Shown one piece after another: positions 1-33,499 of a stretch of 33,499 nucleotides of DNA. The stretch covers positions 2,459,493 to 2,492,991 of the forward strand of contig CP070708.1 of NCBI GenBank assembly GCA_020350285.1. Reading direction: 5' to 3'. The translations under genes and the position numbers were made by a program. This DNA is from Anaerolineaceae bacterium (GTDB lineage: Bacteria; Chloroflexota; Anaerolineae; Anaerolineales; E44-bin32). The notes under the pieces were generated by a model. The model searched no databases and had not been told where the DNA came from. It worked only from the letters and a program-made list of their open reading frames with translations. Each line of letters begins with the position of its first letter. Position 1 is the stretch's first letter.

Positions 1-116
1 TGAACATCAGGCTCGACCTCAATGGCCGTCGGTGTAGGAAGGACTTCCTCACCGCCGCTGCACGCGTAAAGGCTCAAGGATAGGATGAGCAAGGACACAG
101 CAGTCCGTATGGACAT
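1..116 (-). CDS. Lipoprotein, N-terminal fragment (runs off left edge)
   Basis: Only the first 38 codons lie in the window. They read as a classic bacterial lipoprotein signal: a short basic start (MSIRT), a hydrophobic stretch of Leu, Ile and Ser, and a lipobox LYAC with the acylated Cys at residue 19. A Ser/Gly/Glu then Thr/Pro linker follows. The ATG at 116 has a GAGGTG sequence about 10 bases upstream. The mature domain is outside the window, so no function can be given. The style matches the lipoprotein genes at 1497, 19942 and 31862. Expected location is the outer face of the cytoplasmic membrane. Confidence 0.72.
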   Translation of the reverse strand, partial: MSIRTAVSLLILSLSLYACSGGEEVLPTPTAIEVEPDV

Positions 117-291
117 CAGCGCTCACACCTCATTAGAGGGCTTGGTGATATTAAGTACTATACCGTTATTTACGGTCGAGAGTTCATCCAGCAGTGCACA
201 TTTAATAGATGGATTTCTTGTGATCGTTGGCTGGTGTGTGTTTGAGGATTATCTCACAGAAATGGAGTTGTGGTCCGGACTCAGGATCGGC

Positions 292-1497
292 TTATTCCGC
301 AGAGGCGCGGGTTGTCGCCGTATACGCTAACACCGCGATCGATGTCGCTTCCCCTGTGGCGCCGCACAGCGGCTGAGGTTCCTCGCCGGATCTGTAAAGC
401 ACGATGTGGGCCATCCCTCCGGCCATCTCGCCGTCCTGATGTTGAGCATCCCAAAGGCGCTCCTCGAGGATCGGTAGCTGATCCGCGAACTCTGCCTCCA
501 TGTCCATGACACGAACTGCATAGAGGAACCCCCCAAGCTTAAAGGTCGCGTTCGCGAAGCAGGAGGCTGCAGAGTCGCAGTCGAGAAGATTCTTCGCTAC
601 ATAACGGGTCGCTGCATCGACGAAGACTTTGTTGACGGTGTCCCAATAACAGGAATCACCCGGACCGCCATGGTAGACTTCCCGAAGCCGTTCTCTACCT
701 TCCTCCTCCTGACCTTCCCAAAAAGCCTGCAGAGCCTCGTACACTTGTGTTTCGCAACTCTGCGCTTGATCGATGGAGTTCGGCAGAATTTCTAAAGTGC
801 GAAGTTCCAATTCTCTTCCACTAGACACACATGAGCCGATACGCGTACCATGAACACCAAACATGGGAAGATGGCCAAGTAAACCACCTTCGATGGGATG
901 GAAAAGGACTTCATGCAGACCGTTGCCGTATCTCTTCAACGTCATCAACCCTCTGTGTAGGCTTTCGGCTATCTCAGGGTGGTAGGGGGCAAGGGCCTTG
1001 GAAGCCCAGAGCGTATCCGTGACCAGATAGGCTGCGAAGGCGCAATCATAGGAGCTTTCGTCAGCACAGATATCGCAACCAGGATGAAGGGTGGGGTCGT
1101 ACCATGCGATAACCGAGATGGTCGAGACATCACCTGCCAAATGTAGCTCCCATGCGTGTCGCTTGAGCCAGTCAATCGCCTTCTCAACATTTTCACTGTG
1201 ATCGGATTGCGGGGGGACCTTCTCGAAGTCCACTCGGTCTTGCCACTCGACCCCGAAAACACCTTTGGGTAAAGGATCCGGATTGCATTTAGAGAGTCCA
1301 ATGGCTGTCGGCCGAAGGGTCGGTGTGGGTGTTTGTGTAGACTTTGGCGTGGCTGTCTCCCTCTCCCCTCGCTCGAGTGTCGGACTTGTTGTGACGGTGA
1401 ATTGCACCACCGAGGGCTCAAAGCGTGAGCGACACCCACTCTGCAGGAGAAGAATGGCGATGAGCAAAGCGACATAGATAACGACATGGATCTTCAT
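292..1497 (-). CDS. Secreted lipoprotein of unknown function, possible alpha/alpha-barrel fold
   Basis: This is a 401-residue protein from an internal ATG at 1497, preceded by GAGGGCAGG. An upstream in-frame start at 1536 would add 13 residues before the signal peptide and is less likely. Residues 1-22 are a lipoprotein signal ending in LQSGC. A Thr/Pro-rich linker follows (residues ~40-60), then a ~330-residue domain of long helices with many Cys (DICADESSYDC, DSAASC, SCYWD). Periodic helices and conserved Trp, Tyr and Gly give the look of an alpha/alpha-toroid such as those in cyclases and glycosidases, but no catalytic motif was recognised. It is transcribed toward the left-edge lipoprotein, 175 bases apart, and may be a paralogous surface protein. 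Confidence is high that it is a real gene and low on its role. Confidence 0.8.
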   Translation of the reverse strand: MKIHVVIYVALLIAILLLQSGCRSRFEPSVVQFTVTTSPTLERGERETATPKSTQTPTPTLRPTAIGLSKCNPDPLPKGVFGVEWQDRVDFEKVPPQSDHSENVEKAIDWLKRHAWELHLAGDVSTISVIAWYDPTLHPGCDICADESSYDCAFAAYLVTDTLWASKALAPYHPEIAESLHRGLMTLKRYGNGLHEVLFHPIEGGLLGHLPMFGVHGTRIGSCVSSGRELELRTLEILPNSIDQAQSCETQVYEALQAFWEGQEEEGRERLREVYHGGPGDSCYWDTVNKVFVDAATRYVAKNLLDCDSAASCFANATFKLGGFLYAVRVMDMEAEFADQLPILEERLWDAQHQDGEMAGGMAHIVLYRSGEEPQPLCGATGEATSIAVLAYTATTRASAE

Positions 1498-1582
1498 GAA
1501 CCTGCCCTCATGATCATCAAAATTATTTAAAGACAAAGCCGACTATCAGGTGGTTCTAATATGTTACGAAGTGACTTCGATT

Positions 1583-1634
1583 TGTAGTCGCATGCTTTAG
1601 CCTGCGTTTACGTACCCTAAAGGGTGCGGCTACA
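1583..1634. repeat. Repeat family E: nested palindrome, 52 bp
   Basis: The outer arms TGTAGTCGCA and TGCGGCTACA are inverted with one mismatch. Inside are two smaller palindromes, GCTTTAGC and CCCTAAAGGG. The element sits 38 bases beyond the stop codon of the DUF3795 gene. It looks like a REP-type intergenic element. It has no U-tract, so it is not a standard terminator. Confidence 0.6.
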
Positions 1635-1672
1635 TTAGCCCTTTCCAACAATTACAACATATTTGTAAAGTA

Positions 1673-2119
1673 TCAATCGGCCTCGCCAGGATTGCCCACC
1701 CAAGGTGGCATCTTCCCCGATTCAACGAGCATCCTCAATAGGTTGGGCATGCTGTTGAACTGGCGCATGCAAAGATTGTATTCCTCTTCGGTGATGGTAG
1801 TGGTTTTGGGATAACAATAGACCAGCATCCCCTCACGACCTGAGATCAGGTGTTTCATTTTGTCACATGGGAATTCATCACAGTACACACAATTCTTCAC
1901 GCCCTTTTCTTTCGCACACGGCCTGGCCTGGCAGACCTTGTCTGCGACAACGCCATCACTCAGACAACCGTCGCATTTGACATTTTCGGCCGTATAGTTA
2001 GCAAGGCCGAAATACTTTTTCCACCCGTCAACCATCTTACCTCTGAGGGCGATGTCATCTGAACGTGCAGCACACAAATGACAGTTGTAACCGCAATAAC
2101 CGATCATCTCTGATGTCAT
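1673..2119 (-). CDS. DUF3795 family Cys-rich protein
   Basis: This is a 148-residue protein. The start is the ATG at 2119, which has GGAGG five bases upstream. A GTG four codons earlier overlaps that Shine-Dalgarno and is rejected. The N-terminus IGYCGYNCHLC and the later clusters VKCDGC, CQARPC, NCVYCDEFPC give about ten Cys in CxxC or CxnC pairs. That is the pattern of the DUF3795 family, small proteins expected to bind zinc or an iron-sulfur centre. Function is unknown. It lies upstream of the lipoprotein gene at 1497, separated by repeat E, and downstream of the deaminase gene, separated by 124 bases. The spacing does not suggest tight coupling. Confidence 0.85.
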   Translation of the reverse strand: MTSEMIGYCGYNCHLCAARSDDIALRGKMVDGWKKYFGLANYTAENVKCDGCLSDGVVADKVCQARPCAKEKGVKNCVYCDEFPCDKMKHLISGREGMLVYCYPKTTTITEEEYNLCMRQFNSMPNLLRMLVESGKMPPWVGNPGEAD

Positions 2120-2243
2120 GAGCACCTCCACTTTCCTGCAAATTCATTCGCGAAAAATCTAGCTATGAGGTATCACCGATCTCATTTTCACTTAAAAACG
2201 AGATGAGAGGTTGGGCAAAGACATTGAACTCCGACTTCGCCGC

Positions 2244-2642
2244 TCAACTGTAATCCTTCATCGGCAAGAGCTCCGAGACACTCACTTTCTGAGGCGCATC
2301 TAAGCTCCCCACGATCACCATCGCATCTCGATTGAAATCGCTGATCAGCTCTCTGCATCGCCCACAAGGTGCAAGAAGCCAATGATTGCCATGCCCATCT
2401 CCCCAGATTGCCACGATGGTATCCAATTCTCTTTGACCTGCACTTACCATATTGCATAGGGCGGCAACTTCACCGCAGACATCGGCAAACCCCACCCTTG
2501 CTTCGATGTGAATCCCTCCGAATATATCACCTGAGGCGGTCCTCAAGGCCGCAGCGACCTCGTGCAGATCGTCGAAATGAAGGTCGTCGGCGATTTGTTT
2601 TGCGCGTTCGATTAATTCGTAATCTTCTTTCGAGAGTTCCAT
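2244..2642 (-). CDS. Cytidine-deaminase-like protein (blasticidin-S deaminase type)
   Basis: This is a 132-residue protein, the usual length for a tetrameric cytidine deaminase. The ATG at 2642 has AGGAG six bases upstream. Zinc-site motifs are visible: CGE at residues 56-58, with Cys56 as ligand and Glu58 as proton shuttle, and PCGRC at 92-96, with Cys93 and Cys96 as the other ligands. The canonical CAE is CGE here. The IHIEARVGFADVCGEVAAL stretch resembles blasticidin-S deaminase and related proteins more than the pyrimidine-salvage enzyme. Expected reaction is hydrolytic deamination of a cytosine nucleoside or related compound in the cytoplasm. The substrate cannot be told from sequence alone. 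Confidence 0.85.
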   Translation of the reverse strand: MELSKEDYELIERAKQIADDLHFDDLHEVAAALRTASGDIFGGIHIEARVGFADVCGEVAALCNMVSAGQRELDTIVAIWGDGHGNHWLLAPCGRCRELISDFNRDAMVIVGSLDAPQKVSVSELLPMKDYS

Positions 2643-2766
2643 GTGGTCTCCTAAGGCGTTTCGTTGTACGTTGCCGTCAACTAGCCGGTATTTACGCTGG
2701 TATCTCGACAAATTACCACGCGATCCCATCTCTTGGCCTAATGGATCCGATCCAAGGGATGTGCCA

Positions 2767-3270
2767 TTATGGGAATTGAACTTCTTCGGTCATACGCAAC
2801 TCCGCACCGTTTCTGCCAAGAGTTTTATTCCATTTCTTGATGTATTTGGTCGCGTTCTTGTTGGAATTGCTGTGGCCATCGGTCACTAAGATGACCTTGT
2901 ATCCTAACCTCAGGGCATCCAAGCAGGTCGCCCGTACGCATCCGTGTGTAACCAATCCCGTAATCACAACCGTGCCAACATTATTCTTGGACAACGCTTC
3001 TCCTAAAGGTGTCTCTTGGAATGCGCTTCCGTAGCGCTTATGGATGATCGTGTCCACTTCCTCAGGTTGGATCTGCGGATGGAATTCCCACGCTTCCGAA
3101 CCCTCCATGAGGGATGATTTGTTCGCATGTTGAATGTAGTAGACCGCCACAGCATTTTCGTGGGAACGGTCGACAAGGTTATTGATGTTCTTCAACAACT
3201 CTTCGGCCTTGTAGATGGGGTGAGGTCGATGGAACAATCCCTTCTGAACATCGATCACCAAGAGAGCCAT
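2767..3270 (-). CDS. Isochorismatase-family cysteine hydrolase
   Basis: This is a 167-residue protein from the ATG at 3270, which has AAGGGAG about five bases upstream and gives the family's usual start, MALLVIDVQKG. An ATG at 3303 with a weaker AAAGGA would add 11 residues. The catalytic triad of the family is visible: Asp7 in VIDVQ, Lys78 in HKRYGSAF and the nucleophile Cys111 in VTHGCVRAT. The fold is a Rossmann-like alpha/beta layer. Family members hydrolyse amides (nicotinamide, N-carbamoylsarcosine, ureidoacrylate) or the isochorismate vinyl ether. The substrate is not predictable here. It lies 117 bases downstream of the methyltransferase-like gene and 124 bases upstream of the deaminase gene, on the same strand. 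Confidence 0.87.
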   Translation of the reverse strand: MALLVIDVQKGLFHRPHPIYKAEELLKNINNLVDRSHENAVAVYYIQHANKSSLMEGSEAWEFHPQIQPEEVDTIIHKRYGSAFQETPLGEALSKNNVGTVVITGLVTHGCVRATCLDALRLGYKVILVTDGHSNSNKNATKYIKKWNKTLGRNGAELRMTEEVQFP

Positions 3271-3387
3271 ATTTTCTCCCTTGTTGATAGCATTTTTGCC
3301 CATGGCTCAGTTCCTTTTCGCTTTGTGTATCCTCATCGGGTGGTTTGGTTTGATGGATACAAATCAATCTCTGACTACGATCGTGAA

Positions 3388-3903
3388 TTAAAACAGAAAT
3401 GGGATGAACATCCTTGTCTTCTCCATGTATGCTTGGTATTCGTGACCGAATTTAATGATATTGTCTCTCTCCTCCACCTTGGCCGTTGCATAGACGGAGA
3501 TCAAAAGAATGATCAAGAGAGAGCTGTCGAGAAGAGTGGGGCGCTTTAGAAATACGCCTACTCCGAGTAGAAGCAGTGAACAGTATAAAGGATGCCTGAT
3601 GTATTGATAAGCCCCGGTGGTAATAAGCCGGGTGGTGTCTTCAATATCTCCCTTTGGAGAACCAGCAATGCGAAGAAGCCGGAAGCCATGAATTGCCAGG
3701 AGAAGCGACGCGGTGAGGAGGATCCACGAAACGATGTGCATGGGAGAAAAGGGATCGTGAAACCACGAATCAACATTAAGAATGATGAGAGCCAGCAAGC
3801 TTTCAAAAGCGATGAAGCGATAAAATCGATGACGATGGGGACGACTAAGTGTAAAAACGAGAAGCAGGATTGATAGGGAAGCGAATATTCCAATCTTTAT
3901 CAT
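3388..3903 (-). CDS. Isoprenylcysteine methyltransferase-like integral membrane protein
   Basis: This is a 171-residue protein from the ATG at 3903, with AAAGGG about 10 bases upstream. It has four to five hydrophobic segments, beginning at residue 4. The C-terminal half carries the ICMT/PEMT-type signature: TTGAYQYIRHPLYCSLLLLGVG (RHP motif), then a Glu-Glu-Arg stretch and YQAYMEKTRMFIPFLF. In this superfamily the RHPxY and C-terminal Glu residues form the S-adenosylmethionine site. The bacterial members methylate varied lipids or small molecules, and most have no assigned substrate. It is divergent from the glycosyltransferase-like gene at 4125. The 221-base gap between them holds A+T-rich stretches but no promoter I would defend. 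Confidence 0.82.
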   Translation of the reverse strand: MIKIGIFASLSILLLVFTLSRPHRHRFYRFIAFESLLALIILNVDSWFHDPFSPMHIVSWILLTASLLLAIHGFRLLRIAGSPKGDIEDTTRLITTGAYQYIRHPLYCSLLLLGVGVFLKRPTLLDSSLLIILLISVYATAKVEERDNIIKFGHEYQAYMEKTRMFIPFLF

Positions 3904-4124
3904 CGTTTCAAGCCCTTTGGTTTAAGGCGACCTGATGAACCCGATCGAATAATTTCAGGAGGGGGCGCTCTCCTCGACAAAAGAACAGCCCTCGACGTAA
4001 CCAAACAAGAGGCATACGACAATGAGATTCTAAGCCTTATAGCGATAAAATCGTAGTATATGTAGATAATGGATGAAGGATATGTGGAATCACTGTCTAT
4101 GCTTCTGATAAAGGAGGATCTGAA

Positions 4125-5030
4125 GTGAGTGATGTGACCATCGATCAAACCGTATTCTTAACCTTGGTGCGGACGACCAGAGAGATAACAGGCGCTCGTC
4201 TTCTCATCGAAAGCATTCGCTCCTTCGGCGGTACTATGAGCCAGTACCCGATTTGGGTGTTTGAAGTTGATCGTGAAAGGGCACCGTGCAAGAGTTTGGA
4301 AAGCACGAACGTCCAAGTCCTTCCATTGAGTGTGCCAGACACCGTAAAGCATTATTACTTTGGGGACAAGGTATATGCATGCGCTCGTTCAGAGGAGATG
4401 GCAAATGGGCAAGTTCAAACCTTGATCTGGATCGATCCTTCCTGTTTGGTCATCAGTCCGCCCCTGTTGTTCATTCTTGACCCATCACATGACGCTGCGG
4501 TGCGGCCTGTCCACATCAGAAATGTCGGTCTTCCTCAAACGGAGCCTCTTGACGGATTCTGGAGGAAAATCTATGAGGCCATTGGGGTAGAAGATATACA
4601 GACCACGGTGGAAACTTTTATTGGTGGACTACGTATTCGATCCTATTTTAATTCGCACGCCTTTGCTATAGATCCATCGAGGGGATTGCTCGGTCAATGG
4701 TTCGACTACTTCGAGATTCTGGTTGGCGATCAAGAGTATCAAATAAGCGCGTGCAACGACGAGTTTCACAAAGTCTTTCTACACCAGGCGATCTTGAGCA
4801 CTCTGCTGGTAACCTCATTTGATCTGAAACGGTTGCGAATTTTACCGCCGGACTACAACTATCCTTACAATCTTCACCAATCTGTTCCTGAGGACAGGCG
4901 AGCTCTGGCTCTCAACGATCTTGTTTGCATTGCTTACGAGGATCGTCCGTTGGATCCCAATGTAATGGACGACATCAACATTCAGGAGCCTCTAAGGTCG
5001 TGGTTAGCTGACCATGCTGCGGTAAAGTAA
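4125..5030 (+). CDS. Putative GT-A-fold glycosyltransferase-like protein
   Basis: This is a 301-residue protein. The start is a GTG at 4125 with a perfect AAGGAGG seven bases upstream. No signal peptide or membrane segment is seen. The opening VFLTLVRTTREITGARLLIESIRSFGG and the stretch TLIWIDPSCLVISPP (Asp104) resemble the nucleotide-sugar-binding half of GT-A transferases: a first strand, a helix, and a WID-x-D-like element. A clear DxD is missing, so activity is uncertain. Later LGQWFDYFE and HKVFLHQAILSTLL fit the C-terminal part of such enzymes. I recognise no specific family. It is the only plus-strand gene between 1 and 13 kb and may share the hairpin at 5128-5149 as a terminator. Confidence 0.6.
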   Translation: MSDVTIDQTVFLTLVRTTREITGARLLIESIRSFGGTMSQYPIWVFEVDRERAPCKSLESTNVQVLPLSVPDTVKHYYFGDKVYACARSEEMANGQVQTLIWIDPSCLVISPPLLFILDPSHDAAVRPVHIRNVGLPQTEPLDGFWRKIYEAIGVEDIQTTVETFIGGLRIRSYFNSHAFAIDPSRGLLGQWFDYFEILVGDQEYQISACNDEFHKVFLHQAILSTLLVTSFDLKRLRILPPDYNYPYNLHQSVPEDRRALALNDLVCIAYEDRPLDPNVMDDINIQEPLRSWLADHAAVK

Positions 5031-5121
5031 GGATCGTGCAGTTATCACAAGCCGGTCAAGCGATATCATTTGTATCCCACCGCGGGGATATTAAAATCGA
5101 GTTTTGTATAACAATCTGAGG

Positions 5122-5149
5122 AAATAAAAAGGACGCCATAGCGTCCTTT
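5122..5149 (-). terminator. Rho-independent terminator of the infC operon
   Basis: Perfect 9-bp stem AAAGGACGC/GCGTCCTTT (5128-5136 with 5141-5149) with a 4-base loop. On the minus strand it is followed by a U-rich run from the stem base (TTTTTATTTC). It lies 22 bases beyond the rplT stop. Read on the plus strand it has a poorer U-tract and may also end the glycosyltransferase-like transcript. Confidence 0.85.
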
Positions 5150-5170
5150 GTCTTCAGAGGTCGTTGAGGT

Positions 5171-5521
5171 CTAGCCCTTTGTCGCTGCCTCGACCACTGC
5201 GGTGAACGCCTTGGGATCACGCACCGCCAGATCGGCGAGCATTTTACGATTGAGGCGAACTCCTGCGGTTTTTAAGCTGTGGATCAGACGACTGTACGTG
5301 GTGCCGTTCTGTCGAGCAGCGGCGTTGATGCGGGCGATCCATAACCGCCTCAGATCGCGCTTGCGAGTGCGGCGATCTCGATACGCGTACCAGAGGCTTT
5401 TCATCATGGCTTCATTGGCGCGACGGAAAAGTCGGTGCCGTGTGCCGTACATGCCTTTGGTCAGCTTGAGGATTTTCTTGTGTCTACGGCGGGAGGTTGT
5501 ACCACCCTTTACTCTTGTCAC
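5171..5521 (-). CDS. rplT: 50S ribosomal protein L20
   Basis: This is a 116-residue protein of normal L20 length (about 115-120). [39 protein letters not shown] is the typical basic N-terminal tail and helix, and [25 protein letters not shown] is the diagnostic core that binds 23S rRNA. The start is GTG at 5521 with AAGGAG eight bases upstream. L20 is an early assembly protein of the large subunit and in many bacteria represses its own operon. It is last in infC-rpmI-rplT, 76 bases after rpmI, and is followed by a strong terminator. Confidence 0.98.
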
Positions 5522-5597
5522 AGTTCACACTCCTTCGACCCCTGGGCGCCGGTGCGCCATAAGCACCTGTTAGGTGCACCCAACGGTCGAGACAACA

Positions 5598-5870
5598 TTA
5601 GGATTTCGAGGATTGTCCGCTCCGGGCGTTGGGGTTAGCCCTATACTTGGCGAGATAAGGGGCCATGCGACGTACGCGTTTTGAGATCCCCTTACCTTTG
5701 ACCGCGACCATCTCAGTAAACAAGCGTTTGGTTCGTTTTGGTGTCCGGCGCCTGAGGTGGCTTTTGCCCGCTTTTGTGCGCACGAGCTTACCGGAGCCCG
5801 TTAACCTGAAACGCTTAGCGGTCGCCTTATGTGTCTTGAGCTTGTACTTCTTCTTTCCTTTTCGAGCCAC
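5598..5870 (-). CDS. rpmI: 50S ribosomal protein L35, extended form
   Basis: Core L35 residues are clear: KLKTHKATAKRFRLTGSGK, the Arg/Lys-rich KAGKSHLRRRTPKRTKR and KRVRRMAPYLAKY. The usual protein is about 64-66 residues. This one is 90, with ~9 extra at the start (MARKGKKKY) and ~20 at the end (RANPNARSGQSSKS tail). The GTG at 5870 has AGGAG seven to nine bases upstream, so the N-terminal extension appears translated. It lies between infC and rplT in the conserved order. It is a structural protein of the large ribosomal subunit. Confidence 0.97.
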   Translation of the reverse strand: MARKGKKKYKLKTHKATAKRFRLTGSGKLVRTKAGKSHLRRRTPKRTKRLFTEMVAVKGKGISKRVRRMAPYLAKYRANPNARSGQSSKS

Positions 5871-5996
5871 GAGGATACTCCTATAACCGTTCTCAATGCC
5901 GGTCCATCGAGGGACCCTGTCTTACACAGTCCCCCGCGGACGCTCCCACTGTCCGCGGGGATGGTTTTCTTCAACTTGTCCCGGTCAAACCGGGAG
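5871..5996 (-). promoter_or_regulatory. infC-rpmI spacer with three hairpins, candidate L20 operator
   Basis: In transcript order this 126-base spacer holds a 6-bp hairpin CCCGGT/ACCGGG (5980-5994), a perfect 10-bp hairpin CCCCGCGGAC/GTCCGCGGGG (5932-5960) and a 5-bp hairpin GGTCC/GGACC (5901-5916) just before the rpmI Shine-Dalgarno. None is followed by a U-tract, so they are not plain terminators. In studied bacteria L20 binds RNA structures in this operon that mimic its rRNA site and represses rpmI-rplT. Location and structure fit such an operator. L20 binding here is inference. Confidence 0.5.
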
Positions 5997-6515
5997 TTAT
6001 TTCTTCTTCAGTGGGGTCAGCATCATGAACATCGTGCGCCCCTCCATCTTGGGCGCCTGTTCGATTTTGCTGACGTCTGATAGCTCTTCAGCGATTTGTT
6101 TAAGGTCCTCCAGTGCGATTTCCGGGTACGTGATCTCCCGTCCGCGGAAGCGGATTCGCGCCAGGACCTTTTTGCCCTCCATCAACCAGCGTCGTGCATT
6201 GCGTATTTTGAAAGATCGGTGGTGTTCGGAGGTCTTGGGACGCAGCCGGATCTCTTTAACCTCGATCTTGGTTTGCGCCTTGCGGGCTTCCCGCTCCTTT
6301 TTCGCCTTCTCGTAAAGGAACTTCCCGTAATCGAGCACGCGGCAAACGGGCGGGTCGGCGTTGGGGGCCACTTCGACCAGGTCGAGATCGGCTTCCTGGG
6401 CGACTTGAAGTGCGTCCTCGATCGGGACCACCCCGATGTTCTTGCCGTCGGGGCCGATCAGGCGTACTTCAGGCTTACGGATCGCTTCATTTATTCGGTA
6501 TTCTGTTGCGCTGAT
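5997..6515 (-). CDS. infC: Translation initiation factor IF-3, starting at an ATC codon
   Basis: From the proposed start this is 172 residues, the normal IF-3 length. The N-domain begins RINEAIRKPEVRLIGPDGKN and leads into GVVPIEDALQVAQEADLDLVEVAPNADPPVCRVLDYGKF. The C-domain carries the KEIRLRPKTSEHH signature and ends APKMEGRTMFMMLTPLKKK. No ATG or GTG precedes the conserved N-terminus. The only well-placed start is ATC at 6515-6513, six bases after GAGGAG. Rare AUU, AUC or AUA starts are the known autoregulatory feature of infC, because IF-3 itself rejects them. A GTG at 6431 would delete the N-domain. A clear promoter lies at 6582-6611. It is first gene of infC-rpmI-rplT. Confidence 0.96.
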   Translation of the reverse strand: MSATEYRINEAIRKPEVRLIGPDGKNIGVVPIEDALQVAQEADLDLVEVAPNADPPVCRVLDYGKFLYEKAKKEREARKAQTKIEVKEIRLRPKTSEHHRSFKIRNARRWLMEGKKVLARIRFRGREITYPEIALEDLKQIAEELSDVSKIEQAPKMEGRTMFMMLTPLKKK

Positions 6516-6540
6516 CTTTCTCTCCTCAATGTGTTACGTA

Positions 6541-6569
6541 AGGCCGCCCAGTGCACGTCCGAGCGGCCT
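6541..6569 (-). promoter_or_regulatory. Hairpin at the start of the infC leader
   Basis: A 7-bp perfect stem, AGGCCGC with GCGGCCT, has a 15-base loop that is itself partly self-complementary (GTGCAC). It starts only a few bases after the expected transcript start near 6575 and ends about 20 bases before the infC Shine-Dalgarno. It may stabilise or regulate the leader. It is not a terminator because no U-tract follows. Confidence 0.4.
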
Positions 6570-6581
6570 GATGACAGGCGG

Positions 6582-6611
6582 ATAATACCACGAGAGGGAT
6601 GGAGTCGTCAA
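6582..6611 (-). promoter_or_regulatory. Sigma-70-type promoter of infC-rpmI-rplT
   Basis: The -35 box is TTGACG (6606-6611) and the -10 box is TATTAT (6582-6587) with an 18-base spacer; each matches the consensus at five of six positions. The predicted start near 6575 gives a leader of about 60 bases. The -35 box falls inside the first unit of the heptad repeat at 6606-6675. Confidence 0.75.
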
Positions 6612-6675
6612 ACGTGAAACGTGAGGCGTGATACGTGAGGCTTGAAGTTTGTGTCTTGAGACTTGTGTCTTGCGA
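6606..6675. repeat. Repeat family C: ten 7-bp units (CGTGANN)
   Basis: Ten consecutive heptads fill 6606-6675 exactly. The first units are close to CGTGANN and the later ones drift to CTTGNNN. The array ends on the base next to the stop codon of the membrane-protein gene (TAG at 6678-6676) and begins inside the infC -35 box. A second array of the same family is at 30079-30134. Confidence 0.75.
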
Positions 6676-7128
6676 CTATCCATTTCCTCTCGTCAGCAGA
6701 GGCCCCAGGGTCTCCCCCATGGCCACCAGTCCCAGGGCGGTGAATGGCGTCACGCCCCAAGAGAAGCCCATTGCCAGAAACCAACGCTCCGTGGATGAGA
6801 CCTGTGTGAAGATCACCACGGAGAACAACAGATGCAACCAGAGGGTTAAGAGGGGAAATGCGACCAGACCATTGAGGGTGAAAGCTGCGATGTATCGTGT
6901 CTTCCGCTTAGGCCCACGTCTTTGTCTGTACACCCAACGACGTGTCAGCACCGCACACATCGACAGACAATACGCCAACAACACGAGGGTCAGTACGGTC
7001 AGCAGCCCGCGGTCGGGGCGCCATCCGAAGAGCGGGTTCTTCTCCGAGAGATGACTCAGGATGGCCAGGATGTTTGCCGCCAGACTCACCATCCCGGTGA
7101 CGATAACGAAGATGTTGGACCGTTTCAT
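6676..7128 (-). CDS. Small integral membrane protein, unrecognised
   Basis: This is a 150-residue protein from the ATG at 7128, with AAGG about 10 bases upstream. Four hydrophobic segments are visible at about residues 5-25, 42-64, 83-103 and 118-140. A basic loop RRWVYRQRRGPKRKTR sits after the second, which suggests a cytoplasmic loop. No family was recognised. It lies 25 bases after the polymerase stop on the same strand and so is probably the last gene of that operon. Whether it works with the polymerase is unknown. Its 3' end abuts the family C repeat array. Confidence 0.72.
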   Translation of the reverse strand: MKRSNIFVIVTGMVSLAANILAILSHLSEKNPLFGWRPDRGLLTVLTLVLLAYCLSMCAVLTRRWVYRQRRGPKRKTRYIAAFTLNGLVAFPLLTLWLHLLFSVVIFTQVSSTERWFLAMGFSWGVTPFTALGLVAMGETLGPLLTRGNG

Positions 7129-7153
7129 GGGGGATACCTTCTCTTGAACTGAC

Positions 7154-9544
7154 TCAACTAGTTGATACGAAGCTGGGATCTGGGATCAGGGATTGGGGAT
7201 AAAGGAACGAGTGTTGAGGCCAAATCCTGATCCCAGATCCCTGATCCCTAATCCCTGAGGCTCGAGCTTGTTCCAGTAAGGGTGTCCCAATATCCGCGCC
7301 GGGCGGAGGGAGCGTCCCCGGTGGTCCCCAATACCCGGCGCCCCCCAGCAGCCAGATCTCGAGCGCGCTCTGATTCACGCCGACCGGAACGAGCACACTC
7401 TCGGCCGCGCGCAGGAACAACTGGGTGTAGGCCTCCCGATCGTAGGGGATCTCACCCTCGACCAGTTCCCAGGCTCGGACCTTCTCTGGCCCGGGCACAA
7501 GCAGAAAAGGAAGACGCTCGCCGGGGCTGAGCCTCACGCCCTTCTCGCCCAACTGGCGCGCCGCTCGGGCGGCGGCGGTACAGACAACGTATTCTTCCAG
7601 TTGGCGGGACAGACGGTGCGTGACGACCAATTCTCGGACCGGGACCTGGCCGGTGCGCAACGCGCGCAGCCGCTCACCAGCGTAGGCAACCGCTTGCGGC
7701 ACGACGGCACGGAACCCGGCTGCGTCGTGTCCCTGCGCGAGGATGTTGAGCATCTCCAGTTGTGTTTGTTTAATGAAGGGAGGGGTGTCGCGGCGCCGGG
7801 CTTCGATACCGCGGATCTTGAGACTGCCGTCCTCGAATGCGCCGAAGTAGCGATTGGCGACGGTGACCCGAGGTTCGGTCCTTGAGGGTAGGAAGGCCAG
7901 CCAGCGATAGATCCCCTCGAGCCCGATCTGCAGCCCGGTCTCGGCGCGAATCTCGCCCAACAGTGCCTCGTAATCCGGGCGACTTCGGGCGCCGGGCTTG
8001 TGGATCCACAGGCCGTCGACGTATAGGTGGAGCACGCGAAATCCGCGCTCCTCCACCAACTCCTTGGTCCGGAGCAGCACCTCCCGCCCGTAGGCGTTGA
8101 CCGCCTCGTGGGCCTCGATGCGACCGAAGCGTGCGTTCTTGTAGCCCAGGTAGCCGAAGCAGGTCACCAACAACCACTTGTGAGCCGAGTAGCGCCGACG
8201 ATAGGCCTCTTTGCGGGGGTCGTCCTCGGGCAACTCGCCGATCAGAGCCTTGTAGCGGTGGCGCTTCTCGAGCAGCGGCGCGAGCGTGTCCGGCACCAAG
8301 CCCCGACGGTGATGGCAGACGGGCGTGCCCAGCTCGGGTACGGGTTTGCCTGGGCAGCACGTTGCGCCGACCGTCTCGGGCGAGATGTTGAAATGCACCA
8401 TGATGCTCGGGTACATGGCGCTGAAGTCGAGCTCAGCGACGTGCTCGTGCAGGCCGGCGATCGGGGTGTAGACCAAGCCGCCTTTGTCGGCCAGGAGCAG
8501 ATCGAGCCCGGTCTTGAGTGTTTCCGGATGGCGCTTCTGCCATGGGACCATGACCCCGCGGCGCAGGGCGGTGGCCACCTGCATGGCGCTGATCCCGGTG
8601 CCGGTGGAGACGCGGGCCGCGGTTTGGGCCGGCAGGCCGGTGAGACGTGCGATCTCGAGGATCCCATCCATACCGTAATCGTTGGCCAGGAAGGCGTTCT
8701 GGCAGTCGAGATGCCAGCGCCCGAAGAGCAGATGCTGTTCGTTGCGGAAGACCACCCGCCCATAGGAGAAGTAGGAGGTGGCCGGTTTTTGCTGTACCTG
8801 TCTGGCCCGATCACGGTTGAGCGGCAGGGGGATCCCGTAGTGCTGTGAGAGCTGGAGCAGACGGGGCAGGATGTAATTGTCGCCGTAAGTGCTGATCAGC
8901 ACGTCGGGGTCGTAGAGCTCGATCAGGTGCCTCATGGTGAGCAGCAACTGGCGGCCCCGCGCCCGTGGCAGACACAGTGTGCGTCCTTCGATCTCGACCA
9001 GCAGATCGCCGCGATGGCCGCGTCCTGGGTCCCTCATCTCACCGGTCATCCGCATCGCCATGACGCGCAGTGGCGGCAGCTTGTAGTCGATCTCCCATGG
9101 GGAGTCGAGGGCCTCGATGCGTTCGATGAGCCCGTCGCGGTGATCGACGTGGCAGTAAGCCAGCGGAAAAACGCCACGTGCTAAGGCGTAGCGTTGAGGC
9201 AAGGGGATGTCGGCATCGTAGTAAGTCAGATCGGGGCGGTAATCGGCGGTCTGCCGGAACAGGCGCGTCAGCATCGAGGGGATTCGCACGCTGACCTCGA
9301 GCACCTCTAAGGGGCGGTCGAGGAACAGGTCCAGGCGCTCGGTTCGGCGCAGCGTCACCGGTGCGTGCCGGGCGCGCAGCATCTGGCAGACGGCGCGTAA
9401 CTCCTCGCGCGGTCCGTGTGCATAAAAGGAAGGCGCAAAGGTGTCGCGCAGGGCATACGATTGGCCCTGCTCGTCGATCAGCCAGACCGTCATCCCATCG
9501 CCGGAGGGATAGACGTCGAACAACCAGCCAAAGGTGGACGGCAT
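7154..9544 (-). CDS. Family-B DNA polymerase with damaged active-site motifs (PolB2-like)
   Basis: This is a 796-residue protein. The ATG at 9544 has GGAGGG seven bases upstream. The N-terminal and exonuclease-like region covers residues 1-340 and includes TYYDADIPLPQRYAL, typical of family B. Motif A is intact: DFSAMYPSIM, Asp373. Motif B reads KWLLVTCFG (Lys456), where the family has KxxxNSxYG. Motif C reads YVDGLW (Asp510) where YxDTD is expected, so the second, metal-binding Asp is Leu512. Exonuclease I shows AMRMTGE (~163-169) without the Asp-x-Glu pair, and exonuclease II shows TYGDNYILPRL with Ile225 where Asp is expected. Proofreading is probably lost and polymerisation is doubtful. 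The last ~30 residues are encoded by the family B repeat. It follows the small helical gene by three bases. The block looks richer in G+C than its surroundings. Confidence 0.9.
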   Translation of the reverse strand: MPSTFGWLFDVYPSGDGMTVWLIDEQGQSYALRDTFAPSFYAHGPREELRAVCQMLRARHAPVTLRRTERLDLFLDRPLEVLEVSVRIPSMLTRLFRQTADYRPDLTYYDADIPLPQRYALARGVFPLAYCHVDHRDGLIERIEALDSPWEIDYKLPPLRVMAMRMTGEMRDPGRGHRGDLLVEIEGRTLCLPRARGRQLLLTMRHLIELYDPDVLISTYGDNYILPRLLQLSQHYGIPLPLNRDRARQVQQKPATSYFSYGRVVFRNEQHLLFGRWHLDCQNAFLANDYGMDGILEIARLTGLPAQTAARVSTGTGISAMQVATALRRGVMVPWQKRHPETLKTGLDLLLADKGGLVYTPIAGLHEHVAELDFSAMYPSIMVHFNISPETVGATCCPGKPVPELGTPVCHHRRGLVPDTLAPLLEKRHRYKALIGELPEDDPRKEAYRRRYSAHKWLLVTCFGYLGYKNARFGRIEAHEAVNAYGREVLLRTKELVEERGFRVLHLYVDGLWIHKPGARSRPDYEALLGEIRAETGLQIGLEGIYRWLAFLPSRTEPRVTVANRYFGAFEDGSLKIRGIEARRRDTPPFIKQTQLEMLNILAQGHDAAGFRAVVPQAVAYAGERLRALRTGQVPVRELVVTHRLSRQLEEYVVCTAAARAARQLGEKGVRLSPGERLPFLLVPGPEKVRAWELVEGEIPYDREAYTQLFLRAAESVLVPVGVNQSALEIWLLGGAGYWGPPGTLPPPGADIGTPLLEQARASGIRDQGSGIRIWPQHSFLYPQSLIPDPSFVSTS
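7172..7258. repeat. Repeat family B: inverted arrays of 7-bp units (GGGATNN)
   Basis: The left arm (7172-7200) is a run of GGGATNN heptads. The right arm (7224-7258) is the reverse complement (ATCCCNN heptads). They are separated by ~23 unique bases, so the whole can fold as a long imperfect hairpin. It lies inside the 3' end of the polymerase gene and encodes residues such as SGIRDQGSGIR and LIPDPS. Confidence 0.8.
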
Positions 9545-9547
9545 AAT

Positions 9548-9931
9548 CTAGCCCTCCGGTCGGGGAGCGTCCCGGTCCGGCAGGGGCAATCCGCGCCGGT
9601 CTCTTTCGCCGGGCCCTTCACACCGGCGGGCAGCGTCTGCCGGGCGATGACCCAAAGAGGGTGACGGGTGAATTGCCCCTGCCTCGAGGGCCGCGAGCTG
9701 TCGCCGCAGACGCAGCACCTCCTTGTGCTGCTCGAGCAGCATGGCCAACAACATGACCTCAAAAGGCAGCAGGTGGGAGGCGTAGGCCGCGGCGGCCAAG
9801 TGGTGGCGCGAGCCGGCCAGAAGCTCGTCGAGCACCTGCTGGTCCTCGCGGCGCAGCGCACGACGAAAGCGTGCCAGCGACTGCTGCTCCTGAAGGAAGG
9901 CTTGGGTGATGGACGGGAGGGTACGACCCAT
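9548..9931 (-). CDS. Small helical protein of the PolB cassette
   Basis: This is a 127-residue protein from the ATG at 9931, with AAGGAG eight bases upstream. The stop is three bases before the polymerase start, so the two are almost certainly translated together. Residues 5-85 are predicted as three to four long amphipathic helices rich in Leu, Gln, Arg and Ala (LQEQQSLARFRRALRR, LEQHKEVLRLRRQLAALEAG), with coiled-coil character at the end. The last 40 residues are Pro/Arg-rich and look disordered. I recognise no family. The tight coupling suggests an accessory subunit or adaptor of the polymerase; that is inference from position. Confidence 0.75.
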   Translation of the reverse strand: MGRTLPSITQAFLQEQQSLARFRRALRREDQQVLDELLAGSRHHLAAAAYASHLLPFEVMLLAMLLEQHKEVLRLRRQLAALEAGAIHPSPSLGHRPADAARRCEGPGERDRRGLPLPDRDAPRPEG

Positions 9932-9951
9932 GGTGGACTCCTTTTCGTTTG

Positions 9952-10049
9952 TGGCACCAGGGCACTTAGGCGCCTCGGCGCCTGGGTGTCAGCGGGATCA
10001 TAGTCTTGCCACCATGGTGCCCCGGTGCCTGAGTGCCTAGGCGCCTACG
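9952..10049 (-). repeat. Repeat family D, copy 1 (minus orientation)
   Basis: It consists of 8-bp units close to GGCACCNN on both sides of a unique core that reads, on the minus strand, close to GGTGGCAAGACTATGATCC. The same core occurs in plus orientation at 10908-10988, so it is a true dispersed element and not just low complexity. It lies between the RecA-like gene and the small helical gene. Confidence 0.7.
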
Positions 10050-10053
10050 TTTC

Positions 10054-10653
10054 CTAGAATAGTCGCGGTTGCTCGACTCCGGCCCCCTCCGGGGCGCGCA
10101 GCAACCATGCGGCGTCGGCGGCGACCTGCAACCGATCCAGTAGCTCCCATCGTTCTTTGACCAGTGCACGCGGCTCGCGTGCCCCGACGATCACCGGCCC
10201 GATGGAGGCCAGCCGCTTGAGATGGGTGATCGTGGTCGTCAGCAGACGCTCGGTGTCGCGCAGCGGCACGCTCTCATCGTAGAAGGTGGTCAACATATCG
10301 AGGACGAAGAGCGGCTCGGGCTCCGCCGGGGCGCTCTCGATCAACTCGGCTAACTGGAAGCAGGTGAAGGCGCGTGAGAGATGGATGCGCCCGAGAATGG
10401 TTCTCGGATGGCTGCTCAAGCGCCGCGACAGTCGAGCGACGAAGTAGCCGTCGAAACGGTTGCCCCCGTCGAAGACGCGCACGGACGAGCCGCGGGCGGC
10501 GAGGGCCGTGAGCATCGCCAACAAGGTTCGTGTCGGTGTGTTCGTGCCCCAGAACAGCGCCAAACGCGGCTGGCGGAGTTCCTCCAGCAGCGCCGAGTCG
10601 TTGGGCAGCAGATGCGGATCAGCGGGGAGGACCGGGACCAGTTCGTGTTGCAT
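10054..10653 (-). CDS. RecA-fold ATPase-like protein with degenerate Walker A
   Basis: This is a 199-residue protein from the ATG at 10653, with GAGAGG eight bases upstream. In-frame codons further upstream lack a ribosome site. The fold pattern matches the RecA/RadA core: LALFWGTNTPTRTLL at 31-45 in the P-loop position, VRVFDGGNRFDGYFVARL at 58-75, then GRIHLSRAFTCFQLAELI and a Walker B-like strand PLFVLDML (Asp119). The P-loop should read GxxxxGK(S/T); here Gly36 is followed by TNTPTRT, with Thr41 for Gly and Arg42 for Lys, so ATP hydrolysis is doubtful. It is first gene of the polymerase cassette, in the role ImuA-like proteins play for mutagenic polymerases. It is flanked by inverted copies of repeat D. 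The polymerase link is inference from synteny. Confidence 0.78.
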   Translation of the reverse strand: MQHELVPVLPADPHLLPNDSALLEELRQPRLALFWGTNTPTRTLLAMLTALAARGSSVRVFDGGNRFDGYFVARLSRRLSSHPRTILGRIHLSRAFTCFQLAELIESAPAEPEPLFVLDMLTTFYDESVPLRDTERLLTTTITHLKRLASIGPVIVGAREPRALVKERWELLDRLQVAADAAWLLRAPEGAGVEQPRLF

Positions 10654-10738
10654 GATCAAACCTCTCTGGTGCAAGCGGGAGAGAGGTATCATGCCGAACA
10701 TTCCACGGGCGGACCGATCGTCTCCCACTGCACACGAA

Positions 10739-10762
10739 ATTATGGGATAGAACAAATGTGCT
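10739..10762 (-). promoter_or_regulatory. Degenerate SOS-like site and possible -10 upstream of the PolB cassette
   Basis: On the minus strand the sequence AGCACATTTGTTCT (10762-10749) matches the GAAC-N4-GTTC palindrome at seven of eight core positions. Four bases later is CATAAT (10744-10739), a five-of-six -10 box. No good -35 box precedes it. The ATG of the RecA-like gene is ~85 bases downstream. Compare the perfect site at 19777-19790. Confidence 0.35.
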
Positions 10763-10840
10763 AATACTCTACCGCGGGGAGGGAAAAAGGCAATCCCACC
10801 GAGGGAGGAATCGCGCGGGTGATTACGGATCACCCCAGTG

Positions 10841-11019
10841 GGGGATTAGGGATCAGGAATTGGGGACTGGGGATCTGGGATCAGGGAATAGGGATCAGAG
10901 GCTGATCGGGCACCAAGGCACTTAGGCACCGGGGCACCAAGGTGGCAAGGCTGTAATCCTGGAGATATCCCTGTGCCCAGGCGCCTTACTGATCCCTAAT
11001 CTCCAATCCCTGATCCCTT
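10841..11019. repeat. Repeat family B arrays enclosing family D copy 2
   Basis: This is a composite element. GGGATNN heptads (10841-10898) lead into a family D copy (10908-10988), followed by inverted ATCCCNN heptads (10989-11019). The right part is the 3' end of the MFS gene and encodes TRDQGLEIRDQ before the stop at 10986. With the upstream site at 10739-10762, it accounts for most of the 332-base gap between the RecA-like and MFS genes. Confidence 0.75.
10908..10988 (+). repeat. Repeat family D, copy 2 (plus orientation)
   Basis: GGCACCNN units surround a core close to GGTGGCAAGGCTGTAATCC, homologous to the minus-strand core of the copy at 9952-10049. The two copies therefore form an inverted pair around the RecA-like gene. 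The distal end GCCCAGGCGCC is also shared. Confidence 0.7.
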
Positions 11020-12305
11020 GTCTGACGCGCATCGCTCTCGTGCAGGAAGAAATACCAATAGAGGAAGATCGCCAGGATGTAGGTGCTGATGGTGCCGAGA
11101 AAGACGGGGTTAAATCCGTAGCGAACCTGTAGCCATCCGCTCAGCGTTGGGCTGAAGGCCCAGCCGAAGTTCCAGCTCATGCTCACCAAGCTGGCTACTG
11201 TAGCACGGGCCTCAGGTTCGGCGTGTTCCATGACAAAAGCATCGTAGATCGGCCAGCTCATGTTCATCAGAGCCAAGCGGACCAGGTAGGCGGCCGCGCT
11301 GATCCAGTACAGGGGGGCGAATCCAAGCAGGATCAAAAAGGGGATCGATAGCGCTTGGCTTACCACAACAACCTGGATCTTTCCCCACCGGTCGGCCAGC
11401 GGGGGGGAGATTAAGAGTCCGATCCCCATCGCTAACGATCCCCATGCGAATAGGCTGCCGATGGTGGCGTCCGACTGCGCGTGAGCCACACGGAAGAAGA
11501 TGTTCATGAAGGGCATCAATAAACCAGCGCCTAGGGAGGTGACCAACATCGGAGAGACCAGCTTCCCCAGGAGCTTGGGATTCCTGCGCGCATATTGAAA
11601 GGGTGAGAGGGAATCCTCAGCTTCTTGGCGAGGTGTTCGCTGTCGTTTCAGCAGCAGGAGGGGGAGGATTCCCAACAGGGAGATTCCAGAGATAACCGCG
11701 ATCGCCAAACCGTAAGCCGTGGAACTGGTCGCTGAAACACCAATGGATGTCCCCAGCCACGTTGGCAGCCGACCACCAAGCCAGTTTCCAGCAAAACCGG
11801 CAGTGGTTTGAAAGCCGGCGTTGAAGGAGAACAGGTAAGTGCGTTCCGCTTCGTCGCTGTTCTCCATGAGAAAGGGCCCCATCGTCACACCCATCAGACT
11901 CTGGGCCAAACCGATGACAACGTTCATCATGTAAAAACCTGCAGGGCTGCGCCAGATGACCATGCCTAGAACCGACATCATGAGGGTGAGGTTTGCGAGC
12001 AGGAGTGAGGGCTTACGTCCGATGCGGTCACTGACGTATCCGGCCGGTAGTGCGCCGATCAGTGCCACGAGGCTGCTTACGGTTAAGAGTTGCCCGACCA
12101 AAGCTTCGTCATATCCCAAGCTGAGAGCATAGAAATTAAACAACAAGCGGAAGACACCGTAGGCAACACCGCTGATGATCGTGTTCAACAGGTATAGTCG
12201 AGCGTTGGGTTTGAAAAGGCGCAATTTGCCGGCGTATAGTCGTAGACCGCGCAGAATGCGAGACTGGGGCGGATTGGGTTTGTTAGAAAGCTGGGATGAA
12301 GACAC
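10986..12305 (-). CDS. Major facilitator superfamily transporter
   Basis: This is a 439-residue protein with about 12 hydrophobic segments. The MFS loop 2-3 motif is visible as AGYVSDRIGRKPSLL, and the second half has a related PPLADRWGKIQ. The start is uncertain. GTG at 12305, with GAGAG six bases upstream, is preferred over TTG at 12341, which has no ribosome site; no ATG precedes the first membrane segment. The last ~11 residues are encoded by the family B repeat. It lies 67 bases after the PlsC-type gene on the same strand. Pairing of an MFS protein with a PlsC-type acyltransferase is seen in lysophospholipid uptake and recycling (LplT-Aas), so a lipid substrate is possible. The substrate is unproven and a drug efflux role is equally open. 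Confidence 0.88.
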   Translation of the reverse strand: MSSSQLSNKPNPPQSRILRGLRLYAGKLRLFKPNARLYLLNTIISGVAYGVFRLLFNFYALSLGYDEALVGQLLTVSSLVALIGALPAGYVSDRIGRKPSLLLANLTLMMSVLGMVIWRSPAGFYMMNVVIGLAQSLMGVTMGPFLMENSDEAERTYLFSFNAGFQTTAGFAGNWLGGRLPTWLGTSIGVSATSSTAYGLAIAVISGISLLGILPLLLLKRQRTPRQEAEDSLSPFQYARRNPKLLGKLVSPMLVTSLGAGLLMPFMNIFFRVAHAQSDATIGSLFAWGSLAMGIGLLISPPLADRWGKIQVVVVSQALSIPFLILLGFAPLYWISAAAYLVRLALMNMSWPIYDAFVMEHAEPEARATVASLVSMSWNFGWAFSPTLSGWLQVRYGFNPVFLGTISTYILAIFLYWYFFLHESDARQTRDQGLEIRDQ

Positions 12306-12372
12306 GCAATTCTCTCGTTTTGGGAAATTAAATCCGGGCAATCATCACGGGGTCTGTTTGGGATTTGAGATG

Positions 12373-13095
12373 TCATGCATCGATTTCGCTCAGCAATTCA
12401 CCTAACCGCGGATGATCGGCATAGGCTCCATGGTAGTTTGGCGTCATCATGGCCGCAATACGGCACATGATCTCGTCGGTGTTTCGACGTAGACCTTTTG
12501 ACCGTTCATTCTCTGGGATAGGGGGTAAGTGGAAGGGCGCGCCGATGCGTACGATCAAGTGAGAACGGCGAAGGCGCAGCAGGTTACGCATGAACGACTC
12601 GGTCCCCATGATCGCGATAGGCAAGATGGGTGCCTTAGTTATGTCGGCCAGGTATGCGGCACCGACCTTAGCTCGAATGAGAGCACCGGTCTTACTTCGT
12701 GTTCCTTCTGGCGCCAAGCCAAAGATATTTCCCTCTCGCAACCATGACACCCCTGCCGTCAGGGCATCTCGGTCGACCTTCCCCCTTTGGATGAAGATTC
12801 CACCGCCCAAGCGAACGACCAGCCCGAAGAGAGGATGCGAACGGTATTTAGCCGCCGCCCAACCGGTGACATTATTATGTTTTATAAAGGTTAAAAGGAG
12901 CGGTCCATCAACTCGACTGAGATGGTTAGCTACCAGGATATAGGGACCCTGAGATGGTATATTTTCAAGCCCTTCGATCTTCCTGGTTGATAGAAGTGTA
13001 AATGCGGCCTTGGATAGCCAACGAAAGAACCGAATAAACATCACAGTGATCTTCGCCTGGCTATGTGTAGGTAAGGATTGGTTGGAGATCTCCAC
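12373..13095 (-). CDS. plsC: 1-acyl-glycerol-3-phosphate acyltransferase family protein
   Basis: This is a 240-residue protein from GTG at 13095, with AAGGA about 10 bases upstream. An ATG at 13041 would remove 18 residues and begin MFIRFFRWLSKAAF, close to the family's usual start, so the choice is open. The four acyltransferase blocks are present: NHLSRVDGP with the HX4D catalytic pair His58 and Asp63, a GGIFIQRG block, APEGTRS at residues 129-134, and PILPIAIMGTES. The reaction expected is acylation of lysophosphatidic acid (or a related lysolipid) at the membrane. The N-terminal hydrophobic segment fits a membrane-attached enzyme. It is probably co-transcribed with the MFS gene. Confidence 0.92.
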   Translation of the reverse strand: MEISNQSLPTHSQAKITVMFIRFFRWLSKAAFTLLSTRKIEGLENIPSQGPYILVANHLSRVDGPLLLTFIKHNNVTGWAAAKYRSHPLFGLVVRLGGGIFIQRGKVDRDALTAGVSWLREGNIFGLAPEGTRSKTGALIRAKVGAAYLADITKAPILPIAIMGTESFMRNLLRLRRSHLIVRIGAPFHLPPIPENERSKGLRRNTDEIMCRIAAMMTPNYHGAYADHPRLGELLSEIDA

Positions 13096-13179
13096 GGTTT
13101 CGATATCCTTCCGTCTTCGGATCCTTTTTTAGTGAGTGTCACTTCCTGTGAGCGGATAGCCGAACCTCGGACTACCAGA

Positions 13180-13208
13180 TTGTAAGTGCTTTTAGCGGGT
13201 GCTACAAT
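13180..13208 (+). promoter_or_regulatory. Sigma-70-type promoter of the GNAT-like gene
   Basis: The -35 box is TTGTAA (13180-13185) and the -10 box is TACAAT (13203-13208), with a 17-base spacer. A start near 13215 would leave a leader of about 22 bases before the ATG at 13237, just enough for its Shine-Dalgarno CGAGG. Confidence 0.7.
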
Positions 13209-13236
13209 AAAAAATCGCCCATTCTGCGAGGTTCTA

Positions 13237-14364
13237 ATGATCAAGATCGATCAAGTCGACACAAAAGTTAAGGCTGACGTGCGTCGTTTCATCGAATTTC
13301 CATTTGGCCTCTATCAGGGTCACGAGTTGTGGGTGCCGCCGATCCGGATGGATGTGGTCACCCGTATGAATTCCGAGAAACACCCATTCTACGAACACTC
13401 CGATGCTGAATTCTTCCTCGCCGTACGTGATGGACAGGATGTGGGACGCATCGCGGTGATCGAGAATCGTCCATACAACCGTTATCACGATAAGCTTCAA
13501 GCCCAGTTTTATTACTTTGAGTGTATCGAGGATTTGGATGTTGCTCGGGCTCTCTTTCAGCACACGGTTGATTGGGCGCATGAACGCGGCCTGAACCAAA
13601 TCGTTGGACCTAAGGGGTTCGGCCCTCTCGATGGATATGGCATGTTGGTTGATGGTTTTGAACATCGTCCTGCGATGACGATGATGAACTACAACCCTCC
13701 CTACCTTCCCCAATTCATGGATGAACTCGGTTTTCAAAAAGAGGTCGATTTTGTCTCATGTTACCTAAGCGCAGAAAAATTCCGTCTGCCGGAGAGAGTC
13801 CATCGCATTGCCGAGAGGGCTGCAAGGCGCAGTGGGTTGGCGATAAAACGTTTCCGTAATAAACGCGAGTTGCTCAAATGGGCGCCCAAGATCGGTAGGA
13901 CCTACAACGACACCTTCATCCACAATTGGGAGTACTATCCCCTGACCGATCGTGAGATTAAGTACGTCACCGATGAGATTTTGACCATCGCTGATCCACG
14001 CCTGATCAAGATCATCACGCATGGGGATGACGTTGTAGGATTTCTCTTTGGTTTTGCGGACGTCTCGGCCGCCATTCAACGGTGCAAGGGACGTCTGTTC
14101 CCCTTCGGTATCCTCGATATCCTGGTCGAGATGAAACGCACCAAATGGATCGCGCTCAATGGTGCCGGTGTTCTTCCCGAATTCCAGGGTCGTGGCGGAA
14201 ATGCCTTGTTGTATTCTGAGATGGAAAAAACCATTTTAGAGTTTGGTTTTCACCACGCGGATCTGACCCAGGTTGCTGAGAGTGCGGAACAGATGCGCCG
14301 CGATCTGGAAAACGTCGGCGGGACAGCTTACAAGAACCATCGGGTTTATATACGCGATATCTGA
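13237..14364 (+). CDS. GNAT-like acyltransferase family protein
   Basis: This is a 375-residue soluble protein from the ATG at 13237 (CGAGG six bases upstream). It shows two acetyltransferase-like parts. The N-terminal part has EFFLAVRDGQDVGRIAVIENRPYNRYH, a typical GNAT beta-bulge strand, then FGPLDGYGMLVDGFEHRPAMTMMNYNPPYL. The C-terminal part has VVGFLFGFADVS followed by ALNGAGVLPEFQGRGGNALLYSEMEK, where Gln-Gly-Arg-Gly-Gly matches the acyl-CoA-binding (Q/R)xxGx(G/A) loop. The length and the FEHRPAMTMMNYNPPYLPQFMDELGF stretch resemble a conserved group of uncharacterised bacterial GNAT proteins (YghO-like). The acceptor is unknown. Confidence 0.8.
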   Translation: MIKIDQVDTKVKADVRRFIEFPFGLYQGHELWVPPIRMDVVTRMNSEKHPFYEHSDAEFFLAVRDGQDVGRIAVIENRPYNRYHDKLQAQFYYFECIEDLDVARALFQHTVDWAHERGLNQIVGPKGFGPLDGYGMLVDGFEHRPAMTMMNYNPPYLPQFMDELGFQKEVDFVSCYLSAEKFRLPERVHRIAERAARRSGLAIKRFRNKRELLKWAPKIGRTYNDTFIHNWEYYPLTDREIKYVTDEILTIADPRLIKIITHGDDVVGFLFGFADVSAAIQRCKGRLFPFGILDILVEMKRTKWIALNGAGVLPEFQGRGGNALLYSEMEKTILEFGFHHADLTQVAESAEQMRRDLENVGGTAYKNHRVYIRDI

Positions 14365-14445
14365 GCTCCTGGTCGAGGGTGTTTAAAGAATCGGGAATGT
14401 TTCGCGTTGTTGTTTTTGTTTCAATGGAATATGTAAACCTAAACA

Positions 14446-14476
14446 GTGTAGGGGCGGGGTTACCCCGCCCCTACAC
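14446..14476. repeat. Repeat family A, copy 1: perfect 31-bp palindrome
   Basis: The 15-base arm GTGTAGGGGCGGGGT is exactly inverted around one central base. It lies between the convergent GNAT and YIP1 genes and could form a very stable hairpin. The bases after it (TTTGCTT) are only weakly U-rich. Confidence 0.85.
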
Positions 14477-14522
14477 TTTGCTTGGATAGCGCGTTGAGGA
14501 GGTCCCATGTCCTAATAACAAT

Positions 14523-14550
14523 GTAGGGGCGGTTCGTGAACCGCCCCTAC
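14523..14550. repeat. Repeat family A, copy 2: variant palindrome
   Basis: Arms GTAGGGGCGGTTC and GAACCGCCCCTAC pair around a two-base loop. The outer ten bases match copy 1 but the inner part is different and still paired, a compensatory change that suggests the hairpin itself is maintained. It lies 30 bases beyond the YIP1-family stop. Confidence 0.85.
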
Positions 14551-14580
14551 GGGTATTGGATTTTCCACTACACTGCAGTT

Positions 14581-15156
14581 CTATAGCCCCAAGACGTCTC
14601 CTGCCACTTTGGCGCCAAGTCCCAAGATCCCAAGGATTCCTCTTGTGATAAGCCAAACCACAACCCAGGCGATGACGCCCACGATGACGGTGATGATTGT
14701 TTCGACCCATTCTAGATCCAGGGCCTCTTTAGCTGCCATAAACCATGCGGCGACGAGAAGAACAACGCCCACGAGGATAGCAGGCCACGTCACGCAAGCC
14801 AGGAGCGGGAAGAAGCCGACCAATGCCCCGATGAAACCGACGATGTTCCAGACGGAGGCCAACCCCAAGGTTCGAACCATCTCATCGAAGGTCACCTCGG
14901 CGCTGAAAAGTGTTCGTCCCACCCAACTGATGACAGCAGCGGCTAAACCGAAACCGATAACCATAATGACAGTGCCCACAATAGCGCTGATTATCCAGGC
15001 AATGAAGTTGGGAGAAGCGTGAGTCCCGATTTGATTGAGAAATGTGACCACGGCTACAATCAGCCAAGCGGTGTTGGTGAATGAGGTGTCATGTTCTACT
15101 TCGGCATAGACGCCTTTGCGAAATGTGAATGCACCGATGATGCGTTCGGTGAGCAT
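14581..15156 (-). CDS. YIP1-family integral membrane protein
   Basis: This is a 191-residue protein from the ATG at 15156 with AGGAGG eight bases upstream. Five hydrophobic segments are visible (about 30-45, 50-80, 100-120, 122-145 and 155-185). The stretch FSAEVTFDEMVRTLGLASVWNIVGFIGALVG is the YIP1-type signature found in bacterial members. These bacterial proteins have no firm function; eukaryotic relatives act in membrane traffic. It stands alone, convergent with the GNAT-like gene, with family A palindromes between them. Confidence 0.8.
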   Translation of the reverse strand: MLTERIIGAFTFRKGVYAEVEHDTSFTNTAWLIVAVVTFLNQIGTHASPNFIAWIISAIVGTVIMVIGFGLAAAVISWVGRTLFSAEVTFDEMVRTLGLASVWNIVGFIGALVGFFPLLACVTWPAILVGVVLLVAAWFMAAKEALDLEWVETIITVIVGVIAWVVVWLITRGILGILGLGAKVAGDVLGL

Positions 15157-15339
15157 GATTGAACCCTCCTCTAAAGGATGTTAATAAGATAAAGGTAAAC
15201 GATGGATTGTTTCTCTTCCCGGTCTTGACCTCCTCTCATCCCTATCGGGAAGGGTCTAGCGTTGAAAACCCGGATTACCCTTTTGTTTGTGGGTCATTCA
15301 ATTAACGCTTTAACCCTCCATTGGTTGCGTGTTAGGGTG

Positions 15340-16341
15340 TTAAAACCCGACTTTCATCTTCATCCACCCGCTAGTGTTGTGGAAATCAGCAATAGCTGTC
15401 CCGGGAGGGACAATCTCGTCCAGTGTGCCGGCGGTCTCATCATCTAGGCTCTTCTCGAGTACATATATGGCGTCTTCCAGGTGGGCCTCGGTGCGGGGAC
15501 CGATGATCGGTGAGGTCACCGCCGGTTGATCTTTGACCCATAGCAGTGCCATTTGGGAAGAAGTCAACCCAAGATCACGGGCGACTTCGGCAACTTTCTG
15601 AGCTGCTTTGATGGCTTGTTGGGTCACTCTCTCAGCGGCCCAGGCTCCGATACGCGCTACTCGTGATCCTTCGGGTGCATCGTCGGGTTTATCATACCGA
15701 CCCGCGAGGATCCCCATTGCTAAAGGCGACCATGGGAGTAATCCGAGGTTGTAGCGTTTAGCCAAGGGCACCAGTTCGTTTTCGATCCGCCGATCGAGCA
15801 GGTTGTAAGGCGGCTGTTCGGTGACGTAGCGCGTGAGTCCGTAGCGTTCGCTGATTGCTAATGCCTCCATGACCATCCAAGTTGGGAAGGTGGAACAGCC
15901 GATATAGCGCACCTTCCCCTGGCGTACCAGATCATCCAGTGCGTGTAAGGTCTCATCCTGAGGGACATCGAATACTGGGCGATGGATCTGGTAGAGGTCG
16001 ATCCATTCGGTTTGGAGTCGATGGAGCGAGTCCTCAACAGCCTTCATGATATGACGCCGGGAGTTGCCGCGATCATTGGGATCATCCGATTGTGGAAAGT
16101 GTAACTTGGTGGCGAGGATGACCTTTTCGCGGCGTCCATCTGTGAGCGCTTTGCCCACCACACGCTCGCTCTCGCCTTGGACATATATGTTGGCAGTGTC
16201 GAGGAAATTGATTCCGGCATCAAGCGCTTGGTGAATGATGCGTATAGATTCGGGTTCGGGTGTTGGACCGCCGAAGTTCATCGCCCCCAGGCACAGTGGT
16301 GATACACGAACTCCGGTACGGCCAAGAATACGGTACTCCAT
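15340..16341 (-). CDS. Aldo/keto reductase
   Basis: This is a 333-residue protein of usual family length. The ATG at 16341 has AGGGG seven bases upstream. The catalytic tetrad is visible: Asp48 in FLDTANIY, Tyr53, Lys79 in ATKLHF and His120 in YQIHRP. The NADP-binding end reads SPIIGPRTEAHLEDAI, and QPPYNLLDRRIE and LLPWSPLAMGILAGRY are typical of the AKR11/12-like soluble reductases. Expected reaction is NADPH-dependent reduction of an aldehyde or ketone in the cytoplasm; the substrate is not predictable. It is a single-gene unit with its own promoter (16375-16404). Confidence 0.95.
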   Translation of the reverse strand: MEYRILGRTGVRVSPLCLGAMNFGGPTPEPESIRIIHQALDAGINFLDTANIYVQGESERVVGKALTDGRREKVILATKLHFPQSDDPNDRGNSRRHIMKAVEDSLHRLQTEWIDLYQIHRPVFDVPQDETLHALDDLVRQGKVRYIGCSTFPTWMVMEALAISERYGLTRYVTEQPPYNLLDRRIENELVPLAKRYNLGLLPWSPLAMGILAGRYDKPDDAPEGSRVARIGAWAAERVTQQAIKAAQKVAEVARDLGLTSSQMALLWVKDQPAVTSPIIGPRTEAHLEDAIYVLEKSLDDETAGTLDEIVPPGTAIADFHNTSGWMKMKVGF

Positions 16342-16374
16342 GATGGCCCCTTTCTCATAGGTTTGGTTGTCCTA

Positions 16375-16404
16375 AGGATACTAGGCTCAGGTGGGGCAAG
16401 TCAA
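16375..16404 (-). promoter_or_regulatory. Candidate promoter of the aldo/keto reductase gene
   Basis: TTGACT (-35, 16399-16404) and TATCCT (-10, 16375-16380) are separated by 18 bases on the minus strand. The start would be near 16368, about 26 bases before the ATG. Confidence 0.5.
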
Positions 16405-16467
16405 CGCCAACCAACGATCTTGTTCGCGACTAGGGCGCTTTAGTGCCTTTATTAGAGTACGTGATAG

Positions 16468-16502
16468 ATGTGTAGGGGCGGGGTTACCCCGCCCCTACAC
16501 AT
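16468..16502. repeat. Repeat family A, copy 3: 35-bp palindrome at the ABC permease 3' end
   Basis: The same core palindrome as copy 1 is extended by AT/AT at each end. It ends three bases from the stop codon of the ABC permease (16506). The flanks AGATGTGTAGG are shared with copy 4 at 19028. It may protect or end the mRNA, but no U-tract follows. Confidence 0.85.
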
Positions 16503-16505
16503 CAA

Positions 16506-17249
16506 TTAATCAAGAATCAGTCGGGTCCGCTGGAACCGGCGAATACCCAAGATGAGTAAAACGATATCCACAATGGCCAATGCTATCAGAAGGCCTATCG
16601 CGAAGTGCGTTGGGTTAATACCTGCTAACCAACGCAGCAATTGCTGACGCGTGCTTTCGGGTAGTGCATTGGCTAATGCGGGCAGGCCAAAACCGATAGC
16701 CATAAAGAGCACCCACATAGGCACGACCAGCATCTGTTGTGCTTCACGTACGCTGCTGGCACGCAGAGAGATAAAAACGCCCACTCCGGCGATCAGGAGC
16801 CCAGTCAAAATTGAGCCCACTAAGCCAAACAGAAACACAGAAGATGGATAGAGATAAATGCCGGGGCTGTCCTTTACGAGGTTGATGCCGATGAGACTGG
16901 TGATCATGGAAAGGATCGTGAATGCCCAGGCGTAGATCAGCGCCGATATCACCTTTCCTAGGAAGATGGACCGATCTGGCAGACGGGTTGCCAGCAGCGT
17001 CTCAAGCGTTTTTCGCTCTCGCTCCCCGGCGAAGCTGTCGGCGACAACCCCGCTGGCGGAGAACAGCGGTATCATCGAAAAGAAAACCGCCGGCATCGTG
17101 CCTTCCATCCACACTTCCTTCTGACTTAATGGGAAGAAGCCGAACACACCAGCCAGGATTGCGATCTGAATCAGAAAGCCCCGCCGACCTCCTCGGGCGC
17201 CGATCAATTCTTTTAAACCCTTTTTGCACACGATCCAGATATCCCTCAT
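16506..17249 (-). CDS. ABC-2-type transporter permease
   Basis: This is a 247-residue membrane protein with six hydrophobic segments. After the first is the permease signature SFAGERERKTLETLLATRLPDRSIFLGK, diagnostic of NatB-like ABC-2 permeases; this loop contacts the ATPase. The ATG at 17249 overlaps the stop of the ATPase gene by four bases (ATGA), so the two are translationally coupled. The substrate is unknown. It is last in the XRE-membrane protein-ATPase-permease operon and is followed directly by a family A palindrome. Confidence 0.92.
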   Translation of the reverse strand: MRDIWIVCKKGLKELIGARGGRRGFLIQIAILAGVFGFFPLSQKEVWMEGTMPAVFFSMIPLFSASGVVADSFAGERERKTLETLLATRLPDRSIFLGKVISALIYAWAFTILSMITSLIGINLVKDSPGIYLYPSSVFLFGLVGSILTGLLIAGVGVFISLRASSVREAQQMLVVPMWVLFMAIGFGLPALANALPESTRQQLLRWLAGINPTHFAIGLLIALAIVDIVLLILGIRRFQRTRLILD

Positions 17250-18181
17250 TCCGATTGCTCCCCCATCAAGGTGATGAACGCTTCCTCTAAACTTGCGCCG
17301 ACTTTGTGGACCTCTTCAACCTGAGCGCCACGACTCACCAGGAGGTGAACCAGCTCTGCAGTTTCACCCTGCTCCTTCAAACGGATGGTCAGCCCATCTT
17401 CGGAGCGAATAACCTCCACCACTTGTGGAACTTCCCCTACTTCCGCAAGTATCTCAGGGGTGAAGCCAGAGCCAATCACTTTAACGATGGGCTGCCGAGC
17501 CTGGGCTCCGATCTCATCCGGTCGTCCCTCGACCACCAATTGACCCTTGTGGATCACGCCGACCCGATCACAAATCTTTTCCGCTTCCGCCATGTTGTGG
17601 GTGGTTAAAAAGACGGTAACCCCTTCCTGATGGACCAATGAAGTAAGATCGTCTCGTAAGGCCACGGCGCTGAGGGCATCGAGGCCAGTGGTGGGTTCAT
17701 CCAGAAAGAGCAGCGTGGGTTGGTGGAGAAGTGCTCTGGCTAACGCTAGCTTCTTTTTCATCCCTCTGGAAAACTTCCCTGCCTGCTCCGACCTGCGATC
17801 CCATAGATCGAGATGCTCCATCAGATGGCGAATTCGATCACGACGATCAGGGGTTGGCAAGTGGTTAATCTCGCCAAAGAAGTCTAAATTGTCATACGCT
17901 GTCAGACGCTCATATAACCCATCGTTCTCCAAAAGGGCGCCTACACGCTCACGTATTCGGTCAGCTTCTGTCTGAACATCAAAACCCAGCACTTCGCCGC
18001 GTCCATTGTCAGGTTCCAACAGGCCAAGAAGTAGTCGGATCGTGGTAGTTTTGCCTGCCCCGTTCGGTCCTAAGAAGCCAAAAATGATTCCCGTTGGGAT
18101 TTCCAACGAAAGGCTATCGACCGCGCGCACTGTGGGAAAATCGCGAGTGAGATCTTCCGTTCGAATGGCTATGCTACTCAT
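17246..18181 (-). CDS. ABC transporter ATP-binding protein
   Basis: This is a 311-residue protein. Walker A is GPNGAGKTT at residues 38-46, the signature is FSRGMKKKLALARAL, Walker B with its catalytic Glu is LLFLDEPTTGLD, and the switch His is in TTHNMAEAE. The ~90-residue C-terminal extension with VKVIGSGFTPEILAEVGEV is like that of NatA/CcmA-type exporters. It energises the ABC-2 permease at 17249-16506. The start lies 16 bases after the membrane-protein gene, with only a weak ribosome site (GGATGAT), consistent with coupling to the gene before it. Confidence 0.96.
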   Translation of the reverse strand: MSSIAIRTEDLTRDFPTVRAVDSLSLEIPTGIIFGFLGPNGAGKTTTIRLLLGLLEPDNGRGEVLGFDVQTEADRIRERVGALLENDGLYERLTAYDNLDFFGEINHLPTPDRRDRIRHLMEHLDLWDRRSEQAGKFSRGMKKKLALARALLHQPTLLFLDEPTTGLDALSAVALRDDLTSLVHQEGVTVFLTTHNMAEAEKICDRVGVIHKGQLVVEGRPDEIGAQARQPIVKVIGSGFTPEILAEVGEVPQVVEVIRSEDGLTIRLKEQGETAELVHLLVSRGAQVEEVHKVGASLEEAFITLMGEQSE

Positions 18182-18197
18182 CGGAAATCATCCACAG

Positions 18198-18584
18198 CTA
18201 AGCTCTTCGCAACCAAAGGTCGGAAACGAGATAGGTCAGCGCGCCGAGGAATAAAACGAGACCGAGCGCATGGATGGGCACATTCCCAGGGTTGATGGTG
18301 CCGAAATAAACGACTAACGCCGCCACAAGGGAGATCGTGACCGCGAAGGCGTTGCGGCTTGCCATCCCAATGATCGATTGTGCCCGTTCGTCTCGCCCTA
18401 ACGCTGTCACACCGCGTTCCGGGTCTACAACGTAACGTCCACTTACCGGAGCCCATAAGAAAAGGGCAAAGGCGGCCGCACCCACAAGGGCGGCAGTCCA
18501 CCAGGGAGATCCGGTCAACGCGAAGAGCCCACCAAGTGCTGCTGAGATGAGCGCCCGACTAAGGTAATAGCTCATTCCACTCAT
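18198..18584 (-). CDS. Four-TM membrane protein (DUF2178-like)
   Basis: This is a 128-residue protein. Hydrophobic segments lie at about 8-24, 28-45, 76-95 and 103-120. The central loop GVTALGRDERAQSIIGMASRNAFAVTIS, with a conserved DERAQ-Ix-x-A-x-R-xAF pattern, resembles DUF2178-type proteins that usually travel with small XRE regulators. The ATG at 18584 overlaps the regulator's stop by four bases. Its role is unknown; the setting suggests an accessory of the ABC exporter or a sensor partner of the regulator. Confidence 0.75.
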   Translation of the reverse strand: MSGMSYYLSRALISAALGGLFALTGSPWWTAALVGAAAFALFLWAPVSGRYVVDPERGVTALGRDERAQSIIGMASRNAFAVTISLVAALVVYFGTINPGNVPIHALGLVLFLGALTYLVSDLWLRRA

Positions 18585-18799
18585 GTCTTCAATCCTTCAT
18601 TTTTATCGAGCCAGAATAGCTTTTCGATTGGAGCCTGCAGAGAGTGCGCAAGCTCCAATGCCAGTTTCACGGACGGTGTGTAGCCACCTTTTTCGATGGC
18701 GATGATCGTTTGTCGGGTGACCCCGACCATCTTGGCCAGAGCTTCCTGGGTTAGATCGCGTTCCAACCGATATTCTCGCAGATGATTGTGAAGCTCCAT
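18581..18799 (-). CDS. Small XRE-family transcriptional regulator
   Basis: This is a 72-residue helix-turn-helix protein. The domain is seen in LREYRLERDLTQEALAKMVGVTRQTIIAIEKGGYTPSVKLALELAHSL, ending IEKLFWLD. The ATG at 18799 is chosen because GAGGG lies five bases upstream; an ATG at 18811 would place the start inside an operator. It probably represses its own operon through the two palindromes at 18811-18866. Such small regulators commonly control adjacent membrane-protein and ABC genes. The signal it responds to is unknown. Confidence 0.92.
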   Translation of the reverse strand: MELHNHLREYRLERDLTQEALAKMVGVTRQTIIAIEKGGYTPSVKLALELAHSLQAPIEKLFWLDKNEGLKT

Positions 18800-18810
18800 C
18801 ATGTCCCTCA

Positions 18811-18866
18811 TGTAAAGTCAACTTTACATTATCATACAACAAGACCGATGTCAAGTTAACTTTACA
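18811..18866 (-). promoter_or_regulatory. Promoter and paired operators of the XRE-ABC operon
   Basis: A perfect -35 TTGACA (18849-18854) and GATAAT (18828-18833) are spaced by 15 bases on the minus strand. Two copies of one palindrome overlay them: TGTAAAGTCAACTTTACA (18811-18828, perfect arms) and TGTCAAGTTAACTTTACA (18849-18866, one arm mismatch). One covers the -35 box and the other lies just downstream of the -10. They are 38 bp apart. The layout is what an autorepressor needs. Confidence 0.8.
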
Positions 18867-19027
18867 TTGCGTATTGTTCTTGAGGGCTTTGGGTAGATTT
18901 ACAACGCCTTTGTATTGAACGGATGACATTGAAGTTCGTGGGGCAAGCACAGCAATCGCCGATCTGTGATCCGCGAACCTAACTCGGTTTTTCGCCAGGA
19001 TCGTACCTTCAGAGGCTACGTGGACAG

Positions 19028-19062
19028 ATGTGTAGGGGCGGGGTTACCCCGCCCCTACACAT
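19028..19062. repeat. Repeat family A, copy 4
   Basis: It is identical to copy 3 across the 35-bp palindrome and shares the flank AGATGTG. It lies in the 370-base gap between the XRE gene and the LuxR-type gene, which otherwise holds the XRE promoter and two more degenerate copies and no visible gene. Confidence 0.85.
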
Positions 19063-19104
19063 TGGGATGGTCCTGAGGGGATGTACTCAAAACCCATTAA
19101 CCAT

Positions 19105-19132
19105 GTAGGAGTTGTTCGCGAACCGCCCCTAC
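19105..19132. repeat. Repeat family A, copy 5 (degenerate)
   Basis: GTAGGAGTTGTTC and GAACCGCCCCTAC can still pair with several mismatches or G-U pairs. It resembles copy 2 (inner GTTC/GAAC) more than copies 1, 3 and 4. Confidence 0.6.
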
Positions 19133-19147
19133 ACAACTTTGGTAGAT

Positions 19148-19176
19148 GTGATGGGGCGGGACAACCTTGCCTCTAC
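19148..19176. repeat. Repeat family A, copy 6 (degenerate) supplying a stop codon
   Basis: GTGATGGGGCGGG and CCTTGCCTCTAC are the worn arms of a family A palindrome. The TAG stop of the LuxR-type gene (19175-19173) is the TAG of the outer GTAGAGG arm, so the gene ends within the repeat. Confidence 0.5.
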
Positions 19177-19607
19177 TGCGAGTGGGATTCTACCTCCCAC
19201 CAGCGGACGCCCAGGTCGAGCAGCAGCAACCGCAGGTCCGCCTTGCTGTGCAAGGTAAATTTCTCCAGCACGCGCCGCACGTGCGTCTTGACCGTCTCGG
19301 GGGAGATGATCAACGTCTCGGCGATTTGCTGGTTGGTATAGCCGCGGGCCGTTAGCCGAGCCACCTCCTGCTCGCGCGGGGTGAGGAACGCCAGGGCGGC
19401 CTCGGCGCGCGCCCGCAGCATTTCCCTCTCCAACCCACGAGAGAGCAAGTCGGCAGCCAGCCTCTCCGGCGACTGGGCTCGGGCGCGCGCCGCCAGTCGC
19501 AGTTGAGCAGCGAGCTCATGATCGAGCTCGAAGGTCAACCGTCCGTTGGTCGAGGATGGGCCCTCCGACCGAACGCTTTCAGGACGGAACCAGCGACGGA
19601 ACCACAC
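19173..19607 (-). CDS. LuxR-type HTH regulator with an N-terminal ribbon-helix-helix-like region
   Basis: This is a 144-residue protein. The start is GTG at 19607 with AGGAGG five bases upstream. Residues 23-60 (GRLTFELDHELAAQLRLAARARAQSPERLAADLLSRGLERE) have the strand-helix-helix pattern of ribbon-helix-helix proteins. Residues ~70-135 are a LuxR/GerE DNA-binding domain: LTPREQEVARLTARGYTNQQIAETLIISPETVKTHVRRVLEKFTLHSKADL. No receiver domain is present, so it is not a normal response regulator. It is driven by a perfect consensus promoter holding a perfect SOS-type palindrome (19770-19798). Its targets are unknown. An approximately 155-base leader precedes it. Confidence 0.85.
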   Translation of the reverse strand: MWFRRWFRPESVRSEGPSSTNGRLTFELDHELAAQLRLAARARAQSPERLAADLLSRGLEREMLRARAEAALAFLTPREQEVARLTARGYTNQQIAETLIISPETVKTHVRRVLEKFTLHSKADLRLLLLDLGVRWWEVESHSQ

Positions 19608-19769
19608 CGAGACCTCCTAGGATCACATCTCATCACGTGGTGTGTATTGTGGGCGAGATCCAGTGATGTGCACCACGGTCTGAGCGGGAGTCCCTCCCTG
19701 AAGTTGGGTGAGCCGGCGGCAAGTGCGTTGGCCCGCGCCGTGCAGTGCATACCAGCCACCGGTGTCTCT

Positions 19770-19798
19770 ATTATATAGAACATATGTTCTGTTGTCAA
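19770..19798 (-). promoter_or_regulatory. Perfect consensus promoter containing a perfect GAAC-N4-GTTC palindrome
   Basis: On the minus strand TTGACA (19793-19798) and TATAAT (19770-19775) are separated by exactly 17 bases. The spacer is ACAGAACATATGTTCTA, which includes the 14-bp perfect palindrome AGAACATATGTTCT (19777-19790). This is the LexA (SOS) box form known from Gram-positive bacteria. A repressor here would block polymerase entry completely. The LuxR-type gene begins ~155 bases downstream. Confidence 0.8.
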
Positions 19799-19889
19799 AT
19801 AGATCATCGGATGGATGCGCCTCAGCGCGGAATGAGAACGGGTTTATGAGGGGCTTTCCTGCATACCTGCCCCTTTCAACCTGGCGTGA

Positions 19890-19918
19890 TGGACCTGAGG
19901 CTCAATCCCTGTTACACT
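19890..19918 (+). promoter_or_regulatory. Weak candidate promoter of the Gmad2 lipoprotein gene
   Basis: TGGACC (-35, 19890-19895) and TACACT (-10, 19913-19918) are spaced by 17 bases, each matching four of six. The start would lie near 19925, about 17 bases before the ATG and just ahead of the Shine-Dalgarno. Confidence 0.35.
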
Positions 19919-19941
19919 CCCCATCCAGAGGAGAGGCCCAG

Positions 19942-20772
19942 ATGAAAACTGCCAAGATGATGACCTGTGCTCTGCTCGTCTTGCTTGCGGCCTGCAACTT
20001 TCCCTCCCCAGGGCAGCAGAGTCCTACACCTACCGACTCACCGCCACCACCTCCACCACAGGCCAGCGCGACGGCACCTCTGGCGACCTCGAGCCCGACG
20101 CCCCGAGCGGAACCCGAGGAGGCGATCCTGATCCTCGAGCCCGGGCCAGGTTCGCGCTTGAGCAGCCCCGTCCACGTCGCGGGGATCGCCGATCCAACCT
20201 TTGAGCAGACGCTCATCGTGCGCATCGTGCTTGATGATGGGTCCGAGCTCACGATCCATCCCCTCACCATCGCGGCGGACATCGGCCAGCGTGGTCCCTT
20301 TGAAGGCGATGTGCACTTCACCGTGAGCGGGGAGCGCAGCGCCCTGATTCAGGTCTATGATCAAAGTGCGCGTGATGGAGGGATCGTCCATCTTGCCTCT
20401 GTGGGGGTGCTCCTGCTTGCCGAGGGTCCGGAGGAAATCGTATCTTTTGATCCTCATCCGGAGGCGATCGTGATCGACCAGCCCGAATTTGGTGCGACGG
20501 TCAGCGGCGGTGTTGTCCATGTCGAGGGCTTCGGTTTGGCCAGTTTTGAGGGGACTCTCATCATTGAGGTCCATGATGCAGAAGGGAACGTCGTCGGTTC
20601 GCAACCGATCATCGTGCAAGCCCCCGACTGGGGGTTCCCAGGTCCGTTCAGCGCCGATGTTCCCTATGAAGTGGCCGTGGAAGGACCGGGGAGGATCGTC
20701 GTCATCGATCCGTTGCCCGTCTTTGATGGTTTGGGGCACATCTCCAGCGTCGAGATCACTTTGGCGCCGTGA
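19942..20772 (+). CDS. Lipoprotein with two Gmad2 (immunoglobulin-like) domains
   Basis: This is a 276-residue protein from the ATG at 19942, with GAGGAG nine bases upstream. The signal peptide ends in the lipobox LAAC (Cys ~19). A Pro/Ser/Thr linker with six consecutive Pro runs to residue ~55. Two tandem domains follow (about 60-165 and 175-276). Each has the Gmad2 pattern: SPVHVAGIADPTFEQTLIVRI and GVVHVEGFGLASFEGTLIIEV, then GxxGPFxxDVxFxVxGE and a closing strand. Gmad2 domains are beta-sandwich modules found in spore-germination and other surface proteins. Here the likely role is extracellular binding at the cell surface. It lies 31 bases upstream of the triple-repeat membrane-protein gene. 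Confidence 0.88.
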   Translation: MKTAKMMTCALLVLLAACNFPSPGQQSPTPTDSPPPPPPQASATAPLATSSPTPRAEPEEAILILEPGPGSRLSSPVHVAGIADPTFEQTLIVRIVLDDGSELTIHPLTIAADIGQRGPFEGDVHFTVSGERSALIQVYDQSARDGGIVHLASVGVLLLAEGPEEIVSFDPHPEAIVIDQPEFGATVSGGVVHVEGFGLASFEGTLIIEVHDAEGNVVGSQPIIVQAPDWGFPGPFSADVPYEVAVEGPGRIVVIDPLPVFDGLGHISSVEITLAP

Positions 20773-20803
20773 GCATCCAGATCCAGCGAATTGCGGTGTG
20801 CTA

Positions 20804-21805
20804 ATGGCTGAACTGAAGGACCTATCCAATTCTCAAAACACGGAAGATGATTCAGATCGCTGGCCCAAGACGCGCTTCGTGGCGACCTTGGTGTTGATCC
20901 CGAGTGTACCGTTGCTATTGCTTTCTGTAGTAGCTCTGGCCCTGTTCTATATTTCCCCGAATCGATTTGGTGATCTGATATCTCGTTTACCTGGCGAGGC
21001 TTTTGTCCGCATGGCGTTGGTATTTGCTCCAGCAACCTTGCTCGCCGTGGTGGTGCTGGCTCTGCTCTATGCCTTTGATCGTCCTGCAAAGAGAGTCGTT
21101 CGTGCAGAACTGGACCATGGGGCGGATGTCCCTATTACCTTTGGGAAAGAGCGTGGTGCGGTTCCTTACGCCCAATGGCTCGCGAGATTGTCCTTGGCTC
21201 CCACGGTTTTGGCGTTGTTGGCATCTACAGGCCTCTGGGCGCTGTCTTTCATCTCTCCCTCCCGGTTTGACCGCTTAATGACCCCATTGCCTGGTGATCG
21301 TTATCTACGGCCATTGGTCTCGTGGGCGCCGATCGGTTTATTCATCATTGTGCTTGTGGGGATCTACCTCGCGTTTGACGGGCGGTCCTTCACACGTGAC
21401 GTTGCCCGTTCATCGCGCCCATTGAGCTTAGCTGTCGCCATCGTGTTGGTCTCTGCTGCGCCCCTTCTGTCCTTCACCTTGGCCGCGCTTGGACTGTACT
21501 TCCTCTCACCACCGCGCTTCGAGCAAGTGCTCGCTCGATTGCCCTACGAGGAGTTTACCAGGCTGGTAGTGACTTTTGCGCCGGCGGCATTGTTAGCCCT
21601 CGTTCTACTTGCCATTCTTTACCTACAGAAGCAGCGTATCGGATCCGCCCAGTCGGTGGAGGTTAACACAGCCCGCCAGATAGATATTGGTGTCCAGGAG
21701 TTTCGATCAACGATCGCCGTATGGGTGCTTGTGGGGGGGTTGATCCTGACAGCTGTTGTGGGGTTGGGGCTGCTGTGCGTTGTGATCTACTTAATCGTAA
21801 GGTAA
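20804..21805 (+). CDS. Membrane protein made of three internal repeats
   Basis: This is a 333-residue protein from the ATG at 20804. The ribosome site is poor, which fits coupling to the lipoprotein gene 31 bases upstream. Seven hydrophobic segments are visible. The first six form three repeat units at about residues 24-92, 125-192 and 207-276. Each unit has a TM helix, then SPxRFxxL (Ser51, Ser151, Ser235), xLP (61-63, 161-163, 245-247), a conserved Arg, APxxLxxxVLL and a second TM helix ending in a Tyr, e.g. LLYAFD, IYLAFD, LYLQK. A last lone TM helix closes the protein. I recognise no family. Possible roles include a transporter or a membrane scaffold; none is supported directly. Confidence 0.82.
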   Translation: MAELKDLSNSQNTEDDSDRWPKTRFVATLVLIPSVPLLLLSVVALALFYISPNRFGDLISRLPGEAFVRMALVFAPATLLAVVVLALLYAFDRPAKRVVRAELDHGADVPITFGKERGAVPYAQWLARLSLAPTVLALLASTGLWALSFISPSRFDRLMTPLPGDRYLRPLVSWAPIGLFIIVLVGIYLAFDGRSFTRDVARSSRPLSLAVAIVLVSAAPLLSFTLAALGLYFLSPPRFEQVLARLPYEEFTRLVVTFAPAALLALVLLAILYLQKQRIGSAQSVEVNTARQIDIGVQEFRSTIAVWVLVGGLILTAVVGLGLLCVVIYLIVR

Positions 21806-21924
21806 GCAGATCGTGCTTACGTGAATATACTCGAAATACTCCCTCGTAGCCCTATCGCTTGTGACATCTTATGTATGCTAAGGTGCACCTGCAACCCGTG
21901 GAATCGCAGTCATCGGAATACTTG

Positions 21925-21953
21925 TTGAAAAAGGCGAATAAATAATTTAGGAT
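21925..21953 (+). promoter_or_regulatory. Candidate promoter of the Vps62-PrsW gene
   Basis: TTGAAA (21925-21930, five of six) and TAGGAT (21948-21953, four of six) are spaced by 17 bases in an A+T-rich stretch. The start would be near 21960, leaving a 140-base leader. Confidence 0.5.
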
Positions 21954-21981
21954 AGAAGTAAGTCAATAGCTCCCAAATCCA

Positions 21982-22069
21982 CCGAGGGGGAGGGGAAAGA
22001 CCTCGGCGCGGTAGGGTGTAAAGCACTCTCATCGATGAAGATAAGCCCGACTTCGCTAGAGGTCGGGCT
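21982..22069 (+). promoter_or_regulatory. Structured leader with two hairpins, the second terminator-like
   Basis: The first hairpin pairs CCGAGG (21982-21987) with CCTCGG (22001-22006) around a purine-rich loop. The second pairs AGCCCGAC (22044-22051) with GTCGGGCT (22062-22069) and is followed by GTTGATTTTGATTGTTT, a loose U-rich run. It ends 30 bases before the proposed GTG. It may be a terminator for the membrane-protein gene at 20804-21805, or an attenuator. It matches no riboswitch I know. Confidence 0.4.
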
Positions 22070-22099
22070 GTTGATTTTGATTGTTTCATAGATGAACAA

Positions 22100-24526
22100 G
22101 TGAAAGCCTTGAGCACCGGTCTTCGCTTACCCGAGAAAAACGAAGGATACGGTGAAGAGTTGAGCAGCCAAGGGCTCAAAAGGATTACCTTCTTATTTAT
22201 CGCAGCAGGCCTGCTGTCTTCCCTATTACTCAAAACGGATACAGCCTTTGCCCAGAAAGCTATGGTTCAGGAAGACCTTGAACTGGCGAGACTGTATGCT
22301 CCGGTTCTTTATTTCCACCCTTCTGAATTGTTCCGCCCGCAATCCGTGGACGTGATGGTGAACACGGCCAGGTTGCGTCAGACACGTCGAGAATGGATAG
22401 ACATCAATGTATTGACCCATGTGTCCTTGTCCGATCTGTTCAGCTACAAAGACGGTAGCTACCACCTCGATGTCTGGTTCAGCGACGAGGGGGCATCAGA
22501 TTATAAGAATTATTCCGCTCACCGAGCTTACTACCAATCCGTACTTTCACCGCAAGCGGGGGGACCGCCGATCGTCGCCTACGCTCATGTGGTGCGTGAC
22601 GAAAACCTTCAACAAATCGTCCTTCAATACTGGCTTTTCTATTACTACAACGATTGGTTTAACAAACACGAAGGCGATTGGGAGATGGTTCAGGTGGTCC
22701 TGAGTGCATCCGGGGAACCTGAGTGGGTCGTGCTTAGTCAACATCATGGAGGCACTCGCCGACCTTGGACCCAGGTGAGGATTGAGGAAGAAACTCACCC
22801 AGCAGTTTATGTCGCGCTCGGATCCCATGCGAACTACTTCTGGGGTGATGAAGTTTATCCCAACGGCACAAAAGTTGGTAATGTGCAGGTCGAGATCATG
22901 GACCGTACTGGGACATTTGACCGGATCGTCCCTGAGGTGAGAATGATTCCTGATCGAGAAGTTGTAGAGGGTGATCCTGATGGATGGTCTGGATTAGAGT
23001 GGCTGCCCTTTCGAGGAAATTGGGGTGAAATAGCCCCACACAGCGACTTCAGCGGTCCGCTAGGTCCTGCTGAAAAAGGGTCTCAGTGGGAGCAGCCATA
23101 CGCGTGGGGTATGAGCCAGCCACTGGACCTCGAAACCTGGTATCAGAACCGGTTATGCGTGGAAGTGAAGGGAGATGGGGCTGAGAGAGCCCAGGTGACG
23201 TTACGTCTGTATAATGGACAAGCGCTACCGTCGTTAGAGTCGTTAGGGAATGTTGCCCTGCTCCACGCTGATCCCCCTTCGGGAAAGGCCATCATAGGTG
23301 AGATTGAGATCCCAGCCGTTTCACCCTACCAGATATTGGTTACCTGGCCTAATCCCGAAGAATCTGAGGTTACTCGTTTCGTTTTTATGGACATCCCCCC
23401 AAGTGTATCGGGCCGCACTGTTCTTACAATGATGGAAGATGGTCTTCCTGAGCTTCGTGTCCCTGGTCTAGATTATGCTTTGATGCCCAGAAAGCTTGAG
23501 ACCTTGCCTGCGACTTGGGACGCTCCCGATTTGGTATGGGTGGCTGGCATTCTACCCGCCACTGATGTGGTGAGAGGCGTGAGTATTTGTTTGTTGGCAG
23601 GCCTGCTTCCCACACTGATCTACGCGATCGTACTTTACTATTCCGACAGATACGAGAGAGAGCCGAAGGCACTGATCGCAGCCGCCTTCTTCTGGGGTGC
23701 ATGGCCGGCGCTTCTGATAGCGATCATTGTCCGGGTGTTCTTTCAGTTACCGGTTGACCTGATAGGATCGCAGGCAATCGAGGCAGTACGCGCGGGGTTG
23801 GTCACCCCACTTATCGAGGAGGCATTGAAAGGTGTCGCCGTCATCTTGATCCTTGTGCTCTACCGCAAGGAGTTTGATAACGTGTTGGATGGCCTTCTTT
23901 ACGGAGCCATGGTTGGATTCGGATTCGCGATGACGGGCAACACGTTGAGTTACTTAGGGGCATTTCTCTTGAGGGGGTTCTCGGGATTAAGCAGTACGAT
24001 TTTCATTCAAGGTGTGATCTACGGCCTCAATCACGGCGTCTACAGTGCGATCTTTGGGGCTGGGCTGGGCTATGCTCGAATAGCGAAGGAAAAATGGCAC
24101 CGCTGGGCTGTGCCATTCGCAGCATTTGTGCTTGCCGTATTAAGCCATGGCCTTCACGATCTTGTCCTTCATATGGCCTTGGGGATGAATCTGCTAACGG
24201 TGGCGCTAACTTGGGGGGGTATCCTCCTGGTGGCGTTGGTCATGCTCTGGTCACTGAGGCGTCAACAACAGTGCCTGCAGACGGAGTTGGTAGGGGAGAT
24301 ACCGGACGATCTTTACCGCACACTCACTGAGCGAGGCGGTCGGAGTCGGGCATGTTGGCGAGCCCTGCGCAAGGATGGTATCGGCGCTCTGCGCCTTGAG
24401 ATGCGACTTCATCGACAATGCACCGAACTAGCCTTCAAGAAGATGCAGCATAAGTCTCGACCGGAAGAAGCCGGCGTGCTTGAAGAAGCGGACCGTCTCA
24501 GGGTGGAGATCAAGGCGATCATATAA
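22100..24526 (+). CDS. Fusion of a Vps62-type domain with a PrsW-type intramembrane protease
   Basis: This is an 808-residue protein. The GTG at 22100 is the first in-frame start but has no clear Shine-Dalgarno; a later TTG cannot be excluded. Residues ~27-51 are a signal or TM segment ending AFA. Residues ~60-300 match the Vps62/DUF946 domain: YAPVLYFHPSELFRPQSVDV (Tyr66 on), NKHEGDWEMVQVVL, PAVYVALGSHANYF and WGEIAPHSDFSGPLGP. Residues ~300-490 look like beta-rich linker domains. Residues ~495-740 form a multi-TM PrsW-type domain with the putative metalloprotease motifs LIEEALKG (Glu573, Glu574), GLNHGVYSA (His645) and LSHGLHDL (His683, His686). The last ~70 residues are a charged cytoplasmic helical tail. 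The Vps62 part is expected outside the cell and the protease in the membrane. Confidence 0.88.
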   Translation: MKALSTGLRLPEKNEGYGEELSSQGLKRITFLFIAAGLLSSLLLKTDTAFAQKAMVQEDLELARLYAPVLYFHPSELFRPQSVDVMVNTARLRQTRREWIDINVLTHVSLSDLFSYKDGSYHLDVWFSDEGASDYKNYSAHRAYYQSVLSPQAGGPPIVAYAHVVRDENLQQIVLQYWLFYYYNDWFNKHEGDWEMVQVVLSASGEPEWVVLSQHHGGTRRPWTQVRIEEETHPAVYVALGSHANYFWGDEVYPNGTKVGNVQVEIMDRTGTFDRIVPEVRMIPDREVVEGDPDGWSGLEWLPFRGNWGEIAPHSDFSGPLGPAEKGSQWEQPYAWGMSQPLDLETWYQNRLCVEVKGDGAERAQVTLRLYNGQALPSLESLGNVALLHADPPSGKAIIGEIEIPAVSPYQILVTWPNPEESEVTRFVFMDIPPSVSGRTVLTMMEDGLPELRVPGLDYALMPRKLETLPATWDAPDLVWVAGILPATDVVRGVSICLLAGLLPTLIYAIVLYYSDRYEREPKALIAAAFFWGAWPALLIAIIVRVFFQLPVDLIGSQAIEAVRAGLVTPLIEEALKGVAVILILVLYRKEFDNVLDGLLYGAMVGFGFAMTGNTLSYLGAFLLRGFSGLSSTIFIQGVIYGLNHGVYSAIFGAGLGYARIAKEKWHRWAVPFAAFVLAVLSHGLHDLVLHMALGMNLLTVALTWGGILLVALVMLWSLRRQQQCLQTELVGEIPDDLYRTLTERGGRSRACWRALRKDGIGALRLEMRLHRQCTELAFKKMQHKSRPEEAGVLEEADRLRVEIKAII

Positions 24527-24625
24527 GCGGATGACTCCTGTTGGTCTATGTAGAACAGGTTTACGTTGAGAAGCTATCCTGAACCAATCCATGGCTTAAA
24601 GACCTAATCAACGGTGCTTCGTCTC

Positions 24626-25405
24626 ATGGGAGATTCAACTAGTCTGACATACATCGGCCATGCCACAGTGCTCATTGAGATGAACGGGGTCCGTGTATTG
24701 ACCGATCCACTCCTTCGTGACAGAGCAGGTTTCCTACGCCGTTGTGAAGCGCCTATTGACCCGGAATCCTATCAAGACATCGATGCCATCCTCATCTCCC
24801 ATCTTCACATGGATCATATGGATTTGCCTTCGTTGCGGTTAATGGATCATGAAACGCGCTTGATCGTACCACGTGGTGCGGCACATATTCTGCGAAACGT
24901 TGGGTTTCAACAGATCGAGGAAGTGGTGACCGATGACTCGATCCACATCGGTTCGTTAATCATCCGGTCTACTTACGCCGAACATGTACGTTCACGTTAT
25001 CCGCTTGGTCCCATGGCCGAGTGTTTGGGTTATGTCATTCGCGGCTCGCACAAAGTGTATTTTGCGGGTGATACTGATCTCTTTCAAGGGATGGAAGATC
25101 TTGCGAATGATCTCGATGTGGCGCTGCTTCCGGTGTGGGGATGGGGGCCGACGATCCGTGGGCTCCATATGAATCCTTACCGTGCGGCTCAAGCCTTAAC
25201 ACTCTTACGACCTCGCATGGCAATCCCTGTTCATTGGGGGACGATGGCCCCGTTGGGCCTAGTATGGATGAGGCCTCCCTTTCTAACGCGGCCACCTCAA
25301 GATTTCGCTCGCTATGCTGTTCGATTAGCTCCCAAGGTGAAAGTTCAAATCCTCACGCCGGGGGGTTCTTTTGTGATGAATGGAGATTCTCACGATGCAC
25401 CTTAA
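24626..25405 (+). CDS. MBL-fold metal-dependent hydrolase
   Basis: This is a 259-residue protein from the ATG at 24626; a GTG four codons earlier is possible and neither has a strong ribosome site. The fold signature is clear: LTYIGHATVLIEMNGVRVLTDPLL, then HLHMDHMDL (the HxHxDH zinc site), AEHV, YFAGDTDLF and PVHWGTM. The pattern, including LLPVWGWG and HMNPYRAAQ, is that of the UlaG/RomA/NAPE-PLD-like group. Expected activity is hydrolysis of a phosphodiester or lactone; the substrate is unknown. Its last 11 bases overlap the next gene, so the pair is translated together. Confidence 0.9.
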   Translation: MGDSTSLTYIGHATVLIEMNGVRVLTDPLLRDRAGFLRRCEAPIDPESYQDIDAILISHLHMDHMDLPSLRLMDHETRLIVPRGAAHILRNVGFQQIEEVVTDDSIHIGSLIIRSTYAEHVRSRYPLGPMAECLGYVIRGSHKVYFAGDTDLFQGMEDLANDLDVALLPVWGWGPTIRGLHMNPYRAAQALTLLRPRMAIPVHWGTMAPLGLVWMRPPFLTRPPQDFARYAVRLAPKVKVQILTPGGSFVMNGDSHDAP

Positions 25406-27452
25406 CAAGTTGCGACATTTACGATGGAACCTGCGAATCGTGATCGTGTGGGTGATCGGGGCACTGGCTTGTCTTGTACTCGTGCTGCTGCTGCCTGGTA
25501 TTTCCTTTGATCGTTGGTTAACCGCCCTCATGGTGGCGTTGGTCTTTGGCCTTATCAATGCATGGATCAGACCCGTTCTGGTAACTTTGAATCTTTCGCG
25601 TAAATTGGTGCCCTTTGGGCTTGTAACGTTGGTATGTAATGGTTTGATGGTTTGGCTTGCCAGTGGAATCCTGCCCGGGATGTCCCTTAATGGCATATGG
25701 AATCCCGTTCTTTTTACACTAGGGATGAGCTTGATCAATGTCTCCTTCAGTGACATGCTTGCAATTGACGATGACGAATCGTATTACCGACACCTGATTT
25801 ATCACATCGCAAACCTAATCGGAGAACCTGAGAAGAGTGACAAGCCAGGCGTGATCTTTTTGGAAATTGACGGTCTATCCGAACCGGTGTTACGACGCGC
25901 TATCAAAGACGGAATAACACCGACACTCGCACGCTGGCTCGAGACGGGGAGTCATCAAATCATGCAATGGGAGTGCGATCTGTCGTCGCAGACCTCGGCC
26001 AGCCAAGCTGGCATACTCCTTGGCGACAATTATGACATCCCCGCATTTCGTTGGTACGAGAAAGATAAGAAGAAGAGGATGGTCTCTAATCACCCGTTCG
26101 ATACCGCAGAGATTGAGCGCAGACTATCGAAGGGGGAGGGATTGCTCTCGAGGGAAGGTGCTAGCCGAAGCAATCTCTTCTCTGGGGATGCACCCCAGGC
26201 GATCTTCACCTTCAGCACCATAGCTGACGTGACGAGGCACAGCAGTCAAGATTTCTATCCGCTGTTTATGGGACCATATAACTTTATCCGCGTGATTTTC
26301 CTCTTCCTGTGGGACATTGTGCTCGAGTTACGCGCGGCGAGGCGGCAACGGCGGCGTGACATCCGACCGCGCATCCATCGCGGGGGAAGCTACCCTTTGC
26401 TACGTGCCACAACGACGGTTATCCTTCGTGAATTGAATGTGTATATCTTGATCGGAGATATGATCGCCGGCGTTCCTTGTGTATATGCCACCTTTGTCGG
26501 GTACGACGAAGTCGCGCATCATTCGGGGGTCGAGCGTCCTGATGCGCTCGAGGTCTTGAAAAAGATCGACGAACAATTTGACCGGCTTGAAGATGTGGCT
26601 GAGTTAGCCCCCCGACCCTACCGCTTCGTCGTGCTCTCCGATCACGGCCAGAGTCAAGGAGCGACTTTCAAGCAGCGTTATGGGATGACGTTAGAAGAAT
26701 TGGTGAAGGAGTTGGTAACCGAAAAGCATACTGTTGAAGGTGTTGAGACGATAAGCGCAGGTTGGGGCAACATCAGTGTCTTCTTCACCGACCTGTTAAA
26801 CGACATCGTCCCGGGAAGCGAGCATTTTTCCTCGCGCCTGATACGTCGCTGGGCCAAAAACCGCTCTTATCTTGAACATGTCGTCCTTGGTCCCTATCGC
26901 GAACTCCTTGAGCGTTTTGGAATTGATGACGATCAATCTCCAGCGGAGGTTATGGTGCTCGCTTCTGGAAATCTAGGCCTGATTTATTTTACCGATTGGG
27001 ACGAGCGAATGAACCTCGAACAGATCAATGAAGCTTTCCCGAATGTCATCGAGGGACTAGCCCAACACGAGGGCATCGGTTTTATTCTCGTCCACTCCGA
27101 GGAGCATGGACCTTTAGCTATCGGAGCAAAAGGTGTCCATCACCTGGAAACGGGCAAGGTTGAAGGGGAAGACCCGTTGACCCACTTTGGTCCCAATGCG
27201 GCGATGCACCTCAAGCGTACGAGCAGCTTCCCGCATGTGGCGGACATCATGGTCAACAGCTTCTATGATCCTGAGACAGATGAGGTGGCCGCTTTCGAGG
27301 AATTGGTGGGTTCGCATGGTGGCATGGGTGGCGATCAGACGCTGCCGTTTGTGATGTTTCCAGCCACATGGGAAATCACGAAAGAGCCCATTATCGGTGC
27401 CACTGAATTGCATGCACAATTTATAGATTGGCTGGATCAGTACTCGGCGTGA
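25395..27452 (+). CDS. Holin-like membrane domain fused to an alkaline-phosphatase-type phosphodiesterase
   Basis: This is a 685-residue protein from ATG at 25395 (GGAG nine bases upstream), overlapping the hydrolase gene before it. Residues ~10-120 form four TM helices of the phage-holin 4 type, with FDRWLTALMVALVFGLINAWIRPVL and a repeated half, LPGMSLNGIWNPVLFTLGMSLIN. From ~155 is a phosphodiesterase of the alkaline-phosphatase superfamily: VIFLEIDGLSEPVL (first metal Asp), SSQTSASQAGILLG (candidate nucleophile Ser/Thr), VGYDEVAHHSG and LSDHGQSQGATF (metal ligands), and a late GSHGGMGGDQT. Despite the phage-holin name this is a chromosomal membrane enzyme. The likely substrate is a lipid-linked or polymer phosphate, unproven. 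Confidence 0.87.
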   Translation: MHLNKLRHLRWNLRIVIVWVIGALACLVLVLLLPGISFDRWLTALMVALVFGLINAWIRPVLVTLNLSRKLVPFGLVTLVCNGLMVWLASGILPGMSLNGIWNPVLFTLGMSLINVSFSDMLAIDDDESYYRHLIYHIANLIGEPEKSDKPGVIFLEIDGLSEPVLRRAIKDGITPTLARWLETGSHQIMQWECDLSSQTSASQAGILLGDNYDIPAFRWYEKDKKKRMVSNHPFDTAEIERRLSKGEGLLSREGASRSNLFSGDAPQAIFTFSTIADVTRHSSQDFYPLFMGPYNFIRVIFLFLWDIVLELRAARRQRRRDIRPRIHRGGSYPLLRATTTVILRELNVYILIGDMIAGVPCVYATFVGYDEVAHHSGVERPDALEVLKKIDEQFDRLEDVAELAPRPYRFVVLSDHGQSQGATFKQRYGMTLEELVKELVTEKHTVEGVETISAGWGNISVFFTDLLNDIVPGSEHFSSRLIRRWAKNRSYLEHVVLGPYRELLERFGIDDDQSPAEVMVLASGNLGLIYFTDWDERMNLEQINEAFPNVIEGLAQHEGIGFILVHSEEHGPLAIGAKGVHHLETGKVEGEDPLTHFGPNAAMHLKRTSSFPHVADIMVNSFYDPETDEVAAFEELVGSHGGMGGDQTLPFVMFPATWEITKEPIIGATELHAQFIDWLDQYSA

Positions 27453-27617
27453 GGAATATTCAGGACTGAACCAAAAATATAAATCGCTCGGGAAGCAATC
27501 GTCTGTCTGTTCTTGACCATGGTTCTCTTCTGTTGGTAGTCGATCGACCGGTATTTTCTGATGGATAAACCCTCTAGGAGGCAGGATTTTCCTATATTGA
27601 GGAAAGGGAAGAGTGAA

Positions 27618-28733
27618 ATGGATACATCAGAGGAGTTTTCATTCGAGAATGCTGATCCCTTCGCAAGATTTATCAGACATCGGCTAAATTGGTCACCATT
27701 GAAATACGGCATCGCAATACTGATCACCAACATCATGGTTAATGGTTACTTTGCCCTGCGTTACCGAGCCTTTGTAACTCAAACTGGCCCGCCGGGATTA
27801 TTTCAGGACCCGACGATATTGTTCGAGAGTTATGTCATGATGCCGGTCGTAGGTGGATTCTATATCTGGTCCATCCTTCGAATAGGCGCTCTTCTCCATC
27901 AACTCCATAGGTCCAATATTTTTGTAGAGGAGACCGGTCTTGAAAAATTGGCCCTGGTGGTTAAGCAAAGAATACAGAGCAGGGCGGCCTTGATCGTTTC
28001 ATTTATTATTGCCTCCATCGCCACATTTTTAACATTAGGGAAATACCTGGGTTGGTTTCGAGGGCCCGAAGCCGTAAGTTTTCTAAGCTATTCGAATATC
28101 CTCCCGTGGGTCAGATCTCCTTTATGGTTCTTGTCGATGTATGCGATCTGTTTTGGGCTGTTTAATATCGGTGTGACAATTATTACATTGCGCAGGGTAT
28201 TCAGAGATCATGCCATCAGGATATCTCCTTGGCATCCGGATAGATGTGGGGGGTTAAAGAGTATCAGTCAATACTCGATGATGCTTGGTTATGCCATCGC
28301 GGTTCTCGGAATTTTCCTGTCGATACAAACCATTCAAGAAATCCAAAGCGGCGTATTTCAAACTTCTTATCTAACTTGGTTCGGGCTTGCTGGTTATATC
28401 ATCTTGGCTCCCCTTGTTTTCTTCTTGCCATTAGGCACCGCGCATACAGCGATGCGAAACGCAAAGACGACTCACTTACTCGCTCTTTCTCATCAATTTG
28501 ATGCTCAGTACGAGTTGATCGTCGATTCACTCCAAGACGAAGATAGTGATATTGGATCGAACGCCGAGATGATCGAGCAGCTGCAAACCCTTTACAAGAT
28601 TACCGAGGATTTCATCATTTGGCCCTTTGATGTTGTCAATCTGAGAAGGTTCTTAACCATCACGTTAGCGCCGCTGTTACCAGGCGTCGCATCCGTGCTT
28701 TTTGAACTGATCAGGATATTTCTTGTGGAATAA
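27618..28733 (+). CDS. Multi-pass membrane protein with an HPDRCGG motif, unrecognised
   Basis: This is a 371-residue protein. The ATG at 27618 is chosen over 27561 because AGGGAAGAG lies just upstream. About seven hydrophobic segments are seen, with two amphipathic stretches. The loop ISPWHPDRCGGLKSISQYSMM resembles a motif that recurs in uncharacterised bacterial membrane proteins. The cytoplasmic-looking stretch after ~300 (MRNAKTTHLLALSHQFDAQYELIVDSLQ) is helical and acidic. No signature for transport or catalysis was found. It lies 165 bases after the phosphodiesterase gene on the same strand; the gap shows nothing I can name. Confidence 0.72.
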   Translation: MDTSEEFSFENADPFARFIRHRLNWSPLKYGIAILITNIMVNGYFALRYRAFVTQTGPPGLFQDPTILFESYVMMPVVGGFYIWSILRIGALLHQLHRSNIFVEETGLEKLALVVKQRIQSRAALIVSFIIASIATFLTLGKYLGWFRGPEAVSFLSYSNILPWVRSPLWFLSMYAICFGLFNIGVTIITLRRVFRDHAIRISPWHPDRCGGLKSISQYSMMLGYAIAVLGIFLSIQTIQEIQSGVFQTSYLTWFGLAGYIILAPLVFFLPLGTAHTAMRNAKTTHLLALSHQFDAQYELIVDSLQDEDSDIGSNAEMIEQLQTLYKITEDFIIWPFDVVNLRRFLTITLAPLLPGVASVLFELIRIFLVE

Positions 28734-28940
28734 CCAGTTTGAGATGCAGATCTAATGAGTCTTGATAAATCGGAAAGAATTTGCTTACACCTTACTGTCG
28801 AGTAATGGATGTAAATTAAATCCCCCTATCGTGTTTTTCCACATCATCACGGTATAGTAAGATCATTCAATAAGCAGCCTGATTCCACGGCATAAGACAG
28901 TATTAATCACTTTGAGTAGTTCCTGACCAGGAGGCGATCA

Positions 28941-30083
28941 ATGGGTCCCCTTAAAGGTGTGAAAGTCCTTGAGATTGCGAGCATAGGACCCGGCCCCTTC
29001 GCGGCCATGATGTTATCGGATATGGGCGCCGAGGTGCTTAGAATCGACCGGATCGTAGGAGAGAGTGAGGCCGATCTAGATAAGGCAGATAAGGACATCC
29101 TCAACCGTGGGCGCAAGAGCGTCAGCGTTGATCTGAAGAACCCCGCAGGGGTGGAGGTGATCCTTAGACTGGTTGAAGGGTCCGATGCCCTCATCGAGGG
29201 TTTCCGCCCCGGGGTCATGGAACGCCTCGGTCTGGGACCCGAGGTATGCCTCAAGCGCAATCCATCCCTCATATACGGACGCGTGACCGGCTGGGGTCAA
29301 GAAGGGCCTCTCTCACGGGCTGCGGGCCATGACATCAATTACATCGCCCTGGCAGGCGTGTTGTCCGCGATCGGTCGGTTCGATCAACCACCGGTACCAC
29401 CCCTCAACCTCCTCGGCGACTTCGGTGGGGGCGGTATGTTCTTGGCATTTGGTGTGGTTTGCGCGCTGGTTGAGCGGACCACAAGTGGCGAGGGTCAGGT
29501 TGTGGACGCTGCTATGGTGGACGGCGCGGCGATCTTGATGACCATGATCCATGGTCTCCGAGCCATGGGTGCTTGGAACCTGGAGCGAGGCACAAATCTA
29601 CTGGATACCGGAGCACCCTTTTACGAGACCTACGAATGTCGAGACGGCGAGTACATCTCCGTCGGTTCACTTGAACCCCAGTTCTACGATTTACTCATTA
29701 AGCTCACCGGGTTGGAAGGTGAGAAGCTTCCCGATCAGATGGACCGAGCGGCTTGGCCCGCACTAAAGGTTCGCATGGCACAGATCTTCAAATCCAAGAC
29801 TCGTGAGGAGTGGTGTGAATTGATGCAGGGCACAGATGTGTGCTTTGCACCTGTGCTGAACATGGACGAAGCCCACGAGCATCCTCATATGAAACATCGG
29901 GACACCTTTATTGAGATCTCCGACATCACACAACCAGCCCCAGCACCCCGCTTCAGCCGAACCACTCCTGAGGTTTCCCGCCCGCCTTCTCGCCCAGGTC
30001 AGCATACCGAGGAGGCCCTCAGCGAGTGGGGTTTCTCAAGGGAGGAGATCGCGGATCTTCGAGAGCGGAAGGCTGTGGCGTGA
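28941..30083 (+). CDS. Alpha-methylacyl-CoA racemase (CaiB/BaiF CoA-transferase family III)
   Basis: This is a 380-residue protein from the ATG at 28941 with AGGAGG six bases upstream. The start LKGVKVLEIASIGPGPFAAMMLSDMGAEVLRID is the family III signature. Instead of the transferase aspartate, the racemase residues are present: His130 in AAGHDINY, Asp160 in NLLGDFGGGG and Glu245 in VGSLEPQFY. These align with His126, Asp156 and Glu241 of the mycobacterial racemase. The expected reaction is inversion of the alpha carbon of 2-methylacyl-CoA esters, allowing branched-chain fatty acids to enter beta-oxidation. The stop codon falls in the first unit of heptad repeat C. Confidence 0.93.
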   Translation: MGPLKGVKVLEIASIGPGPFAAMMLSDMGAEVLRIDRIVGESEADLDKADKDILNRGRKSVSVDLKNPAGVEVILRLVEGSDALIEGFRPGVMERLGLGPEVCLKRNPSLIYGRVTGWGQEGPLSRAAGHDINYIALAGVLSAIGRFDQPPVPPLNLLGDFGGGGMFLAFGVVCALVERTTSGEGQVVDAAMVDGAAILMTMIHGLRAMGAWNLERGTNLLDTGAPFYETYECRDGEYISVGSLEPQFYDLLIKLTGLEGEKLPDQMDRAAWPALKVRMAQIFKSKTREEWCELMQGTDVCFAPVLNMDEAHEHPHMKHRDTFIEISDITQPAPAPRFSRTTPEVSRPPSRPGQHTEEALSEWGFSREEIADLRERKAVA

Positions 30084-30134
30084 AACGTGATGCGTGAGGC
30101 GTGAAACGTGAAGCGTGAAACGTGATGTGTGAGG
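30079..30134. repeat. Repeat family C: eight 7-bp units (CGTGANN)
   Basis: Eight consecutive heptads. Seven begin CGTGA and the last begins TGTGA. The TGA in the first unit (30081-30083) is the stop codon of the racemase gene. The family matches the array at 6606-6675. Confidence 0.8.
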
Positions 30135-30193
30135 GGATATCCGAAGCCGATTGATGGATGTAGGGTAAAGATGAAATTGGAAAGTAGGTTTTA

Positions 30194-30607
30194 ATGTCGC
30201 AAAATATTCCACAAACACATGAAGGACATAACCCATTCGGCGAACTTTTGGGTTTGAATTTCACCTCGCTCGAGGCAGGGCGCAGCCGATGTTCATTAGA
30301 AATTCGGGAAGACCTGTATAACCCCTATGGAGTTGTACATGGAGGGGTCATCTACTCCTTAGCGGATACGGGTATGGGAGGTGCTGTTTATTCCCGTCTA
30401 AAGGGTGATGAGCTTTGTTCTACAGTGGAGATCAAGATCGTCTATTTTCGGCCCGTGGTTTCGGGTACGCTCACCTGTGATTCGGAGGTCATTCGCAGGG
30501 GAAGGAGGCTCGCCTTTATTGAGTCAGAAATCCGGAGAGGCGACCGCCTGATCGCAAAGGCGACGGGGACTTTTTCGATCTTCAAGGCCGAAGGTGGGTT
30601 GGGATAA
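30194..30607 (+). CDS. PaaI-type hotdog thioesterase
   Basis: This is a 137-residue protein from the ATG at 30194 (TAGG five bases upstream, weak). The hotdog core is clear: NPYGVVHGGVIYSLADTGMGGAVYS, in which the HGG motif starts the central helix and Asp is the usual catalytic residue, then STVEIKIVYFRPVVSGTL and RRGRRLAFIESEI. Expected reaction is hydrolysis of an aryl or acyl-CoA thioester. It lies 110 bases after the racemase gene, on the same strand, so a joint role in acyl-CoA metabolism is plausible. Its 3' end is convergent with the sugar-dehydrogenase gene, 22 bases apart. Confidence 0.92.
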   Translation: MSQNIPQTHEGHNPFGELLGLNFTSLEAGRSRCSLEIREDLYNPYGVVHGGVIYSLADTGMGGAVYSRLKGDELCSTVEIKIVYFRPVVSGTLTCDSEVIRRGRRLAFIESEIRRGDRLIAKATGTFSIFKAEGGLG

Positions 30608-30629
30608 TTTTCCCTTTCTCTACCCACCT

Positions 30630-31862
30630 CTAAGGTGTTGGTTCTAGACGATAAATTGCCCCTCCTACATAATCAATCAGATAGACCCGTCCAATCGCAT
30701 CCATGCCAAAAGAGCTTATCTGGTAGTCGGTATCGAACAACACCTCGTTTTGCCAGTTCCCCTGCCCATCATGCAGGAGCCCCCAGATCAATCCGGTACC
30801 GTAATCACCGTAGAGATAAACGCCCTGCCAGTCAGGGAGTGAAGGATCTCGTATCACGAGACCACCGGTCACTGAGATGCCCAAATCATGACCATACTCA
30901 GCTACCGGGTCGGTCAAACCTTCGATGGTCTCCCCAGCGAAGGGATGAGCACCTTCACGGATGTTCCAGCCATAGTTGGTCCCTCCCATAGCATCGGCGG
31001 GTTGGAAATTAACCTCCTCCCAATCGCCCTGTCCCACATCAGCGATGTAAAGATCTCCGGTTACCGTGTCAAATGAGAAACGCCACGGATTTCGCAGACC
31101 GTAGGACCAGATTTCTGGCAATCCACCACCGCTGGCGAAAGGGTTGTCAGGTGGGACAGCGTATGGATCGGCAGCATCGACATCGAGGCGTAAGATCTTC
31201 CCGAGATAGGTCTCGAGATTCTGGCCGTTGCCCAGTGGGTCACCGGCGGAGCCGCCGTCCCCTGTACCGATGTAAAGATAGCCGTCGGTTCCAAAAACGA
31301 TCCCCCCGCCGTTATGGTTACCGTAGGGTTGTTCGAAGCGTATGATCACCCGCAGGCTGTTGAGATCCGCCAAGTTGGGGTCTGGAGAGAGGGAGAAGCG
31401 AGCGACAACTGTGTTACCTCTGACGTCGGTGTAATTGACGAAGAAGAGGCCGTTTTCAGCATAATTCGGATGGAAAGCCAGTCCAAGCAGACCCTGCTCC
31501 GAGCCGCTGGCACCAACGAAGTCGCGCAGGTCGAGGAAAGGTTCGCTGAGGAACGCTCCGTTTTCAAGCACCCGGATCACCCCGGTTTGCTCCACCACGA
31601 ATAAACGATCATCACCGGCGTGCTGAACATCGACAGGCTTCTCCAGACCGCTCACAACGAGCGACCATTGAGCGGTGCTCGGATTCGGTAATTTTTCGAC
31701 GAAGAAGGACGACGTGGGGGTTGCGGGCATCGGCGTCGGTTCGATCTGTGTCAGCGTGGGAGCTGCTTCTGGGACCGTCGGGCTCGACGGCGCCTGGGTC
31801 TCGGGTGATGTGGAGCAAGCTGTAAGCGTTAGCAATACTGCGGCAAGTAGCAATCTTCGCAT
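30630..31862 (-). CDS. PQQ-type glucose/sorbosone dehydrogenase lipoprotein
   Basis: This is a 410-residue protein from ATG at 31862, with AGGAG nine bases upstream. The signal peptide ends in the lipobox LTAC (Cys16), followed by a Ser/Pro/Thr linker to ~50. The rest is a six-bladed beta-propeller of the GSDH family: GLEKPVDVQHAGDDRLFVVEQTGVIRVL, LLGLAFHPNYAENGLFFVNYTD, NHNGGGIVFGTDGYLYIGTGDGG, YGLRNPWRFSFD and DVGQGDWEEVN. The His in GNHNGG is the family's catalytic His. PQQ and calcium dependence is known for relatives and assumed here. It acts outside the cytoplasmic membrane, probably oxidising a sugar. Confidence 0.93.
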   Translation of the reverse strand: MRRLLLAAVLLTLTACSTSPETQAPSSPTVPEAAPTLTQIEPTPMPATPTSSFFVEKLPNPSTAQWSLVVSGLEKPVDVQHAGDDRLFVVEQTGVIRVLENGAFLSEPFLDLRDFVGASGSEQGLLGLAFHPNYAENGLFFVNYTDVRGNTVVARFSLSPDPNLADLNSLRVIIRFEQPYGNHNGGGIVFGTDGYLYIGTGDGGSAGDPLGNGQNLETYLGKILRLDVDAADPYAVPPDNPFASGGGLPEIWSYGLRNPWRFSFDTVTGDLYIADVGQGDWEEVNFQPADAMGGTNYGWNIREGAHPFAGETIEGLTDPVAEYGHDLGISVTGGLVIRDPSLPDWQGVYLYGDYGTGLIWGLLHDGQGNWQNEVLFDTDYQISSFGMDAIGRVYLIDYVGGAIYRLEPTP

Positions 31863-31935
31863 GGGGACACGCTCCTCGGCAAAGTGCGTACAATTGTACT
31901 CCGGTGGGTAAAAGAGACCAGTGATTGTGTATCAT

Positions 31936-31999
31936 AATAGGGATCAGGCAAAGAACCATTGTGATCGCTACTGATCCCTGATCCCCGATCCCTAATCCC
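31936..31999. repeat. Repeat family B array in the divergent gap
   Basis: A short GGGATNN arm (31936-31947) and a longer inverted ATCCCNN array (31971-31999) flank ~23 unique bases. It lies between the divergent sugar-dehydrogenase and nucleotidase genes and ends 11 bases before the GAGGAG of the latter. Confidence 0.75.
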
Positions 32000-32017
32000 T
32001 TTCATTGAGGAGCCTAC

Positions 32018-33028
32018 ATGTTCGATCCATACACCAACGAAGCCGAGGTTGCCCTTCAAGCCGTCCGTACAGCTGCTCAGCTATGTCGCAGGATTCAGGA
32101 GGAGATGGTCGCAGAGGCGATGGTGAAAGTTGATCGCTCACCGGTGACGGTGGCTGATTTCGCCTCCCAGGCTGTCGTTGCCCACATGCTTCATGAGACG
32201 TTCGCTGAAGACCCGCTGGTGGCTGAGGAGGACAGCACCTCCTTGCGGACGCCCGATCAGGAGGGGACATTACGGGCGGTGACGGGCTATGTGTCCACGC
32301 TGTACACTGAATCCAAACCGGAGATGGTCTGTGAATGGATCGATCTCGGTTCAGGGGAGCCATCGTCCCGGTTTTGGGTGTTGGATCCGATCGACGGTAC
32401 GAAAGGGTTCTTGCGCGGTGATCAGTATGCCGTAGCTTTGGCGCTGGTAGAGGGTGGGAAAGTTGTCCTCGGTGGATTGGGTTGCCCTAACTTGAATCGA
32501 GAGATGAAACCCGATGTCGGAGGTGTCGGAGCCGTTGCGATCGCGGTTCGAGGTCAGGGCGCGTGGGTAACAGATATGGAAGGCGGCTCCTTTCGCGAGT
32601 TAAAGGTATCGGACCGGAGTGACCCCACTCAAGCCCGTGTGCTGCGATCCTACGCTGCTGAGCATACCGACACAGACAAGATCGACCAGTTGATGGCTGC
32701 GCTCGACACGCCCCATCCCCCGATCTTAATGGACAGTGCGGCGAAATATGGGATTTTGGCTGCAGGTGGTGGGGACTTGCTTTTCAGGTTGATTTCACCT
32801 CAGAAACCGGATTACATTGAGAGCATTTGGGATCAGGCGGTCGGACACATCCTCGTGACAGAAGCTGGGGGGAGGGTGAGCGACTTGTCAGGCAGAGATC
32901 TGGATTTCAGCCGCGGGCGTCAATTGGTTGGGAATGTTGGGGTGCTCGCTTCCAATGAACTGCTGCATGCTGCGGCCTTGGAGGCCCTAAAGGCGGTTGG
33001 AGCCGATCGGAGGCCGGAGGGGTTGTGA
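32018..33028 (+). CDS. HAL2-like 3'(2'),5'-bisphosphate nucleotidase
   Basis: This is a 336-residue protein from the ATG at 32018 with GAGGAG six bases upstream. The metal-binding motifs of the inositol-phosphatase superfamily are visible: VAEED, WVLDPIDGTKGFLRGDQYAVALALV and a late IWDQAVGHILVTEAGGRVSDLSG. SPVTVADFASQ near the start, the long insert (~85-115) and the FLRG sequence after DGT are typical of the HAL2/CysQ-type nucleotidases, which remove the 3' phosphate from PAP or PAPS. The expected role is recycling PAP made in sulfate activation. It overlaps the next gene by four bases. Confidence 0.93.
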   Translation: MFDPYTNEAEVALQAVRTAAQLCRRIQEEMVAEAMVKVDRSPVTVADFASQAVVAHMLHETFAEDPLVAEEDSTSLRTPDQEGTLRAVTGYVSTLYTESKPEMVCEWIDLGSGEPSSRFWVLDPIDGTKGFLRGDQYAVALALVEGGKVVLGGLGCPNLNREMKPDVGGVGAVAIAVRGQGAWVTDMEGGSFRELKVSDRSDPTQARVLRSYAAEHTDTDKIDQLMAALDTPHPPILMDSAAKYGILAAGGGDLLFRLISPQKPDYIESIWDQAVGHILVTEAGGRVSDLSGRDLDFSRGRQLVGNVGVLASNELLHAAALEALKAVGADRRPEGL

Positions 33029-33499
33029 AACCTCGTATCCTAGACGCCCTTGCCTTGACATTGGCTTGCTTTTCCGTGATTGCGTCTGCGGTGGTGTCGG
33101 ATCGCGTCTTCGAACGTATTCCGCACATCGAGGATGAGTTCGCCAACCTGTGGCAGGCAGAGGTGATGGCGGACGGACAGATCACGCTCCCATCGCCGAC
33201 CTATACCCGCTCCTTCCTGGTGCCGTTCGTGGTGGACTATCAAGGTAGGCGGTTTGGGAAATACGCGCCGGGGTGGCCGGCGACCCTCTCTCTTGGTACT
33301 CGGTTTGATATTCCTTGGTTGGTGAACCCATTGTTGGGAGGGTTGGCGGTTTGGTTGGTCTATCGCTTGGGCAGTAAGATCGCAGGACGTGGGGTTGGGC
33401 TGTTGGCAGCGCTGCTAACGGGGATCTCACCGATGACCCTCATGCTTTCAGGGACACTGATGTCCCACAATCTGAGTTTAGTTTTGACGATATCTTTTT
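33025..33499 (+). CDS. GT-C membrane glycosyltransferase (PMT/ArnT-like), truncated at right edge
   Basis: The first 158 codons are in the window. The GTG at 33025 overlaps the nucleotidase stop (GTGA) and has GGAGG upstream. It opens MKPRILDALALTLACFSVIASAVVSD, a TM helix, then RIPHIEDEFANLWQAEVMADG. The Glu-Asp-Glu in the first outer loop is the usual catalytic or metal-binding element of GT-C enzymes. FGKYAPGWPATLSLG and GRGVGLLAALLTGISP fit the PMT/ArnT-type core. Expected role is transfer of a lipid-linked sugar to a surface polymer or protein. The acceptor is unknown. Confidence 0.8.
   Translation, partial: MKPRILDALALTLACFSVIASAVVSDRVFERIPHIEDEFANLWQAEVMADGQITLPSPTYTRSFLVPFVVDYQGRRFGKYAPGWPATLSLGTRFDIPWLVNPLLGGLAVWLVYRLGSKIAGRGVGLLAALLTGISPMTLMLSGTLMSHNLSLVLTISF

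Follow-up and report, generated by a model that had tools for sequence, protein, structure and literature searches.

An iRadA-PPB2-PolB2 operon behind a LexA-type box in an Anaerolineaceae bacterium: a likely SOS-induced translesion complex

The closest described system is the PolB2 mutasome (Timinskas et al. 2025, PMC11791011), which, in the accessible text of that paper, consists of PolB2, iRadA and a PPB2 trimer, encoded in bacteria in the order iRadA-PPB2-PolB2. It has an MGRT arm, a RadA relative without ATPase residues, an iRadA C-terminal beta-clamp motif, an inactive exonuclease and a replaced first Asp of DxD, and the operon described here is alike in all of these; the clamp-binding motif lies on iRadA or on PolB2, seldom on both. 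Sulfolobus Dpo2/PolB2 (accessible text of PMC8764526) shares the HxxxD form of motif C and the loss of exonuclease residues with the polymerase described here. It is an archaeal, assayed enzyme, described as the smallest PolB2 and lacking most of the proofreading residues, whereas the polymerase here is bacterial and known from its sequence; Dpo2 was reported to extend primers, including mismatched and lesion-bearing termini, to have no exonuclease and to be damage-inducible in expression. E. coli Pol V (UmuD'2C-RecA) and the ImuA-ImuB-DnaE2 cassettes resemble the predicted complex as SOS-controlled bypass polymerases that have a partner from the RecA family and likely dock on the clamp, but their polymerases belong to the Y or C family, their small subunits are different, and RecA or ImuA stands in place of a RadA relative (in part from PMC11791011 and PMC12926913). 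E. coli Pol II (group G1) is unlike it in being a single subunit with a working exonuclease (PMC11791011, PMC12926913).

The window analysed here is a stretch of 33,499 nucleotides of contig CP070708.1 (assembly GCA_020350285.1, positions 2,459,493 to 2,492,991), and neither tRNA genes nor Rfam matches were found anywhere in it. A sequence-only reading of this DNA had described four minus-strand genes, which are real and correctly placed:

10054..10653, minus strand: iRadA, RadA/Rad51 fold without the Walker A motif, 199 aa; the frame is open from a GTG at 10833
9548..9931, minus strand: PPB2, small protein, 127 aa, assigned beside iRadA by similarity
7154..9544, minus strand: PolB2 (group G2), family-B DNA polymerase, 796 aa
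6676..7128, minus strand: predicted membrane protein of 150 aa, 25 bases downstream of polB2
7154..10653, minus strand: the iRadA-PPB2-PolB2 operon, in the gene order iRadA, then PPB2, then PolB2

We are confident, short of certainty, that the three-gene operon represents the bacterial branch of the PolB2 family known from archaea and encodes a likely SOS-induced translesion complex, predicted to extend primers in lesion bypass. The operon type is already known as the PolB2 mutasome, and membership here is well supported. The earlier interpretation was right to see a PolB2-like enzyme accompanied by a degraded RecA-like protein and a small one, and to suggest that they act in DNA repair or translesion synthesis; its non-catalytic reading of the polymerase and its ImuA parallel do not hold.

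After removal of 9 duplicates, the 62 fetched loci gave 53 distinct ones, with L033 being the window's own. The neighbouring trio iRadA-PPB2-PolB2 lies on the same strand and in this order in 47 of the 53 (own included); in L061 the trio is present with an extra gene ahead of polB2, bringing the loci with the trio to 48. The remaining five are cut by contig ends, with 605 bases or fewer upstream. The proposed check, whether the polymerase occurs without its neighbours, found no such case: the trio was present wherever upstream DNA sufficed. The membrane protein, which had been grouped with the cassette, lies outside this conserved unit. As a candidate fourth partner it occurs in just 6 of the 53 loci, own included; it has three hydrophobic stretches (Kyte-Doolittle) and no Pfam match above the cut-off.

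PPB2 matches no Pfam family above the cut-off either, and by similarity it adjoins iRadA in every locus with sufficient upstream DNA. Its N-terminus carries the motif defined in the available text of PMC11791011:

9920..9931, minus strand: MGRT N-terminal motif of PPB2

PPB2 begins with MGRT at 45 of the 47 loci, ours among them, and the other two have MGKT and MGHT. Haloarchaeal PPB2 counterparts were found by alignment, and at two of three haloarchaeal loci iRadA-like and MGRT/VGRT proteins lie upstream, as judged by alignment without an E-value.

The iRadA profile has archaeal RadA as its nearest solved structures, and the matched chains are RadA, Dmc1 and Rad51. The 50 matches listed comprise RadA, Rad51, Dmc1 and Rad51 paralogues, with no bacterial RecA among the matches listed, and a P-loop was found in none of 47 iRadA proteins. 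These results bear on the possibility that the operon is a bacterial cassette of the ImuA-ImuB-DnaE2 type with a swapped polymerase. The general plan is indeed alike, namely a degraded RecA-family protein, a special polymerase and an SOS box; yet the RecA-like member matches RadA, Dmc1 and Rad51 chains, the polymerase is of family B, and archaea possess a trio with MGRT/VGRT small proteins. Moreover, no Pfam match to a polymerase of the Y family (as ImuB) or the C family (as DnaE2) was found in the operon proteins or in the next upstream gene, which encodes an MFS protein. We regard this origin as extremely unlikely, and the parallel drawn earlier is an analogy only, because the partner's profile is nearest to archaeal RadA among solved structures and the polymerase belongs to family B.

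The C-terminus of iRadA may connect the complex to the beta clamp of the bacterium, with the clamp role taken from the accessible text of PMC11791011:

10057..10071, minus strand: QPRLF, candidate beta-clamp binding motif, the last five residues of iRadA

In 32 of 47 iRadA proteins, own included, the C-terminal 30 aa contain a clamp-type pattern, Qxx[LM][FLYW]. Simple clamp patterns match 5 of 53 PolB2 frames, a few of which are cut by contig ends, and both proteins carry a match at only three loci (L019, L020 and L022).

For the polymerase, the residues of interest are as follows:

8483..8488, minus strand: D353-K354, candidate D(K/R) motif of PolB2; D353 in 30/30, K or R at 354 in 19/30
8426..8428, minus strand: codon of D373, the metal-binding Asp of motif A, kept in 30/30 aligned relatives
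8015..8029, minus strand: motif C, H506-L-Y-V-D510, the HxxxD form of PolB2, from alignment to 4flt and haloarchaeal PolB2

Motif C had been read as YVDGLW, lacking a needed Asp. This was a misalignment, and to that extent the earlier observation, sound as to the genes, fails: the true motif is HLYVD, and in the alignment to 4flt and haloarchaeal PolB2, D510 falls on the Asp of YxDTD that comes second and binds metal. Tyr508 stands in place of the first one, and the YxD Tyr is replaced too. E. coli Pol II has a normal DTD. Among the 30 aligned sequences, H506 is kept in 29, and Y508 and D510 are kept in all. The three haloarchaeal homologues share HxxxD and the motif-B stretch with PolB2 here, and HxxxD is the motif given for PolB2 in the available text of PMC8764526. 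The first Asp of DxD is Tyr here (30/30), in contrast to Ile in Sulfolobus islandicus (PMC11791011, accessible text).

Is this enzyme dead? A catalytically inactive PolB2, serving only as a structural subunit, goes back to a 2008 proposal for the archaeal family (available part of PMC2527604), and in this operon the replaced first DTD Asp and YxD Tyr and the lost Exo I and Exo II Asp would fit such a role. We nevertheless reject it as the main reading and consider it very unlikely, since all 30 sequences keep Asp at the positions of D373 and D510 and an archaeal homologue is reported to be active. The suggested choice between other ligands and a non-catalytic polymerase does not follow, because the active site keeps both Asp aligned with metal ligands, and the alignment places a normal second ligand at D510. 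Although it looks broken, the polymerase retains Asp at both positions used for metal binding by its relatives. Since archaeal PolB2 actively extends primers in translesion synthesis (Feng et al. 2022), catalysis by the bacterial PolB2 here is likely by analogy; no assay of any bacterial PolB2 was found in the accessible literature.

Judged from Exo I and Exo II, the motifs that could be placed in the alignment, the exonuclease active site is lost, with the Exo I Asp column holding Asp in 1 of 30 sequences and the Exo II Asp column an acid in none of 30. The Exo I Glu column holds Glu in 12 of 30, and our own E144 is among them, a point against full exonuclease loss. From its position just before the palm, D353-K354 probably corresponds to the D(K/R) motif of PolB2, and the limited conservation at K354 counts against the fit. 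As D353 is invariant, we considered it as a replacement carboxylate near the palm; this candidate was set aside because the residue matches the D(K/R) motif, which the accessible text of PMC11791011 assigns to PPB2 binding. The PolB2 (group G2) assignment rests on motifs and best matches. NCBIfam NF004416 scores 383.7 bits against PolB2, below its curated cut-off of 516, and this model does not name PolB2 in its title, is not used by the papers to define the group and gives sub-cut-off matches in 5 of 14 control genomes.

The operon is preceded by a candidate operator:

10748..10763, minus strand: LexA (SOS) box TAGCACATTTGTTCTA, 16 bases, with 96 bases from its 12-base core to the iRadA ATG

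The box has one mismatch to GAACN4GTTC and has the same operator form as the recA box in its own genome. The form TAGCACN4GTTCTA occurs at four sites in the 3.4 Mb genome (one for the reversed-pattern control), namely at the iRadA operon, the recA start, a TIGR03916-like radical SAM gene and a glyoxalase-like gene; AGAACN4GTTCT occurs at five, versus two for the reversed pattern. A perfect GAACN4GTTC lies upstream of lexA in 25 of 26 genomes (own included; 0.1 in shuffles), which are not independent because some are close kin; this test used 26 of 30 loci, with L108-L111 left out as weak matches with longer or shorter frames. The lexA frame of our own genome has 225 residues.

Ahead of iRadA, the search covered 46 of 47 loci, with L014 (14 bases upstream) set aside; L061, which is not one of the 47, was left out too, its iRadA lying outside the first stretch. 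At 24 of the 46 there is a box with one mismatch or none, compared with 4.5 in shuffled upstream DNA (0.15 for perfect boxes). The near group (n = 14, own included), separated by a gap in iRadA score of at least 251 versus at most 112 bits and named after the boxes had been seen, has it at 14 of 14 loci, versus 2.4 in random windows, which contain coding DNA; iRadA and lexA starts were picked by script. The distant loci have it at 10 of 32 (8 perfect), where two controls imply about 3.7, a modest enrichment. Because just these 10 distant loci carry the box, SOS control of the operon is supported, at the level of sequence, only for the near group. In a motif-free palindrome count, AGAAC-N4-GTTCT ranks first in both sets (8/14 near, 6/32 distant).

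The box could instead be a chance occurrence or the site of another regulator, leaving the operon outside LexA control; its own mismatch, its absence from 22 of 32 distant loci and the failure to find a sigma-70-like promoter in 10600-10990, beside it, would agree with this. Given the presence of a box at every near locus, the first rank of AGAAC-N4-GTTCT in both sets and the same operator form at recA, we judge this very unlikely. LexA control would also set this operon apart in one way: the PolB2 mutasome is reported with lexA gene enrichment, while here LexA boxes are present and a lexA gene, sought as an adjoining member, was found in none of the 62 fetched loci, whose flanks span roughly 1.5 to 8 kb or are cut. 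LexA boxes ahead of the operon are not mentioned in the accessible text of PMC11791011, and a LexA site ahead of an iRadA-PPB2-PolB2 operon appears to be unreported so far in the literature.

PolB2 is not the sole candidate for bypass in this genome, which holds one gene of the Y family along with two DnaE frames (1313 and 1093 aa); thus PolB2 need not be the main bypass polymerase. The idea that recA is missing or replaced was dropped: its start and its end were both found, at two separate places and next to N gaps, which makes a break in the scaffold at recA likely.

We propose the following mechanism. DNA damage would inactivate LexA, which would leave its box at 10748-10763, and iRadA, PPB2 and PolB2 would then be produced together. 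According to published models, iRadA may dock on PolB2 in the manner of neighbouring Rad51 subunits, and the PPB2 trimer may put one MGRT arm close to the active site. The QPRLF tail of iRadA would tether the complex to the bacterial beta clamp, and PolB2, without proofreading, would extend mismatched or lesion-ended primers. With somewhat less confidence than in the identity of the operon, we think it probable that a PolB2 mutasome from archaea has been rewired in an Anaerolineales-related family, through a rare, recA-form LexA operator and beta-clamp docking via the tail of a dead RadA, into an SOS mutator of Chloroflexota. Few papers on LexA sites in Chloroflexota were found. The 16-base operator shared with recA provides a testable link from this polymerase complex, which is archaeal-derived and likely mutagenic, to the SOS response of bacteria.

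The four minus-strand genes that the sequence-only reading had placed together are all present in the window, with intergenic gaps of 122, 3 and 25 bases along the run, and a LexA box precedes them:

10763-10748, minus strand, LexA box of the operon (TAGCACATTTGTTCTA), 96 bases from its core to the iRadA ATG
10653-10054, minus strand, iRadA, 199 aa, whose open frame extends back to a GTG at 10833
9931-9548, minus strand, PPB2, 127 aa
9544-7154, minus strand, PolB2, 796 aa
7128-6676, minus strand, predicted membrane protein, 150 aa

Whether the trio is conserved, a question left by the same reading, can be answered from the 53 distinct polB2 loci (own included): iRadA and PPB2 both lie upstream of polB2 on the same strand in 47, and a further locus, L061, has both partners with about 1.3 kb inserted ahead of polB2. 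The remaining five (L030, L046, L049, L053 and L060) each have at most 605 bases of upstream DNA. At L054, a single frame carries iRadA and PPB2, a fusion form also on record in the available text of the 2025 paper (Timinskas et al., PMC11791011). Six of the 53 loci have the membrane protein. A polB2 match occurs in 32 of the 61 genomes searched, namely the own genome and 60 relatives, whose names include Anaerolineales and Chloroflexi bacterium. In the PolB2 proteins of L061 and L062, an insertion of approximately 80 to 100 residues past motif A follows the position of residue 397 in the window protein. Short tandem repeats of a 7-base element lie at window 7220-7258, 10841-10898 and 30077-30125; one of them reaches the polB2 3' end and codes for part of a low-confidence C-terminal tail (residues 741-796, pLDDT <50). 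The source assembly is a single scaffold of 3.4 Mb with a completeness of 80.5 per cent, in which the window occupies 2,459,493-2,492,991, and there are N gaps of about 100 bases within the fetched stretches of this scaffold.

We searched the lexA genes of 26 genomes, the own one among them, over as much as 250 bases of upstream DNA together with 30 bases of gene. A perfect GAAC-N4-GTTC site occurs at 25 of these 26 genes, where shuffles give a mean of 0.1; the lexA of the own genome has such a site upstream. At 14 of the 15 lexA genes of the same family there is, in addition, a site with a GCAC half (printed as GTGC). Ahead of iRadA, a site with at most one mismatch is found at 24 of 46 loci, against 4.5 in shuffles and 6.1 in random windows, and a perfect site at 16 of 46, against 0.15 and 1.5, respectively. 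All 14 of the closest loci reach this one-mismatch level (2.4 in random windows), and 12 of them match the full TAG[A/C]AC-N4-GTTCTA; among the 32 more distant loci, 10 reach the one-mismatch level, 8 of these with a perfect site. When palindromes are counted with no motif assumed, AGAAC-N4-GTTCT ranks first in the near and far sets alike.

The form of the operon's own box, TAGCACN4GTTCTA, has four sites in the own genome, against one for the reversed-pattern control:

10763-10748, minus strand, ahead of the iRadA-PPB2-PolB2 operon
about 50 bases ahead of a 37-residue piece matching the RecA N-terminus
L117 3509, preceding a TIGR03916-like DNA-repair radical SAM protein (259 bits against a cut-off of 343.5)
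L118 1842, preceding a glyoxalase-like gene

The 37-residue piece scores E 2.8e-13 against a chain of repeated RecA copies and only 0.33 to 0.98 against single RecA chains, and no NCBIfam family matched it. The recA ends lie about 0.77 Mb apart in this genome (L116 1603-1938 and L069 12598-13011), in both cases next to an N gap of about 100 bases, and their separation is likely a scaffold fault. The window also contains a perfect SOS-type box, AGAACATATGTTCT, at 19777-19790, within a minus-strand TTGACA-N17-TATAAT; the next longer minus-strand frame, 19173-19607, encodes a LuxR-type HTH protein (Pfam GerE). This box is among five AGAACN4GTTCT sites in the own genome, against two for the reversed-pattern control. 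Elsewhere in the genome, two SOS-type boxes 22 bases apart stand where an FtsK/SpoIIIE-like frame, possibly an SOS target, begins (L076 2979-3014, G000:C1:2644478-2644513).

The gene set, the motifs, the predicted folds and the operator are observed, and on them we propose the following mechanism. DNA damage would lift LexA repression, and the trio would then be co-expressed. iRadA, PPB2 and PolB2 would assemble as in the published model, the QPRLF tail of iRadA may dock on the clamp, and the PolB2 complex would extend distorted primer ends without proofreading. The sequence-only reading had likened the operon to the ImuA-ImuB-DnaE2 cassettes; the likeness holds for the way of working, as it does for Pol V, but the operon is a member of neither system, because its polymerase belongs to family B and its partner is RadA-like. 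In the own genome, a second DnaE frame (1093 aa, G000:C1:1063832-1064602) lies beside a 1313-aa DnaE and may be DnaE2, although only one Y-family gene was found.

The surprise that the sequence-only reading saw in the polymerase rests on a misaligned motif. The operon is of an ordinary kind, because a 2014 paper had already described the gene set iRadA-PPB2-PolB2 and a model of the complex followed in 2025. The available text of the 2014 paper (PMC4104785) and of PMC11791011 places lexA genes next to bacterial polB2, whereas none was found within the limited flanks of our 62 fetched polB2 loci. That text makes no mention of LexA boxes at the polB2 operon, nor do titles and abstracts on PolB2 with LexA, Chloroflexi with LexA or Chloroflexota with PolB2, subscription papers and supplements aside. 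It is the LexA operator that adds something beyond the known gene set.
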